A stretch of 64,000 nucleotides of DNA from Streptococcus toyakuensis (lineage in GTDB: Bacteria; Bacillota; Bacilli; Lactobacillales; Streptococcaceae). The notes under the pieces were generated by a model. The model was not told where the DNA came from. It did not search any database and saw nothing but the letters and a program-made list of their open reading frames with translations. Shown here piece after piece: positions 1-64,000 of this stretch. The first letter of the stretch is position 1, and every line of letters begins with the position of its first letter. Position numbers and translations under genes: made by a program. The DNA lies in the NCBI RefSeq assembly GCF_024346585.1, contig NZ_AP024523.1, positions 815,001-879,000 of the forward strand, written 5' to 3'.

Positions 1-276
1 GGTGTCACGATGACGAGAGTAGAAATATTCGTCAGCTTGTCCGTAATAGGCACCAATTTCAGCTGTGAAGCCAAGCTCTTCAATCAATTCACGTTTTAGG
101 GCTTCCTGATGGTTCTCACCAGCTTCAATTTCGCCACCTGGTAGGAACCAAGCGCCATTGGGTGCTTGAACAAGAACAATTTGTTTTTGTTCAGCATCAG
201 GTATAACTGCATATACGCCATAGCGTGAAACATAGTCTGTATTCGCTTTTTTTTCTCCGAAAGTTGGGTTTGCCAT
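1..276 (-). CDS. NUDIX (MutT-like) hydrolase, 3' end cut off by the window
   Basis: The reverse strand opens at an ATG (274-276) preceded by a purine-rich GAGGAAAA, and reads MANPTFGEKKANTDYVSRYG before running off the window edge. A full Nudix box is visible: GGEIEAGEN, then seven residues, then RELIEELGF, which fits G-x5-E-x7-REUxEExGU. NUDIX enzymes hydrolyse nucleoside diphosphates linked to another group, using Mg bound by the box glutamates. The substrate cannot be read from this fragment. The gene lies downstream of clpE on the same strand but is separated from it by a strong hairpin terminator, so it probably has its own promoter. Family is sure; function is not. Confidence 0.85.
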   Translation of the reverse strand, partial: MANPTFGEKKANTDYVSRYGVYAVIPDAEQKQIVLVQAPNGAWFLPGGEIEAGENHQEALKRELIEELGFTAEIGAYYGQADEYFYSRHRDT

Positions 277-360
277 TGCATTTTCCTCATTATCTATTAT
301 CTTTATTATTATCTTAATGGACAAAGGCCTAGCTGTCAAGAATTTATAGTTATTTTAGTA

Positions 361-396
361 AAAAGGAGCAGAAAATTTTCATTTTCTACTCCTTTT
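361..396 (-). terminator. Rho-independent terminator of clpE
   Basis: AAAAGGAG (361-368) pairs with CTCCTTTT (389-396), and AGAAAAT (370-376) pairs with ATTTTCT (381-387), leaving a 4-base loop. Read on the reverse strand it ends in a T-run. It sits just past the clpE stop codon. Confidence 0.85.
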
Positions 397-405
397 CTAT
401 AGGAT

Positions 406-2664
406 TTATACTTCTTTTTCAGAAGTCTTTACTTCAGCTTTTTTGGCAGATTTGATTTGAATGTTACCCTTGCTGGTCATCACTGCCTTGAGGTCTTTTT
501 CGATTGGATTTTCAAGGTAGTAGTCAGTGATTGCGTCCTCAATATAGTCTTGAATAGTACGACGAAGTGGGCGTGCTCCCATTTTTGGATCATAACCAAG
601 GTCAACCAATTTTTCCTTGACCTTGTCGGTTACATCCAAATGAATGTTGTTGCTAGAAAGACGTTTGTTAACATCTGCAAGCATAAGCTCGACAATCTGA
701 AGGAGGTTATCTTTGCTGAGAGCCTTAAATTCGATAATACCATCAAAACGGTTCATAAACTCTGGGCTAAAGAAGTTACCGAGTTCACCAAGAACAGAGT
801 TGGTACGTCCTTCTCTAGCAGCACCAAATCCAACGCTAGCTTCTGCCTTACCTGTACCTGCATTTGAAGTCATGATGATGATGGCGTCCTTGAAGCTAAC
901 GGTACGTCCTTGTCCATCTGTTAAACGACCATCGTCCAAGACCTGGAGGAACATATGCATGACATCTGGATGGGCTTTCTCTACTTCATCCAAGAGAATA
1001 AGAGAGTAGGGATTGCGGCGGACTTTTTCAGTTAATTGCCCAGCCTCGTCATAGCCGACATAACCTGGAGGGGCACCGACTAATTTCGCCACACTGTGTT
1101 TTTCCATATATTCACTCATATCAAAGCGAATCATGCTGTCAGCAGAACCAAAAAGTTCAATGGCTAGTTGTTTGGAAAGTTCTGTCTTACCGACACCAGT
1201 TGGTCCGACAAAGAGGAAGCTTCCAATTGGGCGGTTAGGGGTACCAAGTCCGACACGATTCCGGCGAATAGCCTTGGCAATCTTATCGACTGCATCATCC
1301 TGCCCAATAACATGAGACTTGAGATCTTCGGCTAGATGGATGAGTTGAGATTGTTCTTTCTCTTTCAAATCGCCAACAGGGATATTGGTTTTCTGCTCGA
1401 TAATGTGCTCAATGGTTTTCTCACTGATGATAGGAGTATCCTGGTCTGTGACCTTTTTCTTTTGCATTTCCTTATATTTGGCAATCTGGTCGCGGAAGTA
1501 GGCAGCCTTTTCAAAATCTTCTTCTCGTGTAGCTTGAGACTTGAGATTTTCAGCCTCAATCAAGCGTTGATCAATCACTTTAGGATCGACAAAATTCAAG
1601 GTCAAGTTCATCTTAGAACCAGCTTCATCTAGGAGGTCAATGGCCTTGTCAGGCAAGAAGCGATCTTGGATGTAGCGATTGGAAAGAGTTGCAGCTGCTT
1701 CAATTGCAGCATCGGTATACTGAACGTGGTGGTAGTCTTCGTATTTCTTTTGAATCCCTTTGAGGATAGTGATTGTTTCTTCTACTGTTGGTTCATCGAC
1801 CTTAACTGGTTGCATACGGCGCTCTAGGGCAGCATCTTTTTCAATGATACGGTATTCATTGAGGGTAGTGGCACCGACCAGTTGCAGTTCCCCACGAGCA
1901 AGGGCTGGCTTGAGGATATTTCCTGCATCCATATTGCCATCGCCCGCAGAACCAGCACCGACAATTTCATGGATTTCATCGATAAAGAGGATGATGTCCT
2001 CACGTTTGCGAATTTCTTCCATGAGTTTTTGCATGCGTTCTTCAAATTGTCCACGGATACCCGTTCCTTGAACTAGGCTAACCACATCCAGACGGATGAC
2101 TTGTTTTCCTTGTAGTTTATGGGGAACATCTCCATCAACTATTTTCTGAGCTAGACCTTCGACAACGGCAGTTTTTCCGACACCTGGTTCACCGATAAGA
2201 ACAGGATTATTCTTGGTTCTGCGATTGAGAATTTCTATGACACGGATAATCTCATCGTCGCGCCCAATAACGGGGTCAATATCTCCACGACGGGCAATTT
2301 CAGTTACGTTGATACCAAATTCTTCCAGTAGGCCTTTTTCTTGGCTTGGTGGAGGAGTTTGAGCAGGTCCACGATTTTGGGAACCATAGCCGCCATTTCC
2401 ACCGTAACCTCCACCTGATTGGGTTGGGGGAGTCGGAGGAGTATTGTTAGAAGGCCTGAAATTGTTTAGGTCATTGAAGAAATCACCAAAGGGATCAAAG
2501 TCACGATTGTTCAGATCCGTAATACCTTTAAAGAGGGTATTGTTAGGATCTGTCTTGATAATCTTATAGCAGTTTTGACAGAGGTCAATTTGTTTTTGTT
2601 TTCCATTGAGATTGGTGTAAAGATGAATTGTTGAGTCATTGATTTTACAGTTTTGACAAAGCAT
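406..2664 (-). CDS. clpE: ATP-dependent Clp protease ATP-binding subunit ClpE
   Basis: This is a 752-residue Hsp100/Clp ATPase that unfolds proteins for the ClpP protease or helps dissolve aggregates after heat and other stress. An N-terminal zinc finger (Cys3, Cys6, Cys29, Cys32) is the mark of ClpE as opposed to ClpC. A Gly/Pro/Gln-rich linker follows (about 75-110). Next come AAA domain 1 with GEPGVGKT, a coiled UVR-like segment (about 375-400) and AAA domain 2 with GPTGVGKT. The start is ATG at 2662-2664 with GAGGT in front. A perfect CtsR operator lies at the predicted transcription start, so the gene should be repressed by CtsR and induced by stress. Length and domain order are normal for the family. 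Confidence 0.97.
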
Positions 2665-2704
2665 ACATCTACCTCATTTCTTTCTTTAGCCTGACCTGTT
2701 TAAA

Positions 2705-2721
2705 GGTCAAAAATAGTCAAA
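2705..2721 (-). promoter_or_regulatory. CtsR operator of clpE
   Basis: GGTCAAAAATAGTCAAA is an exact match to the CtsR heptad direct repeat (GGTCAAA, 3-base spacer, RGTCAAA). It sits 13 bases downstream of the clpE -10 box, over the expected transcription start. CtsR binding here would block transcription until heat or protein stress inactivates it. Confidence 0.9.
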
Positions 2722-2734
2722 TTTCTATACTCTC

Positions 2735-2762
2735 ATTATAACAGGATTGGGGTGTAAAGCAA
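2735..2762 (-). promoter_or_regulatory. clpE promoter
   Basis: On the reverse strand, -35 TTGCTT (2757-2762) and -10 TATAAT (2735-2740) are 16 bases apart, directly upstream of the CtsR operator. Confidence 0.8.
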
Positions 2763-2824
2763 GTAAAAAGATTGCAGCTTTGAGAAGTTGTTACAATGAA
2801 AATTTTTGAGATTTTAGGGAATAA

Positions 2825-2856
2825 AAAAATCCTATTTGCGAGACAAAAAGGATTTT
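2825..2856 (-). terminator. Terminator of the YkuJ-like gene
   Basis: AAAATCCT (2826-2833) pairs with AGGATTTT (2849-2856). On the reverse strand it is followed by a T-run. Confidence 0.75.
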
Positions 2857-2894
2857 GGTTAGACATGCAGGGTGTAATCCCAGCTTGTTTTGTA

Positions 2895-3125
2895 TTAGTA
2901 AAGGAGTTCGTAAATCTCCATTGCAATCAAGTCAATGCTGTCAAACGTATAAGTTTCGCGAGCTTCGACATCACGAAGGGTAAAGATTGAGCCGTTTTCT
3001 TCGTCGTGGCTGTATGCAACTTCTGCAACAACAACTCCTTCGCGTTCAAAATTACGTTTTAAATTTCCGCCGTCTTTTGCCATTGCTTCAAGGCGGTTGA
3101 TGATTCTAACCAAATGTGATTCCAT
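2895..3125 (-). CDS. DUF1797 (YkuJ-like) small protein
   Basis: A 76-residue acidic soluble protein starting MESHLVRIINRLEAMAKDGG and ending in EIYELLY. Sequence and length match the YkuJ/DUF1797 family, common in Firmicutes and of unknown function. GGAG lies 8 to 11 bases before the ATG on the reverse strand. It is a single gene with its own terminator, between clpE and the divergently transcribed amino-acid transporter. There is no signal peptide or membrane segment. Confidence 0.85.
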   Translation of the reverse strand: MESHLVRIINRLEAMAKDGGNLKRNFEREGVVVAEVAYSHDEENGSIFTLRDVEARETYTFDSIDLIAMEIYELLY

Positions 3126-3252
3126 TTTGATTCTCCTTCATTTCTTATCGTTACTATTTTACCATAAAGGAGGGCAACTTGACTAGAAAAAACTAAGATT
3201 TCTCGCTAATTCTACCATCTTAAAGATTTTTTGAATAAATTAGACAAAAGAT

Positions 3253-3281
3253 TTGAATTTTAATTCAGTGCATGTTATAAT
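3253..3281 (+). promoter_or_regulatory. Promoter of the amino-acid ABC transporter operon
   Basis: -35 TTGAAT (3253-3258) and -10 TATAAT (3276-3281) are 17 bases apart. The start site should fall near 3288, which rules out any translation start upstream of that. Confidence 0.8.
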
Positions 3282-3315
3282 CATACAGTATTCTATTTTA
3301 GAAAGCAGTGTGACT

Positions 3316-3999
3316 ATGAATTTTTCTTTTTTACCAAAGTATTTACCTTATTTTAACTACGGGGCTGTCGTGACGGTTCTCATTTCTATCTGTGTGGTCT
3401 TTTTAGGAACCATTCTGGGTGTTGTCTTGGCTTTTGGGCAACGTTCAAAGTTTAAACCGTTTGTTTGGCTCGCCAACTTGTACGTTTGGATTTTCCGTGG
3501 GACACCGATGATGGTTCAGATTATGATTGCCTTTGCCCTTATGCACATCAATGCTCCGACTATTCAGGTTGGAATTTTAGGTGTTGACCTTTCTCGTCTG
3601 ATTCCAGGGATTTTGATTATCTCTATGAACAGTGGTGCTTATGTTTCTGAGACTGTTCGTGCCGGAATTAATGCGGTTCCTAAGGGTCAGTTAGAGGCGG
3701 CCTATTCTTTAGGGATTCGTCCTAAAAATGCGATGCGCTATGTGATTTTGCCACAAGCTATCAAAAATATTTTGCCAGCATTGGGAAACGAATTTATCAC
3801 TATTATCAAGGATAGTTCCCTCTTATCAGCTATCGGTGTCATGGAGTTGTGGAATGGGGCTACAACAGTTTCTACAACAACCTATCTACCTTTAACACCA
3901 CTTTTATTTGCAGCCTTTTATTACTTGATTATGACTTCTATTTTGACAGTAGCCTTGAAAGCTTTTGAAAAACGTATGGGACAAGGAGATAAAAAATAA
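3316..3999 (+). CDS. Polar amino-acid ABC transporter permease (HisM/GlnP family)
   Basis: A 227-residue inner-membrane permease that imports a polar amino acid with the ATPase encoded next. The reading frame is open further upstream to a TTG at 3253, but that region holds the promoter, so the ATG at 3316 ([10 protein letters not shown]) is chosen. Several hydrophobic helices are visible, and the EAA loop that contacts the ATPase is clear ([19 protein letters not shown]). The stop codon overlaps the ATPase start by one base (TAATG), so the two are translationally coupled. No substrate-binding protein gene is adjacent, so the binding partner must be encoded elsewhere. The substrate is not readable; glutamine, arginine or cystine are possible. 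Confidence 0.9.
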
Positions 4000-4733
4000 T
4001 GACAGAAACCTTGATAAAAATTGAAAATTTACATAAATCCTTTGGAAAGAATGAAGTATTGAAGGGCATCAACCTCGAGATTAAAAGAGGAGAGGTTGTC
4101 GTCATCATCGGTCCTTCAGGAAGCGGGAAATCTACCTTGCTTCGTTCTATGAATTTGTTAGAAGAAGCGACCAAGGGGAAGGTTATCTTTGAAGGAGTCG
4201 ATATTACGGACAAGAAGAATGATCTGTTTGCTATGCGTGAGAAGATGGGGATGGTTTTCCAACAATTTAATCTCTTTCCTAATATGACTGTGATGGAAAA
4301 TATCACTTTGTCTCCTATCAAGACCAAAGGTGAAAGTAAGGAAGTTGCAGAGAAGAGAGCTCAGGAACTTTTGGAAAAAGTTGGTTTACCAGATAAGGCA
4401 ACTGCTTATCCACAGAGTTTGTCAGGTGGTCAGCAACAACGGATTGCCATTGCGCGTGGTTTGGCAATGGAACCAGATGTTTTACTCTTTGACGAGCCAA
4501 CTTCAGCCTTGGACCCTGAAATGGTTGGTGAGGTTCTAGGTGTTATGCAAGATCTAGCCAAGTCAGGAATGACTATGGTTATCGTAACACATGAGATGGG
4601 ATTTGCTCGTGAGGTGGCAGACCGTGTCATCTTTATGGCAGACGGTGTGGTTGTTGAAGACGGAACACCTGAACAGATTTTTGAACAAACTCAAGAACAA
4701 CGGACTAAAGACTTCTTGAGTAAGGTTTTATAA
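3999..4733 (+). CDS. Polar amino-acid ABC transporter ATP-binding protein
   Basis: A 244-residue ATPase of the GlnQ/ArtP type that powers the permease encoded just upstream. Walker A is GPSGSGKS (38-45), the signature is LSGGQQQR and Walker B is [14 protein letters not shown]. The start codon overlaps the permease stop (TAATG). A strong hairpin terminator follows at 4789, so the operon has two genes. Family assignment is secure; the transported amino acid is not shown by the sequence. Confidence 0.95.
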
Positions 4734-4788
4734 GTTAGCTTTGTTTAGCTATTTGTAGCCAACTTTACATATAAAATATAGATTAATG

Positions 4789-4812
4789 AAAAGCTCGAAC
4801 CGAGCTTTTTCT
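4789..4812 (+). terminator. Terminator of the amino-acid transporter operon
   Basis: AAAAGCTCG (4789-4797), loop AAC, CGAGCTTTT (4801-4809), then further T residues. Confidence 0.9.
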
Positions 4813-4871
4813 TATAGTTTGAAACTATAAGATAGCCTAGGAAAGAAGTGTTAGAGGGGATTAGCAGTTTT

Positions 4872-4880
4872 TGGTATAAT
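4872..4880 (+). promoter_or_regulatory. Extended -10 promoter of folD
   Basis: TGGTATAAT (4872-4880) is an extended -10 box. No good -35 is visible; TTAGAG at 4851 is the nearest candidate. The start should be near 4887, ahead of the ATG at 4911. Confidence 0.7.
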
Positions 4881-4910
4881 GGAAGATATTTGAAAGAAAA
4901 GAGAAGTGAT

Positions 4911-5771
4911 ATGACACAGATTATTGATGGGAAGGCTCTGGCAGCTAAGTTACAAGGACAGTTGGCTGAAAAGACTGAAAAATTAAAGGAAGAGACAGGT
5001 TTAGTACCTGGTTTGGTAGTGATTTTGGTTGGGGATAATCCAGCAAGCCAAGTCTATGTTCGTAACAAGGAGAGGTCAGCCCTTGCGGCTGGTTTCCGTA
5101 GTGAAGTTGTGCGAGTTCCAGATACCATTACTCAAGAGGAATTGTTAGACTTGATTGCCAAATACAATCAAGATCCAGCTTGGCATGGAATTTTGGTCCA
5201 GTTACCATTACCAAAACATATTGATGAAGAGGCGGTTCTATTGGCCATTGATCCAGAAAAGGATGTGGATGGTTTCCATCCCCTAAACATGGGACGTCTC
5301 TGGTCTGGTCATCCAGTCATGATTCCTTCTACACCTGCAGGAATTATGGAAATGTTTCATGAATATGGGATTGAATTAGAAGGTAAAAATGCGGTCGTCA
5401 TCGGTCGTTCTAATATCGTTGGAAAACCTATGGCCCAGCTTCTTTTGGCAAAGAATGCTACAGTGACTTTGACCCACTCACGGACTCATAATCTTGCCAA
5501 GGTGGCTGCTAAAGCAGATATTCTGGTTGTTGCAATCGGTCGTGCCAAGTTTGTGACTGCTGACTTTGTCAAACCAGGTGCGGTAGTCATTGACGTTGGG
5601 ATGAATCGTGATGAAAACGGAAAGCTCTGTGGGGATGTGGATTATGAGGCAGTTGCCCCACTTGCTAGCCATATTACGCCAGTTCCTGGAGGTGTGGGTC
5701 CTATGACCATTACTATGCTGATGGAGCAAACTTATCAAGCAGCACTCCGGACATTGGATAGAAAATTTTAA
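4911..5771 (+). CDS. folD: Bifunctional methylenetetrahydrofolate dehydrogenase/cyclohydrolase
   Basis: FolD oxidises 5,10-methylene-tetrahydrofolate with NADP and hydrolyses the product to 10-formyl-tetrahydrofolate, feeding purine and formyl-Met-tRNA synthesis. The 286-residue length is normal. [14 protein letters not shown] contains the catalytic Tyr/Lys pair, [13 protein letters not shown] is a family signature, and [14 protein letters not shown] is the nucleotide-binding loop. An in-frame ATG at 4848 lies upstream of the promoter, so [10 protein letters not shown] at 4911 is taken as the start. It is a single gene with a terminator at 5784. Confidence 0.96.
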
Positions 5772-5783
5772 AAGTAAGATTAC

Positions 5784-5808
5784 AAAAGGAGGTATGCGCC
5801 TCCTTTTT
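5784..5808 (+). terminator. Terminator of folD
   Basis: AAAAGGAGG (5784-5792) pairs with CCTCCTTTT (5799-5807) with a 6-base loop, followed by TG. The -10 box TATAAT of the next gene (5813-5818) lies immediately after it. Confidence 0.85.
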
Positions 5809-5834
5809 GTTGTATAATGGAGTGAGGTGATTAG

Positions 5835-6656
5835 ATGATTTTAAAAATTTATAATGGAGAATATAGTTTACAATGGGATGGAATATACTACTTAGCACTA
5901 ATTGATTATCCAAATATTCAAGAGTGGGAATTAGAAAAAATTGCTAAATTTATAGCTTACGAAAAACTTCATAAACGTCAAACAAGTATTGAGTGTGCTG
6001 ATTCTTGTTTAAAAAAAGAAATTTTAGATTACATCTGTCAGCATCCCTTTCTGCCACCATTTACCCCTACAGATAAAAGAGTAGCCTCGACTTATGATCT
6101 ACATAAGAGGTTAGTGACTTCAGACTACTGTAGTCATACTACGACTATAGATGCAGCGATTTCTATCTTTAAAACAGGTCAGCTCTTATCTGCTGTGAAA
6201 GCCTTTGGGCGAGATGCTGAGGAGTTGGTTTTGGATATTAGAAATGCTGCATCGGATCCGATAGATTATTTTGACTATGTCATGTTAGGGTGGTCAAATA
6301 CAAGTTCTGGTTATCGATTAGCGATGGAGCGTTTATTAGGTCGAGCTCCTTCAGAGAAAGAATTACAAGACAAGTTTATTCCTGGAGTGAGTTTTCATTT
6401 TATCTATACAGATTTGATTAAAGTTACTGGTTATATTTTTGATGGCTGCCATGTTGCAAAAATTAAGGACATGTTGAATTTATTTAGTGAGTTGTATATT
6501 TGTATTATTCCAACTCATAATAAGAGCCAATTTGAAAATATTATTCCAACTAAAATACAAGATAGGGTGCATTATCTTGACTATGCTGGAGAAGACTTAG
6601 AAGAGTGGACTAAGAAAGTCTATCAAGTTGTTTTAAAACAATCAAATAAAGGATAG
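5835..6656 (+). CDS. Unassigned 273-residue protein; possible ADP-ribosyltransferase-like fold
   Basis: I do not recognise this family with confidence. The protein is soluble, with no signal peptide or membrane helices. The N-terminal 90 residues are acidic and helical in character. The C-terminal part begins with a CSHTTTIDAAISIFKTGQLLS segment, which resembles the first strand and helix of DarT/Tpt1-type ADP-ribosyltransferases (His-Thr followed by an 'aisIlktGqL' helix). FIPGVSFHFIYTDLI and ELYICIIPTHN follow and could be core strands. This resemblance is only suggestive. TATAAT at 5813 and GAGGTG at 5823 give a short leader before the ATG at 5835. The stop at 6656 is 13 bases before nnrD, so the two may be co-transcribed. 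Its base composition is AT-richer than folD or nnrD. Confidence 0.6.
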   Translation: MILKIYNGEYSLQWDGIYYLALIDYPNIQEWELEKIAKFIAYEKLHKRQTSIECADSCLKKEILDYICQHPFLPPFTPTDKRVASTYDLHKRLVTSDYCSHTTTIDAAISIFKTGQLLSAVKAFGRDAEELVLDIRNAASDPIDYFDYVMLGWSNTSSGYRLAMERLLGRAPSEKELQDKFIPGVSFHFIYTDLIKVTGYIFDGCHVAKIKDMLNLFSELYICIIPTHNKSQFENIIPTKIQDRVHYLDYAGEDLEEWTKKVYQVVLKQSNKG

Positions 6657-6669
6657 TTGAGGAAAAACG

Positions 6670-7521
6670 ATGAGAGTGATTGAGCAAACCTTACTAGAAA
6701 AAGTCATTATTGAACGTTCTCGTACCAGTCATAAAGGAGACTATGGCCGTCTGCTGTTGCTTGGTGGGACTTATCCTTATGGTGGTGCTATCATCATGGC
6801 TGCTTTGGCAGCTGTTAAAAGTGGAGCTGGTTTGGTGACTGTTGGAACAGATAGGGAAAATATCCCGGCTTTGCACAGTCATTTACCTGAGGCTATGGCC
6901 TTTTCTCTTCAAGACCAGCAATTGTTAAAAGAGCAATTGGAGAAGGCAGAAGTGGTCTTAGTGGGGCCTGGTTTACGAGACGATGCTTTTGGAGAAGAAC
7001 TAGTCAAACAGGTCTTTGCTAATTTAAGCCAAAATCAGATTTTGATTGTAGATGGAGGTGCCTTGACTATTCTTGCTAGAATAAGTTTGTCATTTCCGTC
7101 TAACCAGTTTATCTTAACTCCCCACCAAAAAGAATGGGAAAAGATGTCTGGTATTGCTATTGAAAAGCAAAAGGAAGCTGCAACGGCTAGTGCCCTGACT
7201 TTCTTTCCTCAAGGAACAATTTTGGTGGAGAAAGGTCCAGCTACTCGTATTTGGCAAGTTGGCCAATCTGATTATTACCAGTTACAGGTTGGCGGTCCCT
7301 ATCAGGCGACTGGGGGAATGGGAGATACTCTTGCTGGAATGATTGCAGGATTTGCAGGCCAATTTCGACAGGCCAGTCTCTACGAACGTGTGGCAGTAGC
7401 GACTCATCTTCATTCAGCCATAGCCCAAGAACTATCTCAAGAACATTATGTGGTCTTGCCGACGGAAATCAGCTCTTATCTGCCCGAAATAATGAAAAAA
7501 ATATCTCAAAAAGGCACCTGA
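6670..7521 (+). CDS. nnrD: ADP-dependent NAD(P)H-hydrate dehydratase
   Basis: This 283-residue ribokinase-fold enzyme repairs damaged NADH/NADPH by removing water from the hydrate (NADHX) at the expense of ADP. The YjeF C-terminal family pattern is clear: HKGDYGRLLLLGG near the N-terminus, a LTPHQKEWEKM segment, and the glycine-rich active-site motif TGGMGDTLAGM near residue 215. The N-terminal epimerase domain found in some fused homologues is absent. The stop codon lies inside the left arm of the terminator at 7510. Confidence 0.92.
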   Translation: MRVIEQTLLEKVIIERSRTSHKGDYGRLLLLGGTYPYGGAIIMAALAAVKSGAGLVTVGTDRENIPALHSHLPEAMAFSLQDQQLLKEQLEKAEVVLVGPGLRDDAFGEELVKQVFANLSQNQILIVDGGALTILARISLSFPSNQFILTPHQKEWEKMSGIAIEKQKEAATASALTFFPQGTILVEKGPATRIWQVGQSDYYQLQVGGPYQATGGMGDTLAGMIAGFAGQFRQASLYERVAVATHLHSAIAQELSQEHYVVLPTEISSYLPEIMKKISQKGT

Positions 7522-7538
7522 TAGTTTCAGGCGCCTTT
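7510..7538. terminator. Bidirectional terminator between nnrD and the 61-residue gene
   Basis: AAAGGCACCTGA (7510-7521) pairs with TCAGGCGCCTTT (7527-7538) with one mismatch and a 5-base loop. T-runs lie on both sides, so it can serve nnrD on the plus strand and the convergent small gene. Confidence 0.85.
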
Positions 7539-7544
7539 ATATTT

Positions 7545-7730
7545 TTAGAAAAATCCTTTAATCTTTCCAACGAGGCCATCTAGACCTTCAGAACCAGAAA
7601 TCAACTGCTGAGCTTGAGAGAAGTATTCTCCAAGCTGTTCTTGATTTTCTGCAACAAATGTTTTTGCAGCTTCGAAATCTTTTGTTTCGATTAACTCTTT
7701 TACTTGATTAAACAAATCTAATGGGTTCAT
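7545..7730 (-). CDS. Small hypothetical protein, 61 residues
   Basis: The reverse strand encodes MNPLDLFNQVKELIETKDFE and ends in GLVGKIKGFF. It has a good ribosome site (AAGGAGAAATAAG before the ATG) and a terminator just downstream, so it looks like a real gene. It is predicted to be amphipathic-helical and acidic in the middle, with a Gly/Phe-containing basic tail. I do not recognise a family. A possible promoter (TTGATT, 17 bases, TTAAAT) lies upstream on the same strand. Confidence 0.7.
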   Translation of the reverse strand: MNPLDLFNQVKELIETKDFEAAKTFVAENQEQLGEYFSQAQQLISGSEGLDGLVGKIKGFF

Positions 7731-7896
7731 CTTATTTCTCCTTTTCTGTACTTAACTATTTAATCATCTTTATGATAAAAAATCAACTGTTGCTGCTTTT
7801 GGATAGGACCTGTTTTTATCTACAAGTTCTCATAACTAAGATTCTAACTACCAAAACAAGGTGGACATAAAAATAAAAATGTTCGGGTTTTTCTAG

Positions 7897-7932
7897 TGTA
7901 TCCATGAAATAAAAACGGATACATGTTATAAT
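7897..7932 (+). promoter_or_regulatory. rpiA operon promoter overlapped by a palindrome
   Basis: An extended -10 TGTTATAAT spans 7924-7932. A perfect 7-base inverted repeat, TGTATCC (7897-7903) and GGATACA (7917-7923), lies directly upstream, covering the -35 region and touching the -10. This arrangement is typical of a repressor operator. The regulator is not identified. Confidence 0.6.
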
Positions 7933-7961
7933 AGAAATAGCTCTTTAATGGAGGTGTTTGA

Positions 7962-8645
7962 GTGGAAAATCTGAAGAAAATGGCAGGTATCAAGGCTGCT
8001 GAGTTTGTCAAGGATGGCATGGTAGTCGGACTTGGAACGGGGTCTACTGCCTATTATTTCGTAGAAGAAATCGGTCGTCGGATCAAGGAAGAAGGGTTAC
8101 AGATTACAGCTGTAACGACTTCTAGTGTGACTAGTAAACAGGCTGAAGGTCTTAATATCCCGCTCAAGTCTATTGACCAAGTAGATGTTGTCGATGTGAC
8201 AGTCGACGGGGCGGACGAAGTGGATAGTCAGTTTAATGGAATCAAAGGTGGTGGTGGTGCCCTTCTGATGGAGAAGGTTGTCGCAACGCCCTCAAAAGAA
8301 TATATTTGGGTGGTGGATGAAAGCAAGCTGGTAGACAAACTAGGTGCTTTTAAATTGCCTGTGGAAGTGGTTCGGTATGGCGCAGAACAGGTTTTCCGTC
8401 GTTTTGAGCGAGCTGGCTACAAACCAAGTTTCCGTGAAAAAGACGGCCACCGTTTTGTGACGGATATGCAGAATTTTATCATTGACCTTGCCTTGGATGT
8501 CATTGAAGATCCAATTACTTTCGGACAAGAATTGGACCATGTCGTTGGTGTTGTAGAGCACGGCTTATTCAACAAAATGGTGGATAAGGTCATCGTTGCT
8601 GGACGAGACGGAGTTCAGATTTTAACTTCAACAAAAGCAAGATAA
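7962..8645 (+). CDS. rpiA: Ribose-5-phosphate isomerase A
   Basis: RpiA interconverts ribose 5-phosphate and ribulose 5-phosphate, linking nucleoside breakdown to the pentose phosphate pathway. The 227 residues contain [14 protein letters not shown] (phosphate loop), DGADEVD and [11 protein letters not shown], the standard active-site motifs. The start is GTG at 7962, six bases after GGAGGTG. It begins an operon continuing with deoB (23-base gap), a DUF1697 gene, punA and a ClC channel, which fits salvage of ribose from purine nucleosides. Confidence 0.96.
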
Positions 8646-8668
8646 CTAAAATAATAAGGAGATACACT

Positions 8669-9880
8669 ATGTCAAAATTTAATCGTATTCACTTGGTGGT
8701 ATTAGATTCTGTAGGAATCGGTGCTGCACCAGATGCTAATAACTTTGTCAATGCAGGGGTTCCAGATGGAGCTTCTGACACACTGGGACACATTTCTAAA
8801 ACAGTTGGTTTGAATGTGCCAAACATGGCTAAAATTGGTCTGGGAAATATTCCTCGTGAAACTCCTCTTAAGACTGTTCCAGCTGAAAGCAATCCAACAG
8901 GATATGCAACAAAATTAGAGGAAGTATCTCTTGGTAAGGATACTATGACTGGACACTGGGAAATCATGGGACTCAACATTACTGAGCCTTTCGATACTTT
9001 CTGGAATGGATTCCCAGAAGAAATCTTGACAAAAATCGAAGAATTCTCAGGGCGCAAGGTTATTCGTGAAGCTAACAAACCTTACTCAGGAACAGCCGTT
9101 ATCGATGACTTTGGACCACGTCAGATGGAAACTGGAGAGTTGATTATCTATACTTCAGCTGACCCTGTTTTGCAGATTGCTGCCCACGAAGATATTATTC
9201 CTTTGGACGAATTGTACCGTATCTGTGAATACGCTCGTTCGATTACCCTTGAGCGCCCTGCCCTTCTAGGTCGCATCATTGCCCGTCCATATGTCGGTGA
9301 GCCAGGTAACTTCACTCGTACAGCAAATCGTCGTGACTTGGCCGTATCTCCATTTGCACCAACTGTTCTCGATAAACTCAATGAAGCTGGTATCGATACT
9401 TACGCTGTTGGTAAAATCAATGATATCTTTAACGGTGCGGGTATCAACCATGATATGGGTCATAACAAGTCAAACAGCCATGGAATTGATACACTATTGA
9501 AGACCATGGGCCTTGCTGAATTTGAAAAAGGCTTCTCATTCACAAACTTGGTTGACTTTGATGCTCTTTACGGTCACCGCCGTAATGCTCATGGTTACCG
9601 TGATTGCTTGCATGAGTTTGATGAACGCTTGCCTGAAATTATCGCAGCCATGAGAGAGAATGATCTTCTTTTGATTACTGCGGACCATGGAAATGATCCA
9701 ACCTATGCAGGAACAGACCACACTCGCGAATATATTCCATTGTTGGCTTACAGTCCTGCCTTTAAAGGAAATGGTGTCATTCCAGTAGGACATTTTGCAG
9801 ATATTTCAGCGACTGTTGCTGATAACTTTGGTGTTGAAACTGCCATGATTGGGGAAAGTTTCTTAGATAAATTGGTATAA
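8669..9880 (+). CDS. deoB: Phosphopentomutase
   Basis: DeoB converts (deoxy)ribose 1-phosphate, released by nucleoside phosphorylases, to the 5-phosphate. The 403-residue alkaline-phosphatase-superfamily enzyme shows the metal-binding N-terminus [21 protein letters not shown] with the substrate-side residues, and the C-terminal [18 protein letters not shown] metal site. AAGGAG precedes the ATG. Its position between rpiA and punA agrees with its role. Confidence 0.97.
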
Positions 9881-9881
9881 G

Positions 9882-10424
9882 ATGACACGCTATGCTTCGC
9901 TAGTGAGAGGTATCAATGTTGGGGGCAAGAATAAGGTCGTCATGGCGGAGCTTCGTCAAGAATTGACCGAGTTGGGAATGGAAAAGGTTGAAACTTACAT
10001 CAACAGTGGTAATATTTTCTTTACTTCGACAGCTCCCAAAGCCCAATTGGTTGAAAAGTTAGAGGCCTTCTTTGGAGTCCATTATCCATTTATTCAGAGC
10101 TTTTCCCTACTGAGTCAAGAAGACTATGAAGCAGAAGTGGAAAATCTACCAGATTGGTGGAACGAAGACTTGGCACGAAAAGACGTCCTCTTTTACACTG
10201 AGGGCTTGGATGTGGACCAAGTCATCGCGACAGTTGAGAGTTTAGAGCTGAAAGATGAAGTTCTACATTTTGGAAAACGTGGGATTTTCTGGGGGAAATT
10301 CTCTGAAGAATCCTATTCTAAGACTGCCTATCATAAGTACTTACTTAAGATGCCATTCTATCGCTACATTACCATTCGCAATGCAAAAACCTTTGACAAA
10401 ATCGGTCAAATGCTTAAAAAATAA
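9882..10424 (+). CDS. DUF1697 family protein
   Basis: A 180-residue soluble protein beginning MTRYASLVRGINVGGKNKV, the hallmark of the DUF1697 family (short lines of the form 'lLRGINvGGkn'). YINSGNIFF is a second conserved segment. Function is unknown. The ATG follows the deoB stop by one base with no obvious ribosome site of its own, so translation is probably coupled to deoB. It sits inside the purine salvage operon, but nothing in the sequence ties it to nucleosides. Confidence 0.88.
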   Translation: MTRYASLVRGINVGGKNKVVMAELRQELTELGMEKVETYINSGNIFFTSTAPKAQLVEKLEAFFGVHYPFIQSFSLLSQEDYEAEVENLPDWWNEDLARKDVLFYTEGLDVDQVIATVESLELKDEVLHFGKRGIFWGKFSEESYSKTAYHKYLLKMPFYRYITIRNAKTFDKIGQMLKK

Positions 10425-10439
10425 TAAAGGAGACACACA

Positions 10440-11249
10440 ATGACATTTTTAGATAAAATCAATGAAACAGCTGCTTTCCTGAAAGACAAGGGAATCCAAG
10501 CGCCTGAGTTTGGTCTAATCCTTGGATCAGGACTTGGAGAACTGGCAGAAGAAATCGAAAATCCAGTTGTAGTAGACTATGCTGATATTCCAAACTGGGG
10601 CCGCTCTACAGTAGTTGGTCACGCTGGTAAATTGGTATATGGTGAACTTGCAGGGCGCAAGGTCTTGGCTCTTCAAGGTCGCTTCCATTTCTATGAAGGA
10701 AATCCTCTGGAAGTTGTGACCTTCCCAGTTCGTGTGATGAAAGTCCTCGGATGTGAAGGTGTCATTGTAACCAATGCAGCTGGTGGTATTGGTTATGGGC
10801 CTGGCACTTTGATGGCTATCTCAGACCATATCAATATGACGGGGCAAAACCCATTGATGGGTGAAAACTTAGATGAATTTGGTCCTCGTTTCCCAGATAT
10901 GTCTAAGGCCTACACACCAGAATACCGTGCTACTGCCCATGAAGTGGCTAAAAAACTTGGTATCAAACTTGATGAAGGTGTCTATATCGGTGTTACTGGT
11001 CCGACTTATGAAACACCAGCAGAAATTCGTGCCTATAAGACACTGGGAGCTGATGCAGTCGGTATGTCTACTGTTCCTGAAGTTATTGTAGCAACCCACT
11101 CAGGTTTGAAAGTTCTAGGAATTTCATGTATTACTAACTTTGCAGCTGGATTCCAAGAAGAACTCAACCACGAAGAAGTTGTAGAAGTGACTGAACGTGT
11201 TAAAGGTGATTTCAAAGGTTTGCTTAAAGCAATTCTTGCTGAATTGTAA
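10440..11249 (+). CDS. punA: Purine-nucleoside phosphorylase (trimeric, class I)
   Basis: This enzyme splits inosine and guanosine with phosphate, giving the free base and (deoxy)ribose 1-phosphate, the substrate of DeoB. The 269 residues carry LGSGLGELAEEI (phosphate loop), GRFHFYEGNPLE, TNAAGGIGYGPGTL and TYETPAEIRAY, and the conserved GMSTVPEVIVATHSGL. AAAGGAG lies 9 to 15 bases before the ATG. A separate DeoD-type enzyme is encoded at 13094, so the strain has both classes. Confidence 0.95.
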   Translation: MTFLDKINETAAFLKDKGIQAPEFGLILGSGLGELAEEIENPVVVDYADIPNWGRSTVVGHAGKLVYGELAGRKVLALQGRFHFYEGNPLEVVTFPVRVMKVLGCEGVIVTNAAGGIGYGPGTLMAISDHINMTGQNPLMGENLDEFGPRFPDMSKAYTPEYRATAHEVAKKLGIKLDEGVYIGVTGPTYETPAEIRAYKTLGADAVGMSTVPEVIVATHSGLKVLGISCITNFAAGFQEELNHEEVVEVTERVKGDFKGLLKAILAEL

Positions 11250-11251
11250 TC

Positions 11252-12535
11252 ATGTTAATTGAATTGAGGAGTATTTTTCGAAAAATCCCTTATAATTTTA
11301 GATTATTCATAGCAGTAATTCTTCAAGGAATAGTTTCGGGTTTATCTGGTATAGTTCTCCATTATCTTTTAGAGATGGTGGAGGAGCTAGTTTTTGTTCA
11401 GTCAGAGCATCATAGTGGATTTTTGACAGATGGAGTTTCCTCCTCACGGATAGGACTAAGTTTAATAATCGTGGGTCTTAGCTCATCCTTGATCTGGTAT
11501 TTCTTGCAAAAAGGGTCGAAGATTTATTCCATCAAAGCTCAGATGAAGGATGAGACTTCACAATACAAGCTTCATTTTCTAAAACAGCTATTTCATTCAA
11601 TTTGGCAGATTATTGCAGTTGGAGGGGGAGCGCCTATTGGCAAAGAAGCTGCACCACGAGAGATTGGGACTCTATTTGCAGGAAAAATTGGAAAAATATG
11701 TATACTGTCTATGAAGGATCGTATCTTTCTCCTTGCTTGTGGTGCTGGTGCTGGTTTAGCGGCTGTTTATCAGGTTCCATTAACAAGTGTCTTCTTTGTT
11801 TTTGAAACCCTAGGAATTGCTCTATCTATTAAACGATTTGTCTTAGTCGGTTTGACTACCTATGTCTCAACCTATATAGCAGGCTGGGTTATTTCAGATC
11901 AGGCTCTCTACCAGATTCCAGCTATCACATGGTCATTAAAGGAAATATGGATTATTCCCTTATTACTTCTTTTCTTAACTCCACTAGCTTGTCTTTTTGG
12001 TCGCTTAAGTAAGGCAGCGTCTTCAAACAGAATAAAAGATAAACGAATACTTCTAACATTGCCCTCAGCTTTTCTTTTTCTTGTTGGTCTTGCAAGTTCC
12101 TTTCCACATCTACTTGGAAATGGACGGATGATGGCTCAGGAAATTTTAAATGGTAGCAGTGGTCAAACAGTGCTTCTCATGTTTTTCCTAAAAGCAGTGG
12201 TCGTTCTTATTATCCTTTGGGCAGGGGCCTATGGTGGTACTCTTACACCATCTTTTGCCTTGGGGATAGCTGGAGCTGCCCTCTTGGGCATGATTCTAGG
12301 TTTGGACAGTCAGCCAACCGTTTTACTTTTGGGATCGGTTTGCTTTTTGTCTGTGACCTTGAGGGCGCCCATTTCTGCAACAGGATTAGTTATAGGTTTC
12401 ACTGGGCTAGGTATAGATTCTCTTCCGTATCTCTTAGTAACAGCTGTTTTAGCCTATGAATTTGCAAAAATGTTAGACCACTTTCCTTGGGCTAGCATAC
12501 TGAGTCAGAAGTCAAAGAATAAAGTAATTAGGTAG
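11252..12535 (+). CDS. ClC-family chloride channel or H+/Cl- antiporter
   Basis: A 427-residue membrane protein with about ten hydrophobic segments. GGGAPIGKEAAPREIG corresponds to the conserved GKEGP-type selectivity motif, with Ala replacing Gly. AGAGLAAVYQVPLTSVFFVFE matches the following GxFxxPxxG-type helix. AYGGTLTPSFALG is the third signature. The start lies 2 bases after the punA stop, so it belongs to the rpiA operon. The CBS domains seen in some homologues are absent. Whether it is a channel or a proton-coupled exchanger cannot be decided here. Confidence 0.88.
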   Translation: MLIELRSIFRKIPYNFRLFIAVILQGIVSGLSGIVLHYLLEMVEELVFVQSEHHSGFLTDGVSSSRIGLSLIIVGLSSSLIWYFLQKGSKIYSIKAQMKDETSQYKLHFLKQLFHSIWQIIAVGGGAPIGKEAAPREIGTLFAGKIGKICILSMKDRIFLLACGAGAGLAAVYQVPLTSVFFVFETLGIALSIKRFVLVGLTTYVSTYIAGWVISDQALYQIPAITWSLKEIWIIPLLLLFLTPLACLFGRLSKAASSNRIKDKRILLTLPSAFLFLVGLASSFPHLLGNGRMMAQEILNGSSGQTVLLMFFLKAVVVLIILWAGAYGGTLTPSFALGIAGAALLGMILGLDSQPTVLLLGSVCFLSVTLRAPISATGLVIGFTGLGIDSLPYLLVTAVLAYEFAKMLDHFPWASILSQKSKNKVIR

Positions 12536-12686
12536 GAAATTCCCATTTCTTCTAGTCAATGATTTGATTTAAAAGATTAAAAAAACTCTCAATTTATTTA
12601 TAACTGTTTTAAATAAAAATGAAGTAGGCCTATTGGAATCTTGATTGAATCCGATTTTTCCTAGTTATGAAATATAAAAATAAAAA

Positions 12687-13093
12687 AAAGAAAGGTAGAG
12701 CGTGTGTTCTGATTTGAACACGAGCGAAAAACTTTTCTAAAAACTCAGAAGAGAAGGGGAGTTCGGGATTGAATTGAAGCCGCTCTAATCTTCTCAATAT
12801 CATCAAAATTAAGAAAGAAAGGAATTGAACCCACCCTAAAAGCAGTGGGGGAAAGATAGTTGGTCTAGCGAGCATCGCTCACTGCGCCCAACTCCTATTT
12901 TCCCTTCGCTTTTTGACGGGTTTGGTATCTTTCTGATTATAAATTTTAGAATAAAGAAAGGATGGGTTAACTGTATTCATTGAACTGAATACGGGCGGAG
13001 AACTGTGTAAAAAAGATAAACTGTCTAGCATCTGAGATGCTTCGTCAGTTTCCTATTTTTACTTTGTTCTCTGTCGCCCTTTATATCTTAACT
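12687..13093 (+). other. Structured, repeated leader region upstream of deoD
   Basis: The 558 bases between the ClC gene and deoD hold no convincing gene. Two related modules, possibly three, start with AAAGAAAGG (near 12687, 12814 and 12953). In the first, GTGTTC/GAACAC (12704-12721) forms a hairpin, and AGTTGG (12858-12863) pairs with CCAACT (12888-12893) around an inner GAGC/GCTC hairpin. In the last, GTATTC/GAATAC (12973-12992) is followed by an outer stem GGGCG-GAGAAC (12993-13003) with GTTCTC-CGCCC (13066-13079). That stem encloses AAACTG/CAGTTT and GCATC/GATGC. The element lies within the predicted deoD 5' untranslated region. The stretch 12536-12686 is AT-rich and shows nothing else. 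Confidence 0.6.
12913..12942 (+). promoter_or_regulatory. Likely deoD promoter
   Basis: -35 TTGACG (12913-12918) and -10 TTATAA (12937-12942), 18 bases apart, with TG one base before the -10. The start would be near 12950, giving a leader of about 140 bases that contains the whole last structured module. Confidence 0.55.
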
Positions 13094-13804
13094 ATGTCTA
13101 TCCATATTGCTGCTCAGCAGGGTGAAATTGCTGATAAAATTCTTCTTCCTGGGGATCCTCTTCGTGCTAAATTTATTGCGGAGAATTTCCTTGAAGATGC
13201 TGTTTGTTTTAACGAAGTGCGTAACATGTTTGGTTACACTGGTACTTACAAGGGCCACCGTGTATCTGTCATGGGAACTGGGATGGGGATGCCATCGATT
13301 TCGATTTATGCGCGTGAGTTAATTGTTGACTACGGTGTGAAGAAATTGATCCGTGTGGGAACAGCAGGTTCATTGAATGAAGATGTTCACGTTCGTGAAT
13401 TAGTTTTGGCGCAGGCAGCGGCAACCAACTCTAACATCATCCGCAATGACTGGCCACAGTACGATTTCCCACAAATCGCTAGCTTTGATTTGCTGGACAA
13501 GGCCTACCATATCGCCAAAGAACTCGGTATGACAACCCACGTTGGGAACGTTTTATCATCTGATGTTTTTTACTCAAACTACTTTGAAAAGAACATCGAA
13601 CTTGGTAAATGGGGAGTCAAGGCTGTGGAAATGGAAGCAGCAGCCCTTTACTATCTGGCAGCCCAACACCATGTTGACACGCTTGCTATCATGACTATTT
13701 CTGATAGTTTGGTCAATCCAGATGAAGACACGACTGCAGAAGAACGTCAAAATACCTTCACCGATATGATGAAGGTTGGTTTGGAAACCTTGATTGCAGA
13801 ATAA
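13094..13804 (+). CDS. deoD: Purine-nucleoside phosphorylase (hexameric, DeoD type)
   Basis: DeoD phosphorolyses 6-oxo- and 6-aminopurine nucleosides, so unlike PunA it can act on adenosine. The 236 residues include [28 protein letters not shown] (phosphate site), [17 protein letters not shown] and TISDSL with the catalytic Asp. An in-frame ATG at 13037 lies inside the leader hairpins; [10 protein letters not shown] at 13094 is the family start. There is no Shine-Dalgarno sequence before this ATG (TTTATATCTTAACT), which is unusual here. A strong terminator follows. Confidence 0.95.
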
Positions 13805-13814
13805 AAGGGAACAC

Positions 13815-13850
13815 AAAAGGAAGATTTTCTGAATGAAAATCTTCCTTTTT
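13815..13850 (+). terminator. Terminator of deoD
   Basis: AAAAGGAAGATTTTC (13815-13829) pairs perfectly with GAAAATCTTCCTTTT (13835-13849), 5-base loop, followed by T residues. Confidence 0.92.
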
Positions 13851-13895
13851 TAGTCATTCACTACATACTGTCCTTAATGAATGTTACTCTATTGT

Positions 13896-14408
13896 CTATT
13901 TTTTAAGAGATTGCAAGAAATAATCAATCTCTGCTTGAGAATGGAGAATATGCATCTTTTCAGGGTAGGTATCACTTAATTTTTGGTATCTTTCCTTAGC
14001 ATTATTAGTCCGTCCATCCCAGAGAATCCATCTGATAAATTCCCAATTAAATTGTTCTTGACAACCAGCTGCCATACTTTCTCTGACCTTGCCTCGGTAT
14101 TTGAAATAACGCTTAAAAGCTCGAAAGAGACAGGTCAATGGCGAAAAATTAAGAAAGATGATTTGGTCAGCTTCCTGCATTCTTTCTTCGTAATAGCACC
14201 AAGAATAATTCCCATCAGTGATCCAAGCTTCATGCTTGGTGAGAAAGCTTTTCATCTCGGTCAACATCCATTCGCGGTCACTGTCTTGCCAACCAGGTTG
14301 AAATTGGAGTGTATCCATGTGAAGTTTTGGGATGGAGTAGTAGAGAGATAACTTTTCAGCTAGCGTTGACTTACCAGCACCAGAATATCCGATAATTGCG
14401 ATTTTCAT
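13896..14408 (-). CDS. P-loop kinase, 'topology modulation' (FlaR-like) family
   Basis: A 170-residue protein with an adenylate-kinase-like fold. Walker A is GYSGAGKST at residues 7-15, followed by LHMDTLQFQPGW and the ITDGNYSW segment found in proteins annotated as DNA topology modulation protein FlaR. The real substrate of this family is unclear; small-molecule phosphorylation is likely from the fold. It is transcribed in the same direction as rpsT, downstream of it, with a terminator between. Confidence 0.8.
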   Translation of the reverse strand: MKIAIIGYSGAGKSTLAEKLSLYYSIPKLHMDTLQFQPGWQDSDREWMLTEMKSFLTKHEAWITDGNYSWCYYEERMQEADQIIFLNFSPLTCLFRAFKRYFKYRGKVRESMAAGCQEQFNWEFIRWILWDGRTNNAKERYQKLSDTYPEKMHILHSQAEIDYFLQSLKK

Positions 14409-14430
14409 TTTCTACCCTTTCCTATTTGGA

Positions 14431-14460
14431 GACAAAAAAACAGCCTCTATGGACTGTTTC
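14431..14460 (-). terminator. Terminator of rpsT
   Basis: On the reverse strand AAACAGTC pairs with GGCTGTTT (14438-14445 with 14452-14459, one G-U pair), followed by seven T residues. Confidence 0.85.
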
Positions 14461-14697
14461 TTATTTAGCAAGTTTAGCTGAAAGACGAGCTTTATCGCGG
14501 CTTGCTTTGTTTTTGTGAATCAAACCTTTAGTTTCTGCTTTATCGATAGCTGAGCTAGCAGCACGGAAAAGTTCTTCAGATGGGTTTGCTTCGAAAGCTT
14601 TGATAGCAGTACGCATAGCTGATTTTTGAGCTGAGTTCTTTTCGTTTTGTTTAACGTTCAATTCAGCGCGTTTGATAGCTGATTTAATGTTTGCCAA
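14461..14697 (-). CDS. rpsT: 30S ribosomal protein S20
   Basis: S20 binds 16S rRNA early in 30S assembly. The 78-residue product is Lys/Arg/Ala-rich and reads (M)[19 protein letters not shown] at its start. The start codon is TTG at 14695-14697, with GGAGG eight bases upstream. An in-frame ATG at 14712 overlaps the Shine-Dalgarno sequence and is rejected. A UUG start is also known for rpsT in E. coli, where it limits expression, so it may serve autoregulation here. Confidence 0.95.
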
Positions 14698-14764
14698 TGT
14701 TCTTACCTCCATATTTACTAACTATACCATTATATCTGAAAACTGACGTTTTGACAAGGGAAAA

Positions 14765-15685
14765 TTATTTTTTTAAGTAAATTTCATCGATTTCATGGTT
14801 CTTTGTTTTATGTAGAATCACTTCCGCACGATTTCTGGTTGGTTCAATATAATTTTGTAGATTTGTGAGATTGATACTAGTCCAGACCTGATGGGCAAAG
14901 GATTCCACTTCTCCAATTGGCATTTGAGTAAAACGATAATAGTAGCTATCAGGGTCGTTTTGGGCTAGGCTCAGCATCTTCAAGAAACGGTCCAGATACC
15001 AACTCTCGATGTCATCGACTGCAGCATCAACATAGATGGAAAAGTCAAAGAAGTCAGTAATGTAGAGACGCTCGTTTTGTGGATTTTGAAAGACATTTAT
15101 TCCCTCAACAATGACAAAATCAGCAGCTTTGACGCTTTGCTTTTCCTCGGGTACGATGTCGTAGACTTCATGAGAATAGACAGGAATATCCACATCTTGT
15201 CCATTTTTGATGCGATTCAGGAAGTTGAGAAGAGCTTCCATATCATAGCTTTCAGGAAATCCCTTGCGATTTAAAATTCCTTGTTCAATCAAGGTTTGGT
15301 TGGGATAGAGAAAGCCGTCAGTTGTTACCAACTCAACTGTAGCATCTGTAAGTGTACGGGACAGTAGGATTTGAAGTAGGCGACTGGTTGTGGATTTTCC
15401 AACGGCAACACTCCCAGAAACCCCAATGATAAAAGGCTGAGATTTGCTTTCACGTTGAAGGAAAATCCCTTTTGAAAAGGCCAAATCATCCTTGGTACGC
15501 TTGTAAATCTGGATGAGATGGGCTAGAGGAAGATAGACATCGGTAACATCCTGCAAGCTAATCTGGTCATTAAAACTCTTGATGGATTCTAATTCCTCTT
15601 CTGTCAAAGGAGGTGTTGTTTTTCGATGTAAAGATTGCCAAGTCTGGCGGCTGATTTTTTCAAAATGTAAAAATTCGTTGGTCAT
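14765..15685 (-). CDS. coaA: Pantothenate kinase (type I)
   Basis: CoaA phosphorylates pantothenate, the first and controlling step of coenzyme A synthesis. The 306-residue length is typical of type I enzymes. [12 protein letters not shown] is the P-loop, and [29 protein letters not shown] and DPDSYYYRF are characteristic. An in-frame ATG exists 38 codons upstream, but AGGGGA precedes the ATG at 15685 ([10 protein letters not shown]), which matches the family start. Confidence 0.95.
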
Positions 15686-15747
15686 TTGTTTTCCCCTAGA
15701 TATTTTGTTTATCATACCATAAAAAGCTAAAAAAATAAAGCGGTTTC

Positions 15748-15776
15748 TTGATGATAGTAAGCCAATATCGTATAAT
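15748..15776 (+). promoter_or_regulatory. Promoter of the 134-residue membrane protein gene
   Basis: -35 TTGATG (15748-15753) and -10 TATAAT (15771-15776), spacing 17. It is followed by a leader of about 100 bases with a TATAAGCTTATA palindrome and a GC-poor stem. Confidence 0.7.
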
Positions 15777-15885
15777 AGAGGTAGATAGAGGCTGAACAAT
15801 TTATTGATGAAGTAGGAGATAGTTTCTACCGATTTATAAGCTTATAAAGGGGGCTTTTTAGTTCACAACTGATAGGAGGTGTACT

Positions 15886-16290
15886 ATGAAAATCTTAAAA
15901 CGTTACATATTGGAACTCTGTTTTATTTTAAGTTTTGCACTACCTTTTATAAAAGGGGCGAATGCGGATAATGGTAGACGCTTTGTGGAAACCTATTACG
16001 GTTTTACTTTTTTGATGGAACATGCTATTGTAACAGCTATTTTTATCTGTTCGCTCTTGATTGCTTGGCTACTCAAAAAACGGTGGACGAAACGGCTTGC
16101 TGCTGGAAGTTATGTCTTTTTAGTCCTATGGATTGCTACAGAGGGTTATTTATTCCGCATGTCACTAGAAGATTTAATCCGACTTTGGACAAGTTTGGAA
16201 ATCCTGACAAAAACGTATCAGTTGGGCTTTTATCTAAACATCTTATTGGGAATCCTGTTGATGATTAAGCATCTGAAGGTTAAGCAATAG
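15886..16290 (+). CDS. Small membrane protein of unknown function
   Basis: This 134-residue protein has four hydrophobic segments (about 7-24, 43-65, 70-90 and 110-128) separated by basic loops. AGGAGGTG precedes the ATG. Nothing in it points to a catalytic or transport role, and I do not recognise the family. It stands alone between divergently read coaA and rsmC, with its own promoter and a terminator at 16394. Confidence 0.75.
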   Translation: MKILKRYILELCFILSFALPFIKGANADNGRRFVETYYGFTFLMEHAIVTAIFICSLLIAWLLKKRWTKRLAAGSYVFLVLWIATEGYLFRMSLEDLIRLWTSLEILTKTYQLGFYLNILLGILLMIKHLKVKQ

Positions 16291-16393
16291 TAATAAAAAT
16301 GCGCCTGATTATAGATGATAAACTTTTTGTTTTATCCTGACTATGATATTTATGGTTCTAAATGGTTTATCATTTATCTATAAGTGTTGAAAG

Positions 16394-16440
16394 AGATTGA
16401 AGAAAATGTTTTACTTACTAGCTTTCTTCAGTCTTTTTCG
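16394..16440 (+). terminator. Terminator downstream of the membrane protein gene
   Basis: AGATTGAAGAAA (16394-16405) pairs with TTTCTTCAGTCT (16423-16434), a 12-pair stem with one G-U and a 17-base loop, then TTTTCGTTTT. Confidence 0.75.
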
Positions 16441-16463
16441 TTTTATCATCAATTTGTAAACGA

Positions 16464-16493
16464 TTTACAATTTAAGGCAAATTATGGTAAAAT
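16464..16493 (+). promoter_or_regulatory. rsmC promoter, predicted leaderless
   Basis: -35 TTTACA (16464-16469), 18-base spacer, extended -10 TGGTAAAAT (16485-16493). The ATG starts at 16500, six bases after the -10, where transcription itself should begin. No Shine-Dalgarno sequence is present. Confidence 0.75.
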
Positions 16494-16499
16494 AGTTTC

Positions 16500-17090
16500 A
16501 TGAGTAAAATGTATTATGCAGAAAATCCTGATGCTGCTCACGACATTCATGAGTTGAGAGTGGACTTGTTGGGAGAAAAAATGACCTTTTTGACGGATGC
16601 GGGTGTTTTTAGCAAGAAAATGATTGACTTTGGAAGTCAACTCTTGCTCAAGTGTCTTGAGGTCAACCAAGGAGAAACTGTCCTGGATGTAGGCTGTGGT
16701 TACGGACCTTTGGGCTTGTCTTTAGCTAAAGCTTATGGCGTTCAGTCTACCATGGTCGACATCAATAATCGTGCCTTGGATTTGGCGCGACAAAATGCTA
16801 AACGAAATAAAGTAGAAGCGACGATTTTCCAGTCCAACATCTATGAACAAGTTGAAGGGGAATTTGACCATGTCATTTCCAATCCTCCTATCCGTGCGGG
16901 CAAGCAAGTGGTTCATGAAATCATTGAGAAAAGTAAAGATTTCTTGGAAACTGGTGGAGATTTAACAATCGTTATCCAGAAGAAACAAGGGGCCCCAAGC
17001 GCCAAGTCAAAGATGGAGGAAGTGTTTGGCAATTGTGAAATCGTCAAAAAAGATAAGGGATACTATATCCTTAGAAGTGTGAAAGAATGA
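16500..17090 (+). CDS. rsmC: Class I SAM-dependent methyltransferase, RsmC-like
   Basis: A 196-residue methyltransferase resembling the catalytic domain of RsmC, the 16S rRNA guanine-N2 (G1207) enzyme. VLDVGCGYGPLGL is the SAM-binding motif I, and SNPPIRAG is the NPP catalytic motif for exocyclic amino methylation. It is shorter than E. coli RsmC, having only the C-terminal domain. Its last 4 bases overlap the start of pdp (ATGA), so it heads the pyrimidine salvage operon. An rRNA target is inferred from the family. Confidence 0.85.
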   Translation: MSKMYYAENPDAAHDIHELRVDLLGEKMTFLTDAGVFSKKMIDFGSQLLLKCLEVNQGETVLDVGCGYGPLGLSLAKAYGVQSTMVDINNRALDLARQNAKRNKVEATIFQSNIYEQVEGEFDHVISNPPIRAGKQVVHEIIEKSKDFLETGGDLTIVIQKKQGAPSAKSKMEEVFGNCEIVKKDKGYYILRSVKE

Positions 17091-18364
17091 GAGCAGTTGA
17101 TTTAATCCAAAAGAAACGAGAGGGTCAAGAGCTGACTTCGAGTGAAATTGAATGGCTGGTAGAAGGCTATGTGTCAGGAACTGTTCCTGATTATCAGATG
17201 TCTGCCTTTGCTATGGCTGTCTATTTCAAAGGAATGACGACTCGAGAAATATCTGATTTGACCATGAGAATGGTTCAGACAGGCCAAGAGTTTGATTTAT
17301 CCGCTATTGATGGGGTTAAGGTTGACAAGCATTCTACTGGGGGTGTTGGTGACAAGGTGACTTTGATTTTAGCTCCTCTTGTTGCTAGCTTCGGTGTGCC
17401 TGTGGCAAAAATGAGTGGTCGTGGTCTCGGCCATACTGGTGGGACAATTGATAAATTGGAGTCCATTAAGGGCTATCAAGTAGAGCGTAGTCAAGAAGAT
17501 TTTATTCGTCAGGTTCAGGATATTGGTGTATCTGTCATTGGGCAATCAGACCAGCTTGTCAAAGCAGATAAGCTTCTCTACGCCCTCCGTGATGTGACCG
17601 CAACTGTCGACACGATTCCTTTGATTGCGAGTTCGGTGATGAGCAAGAAAATCGCGGCAGGAGCGGATGCTATTTTGCTAGACGTAACTGTCGGTGAGGG
17701 TGCCTTCATGAAGACGGTTGATGAGGCGCGTGAACTGGCTCAAACTATGGTGAATCTTGGTAAGGCAGTTGGTAGAAAAACGGTAGCAGTCATTACGGAT
17801 ATGAGTCAGCCCTTGGGACGAGCGATTGGAAATCGTCTAGAAATCCTTGAGGCATTGGAGATTTTACAAGGTCAAGGCCGTCAGGATATTACCCATTTTA
17901 TATGCGAACTGGCTCAAATTATGCTTGGCCTTGCAAATGTTAACAAGACAATTGAAGAAGTTCACCAACATCTTGAAAATGGTCAAGCACTGGCTAAGTT
18001 TGAGGAGATGGTCCAAGCCCAAGGTGGAGACTTGGAAGACCTCTATCGTCCTGTAAATGTAGCCCATGTGGTGGACATCCCTGCTCAGGAAACGGGTGTC
18101 ATTTCAGCTCTTCCAGCTATGGAATTTGGACTTTATGCTATGAGACTGGGGGCAGGTCGTGCAGTCAAGTTTGATGCCTTGGACTATGAAACAGGAATTG
18201 TTTTTGAAAAGAAAGTCGGAGATTCCGTTCAAAAGGGAGAAATTGTTGCAAAAGTATACACAAATGGAAAAATTTCTCCTCAGCTAGTTACAGATTTTCA
18301 AAAATATGTTAAAATAAATGATAGCGTGCAAAGTTTACGAGAAATTATAGAAATAATCTCATAA
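17087..18364 (+). CDS. pdp: Pyrimidine-nucleoside phosphorylase
   Basis: Pdp (DeoA family) splits uridine, thymidine and deoxyuridine to base plus sugar 1-phosphate. The 425-residue protein has the family signature [17 protein letters not shown], the glycine loop [13 protein letters not shown], and a C-terminal domain with YTNGK. Its start overlaps rsmC by 4 bases. deoC and cdd follow closely, which gives a complete route from cytidine/deoxycytidine to acetaldehyde and glyceraldehyde 3-phosphate together with deoB. Confidence 0.95.
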
Positions 18365-18383
18365 ACCGCAGGAGAATCCGAAT

Positions 18384-19046
18384 ATGAAATTAAATAAATA
18401 TATCGATCATACGCTTTTAAAACAAGATGCGACAGAAAAACAAATTGATTGTTTGTTGTCTGAGGCTAGAGAGTATGATTTTGCCAGTGTTTGCGTTAAT
18501 CCGGCCTGGGTTGAACATGCTAAAAAAGGGCTTGAAGGCACAGATGTCAAGGTCTGCACAGTAGTAGGTTTCCCTTTGGGAGCAACAACTTCAGCTGTGA
18601 AAGCATTTGAAACAAAAGAAGTTATCCAAAATGGTGCAGATGAGATTGATATGGTGATCAATGTTGGAGCTCTCAAAACAGGTAATCTTGATTTGGTTGA
18701 GTCGGATATTCGCGCCGTCGTGGAAGAAAGTGGAGACAAGTTAGTGAAAGTCATTATTGAAGCTTGCCTTCTGACAGACCAAGAAAAAGTTGAGGCTTGC
18801 CAATTGGCCCAAAAAGCGGGAGCTGACTTCGTAAAAACTTCAACTGGCTTTTCAACTGGTGGTGCTACGGTAGCAGATGTTACATTAATGCGTGAAACAG
18901 TTGGACCTGATATGGGTGTCAAGGCTGCTGGTGGAGCTCGTTCTTATGCAGATGCTCTTTCCTTTGTGGAAGCAGGGGCGACCCGTATCGGAACGTCAGC
19001 TGGGGTAGCCATTTTAAAAGGAGAACTGGCAGATGGCGACTACTGA
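18384..19046 (+). CDS. deoC: Deoxyribose-phosphate aldolase
   Basis: DeoC cleaves 2-deoxyribose 5-phosphate to acetaldehyde and glyceraldehyde 3-phosphate. The 220-residue TIM-barrel shows [10 protein letters not shown] and [15 protein letters not shown], the latter with the Schiff-base lysine. AGGAG precedes the ATG. The end overlaps the cdd start by 14 bases, so the two are coupled. Confidence 0.96.
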
Positions 19047-19422
19047 GTTGATTGAACTAGCAATTGAAAGCAGCAAACATGCCTATGTGCACTATTCTCA
19101 CTTTCCAGTTGGAGCTGTTCTAGTGGCGAAAGATGGTAGTATTTATACTGGTGTCAATATCGAGAATGCTAGTTATTCTTTGACCAACTGTGGAGAACGT
19201 ACAGCGATTTTTAAAGCAGTGTCCGAAGGACAAAGAGAGTTTTCAGAATTGATTGTCTATGGTCAGACTGAAAAACCAATTTCACCATGTGGTGCTTGTC
19301 GCCAAGTGATGGCTGAATTTTTTGAACAAGATCTAAAAGTGACTTTAGTCGCAAAAGATAAATCGACGGTCGAGATGACGGTCGGGGAATTACTTCCATA
19401 CTCTTTTACGGACTTAAACTAG
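19033..19422 (+). CDS. cdd: Cytidine deaminase
   Basis: Cdd converts cytidine and deoxycytidine to uridine and deoxyuridine, the substrates of Pdp. The 129-residue length is that of the small tetrameric enzymes. The zinc site is NCGERTA plus PCGACRQ (three cysteines), and [12 protein letters not shown] is the substrate loop with the family signature. It overlaps deoC by 14 bases, and the start is supported by GGAG at 19020-19023. Confidence 0.95.
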
Positions 19423-19427
19423 TCTGA

Positions 19428-19488
19428 GTCGCTCTCTGAGTGGCACGGTCCTTGTGACCAACCAATCCATACTTGCAACATCGTTGCA
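19428..19488 (+). other. Run of three small hairpins between cdd and pnrA
   Basis: GTCGCTC/GAGTGGC (19428-19444, with G-U pairs), GGTC/GACC (19447-19459) and TGCAAC/GTTGCA (19474-19488) follow one another within 61 bases. No T-run follows, so this is not an ordinary terminator. It could stabilise or process the mRNA upstream of the lipoprotein gene. Confidence 0.45.
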
Positions 19489-19511
19489 CATCTTATTTAG
19501 GAGGTTCAGTA

Positions 19512-20564
19512 ATGAACAAGAAACAATGGCTAGGCCTTGGTCTAGTTGCAGTGGCAGCAGTTGGACTTGCTGCATGTGGTAACCGCTCTTCTCGTAATGC
19601 AGCTTCATCTTCTGATGTGAAGACAAAAGCAGCAATCGTCACTGATACTGGTGGTGTTGATGACAAATCATTCAACCAATCAGCTTGGGAAGGTTTGCAA
19701 GACTGGGGTAAAGAACACAATCTTTCAAAAGATAAAGGTTTCACTTACTTCCAATCAACAAGTGAAGCTGACTATGCTAACAACTTGCAACAAGCTGCTG
19801 GAAGCTACAACCTAATCTTCGGTGTTGGTTTTGCCCTTCATAATGCGGTTGAAGAAGCAGCAAAAGACCACTCTGACATCAACTATGTCTTGATTGATGA
19901 TGTAATTAAAGATCAAAAGAATGTTGCTAGCGTAACATTTGCTGATAACGAAGCTGCTTACCTTGCGGGTGTTGCAGCGGCTAAAACAACTAAAACAAAA
20001 CAAGTTGGTTTTGTAGGTGGTATTGAGTCTGAAGTTATCTCACGTTTCGCTGCTGGATTTAAGGCTGGTGTTGCCTCAGTAGATCCATCTATCAAAGTAC
20101 AAGTTGACTATGCTGGTTCATTTGGTGATGCTGCTAAAGGTAAAACAATTGCAGCAGCACAATACGCAGCTGGTGCAGACGTTGTTTATCAAGCAGCAGG
20201 TGGAACAGGTGCTGGTGTCTTTGCAGAAGCAAAATCACTCAATGAAAGCCGTTCTGAAAGTGAAAAAGTTTGGGTTATCGGTGTTGACCGTGACCAAGTA
20301 GCAGAAGGTAAGTACACTTCTAAAGATGGTAAAGAATCTAACTTCGTTCTTGTATCTACATTGAAACAAGTTGGTACAACTGTAAAAGATATTGCCCACA
20401 AAACAGAAAAAGGTGAATTCCCTGGTGGACAAGTGATTGTTTACTCATTGAAAGATAAAGGGGTTGAGCTAGCAGTAACAAACCTTTCAGAAGAAGGTAA
20501 AAAAGCTGTTGAAGATGCAAAAGCTAAGATCCTTGACGGAAGCGTAAAAGTTCCTGAAAAATAA
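19512..20564 (+). CDS. pnrA: Nucleoside-binding lipoprotein (BMP/PnrA family)
   Basis: This is the substrate-binding lipoprotein of a nucleoside ABC importer. The 350 residues start MNKKQWLGLGLVAVAAVGLA, with lipobox LAAC placing the lipid on the cysteine at about residue 20. The mature part has the BMP/TmpC pattern: TDTGGVDDKSFNQSAWEGL, FGVGFA and VYQAAGGTGAGVF. AGGAGG precedes the ATG at 19512; an in-frame ATG 13 codons upstream lacks this. The ATPase and two permeases follow. Homologues in pneumococcus (PnrA) and S. mutans (BmpA) bind nucleosides. A weak hairpin after the gene may favour extra binding-protein mRNA. Confidence 0.93.
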   Translation: MNKKQWLGLGLVAVAAVGLAACGNRSSRNAASSSDVKTKAAIVTDTGGVDDKSFNQSAWEGLQDWGKEHNLSKDKGFTYFQSTSEADYANNLQQAAGSYNLIFGVGFALHNAVEEAAKDHSDINYVLIDDVIKDQKNVASVTFADNEAAYLAGVAAAKTTKTKQVGFVGGIESEVISRFAAGFKAGVASVDPSIKVQVDYAGSFGDAAKGKTIAAAQYAAGADVVYQAAGGTGAGVFAEAKSLNESRSESEKVWVIGVDRDQVAEGKYTSKDGKESNFVLVSTLKQVGTTVKDIAHKTEKGEFPGGQVIVYSLKDKGVELAVTNLSEEGKKAVEDAKAKILDGSVKVPEK

Positions 20565-20585
20565 TGGATAAAAGTCATTTCTTAG

Positions 20586-20612
20586 GAAGCGGCCATTGGT
20601 CGCTTCTTTAAG
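20586..20612 (+). terminator. Weak terminator or mRNA-stabilising hairpin after pnrA
   Basis: GAAGCGGCC (20586-20594) pairs with GGTCGCTTC (20598-20606), loop ATT, followed by only three T residues and AAG. Partial termination here would raise lipoprotein level above that of the transporter. Confidence 0.55.
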
Positions 20613-20700
20613 AATTGAGGCAATTTTTGTCTCAATAGAGCTTGTTAATGTGATTAGCAGGTTTTATTGAAATAAAATAAACCTCTGAAAGGAAGAGCAT

Positions 20701-22236
20701 ATGGCACACGAAAATGTCATTGAGATGCGGGATATTACCAAGGTGTTTGGTGAATTTGTAGCAAACGACAAAATCAACTTGCAACTGCGAAAAGGTGAAA
20801 TTCATGCACTTTTAGGAGAAAATGGAGCGGGTAAATCCACTCTGATGAATATGCTAGCAGGACTTCTTGAACCAACGAGTGGTGAAATTGTGGTGAATGG
20901 TCAGGTTGTAAAACTAGACTCACCATCTAAAGCCGCTGGTCTTGGAATTGGGATGGTTCACCAACATTTCATGTTGGTTGAGGCTTTTACGGTAGCTGAG
21001 AATATCATTCTAGGGAGTGAAATCACTAAAAATGGTGTTCTAGATATAGCTGGTGCTACTAAAGAAATCAAGGCTCTTTCTGAACGTTATGGTTTGGCAG
21101 TGGATCCAGCTGCTAAGGTGGCGGATATTTCCGTTGGTGCCCAACAACGTGTAGAGATCTTGAAAACACTCTATCGTGGTGCTGATATCCTTATCTTTGA
21201 CGAACCTACAGCCGTATTGACTCCTTCAGAGATTGATGAGTTGATGGCAATCATGAAAAACCTTGTCAAAGAAGGGAAGTCCATCATTTTGATTACCCAT
21301 AAACTGGATGAGATTCGTGCAGTATCGAATCGAGTGACAGTTATCCGTCGTGGAAAATCAATCCAGACAGTTGAGATTGCAGGGGCAACCAATGCAGACT
21401 TGGCAGAGATGATGGTTGGACGCTCAGTCTCCTTTAAAACGGAAAAACAGGCACCACAACCCAAAGAAGTGGTCTTGTCTATCAAAGACTTGGTTGTCAA
21501 TGAAAACCGCGGTGTACCAGCAGTAAAAAATCTCTCCTTGGATGTTCGTGCTGGTGAAATTGTCGGTATTGCAGGTATTGATGGCAATGGTCAATCTGAA
21601 CTCATTCAAGCCATTACAGGTCTTCGTAAGATTGAGTCAGGTAGCGTTGAATTAAAAGGCAAATCAATCGTGGGGATGCATCCTCGACAAATTACAGAAC
21701 TCAGTGTGGGGCATGTTCCTGAAGACCGCCACCGGGATGGCTTGATTTTGGAGATGATGATTTCAGAAAATATTGCTCTTCAAACCTACTACAAAGAACC
21801 ACTCAGCAAGAATGGTATCTTGAACTATGCCAATATCACTTCACATGCTAAGAAATTGATGGAAGAATTTGACGTCCGTGCGGCAAGCGAATTTGTTCCA
21901 GCGGCAGCTCTTTCAGGAGGAAATCAACAAAAAGCGATTATCGCTCGTGAGATTGATCGTGATCCTGATCTCCTTATCGTCAGCCAGCCAACTCGTGGTT
22001 TGGATGTCGGTGCCATTGAATATATCCACAAACGTTTGATTGAAGAACGTGATAACGGAAAGGCAGTCCTTGTTGTCAGCTTTGAATTGGATGAGATTTT
22101 AAATGTCTCAGACCGAATTGCTGTTATTCACGATGGTAAGATTCAAGGTATTGTATCGCCAGAAACAACTAACAAACAAGAACTTGGTGTCTTGATGGCT
22201 GGTGGAAACTTGGGAAAGGAGAAGAGTGATGTCTAA
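20701..22236 (+). CDS. nupA: Nucleoside ABC transporter ATP-binding protein (two ATPase domains)
   Basis: A 511-residue protein made of two fused ABC ATPase domains, as in sugar and nucleoside importers of the RbsA/NupA type. The first domain has GENGAGKST and ISVGAQQRVEIL. The second has the degenerate Walker A GIDGNGQSE and the signature ALSGGNQQK, typical of this class. GGAAGAG precedes the ATG. It ends overlapping the first permease gene by 8 bases. Together with PnrA and the two permeases it forms a complete importer. Confidence 0.93.
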   Translation: MAHENVIEMRDITKVFGEFVANDKINLQLRKGEIHALLGENGAGKSTLMNMLAGLLEPTSGEIVVNGQVVKLDSPSKAAGLGIGMVHQHFMLVEAFTVAENIILGSEITKNGVLDIAGATKEIKALSERYGLAVDPAAKVADISVGAQQRVEILKTLYRGADILIFDEPTAVLTPSEIDELMAIMKNLVKEGKSIILITHKLDEIRAVSNRVTVIRRGKSIQTVEIAGATNADLAEMMVGRSVSFKTEKQAPQPKEVVLSIKDLVVNENRGVPAVKNLSLDVRAGEIVGIAGIDGNGQSELIQAITGLRKIESGSVELKGKSIVGMHPRQITELSVGHVPEDRHRDGLILEMMISENIALQTYYKEPLSKNGILNYANITSHAKKLMEEFDVRAASEFVPAAALSGGNQQKAIIAREIDRDPDLLIVSQPTRGLDVGAIEYIHKRLIEERDNGKAVLVVSFELDEILNVSDRIAVIHDGKIQGIVSPETTNKQELGVLMAGGNLGKEKSDV

Positions 22237-23287
22237 AAAATTACAACAAATTTCGGTTCCCTTGATTTCTGTATTCCTAGGAATCCTGCTTGGAGCTATT
22301 GTCATGTGGATCTTCGGATATGATGCTATCTGGGGTTATGAGGAGTTGTTCTATACAGCTTTCGGTAGCCTCCGTGGAATTGGAGAAATTTTCCGTGCCA
22401 TGGGTCCTCTTGTCTTGATAGGTCTAGGTTTCGCAGTTGCCAGTCGAGCAGGTTTCTTCAACGTCGGACTTCCTGGTCAGGCTTTGGCAAGCTGGATTCT
22501 CAGTGGTTGGTTTGCTTTGTCAAATCCAGATATGCCTCGTCTCGTGTTGATTCCATTGACAGTGATTATTGCTTTGATCGCAGGTGGAATTGTTGGTGCG
22601 ATTCCAGGTATCCTCAGGGCCTATCTCGGTACGTCAGAGGTTATCGTGACCATCATGATGAACTACATTGTATTGTATGTGGGAAATGCCTTTATTCATG
22701 CCTTTCCTAAAGATATTATGCAAAGTACAGATTCAACGATTCGTGTTAGTGCCAATGCTACATACCAGACACCATGGTTATCAGAGTTGACTGGAAATTC
22801 CCGTATGAATATCGGAATCTTCTTTGCAATCATTGCTGTTGGCGTGATTTGGTTCTTGCTCAAGAAAACGACTCTCGGTTTTGAAATTCGTGCAGTTGGT
22901 CTTAATCCCCATGCCTCAGAGTACGCTGGTATTTCAGCAAAACGTACAATCATTCTATCAATGATTATCTCTGGTGCTCTGGCTGGTCTTGGTGGAGCTG
23001 TCGAAGGTCTTGGAACCTTCCAAAACGTTTACGTTCAGGGCTCATCATTAGCTATCGGATTTAACGGGATGGCAGTTAGTTTGCTTGCTGGAAATTCCCC
23101 AATTGGAATTCTCTTTGCAGCCTTCTTATTTGGAGTTTTGCAAGTAGGGGCACCGGGTATGAATGCAGCGCAAGTTCCGTCTGAGCTTGTCAGCATTGTA
23201 ACAGCGTCTATTATCTTCTTTGTCAGCGTTCACTATATTATCGAACGCTTTGTCAAACCTAAAAAACAAGTTAAAGGAGGTAAGTAA
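22229..23287 (+). CDS. nupB: Nucleoside ABC transporter permease 1
   Basis: A 352-residue membrane protein of the branched-chain amino acid/sugar permease superfamily (BPD_transp_2), with about eight to ten helices. The start at 22229 (MSKKLQQIS) has AAAGGAG just upstream inside the ATPase gene; an in-frame ATG nine codons earlier lacks one. ILRAYLGTSEVIVTIMMNYI and AVGLNPHASEYAGI are conserved loops contacting the ATPase. It pairs with the second permease, 2 bases downstream. Confidence 0.9.
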   Translation: MSKKLQQISVPLISVFLGILLGAIVMWIFGYDAIWGYEELFYTAFGSLRGIGEIFRAMGPLVLIGLGFAVASRAGFFNVGLPGQALASWILSGWFALSNPDMPRLVLIPLTVIIALIAGGIVGAIPGILRAYLGTSEVIVTIMMNYIVLYVGNAFIHAFPKDIMQSTDSTIRVSANATYQTPWLSELTGNSRMNIGIFFAIIAVGVIWFLLKKTTLGFEIRAVGLNPHASEYAGISAKRTIILSMIISGALAGLGGAVEGLGTFQNVYVQGSSLAIGFNGMAVSLLAGNSPIGILFAAFLFGVLQVGAPGMNAAQVPSELVSIVTASIIFFVSVHYIIERFVKPKKQVKGGK

Positions 23288-23289
23288 GG

Positions 23290-24246
23290 ATGTCTATTAC
23301 AACATTACTCACCCTCTTGGTCTCTTCTATGCTGATTTACTCAGCACCACTTATTTTTACGAGTATCGGAGGAGTCTTCTCTGAACGTGGTGGTGTCGTT
23401 AACGTCGGTCTTGAAGGAATTATGGTTATAGGAGCCTTTTCTGGAGTTGTCTTTAATCTTGAGTTTGCAGAACAACTTGGAGCAGCTACTCCTTGGATTT
23501 CCTTGTTAGTTGCTGGTATCGTGGGAGCTATTTTCTCCCTCATCCATGCAGTCGCTACAGTTCATTTCCGTGCGGACCATGTTGTCAGTGGTACAGTATT
23601 GAACTTGATGGCTCCTGCCCTAGCGGTTTTCTTGGTTAAAGTTCTTTACAACAAAGGACAAACGGATAACTTAAGCCAGACTTTTGGACGTTTTGATTTC
23701 CCAGTTTTGGCTGATATCCCAGTGATTGGAGATATCTTCTTCAAGTCAACCAGTCTACTAGGTTATATCGCGATTGCCTTCTCTTTCCTTGCTTGGTTTA
23801 TTCTCTTTAAGACACGTTTTGGTCTTCGTCTTCGCTCTGTTGGTGAACACCCTCAAGCAGCGGATACCTTGGGGATCAATGTCTACAAGATGCGATATCT
23901 TGGGGTTGTTATTTCAGGTTTCCTTGGTGGAATTGGGGGAGCGATTTATGCTCAATCAATCTCAGTTAACTTCTCAGTGACAACTATTGTCGGTCCTGGA
24001 TTTATCGCTCTTGCGGCAATGATCTTTGGTAAATGGAACCCAATTGGTGCTATGCTTTCTAGTCTTTTCTTTGGACTTTCACAAAGTTTGGCAGTTATCG
24101 GTTCTCAATTACCTTTCCTACAAGGAGTGCCAGCGGTTTACCTTCAAATCGCCCCTTATGTCTTGACCATTCTTGTCTTGGCAGCCTTCTTTGGAAAAGC
24201 AGTTGCGCCTAAGGCAGACGGTATCAACTACATCAAGTCAAAATAA
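23290..24246 (+). CDS. nupC: Nucleoside ABC transporter permease 2
   Basis: A 318-residue membrane permease of the same superfamily as its upstream neighbour. SVGEHPQAADTLGI is the conserved cytoplasmic loop, and GGVVNVGLEGIMVIGAF is typical of the N-terminal helix pair. AAAGGAGG precedes the ATG. It is the last gene of the importer operon. The operon's terminator 10 bases further on has been split by an insertion sequence. Confidence 0.92.
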   Translation: MSITTLLTLLVSSMLIYSAPLIFTSIGGVFSERGGVVNVGLEGIMVIGAFSGVVFNLEFAEQLGAATPWISLLVAGIVGAIFSLIHAVATVHFRADHVVSGTVLNLMAPALAVFLVKVLYNKGQTDNLSQTFGRFDFPVLADIPVIGDIFFKSTSLLGYIAIAFSFLAWFILFKTRFGLRLRSVGEHPQAADTLGINVYKMRYLGVVISGFLGGIGGAIYAQSISVNFSVTTIVGPGFIALAAMIFGKWNPIGAMLSSLFFGLSQSLAVIGSQLPFLQGVPAVYLQIAPYVLTILVLAAFFGKAVAPKADGINYIKSK

Positions 24247-24254
24247 GCATACAA

Positions 24255-24268
24255 AAAAACGTCAGTTT
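24255..24268. terminator. Left half of a bidirectional terminator split by the IS
   Basis: AAAACGTCAGTTT (24256-24268) would pair with AAACTGGCGTTTT (25712-25724) if the IS and one TTT duplication were removed. The original hairpin separated nupC from the convergent plsY. The right half is now 1.4 kb away. Confidence 0.8.
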
Positions 24269-24275
24269 TGAACTG

Positions 24276-24321
24276 CACCCCAAAAGTTAGACAGAAAAAA
24301 TCTAACTTTTGGGGTGTTTTT
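24276..24321 (+). terminator. Strong terminator built into the IS left end
   Basis: CACCCCAAAAGTTAGA (24276-24291) pairs perfectly over 16 bases with TCTAACTTTTGGGGTG (24301-24316), 9-base loop, followed by TTTTTATT. It ends nine bases before orfA and would stop transcription entering from nupC. Confidence 0.85.
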
Positions 24322-24324
24322 ATT

Positions 24325-24861
24325 ATGAAATTAACTTATGATGATAAAGTTCAGATCTATGAACTTAGAAAACAAGGCTATAGCTTGGAGAAGCTTTCAA
24401 ATAAATTTGGGATAAACAATTCTAATATTAGGTACATGATTAAATTGATTGATCGTTACGGAATAGAGTTCGTCAAAAAAGGGAAAAATCGTTACTATTC
24501 TCCTGATTTAAAACAAGAAATGATTCATAAAGTCTTACATGAAGGCTGGACTAAAGATAGAGTTTCTCTTGAATACGGCCTCCCAAGTCGTACGATACTT
24601 CTTAATTGGCTAGCACAATACAGGAAAAACGGGTATACTATTGTTGAGAAAACAAGAGGGAGAGTACCTAAAATGGGACGTAAACGGAAGAAAACTTGGA
24701 AGGAAATGACAGAACTAGAGCGACTCCAAGAGGAGAATGAACGCTTACGTACCGAGGTTGCTTACTTAAAAAAGTTAAAAGAGCTGGAAGACAGGGACGA
24801 AGCCATACAGCAAGAAAGGCAGAGACAATTAGAGAAATGGCTTCAGGAGGATTTCGACTAG
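24325..24861 (+). CDS. IS3-family transposase OrfA
   Basis: A 178-residue protein with N-terminal helix-turn-helix segments ([20 protein letters not shown], then [18 protein letters not shown]) and a C-terminal leucine-zipper-like coil ([20 protein letters not shown]), as in IS150-group OrfA. It binds the element's ends. The ATG at 24325 directly follows the T-run of a terminator and has no Shine-Dalgarno sequence, so expression should be low. A -1 slippery heptamer A_AAA_AAG lies in frame at 24768-24774. Slippage there enters an open frame continuous with OrfB and gives a fusion of about 450 residues, the expected active transposase. Confidence 0.93.
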
Positions 24862-25676
24862 ATTTACTTCTTGAAGCGGCTCGTTTACCTCGCTCAACTT
24901 ACTACTATCAGTTGAAGAAACTAGATGGACTTGACAAAGATAAAGAGCTTAAAACCGAAATTCATGCCATTTATAATGACCATAAAGGAAATTATGGCTA
25001 TCGGAGAGTTACTCTTGAACTAAGAAATCGTGGTTTTGTAGTGAATCATAAGAAAGTTCAACGTCTGATGAAGCTCCTTGGTTTAATAGCTCGAATTCGT
25101 CGGAGACGAAAGTATTCTTCCTACCAAGGAGAGATTGGCAAGAAAGCAGAGAATCTCATTCAACGCCAGTTTGAAGCATCGAGACCAATGGAAAAGTGCT
25201 ACACAGATGTGACAGAATTTGCCATTCCAAATAGCACGCAGAAATTGTATTTATCGCCTGTTTTAGATGGCTTTAACAGCGAAATTATTGCTTTTAATCT
25301 TTCTTGTTCTCCTAATTTAGAACAAGTAAAAACGATGTTGGAACAGGCCTTCACAGAGAAACACTACGAGAATACTGTTCTTCATAGTGACCAAGGATGG
25401 CAATACCAACACGATTCGTATCATCGGTTCCTAGAGGGTAAGGGAATTAAAGCATCTATGTCGCGTAAGGGCAATAGCCCAGATAATGGTATGATGGAGT
25501 CCTTCTTTGGCATTTTAAAATCCGAAATGTTTTATGGTTATGAGAAGTCGTTTCAGTCGCTTAAGCAATTGGAACAAGCCATTGTAGACTATATTGATTA
25601 CTACAACAATAAACGAATTAAGGTAAAACTAAAAGGACTTAGCCCTGTACAATACAGAACTAAATCCTTTGGATAA
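24837..25676 (+). CDS. IS3-family transposase OrfB (DDE integrase domain)
   Basis: The 279-residue frame lies -1 relative to OrfA and holds the rve-type catalytic core. The DDE residues can be placed in CYTDVTEF (first Asp), LHSDQGWQY (second Asp) and [15 protein letters not shown] (Glu). The HTH_21-like region [15 protein letters not shown] precedes the core. The frame is open upstream as far as the slippery site at 24768, so it is normally made as part of the OrfAB fusion; independent start at the ATG 24837 is uncertain. No inactivating change is seen. Confidence 0.93.
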
Positions 25677-25707
25677 ATTAATTATCTAACTTTTTGGGGT
25701 CAGTACA

Positions 25708-25724
25708 TTTCAAACTGGCGTTTT
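25708..25724. terminator. Target duplication and right half of the split terminator
   Basis: TTT (25708-25710) is the duplicated target; AAACTGGCGTTTT (25712-25724) is the other arm of the nupC/plsY terminator. It overlaps the plsY stop codon (25723-25725). Confidence 0.8.
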
Positions 25725-26364
25725 ATTTTTTTGGATTTTGATGGGTTAGGTTCAATCCCCAAGGGACAAGATTTTCTGTTTTATTTTTGATACGTGTGAT
25801 ATTATCCTTGTGACGAATGATAATCAAGCTAGCAAGTGCTAGGATAATCAAAATGAAGAGAGGGTCATAGCTGTTTAGGATAAAACCAAATAGTGGAAAT
25901 AGGAGAACTCCGATAACGGCTGCGATAGAAGCAGTAACGCTAGACAGTGAAATCATACTACCTAGATAGAGGCTTCCAAAGAATACGATTGCTAGATAGA
26001 GACAGAAAACAGGCGCAAATCCGAAAATCACTCCAGCACTGGTTGCGACAGCCTTACCACCTTTAAATCCTGCAAAGATAGGAAAGGTATGTCCAATTAC
26101 GGCCAAAAGACCAAAGACGAGAGGTGATACACCTTGAAGGTGGAAAAGGATTGGAAGGAGAGTGGCCAAGGTTCCTTTAAAGAAGTCAATCACAAAGGTT
26201 GCCATACCCGCTTTCTTACCTAAAATTCGGAAAGTATTGGTTGTTCCGGTGTTTCCAGAACCATGTTCACGCAGATTTGTTTGAAAGAAGATTTGTCCAA
26301 TCCAAAGACCAGACGGAATCGAACCTAGCAGATAAGCTAAAATTAATAATACAAATGTCATCAT
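25723..26364 (-). CDS. plsY: Glycerol-3-phosphate acyltransferase PlsY
   Basis: PlsY transfers an acyl group from acyl-phosphate to glycerol 3-phosphate, the first step of phospholipid synthesis. The 213-residue membrane protein has [24 protein letters not shown] (the conserved S-G-N-x-G-x-x-N phosphate site), [11 protein letters not shown] and a basic C-terminus. The first ATG is only six bases after an extended -10 box, with no ribosome site, so a leaderless mRNA is predicted. Its downstream terminator has been split by the IS. Confidence 0.94.
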
Positions 26365-26370
26365 AGAACT

Positions 26371-26379
26371 ATTATATCA
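26371..26379 (-). promoter_or_regulatory. plsY extended -10, predicted leaderless
   Basis: On the reverse strand TGATATAATAGTTCTATG joins an extended -10 (TATAAT at 26371-26376) to the plsY ATG (26364). The identical 18 bases occur at the fRMsr gene (40180-40197). Confidence 0.75.
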
Positions 26380-26441
26380 TGAAATGGTATAGAAAGTCAG
26401 AGAATATCCTGTGAAATTGTGACGGCTGAAAGGGAAAAACT

Positions 26442-26470
26442 TTGCAAAATCCCTAGAAAACCTGTAAAAT
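26442..26470 (+). promoter_or_regulatory. parE promoter
   Basis: -35 TTGCAA (26442-26447) and -10 TAAAAT (26465-26470), spacing 17. Confidence 0.75.
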
Positions 26471-26499
26471 AGAAAAGATGAACAAATAGGAGGTTCCTT

Positions 26500-28443
26500 G
26501 TGTCAAAAAAGGAAATCAATATTAATAACTACAATGATGACGCCATTCAGGTGCTAGAAGGGTTGGATGCGGTCCGTAAACGTCCGGGGATGTATATTGG
26601 ATCGACTGACGGTGCTGGTCTCCATCACCTAGTCTGGGAAATTGTGGATAATGCAGTCGATGAAGCCTTGTCTGGATTTGGTGACCGTATTGATGTGACC
26701 ATCAATAAAGACGGAAGTCTAACGGTTCAAGACCATGGTCGAGGGATGCCGACTGGGATGCATGCCATGGGAATTCCAACTGTTGAGGTTATCTTTACCA
26801 TTCTCCACGCTGGAGGAAAATTCGGTCAAGGTGGCTATAAGACATCTGGAGGTCTCCACGGGGTGGGTTCTTCCGTTGTTAATGCCCTATCAAGTTGGCT
26901 GGAAGTTGAAATCACCCGTGACGGAACGGTTTATAAACAACGTTTTGAAAATGGTGGAAAACCCGTCACAACCTTGAAGAAAATTGGTACAGCACCCAAG
27001 TCTAAGACAGGTACTAAAGTCACTTTCATGCCTGACGCGACGATTTTCTCTACGACTGACTTCAAGTACAATACCATTTCAGAACGACTCAATGAGTCAG
27101 CCTTTCTCTTAAAAAATGTCACCTTGTCTCTGACAGACAAGCGAACAGATGAAGCAATCGAATTCCATTATGAGAACGGGGTTCAGGACTTTGTTTCTTA
27201 CCTCAATGAAGACAAGGAAACCTTGACGCCAGTCCTTTACTTTGAAGGGGAAGACAATGGTTTCCAAGTGGAAGTAGCTCTCCAGTACAATGATGGATTT
27301 TCAGATAACATTCTATCCTTTGTCAATAACGTTCGCACCAAAGATGGTGGTACGCACGAGACAGGACTCAAGTCTGCCATTACCAAGGTTATGAACGACT
27401 ACGCGCGTAAGACAGGCCTCCTCAAGGAAAAAGATAAAAACCTTGAAGGGTCAGACTATCGTGAGGGGCTAGCGGCTGTCCTCTCTATTCTAGTTCCTGA
27501 AGAACATTTGCAGTTTGAGGGTCAGACCAAGGACAAACTAGGAAGTCCACTAGCTCGCCCGGTTGTGGATGGAATTGTGGCAGATAAGTTGACCTTCTTC
27601 CTTATGGAAAATGGTGAATTGGCTTCTAACCTTATCCGCAAGGCTATCAAGGCGCGTGATGCTCGCGAAGCGGCACGAAAAGCACGTGATGAGAGCCGAA
27701 ATGGTAAGAAAAACAAGAAAGACAAGGGCTTGTTGTCGGGTAAATTAACACCAGCCCAGTCTAAGAATCCAGCTAAGAACGAGCTCTATCTAGTCGAGGG
27801 GGATTCTGCCGGTGGTTCTGCCAAACAAGGCCGTGACCGCAAGTTCCAGGCAATCTTGCCCCTTCGTGGTAAGGTTATCAATACAGCCAAGGCCAAGATG
27901 GCGGATATTCTCAAAAATGAGGAAATCAACACCATGATTTATACTATTGGTGCTGGTGTAGGAGCAGATTTCTCCCTTGAAGATGCCAATTATGACAAGA
28001 TCATTATCATGACCGATGCGGATACTGACGGTGCCCACATTCAAACACTTCTCTTAACCTTCTTTTACCGCTATATGCGTCCTCTTGTCGAGGCAGGTCA
28101 TGTCTATATCGCCCTTCCGCCTCTTTACAAGATGTCAAAAGGTAAAGGCAAGAAGGAAGAAGTAGCTTACGCATGGACGGACGGGGAACTAGAAGAACTC
28201 CGCAAGCAGTTCGGTAAAGGAGCAACACTCCAACGCTACAAGGGGCTTGGAGAGATGAATGCCGACCAGCTCTGGGAAACAACCATGAACCCAGAAACTC
28301 GTACCCTCATCCGTGTCACAATCGAAGACCTAGCCCGCGCCGAACGCCGCGTCAATGTCCTCATGGGCGATAAGGTCGAACCACGACGTAAGTGGATTGA
28401 GGATAATGTCAAGTTTACGTTGGAAGAAGCGACAGTGTTTTAA
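26500..28443 (+). CDS. parE: DNA topoisomerase IV subunit B
   Basis: ParE is the ATPase subunit of topoisomerase IV, which decatenates daughter chromosomes. The 647-residue protein has the GHKL ATP site (EIVDNAVDEAL, DHGRGMPTGMH, GGLHGVGSSVVNALS), the TOPRIM motifs EGDSAGGSAKQGRD and DADTDGAHI, and the C-terminal QRYKGLGEMNADQLW. The start is GTG at 26500 after AGGAGG. Tyr113 (codon 26836-26838, in GGYKTSGG) aligns with the tyrosine that FicT toxins adenylylate in E. coli GyrB. parC lies 4.1 kb downstream, beyond accessory genes. Confidence 0.97.
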   Translation: MSKKEININNYNDDAIQVLEGLDAVRKRPGMYIGSTDGAGLHHLVWEIVDNAVDEALSGFGDRIDVTINKDGSLTVQDHGRGMPTGMHAMGIPTVEVIFTILHAGGKFGQGGYKTSGGLHGVGSSVVNALSSWLEVEITRDGTVYKQRFENGGKPVTTLKKIGTAPKSKTGTKVTFMPDATIFSTTDFKYNTISERLNESAFLLKNVTLSLTDKRTDEAIEFHYENGVQDFVSYLNEDKETLTPVLYFEGEDNGFQVEVALQYNDGFSDNILSFVNNVRTKDGGTHETGLKSAITKVMNDYARKTGLLKEKDKNLEGSDYREGLAAVLSILVPEEHLQFEGQTKDKLGSPLARPVVDGIVADKLTFFLMENGELASNLIRKAIKARDAREAARKARDESRNGKKNKKDKGLLSGKLTPAQSKNPAKNELYLVEGDSAGGSAKQGRDRKFQAILPLRGKVINTAKAKMADILKNEEINTMIYTIGAGVGADFSLEDANYDKIIIMTDADTDGAHIQTLLLTFFYRYMRPLVEAGHVYIALPPLYKMSKGKGKKEEVAYAWTDGELEELRKQFGKGATLQRYKGLGEMNADQLWETTMNPETRTLIRVTIEDLARAERRVNVLMGDKVEPRRKWIEDNVKFTLEEATVF

Positions 28444-28466
28444 GTTAGTTTAAAGAGGAAATAAGA

Positions 28467-29468
28467 GTGAGAGTTATTGAATTATTTGCAGGTGCAGGTG
28501 GTTTGGCACTTGGAATAGAAAAAGCTGGATTCGAAGCCATTGGTTTGATTGAGTTTGATAAAGCAGCAGCGGCAACATTGAAACACAACAGACCTAGTTG
28601 GAATGTCATTCATGATGATATTGCAAATATTTCATCTCTTGATTTGGAGGAATATTTTAATATAAAAAAGGGAGAACTAGAACTGTTGAGCGGAGGTGCT
28701 CCCTGCCAAGCTTTTTCTTATGCTGGGAAACGTTTAGGTTTAGAGGATGCTCGAGGTACATTATTCTACCACTATGCAATATTTCTAAATAAACTTCAAC
28801 CGAAAATGTTTGTTTTTGAAAATGTACGTGGCCTAGTTTCTCATGATCATGGAAAAACATTTCGAACTATTATGGATATTTTTTCGGATGAAGGTTACAC
28901 GGTTAAATGGAAGGTTTTAAATGCCTGGGATTATGGAGTGGCTCAGAAACGTGAACGTATGATTATGGTTGGGGTTAGAAATGACTTAGCTGATATTATT
29001 TCGTTTGATTATCCAGAACCACATGAATATAAGCCAGTATTGAGAGATATATTATTAGATAGTCCGCCTAGTGTTGGTGCACAATATTCTGATTACAAGA
29101 GAAAAATTTTTGAATTAGTTCCCCCAGGTGGCTATTGGCGTGATATTCCAGAAGATATTGCAAAAGAGTATATGAAGTCAACTTGGGATATGACTGGGGG
29201 CAGGACAGGTATTTTGAGAAGAATGAGTTTAGATGAGCCATCTTTAACAGTTTTAACATCTCCTACCCAAAAACAAACAGAACGTTGCCATCCATTGGAG
29301 GCTCGTCCTTTTACAGTTCGTGAAAATGCTCGCATTCAAAGTTTTCCAGATGATTGGATATTCCAAGGGAGCATAGGAAATCAATATAAGCAAGTGGGGA
29401 ATGCTGTTCCAGTTAACTTGGCTTATGAAGTGGGTATAAAAATAAAAGAAAGTTTGGAGCAACTATGA
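28467..29468 (+). CDS. DNA (cytosine-5) methyltransferase of a type II system
   Basis: This 333-residue enzyme methylates cytosine C5 in a specific sequence and protects the host DNA from its partner nuclease. Motif I is ELFAGAGGLALGIEKAGF, motif IV is GGAPCQAFSYAGKR with the catalytic Cys, and motif VI is FENVRGL. The C-terminal motifs ARIQSFPDDW and KQVGNAVP are present. The start is GTG at 28467 after AAAGAGGAAAT. The stop overlaps the nuclease start by 4 bases. The gene is AT-richer than the flanking topoisomerase genes, consistent with acquisition. The recognition sequence is not readable directly. Confidence 0.93.
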   Translation: MRVIELFAGAGGLALGIEKAGFEAIGLIEFDKAAAATLKHNRPSWNVIHDDIANISSLDLEEYFNIKKGELELLSGGAPCQAFSYAGKRLGLEDARGTLFYHYAIFLNKLQPKMFVFENVRGLVSHDHGKTFRTIMDIFSDEGYTVKWKVLNAWDYGVAQKRERMIMVGVRNDLADIISFDYPEPHEYKPVLRDILLDSPPSVGAQYSDYKRKIFELVPPGGYWRDIPEDIAKEYMKSTWDMTGGRTGILRRMSLDEPSLTVLTSPTQKQTERCHPLEARPFTVRENARIQSFPDDWIFQGSIGNQYKQVGNAVPVNLAYEVGIKIKESLEQL

Positions 29469-30283
29469 CTTGGGATTTAGATTTTATTAGTGAAGAAGAT
29501 TTTTTAAAACATGTTCAAGATACTATTTCGAAGTATGGTGAAAAATTGAAATCTTTTGATTTGAAACGATTTAATAAGAATATTGTAGATCCTGTAAAAC
29601 TAATTTTTGATAAGTCGGTTTATCGTAGTTCTTGGGATGAAATTATTAGTAATGAAATTTTTCGCCAAAGAGATAAGTCAAATAATAATGATATTGGCTA
29701 TTTCCATCAAACTATTTTCAGATATATGAGGAATTGTCGTGTCCCAGATAATGGAAAAGAAGGTGGCTGGGATGTTATATACGAGAATCCAGGAGGAATT
29801 TCTTTACCTGATGGTTCGCGTGTAAGTAGAATTTATGTTGAAATGAAAAATAAGCACAATACTATGAATTCTGCATCATCAGGGAAGACTTTTATCAAGA
29901 TGCAAAATCAGTTATTGAAGGATGACGATTGTGCCTGTTTCTTGGTCGAAGCGATTTCAAAGCAATCTCAAAATATTAAATGGGAACCTAAAGTTGACGG
30001 GGAAAAAGTTGGTCACAAATTTATTCGTAGAGTTAGCCTGGATCAATTTTATTTCATGGTAACGGGTGAAAAAGATGCTTTTTATAAGATGTGTATGAAT
30101 TTACCGTCAGTAGCTGAGAAGGCAGTAGAAAAAATGGGAACAGAGATCGTGCCAAATGATACTGTTTTTGAAGAAATCATTATGAAAGCAGAAGGAAATA
30201 TTGAAGATGATAGTGAATTGGCAGTTGCAAGAGTGATCTATCTTCTAGGATTTTCAACTTATTTAGGTTTTGATAGAACATGA
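29465..30283 (+). CDS. Type II restriction endonuclease, Eco47II/Sau96I-like
   Basis: A 272-residue protein encoded directly after the methyltransferase and overlapping it by 4 bases, so it is almost certainly the paired nuclease. WDVIYENPGGISLPDGSRVS and IYVEMKNKHNTMNSASSG resemble the Eco47II family, in which the Glu-x-Lys (EMKNKHNT) is part of a PD-(D/E)xK-type active site. If the family call is right, the target would be of the GGNCC or GGWCC type. This is recalled similarity, not a search result. The gene is strongly AT-rich, and no controller protein gene is present. Confidence 0.75.
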   Translation: MTWDLDFISEEDFLKHVQDTISKYGEKLKSFDLKRFNKNIVDPVKLIFDKSVYRSSWDEIISNEIFRQRDKSNNNDIGYFHQTIFRYMRNCRVPDNGKEGGWDVIYENPGGISLPDGSRVSRIYVEMKNKHNTMNSASSGKTFIKMQNQLLKDDDCACFLVEAISKQSQNIKWEPKVDGEKVGHKFIRRVSLDQFYFMVTGEKDAFYKMCMNLPSVAEKAVEKMGTEIVPNDTVFEEIIMKAEGNIEDDSELAVARVIYLLGFSTYLGFDRT

Positions 30284-30323
30284 TTTCATAACAAAATGGC
30301 GTTAATAAGGGGAAAATAAGGTA

Positions 30324-30920
30324 TTGGATAATAAACTAGGCACTACAAACTCAGCTCAGCTGGCAGATGCAGAAGAAAAACTGACAAAAAAACAAGCCGC
30401 CCTGCTTTTCCAGACAGGAGACTTGTTCAAGATGGAAGTTGGGACATTTGCAGGGCTGTCAGCTATTCACCACTATCTATTTTCCGGTATATATGATTTC
30501 GCTGGAAAAATACGTGATGTTAATATTGCAAAGGATAATTTTCAATTTGCGCCTCGTATTTTTTTAGAGCAATCCTTACAGTATATTGACAAACTTCCTC
30601 ATGACAATTTTGATCAAGTGGTTGATAAGTATGCGGATATGAATATTGCCCATCCTTTCCGTGAGGGGAATGGACGCACAATGCGGATTTGGCTAGATTG
30701 TATGCTTCGTGAGAAACTGGGCAAAGTGGTAGACTGGAATGCTATAGATAAGAATGAGTACCTCAATGCCATGAAGCGTAGTGCAGTATCAACTGGAGAA
30801 CTCAAGTATTTGATCCTCAATAATTTGACGGATGACCTCAGTCAGACCAGTTTCTTTAAGGGAGTGGATGCTTCATACTACTACGAAGGATATAGCCTTT
30901 ACCAGACAGGGGAGTTATAG
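30324..30920 (+). CDS. Fic-domain AMP-transferase, class III (C-terminal inhibitory helix)
   Basis: This 198-residue protein carries a complete Fic motif, HPFREGNGRTMR (His110 to Arg121), so it should transfer AMP from ATP to a target tyrosine or threonine. Its C-terminus contains SYYYEG (184-189), matching the class III autoinhibitory motif (S/T)xxxE(G/N) with inhibitory Glu188. The short length and the spacing resemble the Neisseria meningitidis Fic protein. Class III enzymes are restrained by their own helix, so no antitoxin gene is needed, and none is seen. The start is TTG at 30324 after AAGG. It lies between parE and parC; related Fic proteins modify GyrB/ParE. The target here is inferred, not shown. 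Confidence 0.88.
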   Translation: MDNKLGTTNSAQLADAEEKLTKKQAALLFQTGDLFKMEVGTFAGLSAIHHYLFSGIYDFAGKIRDVNIAKDNFQFAPRIFLEQSLQYIDKLPHDNFDQVVDKYADMNIAHPFREGNGRTMRIWLDCMLREKLGKVVDWNAIDKNEYLNAMKRSAVSTGELKYLILNNLTDDLSQTSFFKGVDASYYYEGYSLYQTGEL

Positions 30921-30984
30921 TATAAAAACTATCCAGTAAGAAGAAGCAGACACTTAATAATCTATAAAACGAGAAGGTACTGAC

Positions 30985-31818
30985 ATGAGAGCTGAAACAG
31001 AAATGCTAGATCTGATTTTACAGATTGCCAAAACTTTACAAGTCAAAGCTGTCGCTATGTCTGGTTCAAGGACAAACCCAAAGGCCCTAAAAGATGAACT
31101 TCAAGACTATGACGTGGTCTATGTCGTGGACGATTTAGATAATCTGACGAGTGACCTTTCTTGGCTAGACCAGTTTGGCAAACGCATTATTGATCAAGAG
31201 GTTGCTCTTGACCATCGTCGTCTATTTCTCATGCTCTTTGAAGATGGTAACCGCATTGATTTAACTCTCTGCCCCAAAGAGAACATCAAGGAGTGGGTAG
31301 ATAGCGAGTCGAAATTCATAGTTTTAGAAGATGAGAAGAGCTTGTTTGAGTCCTATTCTCCCAGTCCAAAGCGTTTCTGGACAAGCCCAGCTACTGAAAT
31401 GGATTTTAAAAATTCCTGCAATGAATTTTGGTGGGTGTCGGCCTACGTGGTCAAAGGAATCTGTCGCAAGCAAGTTTTCTATGTCACTGACCATCTTTAC
31501 GGGATTTGCCAACAAGAACTCCTGAAGATCTTGGCTTGGCAGGTTGCAAGTGATAGGGGAACAGTCGATATTGGCAAGAACTACAAGTATCTTTTCAAGT
31601 ATTTACCTACAGAGAAAGAGAAGGAAATCTCTGCTCTCCTTGATTTTTCAAGTGTAGAGAAACTTACTCAGTCATTGTTTGCTACGATGCAACTTTTTCA
31701 CCAAGAAGCTCAATCCCTTGCTCAAAAGATGGGATTTGATTACGATAAGGAAGTAGCTGAGAAGATGATGAGATATGCTGAGGAGAGACTCGAAAAAAAT
31801 GAAACATTTACAAAATAA
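30985..31818 (+). CDS. ANT(6)-like aminoglycoside nucleotidyltransferase
   Basis: The 277-residue protein resembles AadE/ANT(6), which adenylylates streptomycin at O-6. MRAETEMLDLILQIAK and the nucleotidyltransferase core GSRTNP followed by DELQDYDVVYVV (with the DxD-type metal site) are characteristic. FWWVSAYVVKGICRKQ and DHLY are conserved in the C-terminal domain. AGAAGG lies 9 to 14 bases before the ATG at 30985. Many chromosomal members of this family do not confer measurable resistance, so the phenotype is open. The last 20 bases overlap the next gene. Confidence 0.85.
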   Translation: MRAETEMLDLILQIAKTLQVKAVAMSGSRTNPKALKDELQDYDVVYVVDDLDNLTSDLSWLDQFGKRIIDQEVALDHRRLFLMLFEDGNRIDLTLCPKENIKEWVDSESKFIVLEDEKSLFESYSPSPKRFWTSPATEMDFKNSCNEFWWVSAYVVKGICRKQVFYVTDHLYGICQQELLKILAWQVASDRGTVDIGKNYKYLFKYLPTEKEKEISALLDFSSVEKLTQSLFATMQLFHQEAQSLAQKMGFDYDKEVAEKMMRYAEERLEKNETFTK

Positions 31819-32533
31819 TAAGATAACAAAATTTTTACTGATTAGTTTTCTCATTTCTTGGGGATTTGGTTGGGGATTGCTCGCTTTTCTGACGCAAATG
31901 AGCCTCTTAAGTCTAACAAGTCCACTAGGAGTTTTTCTCCATTTACTAGGAGGTTTCGGTCCTACCATTGCAGCCATTTCTTGTTTGCCTCAAAAATCCA
32001 TTAAAAGCATAGTCTCTTTTATCTTAGGGGACTCAAAGAAATATATTTTGTTATTTCTTTTACTAATTTTCGTGCAAACAGGTGTCATTGCTTTCTCATC
32101 TACGGAGCTTAATCCGGCTTTTCCACTAGGAAATTTGTTTGTTGTTTTTTTGAGTGCAGTCTGTGTTTATGGTGGCGAAGAAGAATTGGGATGGCGAGGC
32201 ATCTTGCAACCAACTTTGGAAACTAGATTCTCCTTTTGGATTTCCGGTTTGATAACAGGTTGTATTTGGGCAATATGGCATATACCTTTATGGTTTGTGA
32301 TTGGAAGTTCCCAAAGTGGTATGCCTTTTATATTATTCAGTCTATTTGCAATTTATCTCAGTATTCTTCTAGCAGCTGTTTTCAAAAAGACTAAGTCGGT
32401 CCTTTTTTGCGCCATTTTTCACGGCCTAATTAATACCCTACTTAGCTTATTTGTTATTAAAATTAATCTTTTATTCATTCTAGGATTAGTAGGATTGCTC
32501 TTCTTTTCTTACTACCTACAAAGAAACAGTTAA
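31799..32533 (+). CDS. CPBP-family intramembrane metalloprotease
   Basis: A 244-residue membrane protein of the CAAX protease/bacteriocin-processing (Abi) family. The three motifs are GGEEELGWRG (EExxxR), WAIWHIPLW (FxxxH type) and FCAIFHGLIN (HxxxN type), which build the zinc site within the membrane. About eight hydrophobic segments are visible. The ATG at 31799 follows GAGGAGA, and the gene overlaps the previous one by 20 bases, so they are coupled. Members can process prenylated or bacteriocin peptides or act in self-immunity; no bacteriocin gene is adjacent. An in-frame ATG at 31775 is less well supported. Confidence 0.85.
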   Translation: MKHLQNNKITKFLLISFLISWGFGWGLLAFLTQMSLLSLTSPLGVFLHLLGGFGPTIAAISCLPQKSIKSIVSFILGDSKKYILLFLLLIFVQTGVIAFSSTELNPAFPLGNLFVVFLSAVCVYGGEEELGWRGILQPTLETRFSFWISGLITGCIWAIWHIPLWFVIGSSQSGMPFILFSLFAIYLSILLAAVFKKTKSVLFCAIFHGLINTLLSLFVIKINLLFILGLVGLLFFSYYLQRNS

Positions 32534-32585
32534 ATTTATAAAATATAGATTTACTTTACAATAAAACACTAAAAAGAGAATTATT

Positions 32586-35057
32586 ATGTCTAACATTCAA
32601 AACATGTCCCTGGAGGACATTATGGGAGAGCGTTTTGGGCGCTACTCCAAGTACATTATTCAAGACCGGGCTTTGCCAGATATTCGTGATGGATTGAAGC
32701 CGGTTCAGCGCCGTATTCTTTATTCGATGAATAAGGATGGCAATACCTTTGACAAGAGCTACCGTAAGTCGGCTAAGTCTGTCGGGAATATCATGGGGAA
32801 TTTCCACCCACACGGTGACATTTCTATCTATGATGCCATGGTCCGTATGTCTCAGGACTGGAAGAACCGTGAGATTCTAGTCGAAATGCACGGTAATAAC
32901 GGTTCTATGGACGGAGATCCGCCTGCGGCTATGCGTTATACTGAGGCGCGTTTGTCTGAGATTGCGGGTTATCTTCTTCAGGATATCGAGAAAAAGACCG
33001 TTCCTTTTGCTTGGAACTTTGACGATACCGAGAAAGAGCCGACAGTCTTGCCAGCAGCCTTTCCAAACCTTTTGGTTAATGGTTCGACTGGTATTTCGGC
33101 TGGTTATGCCACAGATATTCCACCTCATAATTTGGCTGAGGTCATTGATGCGGCGGTTTACATGATTGATCATCCAACTGCCAAGGTGGACAAACTCATG
33201 GAATTCTTACCTGGACCAGACTTCCCGACTGGAGGGATTATCCAGGGTCGTGATGAAATCAAGAAGGCCTATGAAACTGGGAAAGGGCGCGTGGTTGTTC
33301 GTTCCAAGACTGAGATTGAAAAGCTAAAAGGTGGTAAGGAACAAATCGTTGTCACTGAGATTCCTTATGAAATCAACAAGGCCAATCTAGTCAAGAAGAT
33401 TGATGATGTTCGTGTCAATAATAAGGTAGCAGGTATTGCTGAGGTTCGCGATGAGTCTGACCGTGACGGTCTTCGTATCGCTATTGAACTTAAGAAAGAC
33501 GCTAATACAGAGCTCGTTCTCAACTATCTCTTTAAATATACTGACCTGCAAATCAACTACAACTTTAACATGGTGGCGATTGACAATTTCACACCTCGTC
33601 AGGTCGGTATTGTCCCAATCTTGTCTAGCTATATTGCCCACCGTCGTGAAGTGATTTTGGCGCGTTCTCGATTTGATAAGGAAAAGGCTGAGAAACGTCT
33701 CCATATCGTTGAAGGTTTGATTCGTGTGATTTCGATTTTGGACGAAGTCATTGCCCTTATCCGTGCTTCTGAGAATAAAGCTGATGCCAAGGAAAACCTC
33801 AAGGTCAGCTATGATTTTACAGAAGAGCAGGCGGAGGCCATTGTTACCTTGCAACTTTACCGTTTGACCAATACAGACGTTGTTGTCTTGCAAGAAGAAG
33901 AAGCAGAACTTCGTGAAAAGATTGCCATGCTTGCTGCTATCATTGGAGATGAGCGGACCATGTACAATCTTATGAAGAAAGAACTTCGTGAGGTCAAGAA
34001 GAAATTTGCGCCTCCGCGTTTGAGTAGCTTAGAAGACACTGCGAAAGTAATCGAGATTGATACAGCTAGTCTGATCGCCGAGGAAGATACCTACGTCAGC
34101 GTGACCAAGGCAGGTTACATCAAGCGTACCAGTCCACGTTCTTTTGCAGCTTCAACGCTAGAAGAAATTGGCAAACGTGATGATGACCGTTTGATCTTTG
34201 TTCAATCTGCCAAGACAACCCAGCATCTTTTGATGTTCACAAGTCTTGGAAATGTCATTTATCGACCAATCCATGAATTGGCAGACATTCGCTGGAAGGA
34301 CATCGGAGAGCATCTGAGCCAAACCATTACAAACTTCGAAACTAACGAAGAAATCCTTTATGTGGAAGTCGTGGATCAGTTTGATGATGCGACAACTTAT
34401 TTTGCAGCTACTCGTCTCGGTCAAATCAAGCGTGTAGAACGCAAAGAATTCACCCCATGGCGAACCTACAAGTCTAAGTCTGTCAAGTATGCTAAGCTCA
34501 AAGACGAGACAGACCAGATTGTAGCAGTGACTCCGATTAAACTAGATGATGTTCTCTTGATTAGTCAAAACGGTTATGCTCTGCGTTTCAATATCGAGGA
34601 GGTTCCTGTTGTTGGTGCTAAGGCTGCAGGTGTCAAGGCTATGAACCTGAAAGAAGATGATGTCCTCCAATCGGCCTTTATCTGTAATACCTCGTCCTTC
34701 TACCTCTTGACTCAGCGTGGAAGTTTGAAACGTGTTTCTGTTGAGGAAATTCCAGCAACCAGCCGTGCCAAACGTGGTTTACAAGTTTTGCGTGAGTTGA
34801 AAAACAAACCGCATCGTGTCTTCTTAGCAGGAGCAGTTGCAGAGCAAGGCTTCGTTGGTGACCTCTTTAGTACAGAAGTGGACGGGAACGATCAAACTCT
34901 GATTGTTCAATCTAACAAAGGAACAATCTATGAAAGTCGACTACAAGACTTGAATCTGTCAGAACGCACAAGTAATGGTAGCTTCATCTCTGACACGATT
35001 TCGGATGAAGAAGTTTTTGACGCTTATCTTAAAGAAGTATTTACTGAAGCTAAATAA
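32586..35057 (+). CDS. parC: DNA topoisomerase IV subunit A
   Basis: ParC cuts and rejoins DNA within topoisomerase IV; catalytic Tyr118 is seen in AAMRYTEAR. The 823-residue length is normal. The quinolone-resistance region reads FHPHGDISIYDAMVRMSQDW: residue 79 is Ile (codon ATT, 32820-32822), where susceptible streptococci have Ser. Asp83 and Lys137 are unchanged. Gly52 and Asp91 differ from the usual pneumococcal Ser52 and Asn91. Ser79 substitutions are a well-known fluoroquinolone-resistance change, so reduced susceptibility is likely. The C-terminal beta-pinwheel repeats are intact. Confidence 0.97.
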   Translation: MSNIQNMSLEDIMGERFGRYSKYIIQDRALPDIRDGLKPVQRRILYSMNKDGNTFDKSYRKSAKSVGNIMGNFHPHGDISIYDAMVRMSQDWKNREILVEMHGNNGSMDGDPPAAMRYTEARLSEIAGYLLQDIEKKTVPFAWNFDDTEKEPTVLPAAFPNLLVNGSTGISAGYATDIPPHNLAEVIDAAVYMIDHPTAKVDKLMEFLPGPDFPTGGIIQGRDEIKKAYETGKGRVVVRSKTEIEKLKGGKEQIVVTEIPYEINKANLVKKIDDVRVNNKVAGIAEVRDESDRDGLRIAIELKKDANTELVLNYLFKYTDLQINYNFNMVAIDNFTPRQVGIVPILSSYIAHRREVILARSRFDKEKAEKRLHIVEGLIRVISILDEVIALIRASENKADAKENLKVSYDFTEEQAEAIVTLQLYRLTNTDVVVLQEEEAELREKIAMLAAIIGDERTMYNLMKKELREVKKKFAPPRLSSLEDTAKVIEIDTASLIAEEDTYVSVTKAGYIKRTSPRSFAASTLEEIGKRDDDRLIFVQSAKTTQHLLMFTSLGNVIYRPIHELADIRWKDIGEHLSQTITNFETNEEILYVEVVDQFDDATTYFAATRLGQIKRVERKEFTPWRTYKSKSVKYAKLKDETDQIVAVTPIKLDDVLLISQNGYALRFNIEEVPVVGAKAAGVKAMNLKEDDVLQSAFICNTSSFYLLTQRGSLKRVSVEEIPATSRAKRGLQVLRELKNKPHRVFLAGAVAEQGFVGDLFSTEVDGNDQTLIVQSNKGTIYESRLQDLNLSERTSNGSFISDTISDEEVFDAYLKEVFTEAK

Positions 35058-35065
35058 GTGAAATG

Positions 35066-35096
35066 AAGAATCAGTTTTAAGAGCTGGTTCTTTTTT
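35066..35096 (+). terminator. Terminator of parC
   Basis: AGAATCAG (35067-35074) pairs with CTGGTTCT (35084-35091), followed by T residues. Confidence 0.8.
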
Positions 35097-35104
35097 ATTG
35101 AAGA

Positions 35105-35119
35105 AATTTTCTGAAAATT
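35105..35119 (+). promoter_or_regulatory. CodY box upstream of ilvE
   Basis: AATTTTCTGAAAATT matches the CodY consensus AATTTTCWGAAAATT at all 15 positions. It lies 11 bases upstream of the -35 box of ilvE. CodY, loaded with branched-chain amino acids, should repress ilvE from here. Confidence 0.9.
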
Positions 35120-35130
35120 ACAAAATATAC

Positions 35131-35158
35131 TTGCTATTTTATAAAAATAGTGTAGAAT
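35131..35158 (+). promoter_or_regulatory. ilvE promoter
   Basis: -35 TTGCTA (35131-35136) and -10 TAGAAT (35153-35158), spacing 16. Confidence 0.7.
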
Positions 35159-35192
35159 AAAAGAAATAGGTTTTTAGAATAAGGAGTGGAAT

Positions 35193-36215
35193 ATGACAGT
35201 AACGATTGATTGGGAAAATCTCGGTTTTTCCTATATGAAATTACCTTATCGCTATATTGCTCATTTTAAAAATGGACAATGGAATCAAGGAGAGCTTACA
35301 GAGGATGCAACTTTGCATATTTCAGAGTCTTCTCCAAGTCTTCACTATGGACAACAAGCATTTGAAGGTTTGAAAGCTTATCGTACTAAGGATGGTAGTG
35401 TTCAACTTTTCCGCCCTGATGAAAATGCCAAACGCCTGCAACGTACTTGTGATCGTCTCTTGATGCCACAAGTTTCGACAGACATGTTTGTAGAAGCTTG
35501 TAAGGCAGTTGTTCGTGCGAATGAAGAATATGTACCTCCATACGGAACAGGTGGAACCTTATACCTTCGCCCTCTTTTGATTGGTGTCGGAGATATTATT
35601 GGGGTAAAACCGGCAGAAGAGTACATTTTCACCATCTTTGCTATGCCAGTTGGAAATTACTTTAAGGGTGGATTGGTTCCAACCAACTTCTTGATTCAGG
35701 ATGAATACGACCGTGCGGCTCCAAATGGTACAGGTGCGGCTAAGGTTGGTGGAAACTATGCTGCAAGTCTCTTGCCAGGGAAATTGGCCAAGTCACGTCA
35801 TTTCTCAGATGTTATCTATCTAGACCCATCAACTCATACAAAGATTGAAGAAGTCGGATCAGCTAACTTCTTTGGAATTACAGCTGATAATGAATTTGTA
35901 ACACCATTGAGTCCTTCTATCTTGCCATCTATTACCAAGTATTCTTTGCTTTATTTGGCAGAACATCGCTTGGGCTTAACTCCTATTGAGGGGGATGTCC
36001 CGATTGATAACCTTGACCGTTTTGTAGAGGCAGGTGCCTGTGGTACAGCAGCAGTGATTTCTCCAATTGGTGGAATTCAGCACGGTGATGATTTCCATGT
36101 TTTCTATAGTGAAACAGAAGTAGGTCCTGTGACTCGCAAACTCTATGATGAATTGACAGGTATTCAGTTTGGTGATATCGAAGCGCCAGAAGGTTGGATT
36201 GTAAAAGTAGATTAA
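35193..36215 (+). CDS. ilvE: Branched-chain amino acid aminotransferase
   Basis: IlvE transfers the amino group between glutamate and the keto acids of leucine, isoleucine and valine, using pyridoxal phosphate. The 340 residues include LHYGQQAFEGLKAYR, the PLP-lysine region GTGAAKVGGNYAASL, and the family signature EVGSANFFGI. AAGGAG lies 8 bases before the ATG. A perfect CodY box in front places it under branched-chain amino acid control. No other ilv or leu gene is near. Confidence 0.96.
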   Translation: MTVTIDWENLGFSYMKLPYRYIAHFKNGQWNQGELTEDATLHISESSPSLHYGQQAFEGLKAYRTKDGSVQLFRPDENAKRLQRTCDRLLMPQVSTDMFVEACKAVVRANEEYVPPYGTGGTLYLRPLLIGVGDIIGVKPAEEYIFTIFAMPVGNYFKGGLVPTNFLIQDEYDRAAPNGTGAAKVGGNYAASLLPGKLAKSRHFSDVIYLDPSTHTKIEEVGSANFFGITADNEFVTPLSPSILPSITKYSLLYLAEHRLGLTPIEGDVPIDNLDRFVEAGACGTAAVISPIGGIQHGDDFHVFYSETEVGPVTRKLYDELTGIQFGDIEAPEGWIVKVD

Positions 36216-36237
36216 AATAAACTAAAGGAGATTTTTT

Positions 36238-38205
36238 ATGAAATCGAAAAAGTGGCTTTTAACAGCAGGAGTGGTCCTGAGCACAACAGCTCTATTAGCG
36301 GCTTGTGGAAAGGCTGATAAAGAAGCAGATGCACCGACAACATTTTCATATGTCTATGCAGTAGATCCTGCGTCTTTGGATTATAGTATAGCGACTCGTA
36401 CATCTACAACAGATGTCATCGGGAACGTGGTTGATGGATTGATGGAAAATGACCAATACGGAAATGTTATTCCTTCCTTGGCTGAAGATTGGTCTGTCTC
36501 AAAAGATGGTTTGACTTATACTTATAAACTTCGTAAAGGAGTTAAATGGTACACTTCAGAAGGTGAAGAATACGCAGAAGTAACAGCCCATGACTTTGTA
36601 ACAGGATTGAAACACGTAGCTGACGGTAAGTCAGACGGTGTCTCTCTCATCCAAAATTCAATTAAGGGCTTGGATGCCTACATGACTGGTGAGACCAATG
36701 ATTTCTCTACAGTTGGTGTCAAGGCCTTGGACGATTACACAGTTGAATATACCCTAAACAAACCAGAAAGCTTCTGGAACTCTAAAGTCACCACAGCGAC
36801 GATGTTGCCTGTAAATGAAGAGTTTTTGAAGGCATCAGGTAAAGATTATGGAGCAGTTACTCCAGCAGGGATTCTCTACAATGGTCCTTATATCCTGAAG
36901 ACCTTGACGTCTAAATCGTTGATCGAATACGAGAAAAACCCAAACTACTGGGATAAAGAAAAGGTAAAAATCGAGAAGATCAAATTGACTTACTACGATG
37001 GTTCTGATCAGGAATCGTTGATTCGTAGTTTCTCTTCTGGTGCCTATACGACAGCCCGTCTCTTCCCAAGTAGCTCAAACTTTGCTTCTACTTTGGAACA
37101 ATACGGAGATAAAATAACTTATAGCCCACAGGACTCAAGTAGTTATTACTTCACCTTTAACGTAAATCGTCAGTCATACAATAAAACTGCGAAAACAAGT
37201 GAAGAGCAAAAGACTTCTACTAAAGAAGCTATGCTGAATAAGGACTTCCGTCAGGCTATCAACTTTGCCTTCAACCGTCATTCATATGCTGCTCAGCTAA
37301 ATGGTGAAGACGGTGCGGACAAGATTATTCGTAACAGTCTCGTTCCTGACAACTTTGTACAAGCAGGCGGTAAGAATTTTGGTCAAATCGCTCAAGCAGA
37401 GTTGGTGAACTATGGTGACCAATGGAAAGGTGTTGAGCTAGTTGACGGTAAGGATTCTATCTACAACCCTGACAAGGCTAAAGCAACCTTCGAAAAAGCT
37501 AAGAAAGACTTGGAATCTAAAGGGGTAACTTTCCCAATTCACTTGGATGTCCCAGTTGAACAAACAGATACTATCGCCGTTCAACAAAGTAACTCTTTCA
37601 AACAGTCAATCGAATCAACTCTTGGTGCTGAAAATGTTGTCATCGACGTTCTTCAAATGACAGATAATGAAAAGGAAACAATCACTTCACAAGCGCGTGT
37701 TCCTTCTCAAAAAGACTATGATTTGAACAGTACAGGATGGGCTCCAAGTTATCAAGACCCAGCCTCTTACTTGAATATCATGGATCCTAAATCAGGGTCT
37801 GCCATGAAACACCTTGGTATTACGAAAGGAAAAGATAAGGATGTTGTAGCGAAACTTGGTTTGGACCAATATAAGAAATTATTGGATGATGCCGATTCAG
37901 AAACTACAAATCTTGAAGAACGCTATGAAAAATATGCCAAAGCTCAAGCTTGGTTGACAGATAGTTCGTTATTGATGCCAACAGCCTCATCTGGTGGTTC
38001 TCCAGTTGTAAGTAATGTCGTGCCATTCTCAAAACCATACTCACAAGTTGGTATTAAGGGTGACCCGTATATCTTTAAAGGAATGAAATTGCAAAAAGAT
38101 ATCGTTACAACCAAAGAATATGAAGAAGCACTGAAAAAATGGCAAAAAGAAAAATTGGAATCAAATGGTAAGTACCAAAAAGAACTAGAAAAACACATTA
38201 AATAA
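36238..38205 (+). CDS. Oligopeptide-binding lipoprotein (AliA/AliB/AmiA family)
   Basis: A 655-residue substrate-binding lipoprotein of the OppA class. The signal peptide ends in the lipobox LAAC, with the lipidated Cys at about residue 23. VIPSLAEDWSVSKDGLTYTY is the family signature (SBP_bac_5), and DYDLNSTGWAPSYQDPASYL is typical of streptococcal AliA/AliB/AmiA. It stands alone without permease or ATPase genes. In pneumococcus such proteins share the AmiCDEF transporter and take up peptides that act as nutrients or signals. The gene is intact. It starts 22 bases after ilvE, with AAAGGAG before the ATG, so it may share the CodY-controlled transcript. Confidence 0.92.
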   Translation: MKSKKWLLTAGVVLSTTALLAACGKADKEADAPTTFSYVYAVDPASLDYSIATRTSTTDVIGNVVDGLMENDQYGNVIPSLAEDWSVSKDGLTYTYKLRKGVKWYTSEGEEYAEVTAHDFVTGLKHVADGKSDGVSLIQNSIKGLDAYMTGETNDFSTVGVKALDDYTVEYTLNKPESFWNSKVTTATMLPVNEEFLKASGKDYGAVTPAGILYNGPYILKTLTSKSLIEYEKNPNYWDKEKVKIEKIKLTYYDGSDQESLIRSFSSGAYTTARLFPSSSNFASTLEQYGDKITYSPQDSSSYYFTFNVNRQSYNKTAKTSEEQKTSTKEAMLNKDFRQAINFAFNRHSYAAQLNGEDGADKIIRNSLVPDNFVQAGGKNFGQIAQAELVNYGDQWKGVELVDGKDSIYNPDKAKATFEKAKKDLESKGVTFPIHLDVPVEQTDTIAVQQSNSFKQSIESTLGAENVVIDVLQMTDNEKETITSQARVPSQKDYDLNSTGWAPSYQDPASYLNIMDPKSGSAMKHLGITKGKDKDVVAKLGLDQYKKLLDDADSETTNLEERYEKYAKAQAWLTDSSLLMPTASSGGSPVVSNVVPFSKPYSQVGIKGDPYIFKGMKLQKDIVTTKEYEEALKKWQKEKLESNGKYQKELEKHIK

Positions 38206-38210
38206 AGCAG

Positions 38211-38250
38211 AAAACTCTATATCAGACTTGGAATGATATAGAGTTTTTTC
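38211..38250 (+). terminator. Terminator of the oligopeptide-binding protein gene
   Basis: AAAACTCTATATC (38211-38223) pairs perfectly with GATATAGAGTTTT (38235-38247), then TTC. Confidence 0.9.
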
Positions 38251-38279
38251 TTGCTAGTTTTGGGATTTTCTTGTAAAAT
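38251..38279 (+). promoter_or_regulatory. Promoter of the DUF2969 gene
   Basis: -35 TTGCTA (38251-38256), 17-base spacer, -10 TAAAAT (38274-38279). Confidence 0.7.
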
Positions 38280-38303
38280 AGAAAAAGTGAAGAGAGGTAT
38301 GAA

Positions 38304-38534
38304 ATGAGTAAGAAAGATAAAAAAATTGAAATTCAAGTAGCAGATGCCAAGGTTAATGTAGGAAAAGACAGTTTTGAAGGTTATACATTGACTATCGGTA
38401 AAAAAGTTATCGGAGAAATTGCCGAATTAGATGGACAATTTGCCATTATAAAGAATGGGAATGTCGATAGTTTTTATAAAAAATTGGAAAAAGCTGTGGA
38501 AATTTTGATTGAAAATTATAATTTAGCAAAATAA
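38304..38534 (+). CDS. DUF2969 family small protein
   Basis: A 76-residue soluble, charged protein that begins MSKKDKKIEIQVADAKVNVG, with short beta-rich segments (YTLTIGKKVIGEIAELDGQF) and a C-terminal helix. This matches the DUF2969 family of streptococci and lactobacilli, function unknown. GAGAGG precedes the ATG. It lies just ahead of the two tRNA genes and has its own promoter. Confidence 0.8.
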   Translation: MSKKDKKIEIQVADAKVNVGKDSFEGYTLTIGKKVIGEIAELDGQFAIIKNGNVDSFYKKLEKAVEILIENYNLAK

Positions 38535-38537
38535 GTC

Positions 38538-38566
38538 TTGTTTTTTTGAAATTTTCATGATATAAT
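38538..38566 (+). promoter_or_regulatory. Promoter of the tRNA-Tyr/tRNA-Gln pair
   Basis: -35 TTGTTT (38538-38543), spacing 17, extended -10 TGATATAAT (38558-38566). The start should be about 10 bases before tRNA-Tyr. Confidence 0.75.
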
Positions 38567-38583
38567 GGTCCATGTTGATTGTA

Positions 38584-38664
38584 GGAGAGATAGCGAAGAG
38601 GCTAAACGCGGCGGACTGTAAATCCGCTCCTTCGGGTTCGGGGGTTCGAATCCCTCTCTCTCCA
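38584..38664 (+). tRNA. tRNA-Tyr (anticodon GTA)
   Basis: The acceptor stem GGAGAGA pairs with TCTCTCC (38657-38663). The anticodon loop reads ACTGTAAAT with GTA. The long variable arm (CTCCTTCGGG) is that of a class II tRNA, and GGTTCGAAT is the T loop. 81 bases; the 3' CCA tail is not encoded. Confidence 0.97.
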
Positions 38665-38673
38665 TTTCATCAA

Positions 38674-38745
38674 TGGGGTATAGCCAAGCGGTAAGGCAAG
38701 GGACTTTGACTCCCTCATGCGTTGGTTCGAATCCAGCTACCCCAG
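38674..38745 (+). tRNA. tRNA-Gln (anticodon TTG)
   Basis: The acceptor stem TGGGGTA pairs with TACCCCA (38738-38744). The anticodon loop ACTTTGACT carries TTG, and GGTTCGAATCC is the T arm. 72 bases; CCA is not encoded. It follows tRNA-Tyr by 9 bases. Confidence 0.97.
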
Positions 38746-38773
38746 TTCTTAGGTAATGATCAAGATAAAAATC

Positions 38774-38800
38774 AAAATATCTTAGGGTATTTTATTTTTA
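38774..38800 (+). terminator. Terminator of the tRNA pair
   Basis: AAAATATC (38774-38781), loop TTAG, GGTATTTT (38786-38793), then ATTTTTA. Confidence 0.7.
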
Positions 38801-38866
38801 TAATTGAAAGACGTGAACGATATGAACATGTCCTTGCGGGTGCTTAGGAAAAAAATTATAAGTATG

Positions 38867-38887
38867 TCAAGTTTAAGAAGAACTTGA
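38867..38887 (+). other. Hairpin in the rpsA leader
   Basis: TCAAGTT (38867-38873) and AACTTGA (38881-38887) form a perfect 7-pair stem ten bases before the Shine-Dalgarno sequence of rpsA. S1 is autoregulated in some bacteria, so this could be an operator; that is inference only. Confidence 0.4.
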
Positions 38888-38906
38888 TTGTTGGAGGATT
38901 TTTTAG

Positions 38907-40109
38907 ATGAACGAATTTGAAGATTTGCTAAATAGCGTTAGCCAAGTTGAGACTGGTGATGTTGTTAGTGCTGAAGTATTGACAGTTGATGCGACTCAAG
39001 CTAACGTTGCAATCTCTGGAACTGGTGTTGAAGGTGTCTTGACTCTTCGCGAATTGACAAACGATCGCGATGCAGATATCAATGACTTTGTTAAAGTAGG
39101 AGAAGTATTGGATGTTCTTGTACTTCGTCAAGTAGTTGGTAAAGATACTGATACAGTTACATACCTTGTATCTAAAAAACGCCTTGAAGCTCGCAAAGCA
39201 TGGGACAAACTTGTTGGTCGCGAAGAAGAAGTTGTTACTGTTAAAGGAACTCGTGCCGTTAAAGGTGGACTTTCAGTAGAATTTGAAGGTGTTCGTGGAT
39301 TTATCCCAGCTTCAATGTTGGATACTCGTTTTGTACGTAACACTGAGCGTTTTGTAGGTCAAGAATTTGATGCTAAAATCAAAGAAGTTGACGCTAAAGA
39401 AAACCGCTTCATCCTTTCACGTCGTGAAGTTGTTGAAGCAGCTACTGCAGCAGCTCGCGCTGAAGTATTCGGTAAATTGGCTGTTGGTGATGTTGTAACT
39501 GGTAAAGTTGCTCGTATCACAAGCTTTGGTGCTTTCATCGATCTTGGTGGTGTTGACGGATTGGTTCACTTGACTGAATTATCACACGAACGTAACGTAT
39601 CACCAAAATCAGTTGTAACTGTTGGTGAAGAAATTGAAGTGAAAATCCTTGATCTTAACGAAGAAGAAGGACGTGTATCACTTTCACTTAAAGCAACAAC
39701 ACCTGGACCATGGGATGGCGTTGAGCAAAAATTGGCTAAAGGTGATGTAGTTGAAGGAACAGTTAAACGTTTGACTGACTTCGGTGCATTTGTTGAAGTA
39801 TTGCCAGGTATCGATGGACTTGTTCACGTATCACAAATTTCACACAAACGTATTGAAAATCCTAAAGAAGCTCTTAAAGTTGGTCAAGAAGTTCAAGTTA
39901 AAGTTCTTGAAGTTAACGCAGATGCAGAGCGTGTATCACTTTCTATCAAAGCTCTTGAAGAGCGTCCAGCTCAAGAAGAAGGACAAAAAGAAGAAAAACG
40001 TGCTCCACGTCCACGTCGTCCAAAACGTCAAGAAAAACGTGATTTCGAACTTCCAGAAACACAAACAGGATTCTCAATGGCTGACTTGTTCGGTGATATC
40101 GAACTTTAA
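38907..40109 (+). CDS. rpsA: 30S ribosomal protein S1
   Basis: S1 helps the 30S subunit bind mRNA, especially mRNAs with weak ribosome sites. The 400-residue form has four S1/OB-fold domains (about 15-85, 103-172, 186-256 and 271-341), as usual in Firmicutes. The two best are marked by GKVARITSFGAFIDLGGVDG and GTVKRLTDFGAFVEVLPGID. The C-terminus is highly basic (RPRRPKRQEKRD) and ends SMADLFGDIEL. TTGGAGG precedes the ATG. Confidence 0.96.
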   Translation: MNEFEDLLNSVSQVETGDVVSAEVLTVDATQANVAISGTGVEGVLTLRELTNDRDADINDFVKVGEVLDVLVLRQVVGKDTDTVTYLVSKKRLEARKAWDKLVGREEEVVTVKGTRAVKGGLSVEFEGVRGFIPASMLDTRFVRNTERFVGQEFDAKIKEVDAKENRFILSRREVVEAATAAARAEVFGKLAVGDVVTGKVARITSFGAFIDLGGVDGLVHLTELSHERNVSPKSVVTVGEEIEVKILDLNEEEGRVSLSLKATTPGPWDGVEQKLAKGDVVEGTVKRLTDFGAFVEVLPGIDGLVHVSQISHKRIENPKEALKVGQEVQVKVLEVNADAERVSLSIKALEERPAQEEGQKEEKRAPRPRRPKRQEKRDFELPETQTGFSMADLFGDIEL

Positions 40110-40126
40110 TCAAATTGAAAATTCAC

Positions 40127-40160
40127 AAAATCCTTTGTTTACTTAACAAGGGATTTTTCT
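40127..40160 (+). terminator. Terminator of rpsA
   Basis: AAAATCCTTTGTT (40127-40139) pairs with AACAAGGGATTTT (40145-40157), one G-U pair, then TTC. Confidence 0.88.
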
Positions 40161-40179
40161 TTTGTCTGTAAGTCTTTTT

Positions 40180-40188
40180 TGATATAAT
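40180..40188 (+). promoter_or_regulatory. Extended -10 of the fRMsr gene, predicted leaderless
   Basis: TGATATAAT (40180-40188) is followed after six bases by the ATG at 40195. There is no Shine-Dalgarno sequence. The 18 bases from TG to ATG are identical to those before plsY. Confidence 0.75.
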
Positions 40189-40194
40189 AGTTCT

Positions 40195-40692
40195 ATGTTA
40201 GAATCAGAAAAACAATCACGTTATCAAATGTTAAATGAGGAGCTCTCTTTTTTATTGGATGGTGAAACCAATGTTTTGGCTAATCTTTCCAACGCCAGTG
40301 CTCTTCTAAAATCACGCTTTCCTAATACCGTATTTGCAGGCTTTTATCTGTTCGATGGAAAGGAATTGGTTTTAGGTCCTTTCCAAGGAGGTGTTTCCTG
40401 CATCCGTATTGCACTGGGAAAAGGTGTTTGTGGGGAGGCAGCTCATTTTCAGGAAACTGTTCTGGTTGGTGATGTAACAACTTATCCCAACTATATTTCT
40501 TGTGATAGTCGAGCTAAAAGTGAAATTGTTGTTCCGATGGTTAAGAATGGTCAATTACTTGGAGTTCTGGATCTTGATTCTTCAGAGATTGATGATTATG
40601 ATGCTATGGATCGAGATTATTTGGAACAATTTGTCGCTATTTTGCTTGAAAAGACAGAATGGGACTTTACAATGTTTGGGGAGAAAGCCTAA
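40195..40692 (+). CDS. Free methionine-(R)-sulfoxide reductase (GAF domain)
   Basis: A 165-residue single GAF-domain protein. [10 protein letters not shown] and [16 protein letters not shown] hold the cysteines and substrate-binding residues of the fRMsr (YebR/MsrC-type) family, which reduces free methionine sulfoxide and helps in oxidative stress. Length is typical. It appears to be translated from a leaderless mRNA. Its stop overlaps the dnaX start by one base (TAATG), so dnaX is probably coupled to it. Confidence 0.87.
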
Positions 40693-42347
40693 TGTATCAA
40701 GCACTTTATCGAAAATATAGAAGTCAAAACTTCTCCCAGTTGGTTGGACAGGAAGTTGTGGCTAAGACTCTTAAACAAGCAGTGGAGCAAGAGAAAATAA
40801 GTCATGCTTATCTTTTTTCTGGTCCACGGGGAACGGGAAAAACCAGTGTAGCCAAGATTTTTGCCAAAGCTATGAACTGTCCAAATCAAGTGGGTGGTGA
40901 ACCGTGTAATAACTGCTATATTTGTCAAGCAGTGACGGACGGTAGTTTAGAAGATGTCATTGAAATGGATGCTGCTTCTAATAACGGGGTGGATGAAATC
41001 CGTGAAATTCGTGATAAATCTACCTATGCGCCTAGCCTTGCTCGTTATAAGGTTTACATCATAGATGAGGTTCACATGCTGTCTACAGGAGCTTTTAATG
41101 CCCTCCTAAAGACGCTGGAAGAGCCAACACAGAATGTGGTCTTTATTTTGGCAACTACTGAATTGCACAAGATTCCTGCCACTATTCTATCCCGTGTGCA
41201 ACGTTTTGAATTTAAATCAATTAAGACACAGGATATTAAGGAACATATCCGCTATATCTTAGAAAAAGAAAATATCAGTTCTGAACCAGAGGCTGTGGAA
41301 ATCATTGCCAGACGGGCTGAAGGTGGAATGCGAGATGCCTTGTCTATTTTGGATCAAGCCCTGAGTTTGACACAGGGAAATGAGCTGACGACTGCTATCT
41401 CTGAAGAAATTACTGGCACCATTAGTCTATCAGCCTTGGATGATTATGTGTCTGCCTTGTCTCAACAGGATGTTCCAAAGTCCCTAGCGTGCTTAAATCT
41501 TCTCTTTGACAATGGTAAGAGCATGACTCGTTTTGTGACCGACCTTTTGCACTATTTAAGAGACTTGTTAATTGTCCAAACAGGGGGAAAAAATACTCAT
41601 CATAGTCCAGTCTTTGTAGAAAATTTGGCACTTCCTCAAGAAAATCTGTTTGAAATGATTCGCTTGGCGACAGTCAGTTTAGCAGATATTAAGTCTAGTT
41701 TGCAGCCTAAGATTTATGCTGAGATGATGACCATCCGTTTGGCAGAGATTAAGCCTGAACCAGCTCTTTCAGGAGCGGTTGAACATGAAATTGCTACTCA
41801 GAGACAAGAAGTGATACGTCTCAAACAAGAACTCGCCAATGTGGGAACTGTAGCCAAGCCAACTAGTCCAGCACCTAGTCGCCCAGCGGCAGGCAAAACA
41901 GTCTATCGTGTTGATCGCAATAAGGTTCAATCGATCCTACAAGAGGCTGTCGAAAATCCTGATTTAGCACGTCAAAATCTGATTCGCTTGCAGAATGCCT
42001 GGGGAGAGGTGATTGAAAGTCTTGGAGGTCCTGATAAGGCTCTGCTAGTTGGTTCTCAACCGGTTGCAGCCAATGAACACCATGCTATTCTTGCTTTTGA
42101 GTCTAACTTCAATGCTGGTCAAACCATGAAACGGGACAATCTCAACACTATGTTTGGTAACATCCTCAGTCAGGCAGCAGGTTTTTCACCCGAAATTTTA
42201 GCCATTTCCATGGAGGAATGGAAAGAAGTCCGCGCAGCCTTTTCAGCCAAAGCCAAATCTTCTCAAACTGAAAAAGAAGCAGAAGAAAGTCTGATTCCAG
42301 AAGGATTTGAATTTTTGGCTGATAAAATGAAGGTAGAGGAAGACTAA
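40692..42347 (+). CDS. dnaX: DNA polymerase III subunit gamma/tau
   Basis: DnaX loads the sliding clamp and joins polymerases in the replisome. The 551-residue protein has Walker A GPRGTGKTSVAKIFA, a zinc site with four cysteines (CPNQVGGEPCNNCYIC), Walker B IIDEVHMLS and the SRV-type arginine-finger motif LSRVQRFEF. The C-terminal third is the tau-specific region, which contains a Pro/Ala-rich linker. The start [10 protein letters not shown] at 40692 overlaps the previous stop; an in-frame ATG 11 codons upstream lies inside the fRMsr gene and is rejected. Confidence 0.95.
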   Translation: MYQALYRKYRSQNFSQLVGQEVVAKTLKQAVEQEKISHAYLFSGPRGTGKTSVAKIFAKAMNCPNQVGGEPCNNCYICQAVTDGSLEDVIEMDAASNNGVDEIREIRDKSTYAPSLARYKVYIIDEVHMLSTGAFNALLKTLEEPTQNVVFILATTELHKIPATILSRVQRFEFKSIKTQDIKEHIRYILEKENISSEPEAVEIIARRAEGGMRDALSILDQALSLTQGNELTTAISEEITGTISLSALDDYVSALSQQDVPKSLACLNLLFDNGKSMTRFVTDLLHYLRDLLIVQTGGKNTHHSPVFVENLALPQENLFEMIRLATVSLADIKSSLQPKIYAEMMTIRLAEIKPEPALSGAVEHEIATQRQEVIRLKQELANVGTVAKPTSPAPSRPAAGKTVYRVDRNKVQSILQEAVENPDLARQNLIRLQNAWGEVIESLGGPDKALLVGSQPVAANEHHAILAFESNFNAGQTMKRDNLNTMFGNILSQAAGFSPEILAISMEEWKEVRAAFSAKAKSSQTEKEAEESLIPEGFEFLADKMKVEED

Positions 42348-42359
42348 AGAAAGATTTCA

Positions 42360-42368
42360 TGATACAAT
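42360..42368 (+). promoter_or_regulatory. Extended -10 of the DUF3272-like gene, predicted leaderless
   Basis: TGATACAAT (42360-42368) stands six bases before the ATG at 42375, with no Shine-Dalgarno sequence between. Confidence 0.65.
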
Positions 42369-42374
42369 AAGTTT

Positions 42375-42569
42375 ATGAATAGACAACAATTTATTATCAT
42401 TGCGCTGTTTACAGCTGCTGAGACCTATTTTTTCAATGAAGCCTGGATGACTGGTCGCTATATTATGGCAGCCTTTTGGGCCATTTTGCTCTTTAGAAAT
42501 TTCCGAGTTAGTTACTTGATGGGCAAGATTGTAGATGTCATTGACCAGCATTTAAAAGGAAAAGACTAG
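42375..42569 (+). CDS. Small membrane protein (DUF3272-like)
   Basis: A 64-residue protein with two hydrophobic stretches (FIIIALFTAAETYFF and YIMAAFWAILLF) and a basic C-terminus (IDQHLKGKD). It resembles the streptococcal DUF3272 family, of unknown function. It starts 27 bases after dnaX with its own extended -10 box, so it is likely expressed from a leaderless mRNA, though read-through from dnaX is possible. A terminator follows at 42592. Confidence 0.72.
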   Translation: MNRQQFIIIALFTAAETYFFNEAWMTGRYIMAAFWAILLFRNFRVSYLMGKIVDVIDQHLKGKD

Positions 42570-42591
42570 TCCTCAGCTTCTAGACAAAATC

Positions 42592-42612
42592 AAAGCCTTT
42601 TAGGCTTTTTTT
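42592..42612 (+). terminator. Terminator after the DUF3272-like gene
   Basis: AAAGCCT (42592-42598), loop TTT, AGGCTTT (42602-42608), then TTTTT. Confidence 0.85.
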
Positions 42613-42621
42613 TGTTATACT
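42613..42621 (+). promoter_or_regulatory. Likely suf operon promoter
   Basis: An extended -10 TGTTATACT (42613-42621) directly follows the upstream terminator. The start would lie about 90 bases before sufC. Confidence 0.55.
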
Positions 42622-42719
42622 ATAAAAGTATATTTATTGACCTTTTACCGTATTTTCTAGGGAAATCAAGTATGTTTCCAGTAAGCACTGTAAAGGCCTT
42701 GAAAAAGAAAGGAACTATC

Positions 42720-43490
42720 ATGTCAGTATTAGAGATCAAAGATCTTCACGTTGAGATTGAAGGAAAAGAAATTTTAAAAGGGGTTAACCTGACCCTGAAA
42801 ACAGGAGAAATCGCCGCTATCATGGGACCAAATGGTACTGGTAAATCGACTCTTTCTGCCGCTATCATGGGAAATCCAAACTATGAAGTTACCAAAGGTG
42901 AAGTCTTGTTTGATGGCGTAAACATCCTTGAGTTGGAAGTGGACGAGCGTGCGCGTATGGGACTTTTCCTTGCTATGCAATACCCATCAGAAATTCCTGG
43001 AATTACCAATGCTGAGTTTCTTCGTGCAGCTATGAATGCTGGTAAAGAAGACGATGAGAAGATTTCAGTTCGTGAGTTTATCACTAAACTCGACGAGAAG
43101 ATGGAATTGCTCAACATGAAAGAAGAAATGGCTGAGCGTTACCTCAACGAAGGTTTCTCTGGTGGTGAGAAAAAACGTAATGAGATTCTTCAACTTTTGA
43201 TGTTGGAGCCAACATTTGCCCTTTTGGATGAGATTGACTCTGGTCTTGATATTGACGCTCTTAAAGTTGTTTCTAAGGGTGTTAATGCCATGCGTGGTGA
43301 AGGCTTTGGTGCTATGATTATCACTCACTACCAACGTCTTTTGAACTACATCACACCAGACGTGGTACACGTGATGATGGAAGGGCGTGTTGTCCTTTCA
43401 GGTGGTCCAGAATTGGCTGCACGTTTGGAACGTGAAGGATACGCAAAACTAGCTGAAGAACTTGGCTACGACTACAAGGAAGAATTGTAA
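42720..43490 (+). CDS. sufC: Fe-S cluster assembly ATPase SufC
   Basis: SufC is the ABC-type ATPase of the SufBCD scaffold that builds iron-sulfur clusters. The 256 residues have Walker A GPNGTGKST, signature SGGEKKR and Walker B LLDEIDSGLD. The reading frame is open 36 codons further upstream, but AAAGGAA precedes MSVLEIKDLH at 42720, the family start. It heads the sufCDSUB operon, the only Fe-S assembly set visible here. Confidence 0.96.
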   Translation: MSVLEIKDLHVEIEGKEILKGVNLTLKTGEIAAIMGPNGTGKSTLSAAIMGNPNYEVTKGEVLFDGVNILELEVDERARMGLFLAMQYPSEIPGITNAEFLRAAMNAGKEDDEKISVREFITKLDEKMELLNMKEEMAERYLNEGFSGGEKKRNEILQLLMLEPTFALLDEIDSGLDIDALKVVSKGVNAMRGEGFGAMIITHYQRLLNYITPDVVHVMMEGRVVLSGGPELAARLEREGYAKLAEELGYDYKEEL

Positions 43491-43517
43491 TTCCCTCGTA
43501 TCTTTTAGGAGAAGTAA

Positions 43518-44780
43518 ATGACTAAAGAAAATATTAAACTTTTTTCAGAAATGCACGCTGAACCAAGCTGGTTGGCTGACCTCCGTCAAAAAGCTTTTGA
43601 TAAGATTGAGACTTTGGAATTACCAGTTATTGAGCGTGTCAAATTCCACCGTTGGAATCTGGGTGATGGAACGATTACAGAAAGTGAGCCATCAGCAAAT
43701 GTTCCAGATTTCACTGCACTAGATAATCACTTGAAGTTGGTGCAAGTAGGAACTCAAACTGTTTTTGAGCAAATTCCAGTTGAGTTGGCTGAACAGGGTG
43801 TCGTCTTTACAGACTTCCACTCAGCTTTAGAAGAAATTCCAGAGCTGATCGAAGAATTCTTCATGTCATCTGTTAAGTATGACGATGACAAGTTGGCAGC
43901 CTACCATACAGCTTATTTCAACAGTGGTGCTGTTCTCTACATTCCTGATAATGTTGAGATTAAAGAACCAATCGAAGGAATTTTCTATCAAGACAGCGAT
44001 AGTGATGTGCCGTTTAACAAGCATATTATGATTATCGCTGGTAAAAATTCTAAGATTAGTTATCTGGAGCGTTTAGAGTCACGCGGTGAGGGAAGTGTCA
44101 AAGCAACTGCTAATATCACAGTAGAAGTGATTGCACGTTCTGGTGCGCAAGTGAAGTTTGCTGCTATCGACCGTTTAGGAGAAAACGTCACTGCCTACAT
44201 TAGCCGTCGTGGTAAATTAGGCAACGATGCAAGCATTGACTGGGCTATTGGTGTCATGAACGAAGGGAATGTCGTTGCGGACTTTGATAGCGACTTGATT
44301 GGAAATGGTAGCCATGCTGACCTTAAAGTGGTAGCTCTTTCAAGTGGCCGTCAGGTACAAGGGATTGATACCCGAGTAACTAACTATGGTTGCAACTCAA
44401 TCGGAAATATCCTTCAACATGGGGTTATTCTTGAAAAAGCAACCTTGACTTTCAATGGTATTGGCCACATTATCAAGGGTGCTAAGGGAGCAGATGCGCA
44501 ACAAGAGAGCCGTGTTCTTATGCTTTCAGACCAAGCGCGTTCAGATGCCAATCCAATTCTTTTGATTGATGAAAATGACGTTACTGCAGGTCATGCAGCT
44601 TCTATCGGTCAGGTAGATCCAGAAGACATGTACTACCTCATGAGCCGTGGTCTGGATAAGGCAACTGCAGAACGCTTGGTTGTTCGTGGTTTCCTTGGAT
44701 CTGTTATTGTTGAGATACCAGTCAAAGAAGTTCGTGATGAAATGATTGCAACTATCGAAGAAAAATTGTCAAAACGCTAA
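43518..44780 (+). CDS. sufD: Fe-S cluster assembly protein SufD
   Basis: SufD partners SufB in the scaffold complex. The 420-residue protein shows the SufB/SufD core, with the right-handed beta-helix (ISYLERLESRGEG, IDTRVTNYGCNSIGNILQHG) and the C-terminal SRGLDKATAERLVVRGFL, which binds SufC. AGGAG precedes the ATG. It lies between sufC and sufS. Confidence 0.95.
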   Translation: MTKENIKLFSEMHAEPSWLADLRQKAFDKIETLELPVIERVKFHRWNLGDGTITESEPSANVPDFTALDNHLKLVQVGTQTVFEQIPVELAEQGVVFTDFHSALEEIPELIEEFFMSSVKYDDDKLAAYHTAYFNSGAVLYIPDNVEIKEPIEGIFYQDSDSDVPFNKHIMIIAGKNSKISYLERLESRGEGSVKATANITVEVIARSGAQVKFAAIDRLGENVTAYISRRGKLGNDASIDWAIGVMNEGNVVADFDSDLIGNGSHADLKVVALSSGRQVQGIDTRVTNYGCNSIGNILQHGVILEKATLTFNGIGHIIKGAKGADAQQESRVLMLSDQARSDANPILLIDENDVTAGHAASIGQVDPEDMYYLMSRGLDKATAERLVVRGFLGSVIVEIPVKEVRDEMIATIEEKLSKR

Positions 44781-44787
44781 GGGGTAG

Positions 44788-46444
<1,657 letters not shown>

Positions 46445-46501
46445 GACAAGTTTCTTTTGTCTTATGAATCAGTAGAAATGAAGAATGAAAGAAAGGATAT
46501 T

Positions 46502-47914
46502 ATGGCTGAAGAAAGAGTAGAACCAAAACCAATTGACCTTGGTGAATATAAATTTGGTTTCCATGATGATGTAGAGCCTGTCCTATCGACAGGAAAAGGA
46601 TTGAATGAAGATGTCATTCGTGAACTATCAGCTGCTAAGGGAGAACCTGAGTGGATGCTAGAATTCCGTTTGAAGTCTTATGAAACCTTCAAGAAAATGC
46701 CCATGCAAACTTGGGGAGCAGACTTGTCAGAGATTGATTTTGATGACTTGATCTACTACCAAAAACCATCTGACAAACCAGCTCGTTCATGGGATGAAGT
46801 TCCTGAAAAAATCAAAGAAACCTTTGAACGTATCGGTATTCCAGAAGCTGAACGTGCTTATCTAGCAGGTGCCTCTGCCCAGTATGAGTCAGAAGTGGTT
46901 TACCATAACATGAAGGAAGAGTTCCAGAAATTGGGGATTATCTTTACAGATACGGATTCTGCCCTCAAGGAATACCCAGACTTGTTTAAGCAATACTTTG
47001 CCAAGTTGGTACCACCGACTGATAACAAGTTGGCAGCTCTTAACTCGGCAGTGTGGTCAGGTGGAACCTTTATCTACGTACCAAAAGGGGTCAAGGTAGA
47101 TATTCCTCTTCAAACTTACTTCCGTATCAACAACGAAAATACTGGTCAGTTTGAACGTACCTTGATTATCGTTGATGAAGGAGCAAGTGTCCATTATGTA
47201 GAAGGATGTACAGCGCCAACTTATTCAAGTAACAGCTTGCATGCTGCCATTGTAGAAATCTTTGCCTTGGATGGAGCTTATATGCGTTATACGACTATCC
47301 AAAACTGGTCTGATAACGTCTATAACTTGGTAACGAAACGTGCTAAAGCTCAAAAGGATGCCACTGTTGAGTGGATTGATGGAAACTTGGGTGCAAAAAC
47401 AACCATGAAATACCCATCTGTTTACCTTGATGGAGAAGGGGCGCGTGGTACCATGCTCTCTATCGCTTTTGCCAATGCAGGGCAACACCAAGATACGGGT
47501 GCTAAGATGATCCACAATGCTCCACATACCAGCTCGTCTATTGTGTCTAAATCCATCGCTAAAGGCGGAGGAAAGGTTGACTACCGTGGACAGGTAACCT
47601 TTAACAAAAACTCTAAGAAGTCTGTTTCTCACATCGAGTGTGATACCATTATCATGGATGACTTATCAGCATCAGATACTATTCCGTTTAATGAAATTCA
47701 CAACTCACAAGTCGCTTTGGAACACGAAGCTAAGGTATCTAAGATTTCAGAAGAGCAACTCTATTACCTCATGAGCCGTGGATTGTCAGAATCTGAAGCA
47801 ACTGAGATGATTGTTATGGGATTTGTAGAACCATTTACAAAAGAGCTTCCAATGGAATATGCTGTTGAGCTGAACCGCTTGATCAGCTATGAAATGGAAG
47901 GATCAGTTGGGTAA
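46502..47914 (+). CDS. sufB: Fe-S cluster assembly scaffold SufB
   Basis: SufB is the main scaffold on which the cluster is built. The 470 residues include [51 protein letters not shown] and the C-terminal [20 protein letters not shown] with the conserved His and Glu residues. GAAAGGA precedes [10 protein letters not shown] at 46502, which is preferred over an in-frame ATG 15 codons upstream. It is the last gene of the operon. Confidence 0.95.
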
Positions 47915-47924
47915 AATTTGTTTT

Positions 47925-48039
47925 TATACTCTTCGAAAATCTCTTCAAACCACGTCAGCTTTATCTACAACCTCAAAGCGGTGCTTTGAGCAACCTGCGG
48001 CTAGCTTCCTAGTTTGTTCTTTGATTTTTATTGAGTATT
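47925..48039 (+). repeat. BOX element, shortened boxA-boxB-boxC
   Basis: The element begins ATACTCTTCGAAAATC and ends GATTTTTATTGAGTAT, the complementary ends of pneumococcal/mitis BOX repeats. The middle holds CTCAAAGC/GCTTTGAG, the boxB hairpin, and CAACCTGCGGCTAGCTTCCT of boxC. The second half of boxA and the first bases of boxB are missing; the join falls at CGTCAG, a motif present in both modules. It lies between the convergent sufB and dacA genes. Confidence 0.88.
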
Positions 48040-48082
48040 AAATTTACTCAAAATCAAGGATTTTGAAGATGAACTTGTAATA

Positions 48083-48113
48083 AAAAAATCGCGGTTTAAA
48101 ATCGCGATTTTTT
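48083..48113. terminator. Bidirectional terminator between sufB and dacA
   Basis: AAAAAATCGCG (48083-48093) pairs perfectly with CGCGATTTTTT (48103-48113), loop of 9 bases. Its right arm touches the dacA stop codon. Confidence 0.9.
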
Positions 48114-49354
48114 TATAATTTTTCGTTGATGAAGCGGATAAACTGATTCCACCAAACTTTTAAGAAGAAGGCTTTTTCAACTTTCTTTTCTGCTACCATT
48201 TCAAAACTAGGACGCTCTGTGGTAATGTAACCTTGACCAATCAAGTCTGAGTCTTCATAAGTCAAATGTCCAACCACTGTTCCGGCTTCAAGTGGTGCTG
48301 GAATTGCCTTAGAATCAGGTGTGAATTGAATAGATTGGGAAGCTTGACTCCCAACACGTTCAATTAGAGTGATATCATCTTTGGCAACAGCAGTGACAGT
48401 ATCTTCTTTTCCATCTTGTACAGGGGCTTTGCTATCTTGATAAGCATCACCTTTCTGAACGATTTTACGAAGTGTGAATGTAGAAGAGATATAATCCATT
48501 AGTGAAGATGTAGCTGTGAAGCGAGCGTAAGGATTATTGTCTTGATGATCTGCATTCAAAACAACTGTGATAACCCTCATCCCTTTTTCGACAGTAGTAC
48601 CAACAAAAGATTCTCCAGCTTTGTCTGTTATTCCTGTCTTAAGGCCATCAAAACCACCGCGATAAGCAGGCATGCCTTCTAACATGTAGTTGGTAGAAGT
48701 GATTGTCATCCCAGCAAAAGTAGATGAAGGTTTTTTAGTGATTTCTAAGACTTGTGGGTATTTTTTGATGAGGTTGCGAGCAACGATAGCGACATCATAA
48801 GCACTGAGCTTATTTTCATCATCTTTTTTAGAGCCCGGGTAAATGTTATCCCCTAGAGTCTCATTGTTAAGACCTGTTGTATTAACAACAGTGGCATCCT
48901 GAATTCCCCATTCCAAGAGTTTTGCCCGCATCATATCGACGAAATCTTTTTCTGAGCCAGCAATTTTCTCAGCTAGGGCGATAGCTGCACTGTTGGCACT
49001 AGATACCAGTGTTGCTTCAAGTAGCTGTTCAACGGTATAATTACGAGCCTCCATAGGAACGTTACTCGCTTCAGAATTTGTCGTTAATTTGTATGGATAA
49101 TCAGAGATATCTACCGGAGTGGATAGTGTAATACTGCCGTTTTCCAAGGCTTCATAGACAAGATAGACCGTAATCAATTTTGTGATTGAAGCGATTTCAA
49201 CTGGTTGGGTTGCATCTTTCTCATAGAGAATTTTACCAGTATTCGCCTCAACGGCAATTGCATGTTTAGCAGCAATATTAAAATCTTGAGCAGCAACAGT
49301 AGATGCTGAGCCAATAACGGAAAGGCTTAGGAGAGTTAAAATTATTTTTTTCAT
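48113..49354 (-). CDS. dacA: D-alanyl-D-alanine carboxypeptidase (PBP3)
   Basis: DacA removes the terminal D-Ala from peptidoglycan pentapeptides and limits cross-linking; it is a penicillin target. The 413-residue protein has a signal peptide (cleavage near VAAQ), the serine motif SITK, SAN (in VSSANSA) and KTG (in GLKTGITD). A C-terminal beta domain and an amphipathic membrane anchor (FLKVWWNQFIRFINEKL) complete the usual layout. A TGATAGAAT box lies nine bases before the ATG with no ribosome site, so the mRNA leader would be only a few bases. Confidence 0.95.
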   Translation of the reverse strand: MKKIILTLLSLSVIGSASTVAAQDFNIAAKHAIAVEANTGKILYEKDATQPVEIASITKLITVYLVYEALENGSITLSTPVDISDYPYKLTTNSEASNVPMEARNYTVEQLLEATLVSSANSAAIALAEKIAGSEKDFVDMMRAKLLEWGIQDATVVNTTGLNNETLGDNIYPGSKKDDENKLSAYDVAIVARNLIKKYPQVLEITKKPSSTFAGMTITSTNYMLEGMPAYRGGFDGLKTGITDKAGESFVGTTVEKGMRVITVVLNADHQDNNPYARFTATSSLMDYISSTFTLRKIVQKGDAYQDSKAPVQDGKEDTVTAVAKDDITLIERVGSQASQSIQFTPDSKAIPAPLEAGTVVGHLTYEDSDLIGQGYITTERPSFEMVAEKKVEKAFFLKVWWNQFIRFINEKL

Positions 49355-49456
49355 AGTAAGTTTATTCTATCATAAAGAAAAAAATATTCCCAGTTTCATG
49401 ATATAAGAAAGAAGCTTTTTTGAAAGTGTGGTAAAATAGATGAATGGAGGTACTTC

Positions 49457-50566
49457 ATGTTTCGTAAGAATAAATTATTTTTTTGGACCAGTGAGATTTT
49501 ACTATTAACCATCATCTTCTATTTATGGAGACAGATGGGAGCGATTATTACACCTTTTGTAAGCGTTGCAAACACTATCATGATTCCCTTTCTTTTAGGT
49601 GGTTTTTTATATTATTTGACAAATCCTATTGTAAATTTTTTACAAAAGTATTTCAAAATTAATCGTATCATTGGTATTCTACTAACCTTGTGTGCTTTTG
49701 TCTGGGGGCTAGTTATTGGGGTAGTCTATCTCTTACCGATTTTGATTAATCAGTTGACCAGTTTGATAGCAACAAGTCAGACAATTTATAGCCGTTTGCA
49801 AGATTTGATTGTGGATTTATCTACTTATCCAGCCTTTCAAAATTTAGATATTCAAGCGACTATTCAACAGTTAAATCTATCCTATGTAGATATTTTACAA
49901 AATATCCTAAATAGCGTTACCAATAGTGTCGGAAGTGTTCTATCAGCTCTCTTTAGTACCGTTTTGATTATTATTATGACCCCTGTGTTTTTGGTTTATT
50001 TTTTGTTAGATGGTAACAAATTTTTGCCGATGCTTGAGCGCACTGTTTTAAAGAGAGATAAGTTGCATATTGCAGGTCTTTTAAAGAATTTGAATACTAC
50101 AATTGCTCGATATATTAGTGGAGTTGCTATTGATGCGATTATTATTGGTTGTTTGGCCTTTATCGGATATAGCGTAATCGGTTTGAAATACGCTTTGGTC
50201 TTCGCTATCTTTTCAGGATTAGCCAATCTCATTCCTTATGTAGGCCCAAGTATTGGTCTAGTTCCGATGATTATCGCCAATGTCTTTACTGATCCCCATA
50301 GAATGCTGATTGCAGTTATTTATATGCTGATTATTCAACAAGTGGATGGAAATATTCTCTACCCTCGTATCGTAGGTGGTGTGATGAAAGTCCATCCAAT
50401 TACGATTTTAGTATTACTTTTGTTATCAAGTAATATCTATGGTGTCATTGGTATGATTGTCGCAGTACCAACCTATTCTATCTTAAAAGAAATTTCTAAG
50501 TTTTTATCACGTTTGTATGAAAATCATAAAATAATGAAAGAAAGAGAAAGACAATTAGCTAAGTAA
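49457..50566 (+). CDS. AI-2E family membrane transporter
   Basis: A 369-residue membrane protein with about seven to eight helices, in the pattern of the AI-2E (TqsA/YdbI-like) family. The family region GLANLIPYVGPSIGLVP and the downstream DGNILYPRIVGGVMKVHPI are clear. Members move diverse small molecules or ions, and transport of autoinducer-2 should not be assumed. GGAGGT precedes the ATG, and a TGGTAAAAT extended -10 lies just before that. A terminator follows at 50565. Confidence 0.88.
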   Translation: MFRKNKLFFWTSEILLLTIIFYLWRQMGAIITPFVSVANTIMIPFLLGGFLYYLTNPIVNFLQKYFKINRIIGILLTLCAFVWGLVIGVVYLLPILINQLTSLIATSQTIYSRLQDLIVDLSTYPAFQNLDIQATIQQLNLSYVDILQNILNSVTNSVGSVLSALFSTVLIIIMTPVFLVYFLLDGNKFLPMLERTVLKRDKLHIAGLLKNLNTTIARYISGVAIDAIIIGCLAFIGYSVIGLKYALVFAIFSGLANLIPYVGPSIGLVPMIIANVFTDPHRMLIAVIYMLIIQQVDGNILYPRIVGGVMKVHPITILVLLLLSSNIYGVIGMIVAVPTYSILKEISKFLSRLYENHKIMKERERQLAK

Positions 50567-50590
50567 AAGTCAGGAAATTCCTGCTTTTTC
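50565..50590 (+). terminator. Terminator of the AI-2E family gene
   Basis: AAAAG-T-CAGGAA pairs with TTCCTG-CTTTTT around 50565-50588, followed by T residues. It overlaps the stop codon. Confidence 0.75.
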
Positions 50591-50673
50591 TTTTTCATTA
50601 AAGAAGTGATAGGAGTAGAAATGCTGTTTAGATTAGCAGATTAAGAATAATTCACAAAAACTTTGTAAAACAC

Positions 50674-50701
50674 TTGCAATTTAGCTGAAATTTGATAAAA
50701 T
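50674..50701 (+). promoter_or_regulatory. tuf promoter
   Basis: -35 TTGCAA (50674-50679), 16-base spacer, extended -10 TGATAAAAT (50693-50701). The leader is about 65 bases. Confidence 0.8.
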
Positions 50702-50772
50702 AGTAAGGAAAGTTAGACTGTATTGCCTACTGTCTATCTATAAAATATATTTTATTGGAGGCTTTTACTCAA

Positions 50773-51969
<1,197 letters not shown>

Positions 51970-52013
51970 TTCGATTTAGTTCCCAGAAGAACAATTATTT
52001 AAGTCAGACACTA

Positions 52014-52044
52014 AAAGAATCTTGCTTTGCAAGGTTCTTTTTTT
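52014..52044 (+). terminator. Terminator of tuf
   Basis: AAAGAATCTTGC (52014-52025), loop TTT, GCAAGGTTCTTT (52029-52040), then TTTT. Confidence 0.92.
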
Positions 52045-52098
52045 AAAAAAATAAAAAGATAGACCTGATAAAGTCCAGATCCATCTAATAAGTTATTT

Positions 52099-52695
52099 TC
52101 AAGTGACTAGTTCGCTCCAAACACTAACATTCGATATAGTAGAGGTTTCACCAGCTGGAACCCATTTGTTAGTTCCTAAGTATCTAACTTCTAGTTTACG
52201 AACATTTACTATGTAAGATGCTTTTAGCCTGATGTAACCATAAGTGTAGGGTGGTACGTTATGGGATACTGAGTGATTTAAACTAAGTCAAAATCCAGAC
52301 TCAGGAGCAGAAAAGCTAACAGCTGCACTTAAAGTTAGGGTAGCTCCAGCTTTTCCACCATAAGCAGTTGAACTTAGAGATCCTGATGTAGCGCTGCTCT
52401 TATAAGAGTGAGAGGAGCTAGTTCTATAGTCTGCAACACCAGTTGCATTAGAACGAGTCTGATACGTAGATTTAGACTCTAAATAGGCGTCTCTAAGTTC
52501 AGTCGTATAAAATGACAATAACTCTCCTGTGTTGATATCTTTTACAACACGATTAGATACAATTTCATAATTTGTGCAAGGATAGACATCAGCAAAAACC
52601 GTAGATGTTGTGACTAAGAAAAATAGATTTGATAGAACAGAGAAAAACAATAATTTCAATTTAATCATAAAAAAATGACTATTCTTCATGATCAA
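52099..52695 (-). pseudogene. Secreted protein gene broken by an in-frame TGA
   Basis: The reverse strand encodes a signal peptide (MIKLKLLFFSVLSNLFFLVT, cleavage near VFA|DVYP) and then a Ser/Thr/Tyr-rich protein. The frame stops at TGA (52288-52290) after PESGF. The same frame stays open for 62 more codons (LSLNHSVSHNVPPYTYGYIR and so on) to a stop at 52099-52101, so the original product was about 198 residues. One base change explains the break. The family is not recognised. It directly follows a small membrane-protein gene, and the pair may form a secreted factor with an accessory protein. There is no clear ribosome site; the start may be 52689 or 52668. Confidence 0.65.
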
Positions 52696-52699
52696 AAGA

Positions 52700-52915
52700 T
52701 TATTTTTTCAATCCTTTGAAAGTCATAATGCAACCCGAAAGGATACTGAGAGTTCCTATAGGTCTCCAATATAGCTGCCAAAAGAATAAATTTATTCTTC
52801 CTTTCAGTGTCTCATCGGGTCCAGCATAATAGGGGTTGATGTGAAATAATAAAAAACCAAAACATAAAACTATGATTCCGGTTAAGAATAAAATGTCCTT
52901 ATTTACTTTCCTCAT
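52700..52915 (-). CDS. Small two-helix membrane protein
   Basis: A 71-residue protein with two hydrophobic segments (DILFLTGIIVLCFGFLLFHI and IGTLSILSGCIMTF) joined by an acidic/aromatic loop, ending in KGLKK. AAAGGAG precedes the ATG. It is transcribed with the broken secreted-protein gene 5 bases downstream. The topology is like that of bacteriocin immunity or accessory proteins, but no family is recognised. A promoter lies at 52956-52983 on this strand. Confidence 0.7.
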   Translation of the reverse strand: MRKVNKDILFLTGIIVLCFGFLLFHINPYYAGPDETLKGRINLFFWQLYWRPIGTLSILSGCIMTFKGLKK

Positions 52916-52955
52916 AAAATCTCCTTTTATTTAATTTTAAGCGTTTTCTATTATT

Positions 52956-52983
52956 AGTATACGTCAAAAAAATAAAAAAACAA
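52956..52983 (-). promoter_or_regulatory. Promoter of the small membrane protein gene
   Basis: On the reverse strand -35 TTGTTT (52978-52983), 16-base spacer, -10 TATACT (52956-52961). Confidence 0.6.
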
Positions 52984-53006
52984 GTCTATTTATTTATTAA
53001 TTTATA

Positions 53007-53015
53007 TGGTATAAT
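53007..53015 (+). promoter_or_regulatory. Extended -10 promoter of a candidate small RNA
   Basis: TGGTATAAT lies in a 288-base gap with no plus-strand gene. Transcription should start near 53022 and reach the terminator at 53122-53168. Confidence 0.6.
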
Positions 53016-53021
53016 AAAATA

Positions 53022-53168
53022 GTTGGAGAGTTTTTTTACTACGAATCTTATGTAGTTTTACAAAAAAGAGGCTAGATAAAAACTCAATTTTAGGAGAAAA
53101 TGAAGTAAAATTTCCCACAATAAAACGCATAATATCAAGGTTCAATACCTGATATTATGCGTTTTTGA
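53022..53168 (+). ncRNA. Candidate small RNA of about 147 bases
   Basis: The interval has an extended -10 promoter in front, a first hairpin (ACTAC 53038-53042 with GTAGT 53052-53056), a single-stranded purine-rich stretch, and a strong terminator. Its only ATG frames are two codons or shorter; one, ATGAAGTAA, has a good AGGAG ahead of it. No protein gene fits. It may be a trans-acting RNA or a relic of a lost gene. Confidence 0.45.
53122..53168. terminator. Strong bidirectional terminator
   Basis: AAAACGCATAATATC (53122-53136) pairs perfectly with GATATTATGCGTTTT (53151-53165), with an inner AGGT/ACCT stem. T residues follow on the plus strand. It can end both the candidate small RNA and the helicase transcript. 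Confidence 0.92.
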
Positions 53169-53203
53169 TTTTAAAGACTTTTTGCCCAGCCTCAATGAGG
53201 GCT

Positions 53204-54286
53204 TTATTTTACATAGAGTTCTTGATTTTTTAGGACAATTTCTCGTACACTTGCAAACTTCTTAAGTTTTTTGATTTCTTCTGGATGAGTGACGAGAGTG
53301 ATAACGTAACCTTCCTTGCCCATACGACCAGTACGGCCAGCACGGTGAGTGTAGGTTTCGCTATCTCTAGGAACATCAAAGTTTACGACACATTCGAGGC
53401 TATCGATATCAATTCCACGAGCCAGAAGGTCTGTTGCGAGAAGTAGGGTTAGTTGCTTGTCTTTAAACTTTTCTAAGATGACTTTTCTGAACTTGACATT
53501 GACATCACTAGCGAGGGAAACAGCCAAGATATCCCGATACTGTAGTTTTTCTTCTGCACTTCCAAGGTCTGATAGGCTGTTAAAGAAGACAAGACCTCGG
53601 AAATCCTCTACATGAGCCAGTTTTCGTAGCATATCCACTCGGTGACGTTGATCTACCTGCATGTAGAAGTGCTGGATGTTGTCCAATTTTTGGTCAGAGA
53701 GATCAATGGTACGTGTGTTAGGCGCAATCTTCTTTTGGTCAAACTTGGTTGTCGCACTCATATAGACAAGTTGGTGGTCACGAGGTGCGTAGTGAGTAAT
53801 TTTCTCGACAAAGTGTATCTGAGAATCATCTAGCAATTGGTCGAATTCATCCAGGATGATGGTTTCCACATTCATCATCTTGATTTTTTTCAATTTAATC
53901 AACTCAAAGATACGGCCAGGTGTTCCAATCAGAATTTCTGGTCCTTTTTTAAGACGTTCAATTTGGCGCTTCTGACTCGAACCTGATAAGAAGAGTTGGG
54001 CAGTTAAGCCGATAGCTTCAGCCCATGTTTTACACACTTCAAAAATCTGTCCAGCAAGCTCAGTATTTGGTGCTAGAATCAAGAGTTGTTGGGCTTTTTT
54101 CTTTTGTAGTCTGAGAAGACTTGGTAGAAGGTAAGCTAGGGTCTTACCAGTTCCTGTAGGGCTCACTCCTAGGAGGTTTTCTCCAGCAAGAAGGGGCTCA
54201 AATAGTTGGGTTTGAATGGGAGTGAATTCTTGGAAATCGAGTTGGTCACTCAGTTCTTGCCATTCAGTCGGTAGTTTGGTTTTCAT
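53204..54286 (-). CDS. DEAD-box family RNA helicase
   Basis: A 360-residue ATP-dependent RNA helicase core with little extension, so it is a short member. The Q-motif region FTPIQTQLF, Walker A SPTGTGKT, motif II DEFD (instead of DEAD), motif III SAT and motif VI HRAGRTGRMG are all present. Such proteins remodel RNA in ribosome assembly or decay. The start overlaps the stop of the upstream dehydrogenase gene by 4 bases (ATGA), so the two are translationally coupled. Confidence 0.9.
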   Translation of the reverse strand: MKTKLPTEWQELSDQLDFQEFTPIQTQLFEPLLAGENLLGVSPTGTGKTLAYLLPSLLRLQKKKAQQLLILAPNTELAGQIFEVCKTWAEAIGLTAQLFLSGSSQKRQIERLKKGPEILIGTPGRIFELIKLKKIKMMNVETIILDEFDQLLDDSQIHFVEKITHYAPRDHQLVYMSATTKFDQKKIAPNTRTIDLSDQKLDNIQHFYMQVDQRHRVDMLRKLAHVEDFRGLVFFNSLSDLGSAEEKLQYRDILAVSLASDVNVKFRKVILEKFKDKQLTLLLATDLLARGIDIDSLECVVNFDVPRDSETYTHRAGRTGRMGKEGYVITLVTHPEEIKKLKKFASVREIVLKNQELYVK

Positions 54287-55260
54287 TTTTCTGCCTCAAA
54301 TCTAATGCCAGCAGTCTGGCGCATAGTATATAGTAGCTCATGAACTGAACTTGCATCTTCCAGCCAAATTTGGTAGAGATTCAGATCTGGTTGCTGGATC
54401 ATGTGTGCAAATGCAGCGACTTCCTCAGTCATCGTATGAGGAGTCTGTTGGATAGGGAGTTGGACTTGATTGCCTTGATGGTCGGTAAAAATAGCTGAGC
54501 TGACATGTTCGATGGTGTTGAGGGTCAAGGTACCATCTGTCGTATAAATCTCGCAAGGGAGATTGGAAGTGATGTTTTTTCCAGCCTTGATGTGAACTTG
54601 AAAGTCTGGGTAGAAGAGGATTCCGTCACCATTTAGGTCAATGCTATTGTCAAGCTGTTGCCCCTGATAGGTTGCGTCCTGAGCCTTTCCAAAGAGACGA
54701 ACGGCAGCGTAGAGAGGATAAATCCCCAAATCCATAAGCGCTCCACCAGCAAAACGATCTGAAAAGACATTTGGTATCTGTCCAGCCAACAAGTTAGGCA
54801 TTTTGGAAGAATACTTGGCATAGTTGAAATCTGCCCCTAAAATTTGCTTGTCTGCTAAAAAGTTTTTGATAGTTATAAAAGCTTTTTCATGGTAATTGCG
54901 AGCTGCTTCGAATATAAAACAGTGATTTTTCTCAGCTGTATGTCTCAAATCTAGCCATTCTTGTGGCTGAGTGACAGCTGGTTTTTCAAGAATGACGTGT
55001 TTACCTGCAGACAAGGCAGCTTTTGCCTGAGCAAAATGTAAGGAATTTGGACTGGCAATATAGACCACATCAAAGGAGCTCTTGAAGAAGTCTTCTAACT
55101 GATCAAAGAGTTGGATATTCTGATAGCAAGAAGCAAAGGTAGTCGCAGTTTTTAGTTTTCTAGAATAGACTGCGACCAGCTTGTATTCTCCACTGGAATG
55201 GGCTGCTTCTATGAAGTGGTGGCTGATAGCCCCTGTTCCGATGACACCTAATTTAAGCAT
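54283..55260 (-). CDS. Gfo/Idh/MocA-family NAD(P)-dependent dehydrogenase
   Basis: A 325-residue oxidoreductase with N-terminal Rossmann motif GVIGTGAISHHFIEA and the family signature HVILEKPAVTQ. The C-terminal alpha/beta domain follows. The substrate, probably a sugar or inositol derivative, cannot be read. AAAAGGAG precedes the ATG at 55260 (MLKLGVIG); a longer in-frame start 28 codons upstream lacks support. It is encoded in a two-gene operon with the helicase, an unrelated function. Confidence 0.9.
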   Translation of the reverse strand: MLKLGVIGTGAISHHFIEAAHSSGEYKLVAVYSRKLKTATTFASCYQNIQLFDQLEDFFKSSFDVVYIASPNSLHFAQAKAALSAGKHVILEKPAVTQPQEWLDLRHTAEKNHCFIFEAARNYHEKAFITIKNFLADKQILGADFNYAKYSSKMPNLLAGQIPNVFSDRFAGGALMDLGIYPLYAAVRLFGKAQDATYQGQQLDNSIDLNGDGILFYPDFQVHIKAGKNITSNLPCEIYTTDGTLTLNTIEHVSSAIFTDHQGNQVQLPIQQTPHTMTEEVAAFAHMIQQPDLNLYQIWLEDASSVHELLYTMRQTAGIRFEAEK

Positions 55261-55373
55261 AGTTACTCCTTTTCCAATTTCAAATCCTTCTTTCATTATA
55301 ACATAGATAGACAGGACTATCCAACAGAGGGGAAAAAATTTCAAATAAGCTACTAGGTCTTTTCCAAAGAAAG

Positions 55374-55382
55374 TGGTACAAT
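55374..55382 (+). promoter_or_regulatory. Extended -10 promoter of the DUF1275 gene
   Basis: TGGTACAAT (55374-55382), about 30 bases before the ATG. Confidence 0.65.
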
Positions 55383-55413
55383 AATGAGATGAGTAAATGA
55401 AATGGGAGGGAAA

Positions 55414-56100
55414 ATGAGGTTATTACCTATAAGAAAAATATCACGTCAGTCTAAGAGGCTAGCGCTTTTTTTGACTTTTTGTGCAGGTTATGTAGATGCC
55501 TATACGTTTATTTTGCGAGGGAATACTCTTGTAGCTGGACAAACTGGGAATGTCGTCTTTCTTTCAGTAGAATTAATTCAAAATAATGTTTCAGATGTTA
55601 GGGACAAGGTTCTCACCTTGTTAGCTTTTATGATGGGGGTCTTTCTATTAACAATTTATAAGGAAAAATTGAGAATTGTGAAAAAGCCAATTTTGTCATT
55701 GCTTCCTTTAGCAATCTTATCAATCATTATTGGTTTTGTGCCGCAGACTGTAGATAATATCTATCTAGTACCTCCCTTGGCCTTCTGTATGGGATTGGTG
55801 ACAACTGCTTTTGGAGAAGTGTCGGGTATTGCCTATAATAACGCTTTTATGACAGGGAATATCAAGCGGACCATGCTGGCTTTTGGAGATTATTTCCGAA
55901 CCAAGCACACACCTTTTTTGCGTGAAGGATTCATATTTGTTAGCCTGCTTAGTAGTTTTGTCCTTGGCGTTGTCTTTTCAGCCTATTTGACGATTTTCTA
56001 TCATGAAAAGACCATCCTTGGTGTTCCTATTATGATGAGTATTTTTTACCTCAGCATGCTTTTTGCATCTTGGCAGAAAAAAGTAAAAGAAAAAGCTTGA
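55414..56100 (+). CDS. DUF1275 (YoaK-like) membrane protein
   Basis: A 228-residue protein with about six hydrophobic helices. FCAGYVDAYTFILRGNTLVA followed by GQTGNVVFLS is the start pattern of the DUF1275 family, and YNNAFMTGNIKRTML is also conserved. Function is unknown. GGGAGGGA precedes the ATG at 55414; an ATG four codons earlier overlaps this ribosome site and is rejected. It is a single gene. Confidence 0.86.
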   Translation: MRLLPIRKISRQSKRLALFLTFCAGYVDAYTFILRGNTLVAGQTGNVVFLSVELIQNNVSDVRDKVLTLLAFMMGVFLLTIYKEKLRIVKKPILSLLPLAILSIIIGFVPQTVDNIYLVPPLAFCMGLVTTAFGEVSGIAYNNAFMTGNIKRTMLAFGDYFRTKHTPFLREGFIFVSLLSSFVLGVVFSAYLTIFYHEKTILGVPIMMSIFYLSMLFASWQKKVKEKA

Positions 56101-56116
56101 TTTTAGGTGTTATTAC

Positions 56117-56145
56117 TTGTAAGAAAATAGGAGATATGCTATACT
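56117..56145 (+). promoter_or_regulatory. rplU operon promoter
   Basis: -35 TTGTAA (56117-56122), 17-base spacer, extended -10 TGCTATACT (56137-56145). The leader is about 135 bases. Confidence 0.75.
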
Positions 56146-56149
56146 TGAA

Positions 56150-56280
56150 GAGTTGACTATGCACGATCCTGTGCAACCGCACGAACATCGTTGTTTGATT
56201 ATTCAAGTTTAAGTGGTTCGTCCCACGATGCTAGGCGAGTCTTCACAAAAAATTCGGGGAAACCCATAAAAATCATAGGA
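56150..56280 (+). ncRNA. Ribosomal protein L21 leader
   Basis: The 5' untranslated region before rplU-prp-rpmA is GC-richer and structured: TGCACGATCCTGTGCA forms a local hairpin, and CATCGT (56186-56191) pairs with ACGATG (56225-56230) around an inner domain. Its position and length match the L21 leader family of Firmicutes, in which L21 is thought to bind the RNA and limit its own synthesis. The exact boundaries are estimated. Confidence 0.7.
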
Positions 56281-56288
56281 GGTGCATA

Positions 56289-56603
56289 ATGAGCACATAC
56301 GCAATTATCAAAACTGGCGGAAAACAAGTTAAAGTTGAAGTTGGTCAAGCAGTTTACGTTGAAAAATTGAACGTTGAAGCTGGTCAAGAAGTTACTTTTA
56401 ACGAAGTTGTTCTTGTTGGTGGTGAAAACACTGTTGTCGGAACTCCACTTGTTGCTGGAGCTACTGTAGTTGGAACTGTTGAAAAACAAGGAAAACAAAA
56501 GAAAGTTGTTACTTACAAGTACAAACCTAAAAAAGGTAGCCACCGTAAACAAGGTCACCGTCAACCATATACAAAAGTTGTCATCAACGCAATCAACGCT
56601 TAA
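56289..56603 (+). CDS. rplU: 50S ribosomal protein L21
   Basis: L21 binds 23S rRNA. The 104 residues begin [20 protein letters not shown] and end with the basic [16 protein letters not shown] region typical of L21. AGGAGGT precedes the ATG. It begins the conserved rplU-prp-rpmA operon. Confidence 0.97.
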
Positions 56604-56609
56604 TTTTAA

Positions 56610-56963
<354 letters not shown>

Positions 56964-56979
56964 CACGGAGGAAAACATT

Positions 56980-57273
56980 ATGTTAAAAATGACTCTTAAC
57001 AACTTGCAACTTTTCGCCCACAAAAAAGGTGGAGGTTCTACATCAAACGGACGTGATTCACAAGCGAAACGTCTTGGAGCTAAAGCAGCTGACGGACAAA
57101 CTGTAACAGGTGGATCAATCCTTTACCGTCAACGTGGTACACACATCTACCCAGGTGTAAACGTTGGACGTGGTGGAGACGATACTTTGTTCGCTAAAGT
57201 TGAAGGCGTAGTACGCTTTGAACGTAAAGGACGCGATAAAAAACAAGTTTCTGTTTACCCAATCGCAAAATAA
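56980..57273 (+). CDS. rpmA: 50S ribosomal protein L27, with cleavable N-terminus
   Basis: L27 lies near the peptidyl transferase centre. The 97-residue precursor starts [20 protein letters not shown]. The segment LNNLQLF followed by AHKKGGGS is the Prp cleavage site of Firmicutes, so about 13 residues should be removed. CGGAGG precedes the ATG. Two hairpins follow the gene. Confidence 0.97.
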
Positions 57274-57296
57274 AAAGGTCCAGTGAACCTTTTTAT
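57272..57296 (+). terminator. First terminator of the rplU operon
   Basis: AAAAAGGT (57272-57279) pairs with ACCTTTTT (57287-57294), overlapping the rpmA stop codon. Confidence 0.75.
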
Positions 57297-57345
57297 CCCG
57301 AGCCTTGAAATATAAAGGCGAGGAAGCTAGAAGTAGCATTAAATA

Positions 57346-57380
57346 AGGCTTTCCGAGTTTTCGGAGAGCCTGCTTTTTTT
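57346..57380 (+). terminator. Second terminator of the rplU operon
   Basis: AGGCTTTCCGA (57346-57356), loop GTTT, TCGGAGAGCCT (57361-57371), then GCTTTTTTTG. Between the two terminators are smaller hairpins (GCCTT/AAGGC and GCTA/TAGC). The stretch 57381-57530 holds nothing else that I can identify. Confidence 0.88.
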
Positions 57381-57510
57381 GTTTTGGTACCCATATTTTA
57401 AAATCCTATATAAGAAGCGAACTTGTCGGCTACTTTGTCTTTTAGATACAATTATAAAATAGTGGAATGTGAGCCTTTTACAGTAATGAATGTTATAAGG
57501 GAATAAGATA

Positions 57511-57539
57511 TTGTAAAAATTGCTAAGATTTGATATAAT
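57511..57539 (+). promoter_or_regulatory. Promoter of the 136-residue lipoprotein gene
   Basis: -35 TTGTAA (57511-57516), 17-base spacer, extended -10 TGATATAAT (57531-57539). Confidence 0.75.
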
Positions 57540-57588
57540 AATTTTATCTTAGTAAGCTAGCAGAAATATGGAAAGGATGTAAACCTGT

Positions 57589-57999
57589 ATGAAAAAAATT
57601 ATCACTATAATAGTCTGTTCAATCTCTTTTCTTGTTTTATCTGCTTGTGTCAGTAAGAAAAAACTTGTTCTTCCTGAACCTGAAACGATCTCTGTAATTT
57701 CCCTGCAGAAAAAAATCTCTGAAGATATTAAAACTATAACCAAGAGAGAAGAAATCTCAAAATTGATTGACGAGATACAGAAGCAGTCCACCTCCACAAC
57801 TTTAGAAAGTTTAAATGATCAACCGACAAATGTTAAAGATTACATCATTATCAAATTCTCTCATCAGAATGAAGAAAATGATAGTGTAGCCTATCTATAT
57901 ACTATGAAAGAAAAACAATATATTGAACAACCCTATGTTGGGATTTGGGAGGTAAGTCCAGATATAGCGAATAGGGTTGAAGAAGCTTATTCTAGTTGA
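57589..57999 (+). CDS. Small lipoprotein of unknown function
   Basis: The 136-residue protein has a signal peptide ending in the lipobox LSAC (Cys20), so it should be anchored outside the membrane. The mature part is charged, with a helical segment (SLQKKISEDIKTITKREEIS) and a C-terminal beta-like part with YIEQPYVGIW. It resembles small streptococcal lipoproteins of the DUF5301 type, but I hold that only loosely. GAAAGGA lies upstream of the ATG. It is a single gene. The 240 bases after it are AT-rich with no clear gene. Confidence 0.75.
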   Translation: MKKIITIIVCSISFLVLSACVSKKKLVLPEPETISVISLQKKISEDIKTITKREEISKLIDEIQKQSTSTTLESLNDQPTNVKDYIIIKFSHQNEENDSVAYLYTMKEKQYIEQPYVGIWEVSPDIANRVEEAYSS

Positions 58000-58185
58000 T
58001 TTATAGAATAAAAGAAATTTTTAGAGAGTTTTCTTGTATCATGTTTTAAACGGTAAATCAACAAGATTTGCTGTTTTTATTTGTTTGAAATAAAATGAGG
58101 ACTGAAAAAAGATATCATTCTAATTCTTGTATTGGGGTATTAGAGTATTCGCTTAGACTTGAAAATTTCCAGACTCTTTTCCTTT

Positions 58186-58213
58186 TTGGAAAACTTCTAA
58201 AATATGGTATAAT
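58186..58213 (+). promoter_or_regulatory. cpsY promoter
   Basis: -35 TTGGAA (58186-58191), 16-base spacer, extended -10 TGGTATAAT (58205-58213). Confidence 0.7.
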
Positions 58214-58241
58214 GAAAAGATAAAGAAGTTGGGGGTAGAAG

Positions 58242-59150
58242 ATGAACATTCAACAATTACGCTATGTTGTGGCCATTGCCAATAGTGGTACTTTCCGTGA
58301 AGCTGCTGAAAAGATGTATGTTAGTCAGCCGAGTCTGTCTATTTCTGTTCGTGATTTGGAGAAAGAGTTGGGCTTTAAGATTTTCCGTCGGACCAGCTCA
58401 GGGACTTTCTTGACCCGTCGTGGTATGGAATTCTATGAAAAAGCGCAAGAATTGGTTAAAGGATTTGATATTTTTCAAAATCAGTATGCCAATCCTGAAG
58501 AAGAAAAAGATGAATTTTCCATTGCTAGTCAGCACTATGACTTCTTGCCACCAACCATTACGGCCTTTTCAGAGCGCTATCCTGACTATAAAAACTTCCG
58601 TATTTTTGAATCAACTACTGTTCAAATCTTAGATGAAGTAGCGCAAGGGCATAGTGAGATTGGGATTATCTACCTTAACAATCAAAATAAAAAGGGGATT
58701 ATGCAACGGGTTGAAAAGCTAGGCCTAGAGGTCATTGAATTAATTCCCTTCCATACCCATATTTATCTTCGTGAAGGGCATCCTTTGGCTCAGAAAGAGG
58801 AATTGGTCATGGAGGATTTAGCAGATCTACCAACGGTTCGTTTCACTCAAGAGAAAGATGAGTACCTTTATTATTCAGAGAACTTTGTCGATACCAGTGC
58901 GAGTTCACAGATGTTTAATGTGACAGACCGTGCTACCTTGAATGGTATTTTAGAGCGGACGGACGCCTATGCAACAGGTTCTGGTTTTTTAGATAGTGAC
59001 AGTGTTAATGGCATCACAGTTATTCGTCTCAAGGATAACCTAGATAATCGCATGGTCTATGTTAAACGTGAAGAAGTAGAGCTGAGTCAAGCTGGGGCTC
59101 TCTTTGTAGAAGTCATGCAAGAATATTTTGATCAAAAGAGGAAATCATGA
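58242..59150 (+). CDS. cpsY: LysR-family transcriptional regulator (CpsY/MtaR type)
   Basis: A 302-residue LysR protein. The N-terminal winged helix is [20 protein letters not shown] to about residue 60 ([20 protein letters not shown]), followed by the substrate-binding domain. In streptococci the CpsY/MtaR subgroup controls methionine uptake and metabolism genes; the assignment to this subgroup rests on overall resemblance and on the neighbour lspA. GGGGG precedes the ATG. Its stop overlaps the lspA start (ATGA). Confidence 0.85.
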
Positions 59151-59608
59151 AAAAAAGAGGAATAGTGGCAGTCATTGTACTGCTTTTGATTGCGCTGGAT
59201 CAGTTGGTCAAATCCTATATCGTCCAGCAGATTCCACTGGGTGAAGTGCGCTCTTGGATTCCCAATTTCGTTAGCTTGACCTACCTGCAAAATCGAGGGG
59301 CAGCCTTTTCTATCTTACAAGACCAGCAGTGGTTATTTGCTATCATTACACTGGTCGTTATGGTAGGTGCCATTTGGTATCTACATAAACACATGGAGGA
59401 CTCATTCTGGATGGTCTTGGGTTTGACCTTGATAATCGCAGGTGGTCTTGGAAACTTTATTGACAGAGTCAGTCAGGGCTTTGTTGTGGATATGTTCCAC
59501 CTTGACTTTATTAATTTTGCAATTTTCAATGTTGCAGATAGCTATTTGACTGTTGGAGTGATTATTTTATTAATTGCAATGCTAAAAGAGGAAATAAATG
59601 GAAATTAA
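59147..59608 (+). CDS. lspA: Lipoprotein signal peptidase
   Basis: LspA cleaves the signal peptide of prolipoproteins ahead of the lipidated cysteine. The 153-residue protein has four membrane helices and the two catalytic-Asp motifs [10 protein letters not shown] and [17 protein letters not shown] precedes the ATG. It overlaps cpsY by 4 bases and rluD by 11, so the three are coupled. Confidence 0.95.
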
Positions 59609-60485
59609 AATTGAAACTGGTGGCCTGCGTTTGGATAAGGCTTTGTCGGATTTGACAGAATTATCACGCAGTCTCGCGAATGAAAAAATCAAATCAGGAC
59701 AGGTCTTGGTCAATGGGCAAGTCAAGAAAGCTAAATACACAGTTCAAGAAGGCGATGTCGTCACTTACCATCTGCCAGAACCAGAGGTTTTAGAGTATGT
59801 AGCTGAGAATCTTCCGCTAGAAATCATCTACCAAGATGAGGATGTGGCCGTCGTTAACAAACCTCAGGGGATGGTTGTGCATCCGAGTGCTGGTCATACT
59901 AGTGGAACTCTGGTAAATGCCCTTATGTATCATATTAAGGACTTGTCGGGTATCAATGGGGTTCTGCGTCCAGGAATTGTTCACCGTATTGATAAGGATA
60001 CGTCAGGTCTTCTCATGATTGCTAAAAACGATGAGGCGCATCTAGCACTTGCCCAAGAACTTAAGGATAAAAAGTCTCTCCGCAAATATTGGGCGATTGT
60101 TCATGGAAATTTGCCTAATGATTGTGGTGTGATTGAAGCGCCGATTGGCCGTAGTGAAAAAGACCGTAAGAAACAGGCTGTGACTGCTAAAGGGAAGCCT
60201 GCAGTGACCCGTTTCCACGTTTTGGAACGCTTTGGTGATTATAGCTTAGTGGAGTTGCAACTGGAGACAGGGCGCACTCATCAAATCCGTGTTCACATGG
60301 CTTATATCGGCCATCCAGTCGCTGGTGATGAAGTCTATGGTCCTCGCAAGACTTTGAAAGGACATGGACAATTTCTTCATGCCAAGACTCTAGGTTTTAC
60401 TCATCCGAGAACAGGTGAGACCTTGGAATTTACAGCAGATATCCCAGAGATTTTTAAGAAAACATTGGAGAGATTGAGAAAGTAA
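59598..60485 (+). CDS. rluD: 23S rRNA pseudouridine synthase, RluD family
   Basis: RluD-type enzymes convert uridines of 23S rRNA helix 69 to pseudouridine. The 295 residues have an N-terminal S4 domain ([20 protein letters not shown]) and the catalytic motif [15 protein letters not shown] with the active Asp. AGAGGAAATAA precedes the ATG within lspA. Pneumococcal and E. coli enzymes of this class differ in the exact uridines modified, so the site is inferred. Confidence 0.92.
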
Positions 60486-60487
60486 GA

Positions 60488-62371
60488 ATGAAAAAGAAAT
60501 TAACTAGTTTAGCACTTGCAGGCGCTTTTTTAGGTTTGTCATGGTATGGAAATGTTCAAGCTCAAGAAAGTTCAGGAAATAAAATCCACTTTATCAATGT
60601 TCAAGAAGGTGGCAGTGATGCAATCATTCTTGAAAGTAATGGACATTTTGCCATGGTGGATACAGGAGAAGATTATGATTTCCCAGATGGAAGTGATTCT
60701 CGTTACCCATGGAGAGAAGGAATTGAAACGTCTTATAAGCATGTTCTGACAGACCGTGTCTTTCGTCGTTTGAAGGAATTGGGTGTCCAAAAACTTGATT
60801 TTATTTTAGTGACCCATACCCACAGTGATCATATTGGAAATGTTGATGAATTACTTTCTACCTACCCAGTTGACCGAGTCTATCTTAAAAAATATAGTGA
60901 TAATCGTATTACTAATTCTGAACGTCTATGGGATAATCTGTATGGCTATGATAAGGTTTTACAGACTGCCGCTGAAAAAGGTGTTTCAGTTATTCAAAAT
61001 ATCACACAAGGGGATGCTCATTTTCAGTTTGGAGACATGGATATTCAACTCTATAACTATGAAAATGAAACTGATTCATCAGGTGAATTAAAGAAAATTT
61101 GGGATGACAATTCCAATTCCTTGATTAGCGTGGTGAAAGTCAATGGTAAGAAAATTTACCTTGGGGGCGACTTAGATAATGTTCATGGAGCAGAAGACAA
61201 GTATGGTCCTCTCATTGGAAAAGTTGATTTGATGAAGTTTAACCATCACCGTGATACCAATAAATCAAACACCAAGGATTTCATTAAACATTTGAGTCCG
61301 AGTTTGATTGTTCAAACCTCGGATAGTTTACCTTGGAAAAATGGTGTTGATAGTGAGTATGTTAATTGGCTCAAAGAACGAGGAATTGAGAGAATCAACG
61401 CAGCCAGCAAAGACTATGATGCAACAGTTTTTGATATTCGACAAGATGGTTTAGTAAACATTTCAACTTCCTACAAGCCGATTCCAAGTTTTCAAGATGG
61501 TTGGCATAAGAGTGCATATGGGAATTGGTGGTATCAAGCACCTGATTCTACAGGAGAGTATGCAGTAGGTTGGAATGAAATCGAAGGTGAATGGTATTAC
61601 TTTAACCAAACGGGTATCTTGTTACAGAATCAATGGAAAAAATGGAACAATCATTGGTTCTATTTGACAGACTCTGGTGCTTCTGCTAAAAATTGGAAGA
61701 AAATTGATGGAATCTGGTATTATTTCAACAAAGAAAATCAGATGGAAATTGGTTGGGTAAATACTGGAAGTCAGAACTATTATTTATCAAACGATGGCTC
61801 TATGAAGACAGGTTGGCTTCAATATAAGGGGCAATGGTATTACTTTGCTCAATCAGGAGAAATGAAAACGGGTTGGGTAAAAGATAAAGAAACCTGGTAC
61901 TATATGGATTCTACTGGTATCATGAAGACAGGCGAGATAGAAGTTGCTGGTCATCATTACTATCTAGAAGATTCAGGAGCTATGAAGCAAGGTTGGCTTA
62001 AAAAGGCAAATGCTTGGTATTTCTACAAGGAAGATGGTTCACGAGCTGTTGGTTGGATTAAAAACAAGGATAAATGGTACTTCTTGAAAGAAAATGGTCA
62101 ATTGCTTGTGAACGGTAAGACACCAGAAGGCTATACTGTTGATTCAAGTGGTGCCTGGTTAGTGGATGTTCCGGTCGAGAAATCTGTTACAACTAAAGTC
62201 ACAAGTCATTCAGAAATAAAAGAATCCAAAGAAGTAGTGAAAAAAGATCTTGAAAGTAAAGAAATTAGACAGAATGAAGGTGTTACAAGCGCTTCAACTA
62301 GTCAAGATTTGACTTCTTCAACTTCACAAAGCTCTGAGACGAGTACAAATAAATCGGAATCAGAACAGTAG
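60488..62371 (+). CDS. pce: Choline-binding phosphorylcholine esterase
   Basis: Pce (CbpE) removes phosphorylcholine from teichoic acids at the cell surface. The 627-residue protein has a signal peptide (cleavage near VQAQ), a metallo-beta-lactamase domain with the zinc motif VTHTHSDHIG and further ligands in GGDLD and FNHHRD, then about ten choline-binding repeats (GWxxxxGxWYYF type, about 335-560). A Ser/Thr/Lys/Glu-rich tail of about 70 residues follows. It requires choline in the teichoic acid, a trait of the mitis group. The ATG is 2 bases after rluD; GAGAAAG lies in front. Confidence 0.95.
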   Translation: MKKKLTSLALAGAFLGLSWYGNVQAQESSGNKIHFINVQEGGSDAIILESNGHFAMVDTGEDYDFPDGSDSRYPWREGIETSYKHVLTDRVFRRLKELGVQKLDFILVTHTHSDHIGNVDELLSTYPVDRVYLKKYSDNRITNSERLWDNLYGYDKVLQTAAEKGVSVIQNITQGDAHFQFGDMDIQLYNYENETDSSGELKKIWDDNSNSLISVVKVNGKKIYLGGDLDNVHGAEDKYGPLIGKVDLMKFNHHRDTNKSNTKDFIKHLSPSLIVQTSDSLPWKNGVDSEYVNWLKERGIERINAASKDYDATVFDIRQDGLVNISTSYKPIPSFQDGWHKSAYGNWWYQAPDSTGEYAVGWNEIEGEWYYFNQTGILLQNQWKKWNNHWFYLTDSGASAKNWKKIDGIWYYFNKENQMEIGWVNTGSQNYYLSNDGSMKTGWLQYKGQWYYFAQSGEMKTGWVKDKETWYYMDSTGIMKTGEIEVAGHHYYLEDSGAMKQGWLKKANAWYFYKEDGSRAVGWIKNKDKWYFLKENGQLLVNGKTPEGYTVDSSGAWLVDVPVEKSVTTKVTSHSEIKESKEVVKKDLESKEIRQNEGVTSASTSQDLTSSTSQSSETSTNKSESEQ

Positions 62372-62373
62372 TA

Positions 62374-62402
62374 AAAAAGAAGGTTTTAGGGCCTTCTTTT
62401 TC
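62374..62402 (+). terminator. Terminator of pce
   Basis: AAAAAGAAGG (62374-62383) pairs with CCTTCTTTTT (62392-62401), loop TTTTAGGG. Confidence 0.85.
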
Positions 62403-62433
62403 CTATCAACTCTTTTCTATTTTATGCTATTCA

Positions 62434-62442
62434 TGTTATAAT
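62434..62442 (+). promoter_or_regulatory. proBA promoter
   Basis: Extended -10 TGTTATAAT. The start near 62449 precedes the Shine-Dalgarno GGAG and the ATG at 62472. Confidence 0.7.
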
Positions 62443-62471
62443 GGATAAATATGAAGAATCGGAGTGAGACT

Positions 62472-63581
62472 ATGAAATACAAACGGATCGTCTTTAAGGT
62501 GGGGACTTCTTCTCTGACAAATGAGGATGGAAGTTTATCACGTAGTAAGGTAAAGGCTATTACCCAGCAGTTGGCTATGTTGCACGAGGCGGGTCATGAG
62601 TTGATTTTGGTGTCGTCGGGAGCCATTGCTGCCGGTTTTGGAGCCTTAGGATTTAAAAAGCGTCCGACTAAGATTGCTGATAAACAGGCTTCAGCAGCGG
62701 TAGGGCAAGGGCTTTTGTTGGAAGAATACACGACCAATCTTCTCTTGCGCCAAATCGTTTCTGCACAAATTTTGCTGACCCAGGATGACTTTGTGGATAA
62801 GCGCCGTTATAAAAATGCCCATCAGGCTTTGTCGGTTCTACTTAGCCGTGGAGCGATTCCTATCATAAACGAGAATGACAGTGTCGTCATTGATGAGCTC
62901 AAGGTCGGGGACAATGACACTCTAAGTGCCCAGGTAGCGGCCATGGTCCAAGCAGACCTTTTGGTCCTCTTGACAGATGTAGACGGTCTCTATACAGGAA
63001 ATCCTAATTCAGATCCAACAGCCAAACGCTTGGAGAGAATTGAGACCATCAATCGTGAGATTATTGATATGGCCGGTGGAGCAGGTTCTTCAAACGGAAC
63101 TGGGGGCATGTTAACCAAAATCAAAGCTGCAACTATCGCGACAGAATCAGGAGTTCCTGTTTATATCTGCTCATCCTTGAAGTCAGATGCCATGATTGAG
63201 GCAGCTGAGGAGACCAAGGATGGTTCCTACTTTGTTGCTCAAGAGAAGGGACTTCGTACCCAGAAACAATGGCTGGCCTTTTATGCTCAGAGTCAAGGTT
63301 CTATTTGGGTCGATAGAGGGGCTGCAGAAGCTCTCTCCCAACATGGAAAGAGTCTTCTTTTATCTGGTATTGTTGACGCAGAAGGAGCCTTTTCTTACGG
63401 TGATATCGTGACAGTATTTGACAAGGAAAGTGGAAAATCACTTGGAAAAGGACGCGTGCAATTTGGAGCATCTGCTTTGGAGGATATGTTGCGTTCTCAA
63501 AAAGCCAAGGGTATCTTGATTCACCGTGATGACTGGATTTCCATTACTCCTGAAATCCAACTACTCTTTACAGAATTTTAG
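62472..63581 (+). CDS. proB: Glutamate 5-kinase
   Basis: ProB phosphorylates glutamate, the first step of proline synthesis. The 369-residue protein joins an amino-acid kinase domain ([39 protein letters not shown]) to a C-terminal PUA domain. An ATG at 62451 is in frame but nearly at the transcription start; GGAG precedes the ATG at 62472 ([10 protein letters not shown]), which is taken as the start. proA follows after 9 bases. Confidence 0.95.
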
Positions 63582-63590
63582 AGGTAAACT

Positions 63591-64000
63591 ATGGTAAGTA
63601 CACAAGAACAATTTGAACAGGTACAGGCTGTTAAAAAATCAATCAACACAGCTAGTGAAGAGGTGAAAAACCAAGCCTTGCTAGCCATGGTTGATCACTT
63701 AGTGGCTGCTACAGAGGAAATTTTAGCAGCCAATGCCCTTGATATGGAAGCTGCTAAGGGTAAAATCTCAGATGTGATGCTGGATCGTCTTTATTTGGAT
63801 GCAAGTCGTATAGAAACGATGGCAAGAGGGATTCGTGAAGTGGTTGCTTTACCAGATCCAATAGGTGAAGTCTTAGAAACCAATCAGCTTGAAAATGGCT
63901 TGGTTATCACCAAGAAACGGGTGGCTATGGGGGTTATTGGTATTATCTATGAAAGTCGTCCAAATGTGACGTCTGACGCGGCTGCTCTGGCTCTCAAGAG
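63591..64000 (+). CDS. proA: Gamma-glutamyl phosphate reductase, cut by the window end
   Basis: ProA reduces the ProB product to glutamate semialdehyde. The visible 136 residues start [20 protein letters not shown] and include [19 protein letters not shown], a clear ProA signature. GAGGT precedes the ATG. The gene continues beyond 64000. Confidence 0.95.

What the first reader, a model, noticed from the sequence alone, without database searches (positions are those of the whole stretch)
32820..32822. ParC carries Ile at position 79, a known fluoroquinolone-resistance position
Counting from the parC start, HGDISIYD places Ile at residue 79 (codon ATT). Streptococcal ParC normally has Ser here, and Ser79 substitutions (Phe, Tyr, Ile) are an established first-step cause of fluoroquinolone resistance. 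Asp83 is unchanged. ATT is one step from AGT but two from TCT, so the ancestral codon may have been AGT.
Basis: partly seen in the sequence, partly recalled or inferred. Interest (0 to 1): 0.75.

Follow-up and report, generated by a model that had tools for sequence, protein, structure and literature searches.

The report
Known fluoroquinolone-resistance mutation in streptococcal ParC
This mouth-type Streptococcus carries the ordinary two-step set of target mutations (ParC Ser79Ile plus GyrA Ser81Tyr) that published work links to high-level fluoroquinolone resistance; it is real and clinically meaningful but already well known.

Summary
In detail: parC runs 32586-35057 (+), and codon 79 is ATT (Ile) at 32820-32822. 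Asp83 is unchanged. Of 284 Streptococcus genomes, 4 match an Ile79 pattern. In 68 distinct mitis-group parC alleles, residue 79 is Ser in 61, Ile in 4, Phe in 2, Tyr in 1. ParE positions 435, 454, 460 and 474 are ordinary. The genotype is in print: S. mitis SVGS_061 (S79I + S81F, moxifloxacin MIC 4), S. sputorum (S79I + S81Y), and a pneumococcus (S79I + S81F, ciprofloxacin 32). So this is an already known resistance genotype, predicted high-level rather than only first-step. No MIC could be measured. Interest is low.

The parts
32586..35057 (+). parC, topoisomerase IV subunit A, 823 aa
   Evidence: ORF; TIGR01061 over cut-off; Pfam PF00521 and PF03989; aligned to S. pneumoniae ParC 2nov_A
32820..32822 (+). 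parC codon 79, ATT = Ile (Ser in 61 of 68 distinct mitis-group alleles)
32832..32834 (+). parC codon 83, Asp, unchanged; contacts the drug's magnesium ion through a water
   Evidence: residue; role of Asp83 from PMC4822561 passages
26500..28443 (+). parE, topoisomerase IV subunit B; D435, P454, I460, E474 as in the 48 (of 49) relatives that could be read
   Evidence: TIGR01058; residues
28444..32585 (+). 4.1-kb parE-parC gap with C5 methyltransferase, Eco47II-type endonuclease, Fic, ant(6)-like and CPBP genes; context, not cause
   Evidence: gap lengths in 47 of 50 named relatives

Best explanation
A G-to-T point mutation changed parC codon 79 from AGT (Ser) to ATT (Ile) under fluoroquinolone selection. 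Ser79 and Asp83 of ParC hold the drug through a magnesium ion and its waters; replacing the serine hydroxyl with an isoleucine side chain weakens drug binding to the topoisomerase IV-DNA cleavage complex while keeping the enzyme working. A second change, GyrA Ser81Tyr, protects the other target, gyrase. Together they should give high-level fluoroquinolone resistance. Shown here: both residues, their rarity, a likely AGT background, their co-occurrence, and ordinary ParE positions. Inferred: drug selection, loss of drug binding and the raised MIC.
For: Codon and residue. GyrA Tyr81 (TAC) in the same genome. Rarity: 4 of 284. 4 of 4 Ile79 genomes carry a GyrA-81 change against 8 of 284 found with Phe/Tyr/Leu. 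Longest-tract neighbours carry AGT. Published: S. mitis SVGS_061, S79I + S81F, moxifloxacin MIC 4 ug/ml (PMC4824267, part 1 of 2 of the whole text read); S. pneumoniae S79I + S81F, ciprofloxacin 32, levofloxacin 16 ug/ml (PMC3323274, Results part 1 of 2 read); S. sputorum SP218/SP219, S79I + S81Y, not susceptible to fluoroquinolone (PMC8698525, passages and part 1 of 4). Asp83-water-Mg contact with levofloxacin in S. pneumoniae topoisomerase IV (PMC4822561, passages); the Ser79 half of the bridge is recalled.
Against: No MIC for this strain. The one published isolate I saw with S79I and no typical GyrA change (14_4477, PMC7497345, passages) came without its own fluoroquinolone MIC in what I read, so the separate effect of S79I is less directly documented here than that of S79F/Y. 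The private ParC Thr476Pro, GyrB and efflux were not assessed.
Confidence: 0.95

Rival explanations
1. Ile79 is a neutral, lineage-specific residue of this species and has nothing to do with drugs.
For: The genomes searched hold one per species, so fixation within this species cannot be excluded; the residue is not Ser in every species, e.g. ACT (Thr) at a ParC-type motif in G087.
Against: Closest alleles carry Ser; Ile79 appears on four different parC backgrounds, each time with a GyrA-81 change; S79I is recorded in resistant isolates.
Confidence: 0.03
2. The Ile79 allele was imported as a block from another streptococcus that was already resistant.
For: parC in this group looks mosaic: the nearest allele changes along the gene; mitis-group parE-parC transfer into pneumococcus is published (PMC3323274; PMC2727337 passages). 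The tree of the first 600 nt does not by itself exclude one origin (starred branches force only 1 change).
Against: The window allele shares only 50, 47 and 20 nt of identical flank with the other three Ile79 alleles, but 155 nt with a Ser79 (AGT) allele. A donor not in the set remains possible.
Confidence: 0.12
3. Sequencing or assembly error at one base.
For: A single base decides the codon; reads were not available.
Against: Single-contig genome, 99.99% complete; a matching second-target change at GyrA 81 would be a strange coincidence.
Confidence: 0.01

Closest known systems
S. mitis SVGS_061 (PMC4824267)
   Same: ParC Ser79Ile with a GyrA Ser81 change in a mitis-group genome; the paper also reports mef and tetM, and here a Mef(A) and a tetracycline ribosomal-protection family member score over cut-off
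   Different: GyrA is Phe81 there and Tyr81 here; different parC haplotype (15 differences over codons 41-120 to G109, which I take to be this strain)
S. sputorum SP218/SP219 (PMC8698525)
   Same: Same pair, ParC S79I + GyrA S81Y, with S114G in GyrA and S52G/N91D in ParC
   Different: The paper also lists ParC D56E; the window ParC has Asp56. Reported genomes 2.27 Mb against 2.06 Mb here
S. pneumoniae S79I + S81F isolate, Spain 2002 (PMC3323274)
   Same: Same ParC substitution with a GyrA-81 change; MICs reported
   Different: Pneumococcus; Phe81
ParC S79F/S79Y, the common first-step changes
   Same: Same codon position; same mechanism (recalled)
   Different: Phe/Tyr are one step from TCT, Ile one step from AGT (codon arithmetic)

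Membership tests
ParC Ser79 fluoroquinolone-resistance mutations | Non-serine residue at ParC position 79 | tested here: met
   ATT/Ile
ParC Ser79 fluoroquinolone-resistance mutations | Ser is the ordinary residue in relatives | tested here: met
   61 of 68 distinct mitis-group alleles Ser; drug susceptibility of those strains unknown
ParC Ser79 fluoroquinolone-resistance mutations | Raised fluoroquinolone MIC | not testable with these tools
   Published analogues only
ParC Ser79 fluoroquinolone-resistance mutations | Change alone is enough to lower susceptibility | not tested
High-level two-step genotype (ParC + GyrA) | GyrA Ser81 or Glu85 changed | tested here: met
   Tyr81 (TAC), Glu85 intact
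High-level two-step genotype (ParC + GyrA) | ParE Asp435 changed (alternative route, not required) | tested here: not met
   Asp435 intact; ParC 79 already supplies the topoisomerase IV change

The most novel reading that the evidence does not exclude
The kind of serine codon at parC 79 steers the resistance route in mitis-group streptococci: AGT backgrounds can reach Ile in one step, and Ile79 is kept mainly together with a GyrA-81 change (4 of 4 genomes, against 1 of 5 mitis-group genomes with Phe/Tyr79; Fisher p 0.048).
Probability: 0.12. Interest if true: 0.35.

Novelty: already known. Interest (0 to 1): 0.12.

Why it matters
It marks this genome as a carrier of a clinically relevant resistance genotype. 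Mitis-group streptococci are reported donors of topoisomerase genes to pneumococcus (PMC3323274, PMC2727337; passages and parts read), so such alleles matter for surveillance. Nothing about the mechanism is new.

Tried and rejected
Neutral species residue: rejected on rarity and on the Ser neighbours, though one genome per species limits this. Shared ancestry of the four Ile79 alleles: not favoured; they share short tracts only (2 to 59 nt), but the tree of the first 600 nt (67 rows) needs 3 changes with weak support, starred branches force no more than 1, and in it the window groups weakly with alleles of AGT, TTT and TCT type, G109 with a TCT allele and G055 with two AGC alleles. So the tree alone neither proves separate origins nor an AGT ancestor. 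A ParE route: rejected, key residues ordinary. GyrB was read but not compared. A search for viridans/levofloxacin/parC/gyrA/neutropenic listed two papers, which I did not open. Two primary papers on viridans topoisomerase genes (PMC105945, PMC161831) are not held; I know them only from reference lists and recall. I did not search for 'S79I' in GyrA-unchanged isolates beyond.

Script faults: one search's motif was wrong and gave no rows; one search replaced it. In one search my start pattern was too strict and kept 24 of 80 loci; one search replaced it (109 of 110 loci kept; L099 dropped because its motif did not match). In one search residue numbers and the residue-114 letter are wrong for 6 of 11 loci (numbered 582) because the start was not found; there I used only codon 81 by motif and the printed stretch. 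'Mitis group' in counts means loci L003-L081 plus L096, a cut by rank of mine.

Full report
Observation. The parC gene is the 823-aa ORF at 32586-35057 on the + strand. It scores 1275 bits against the curated parC_Gpos model, cut-off 813, and aligns without gaps to solved S. pneumoniae ParC over residues 1-490. Codon 79 lies exactly at 32820-32822 and reads ATT, Ile. In the pneumococcal chain the same column is Ser. Asp83 is intact.

How unusual it is. A degenerate pattern for HGD-Ile-S-IYDA matched 4 of 284 Streptococcus genomes: this one (G000), G055, G109 and G140. The ParC-type motif with any residue at 79 is readable in 278 of 284; in some species the GyrA motif may fit this pattern too, so 278 is an upper figure for parC. 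Phe or Tyr with the ParC-type Asp codon was found in 15 of 284. Of 110 loci holding parC (L003-L112), 109 could be read, giving 97 distinct sequences, 68 of them from the mitis group by my cut: Ser 61, Ile 4, Phe 2, Tyr 1. These are the best-scoring loci of two searches, not every genome.

Ancestral codon. Serine in the mitis-group alleles is written TCT (31), AGT (26) or AGC (4). With codon 79 masked, the window allele shares its longest identical tract around the site, 155 nt, with S. mitis SK608 (L051), which has AGT. The other Ile79 alleles also have their longest tracts with AGT alleles: 405 nt for G109 (one difference over codons 41-120, codon 79 itself), 230 nt for G140 and 108 nt for G055; among themselves the Ile79 alleles share only 2 to 59 nt. 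Counting differences over the first 600 nt, the nearest allele is AGT for the window (29 differences) and G140 (25), AGC for G055 (38), and AGT and TCT tie for G109 (28 each). In the 600-nt tree the neighbours are mixed and support is weak. The simplest reading is separate AGT to ATT events, but parC looks mosaic here, so this is support and not proof.

Second target. The window's assembly encodes GyrA at G000:C1:967,316-969,781; its codon 81 is TAC, Tyr, and Glu85 is intact. The other Ile79 genomes have GyrA Leu81 (G055), Phe81 (G109) and Tyr81 (G140), so 4 of 4. Phe, Tyr or Leu at GyrA 81 was found in 8 of 284 genomes, with the GyrA motif readable in 238 of 284; changes other than Phe/Tyr/Leu were not counted. 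The chance of all four Ile79 genomes falling among the eight is about 5e-7 under independence. I read GyrA in full-length hits for 11 of the 284 genomes. Among them are five of the 15 genomes with Phe/Tyr79, those nearest to the window; GyrA 81 is Ser in 4 and Leu in 1. In the other ten the GyrA pattern found no match, so their GyrA is unknown here. ParE Asp435, Pro454, Ile460 and Glu474 are the same in all 48 relatives that could be read, of 49 given.

Known cases. G109 has exactly the length printed for S. mitis SVGS_061 (2,167,922 bp) and the same two residues (Ser79Ile, Ser81Phe); that paper reports moxifloxacin MIC 4 ug/ml (PMC4824267, part 1 of 2 of the whole text read). That G109 is that strain is my inference. 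S. sputorum SP218/SP219 carry ParC S79I with GyrA S81Y and S114G and are reported as not susceptible to fluoroquinolone (PMC8698525, passages and part 1 of 4). A pneumococcus with S79I + S81F had ciprofloxacin 32 and levofloxacin 16 ug/ml (PMC3323274, passages and Results part 1 of 2). A Polish mitis-group isolate had S79I without a typical GyrA change (PMC7497345, passages). ParC Gly52 and Asp91 are present in all 68 mitis-group alleles, so they are group markers, although PMC8698525 lists them among resistance mutations; PMC3323274 counts N91D and GyrA S114G as not involved in resistance.

Mechanism. In the levofloxacin complex of S. pneumoniae topoisomerase IV, Asp83 reaches the drug's magnesium ion through a coordinated water (PMC4822561, passages). 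That Ser79 forms the other contact of this water-metal bridge is recalled. Ile has no hydroxyl to make that contact. This mechanism and the predicted high MIC are inferred for this strain.

Surroundings. parE and parC are separated here by 4.1 kb. In 47 of 50 named loci where it could be measured the gap is 1.05-6.06 kb, so long gaps are usual in the group; gaps of 4-6 kb with the ant gene are in print for recombinant pneumococci (PMC2727337, passages). Of 109 loci compared, the cytosine methyltransferase and Eco47II-type endonuclease in the gap matched only L034, at 99-100% nucleotide identity; many of those loci hold too little flank (1.5 kb for L004-L032) to show the gap fully, so absence elsewhere is not established. 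L034 carries ParC Tyr79; I see no reason to link the two. The genome also holds a tetracycline ribosomal-protection family member and a Mef(A) family member over the curated cut-offs.

Verdict.

Noticed in passing
28467-30283: C5 cytosine methyltransferase plus Eco47II-type restriction endonuclease between parE and parC; of 109 loci compared only L034 matched, at 99-100% nucleotide identity, but many loci hold too little flank to judge.
   Followed up: partly
30324-30920: Fic protein in the parE-parC gap, over the cut-off for the NmFic family (258.8 against 230 bits); similar DNA over 70% of its length in 10 of 109 loci.
   Followed up: no
30985-31818: ant(6)-like adenylyltransferase, well below NCBIfam's resistance cut-off (212 against 420 bits); an ant-like gene is known from mitis-group parE-parC gaps. 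Not to be called a streptomycin-resistance gene on this evidence.
   Followed up: partly
34011-34013: ParC Thr476Pro: Thr in all other 67 distinct mitis-group alleles, near the end of the breakage-reunion domain; effect unknown.
   Followed up: no
G000:C1:1825054-1826874 and G000:C1:1084111-1085325: Tetracycline ribosomal-protection and Mef(A) family members over curated cut-offs elsewhere in the genome, suggesting multidrug resistance.
   Followed up: partly
L035 (G055, S. hohhotensis IMAU99199): ParC Ile79 together with GyrA Leu81 in a named strain; L035 and G055 have the same parC and contig length.
   Followed up: partly
G087:C32:155481-155506: ParC-type motif with ACT (Thr) at the position of residue 79.
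   Followed up: no
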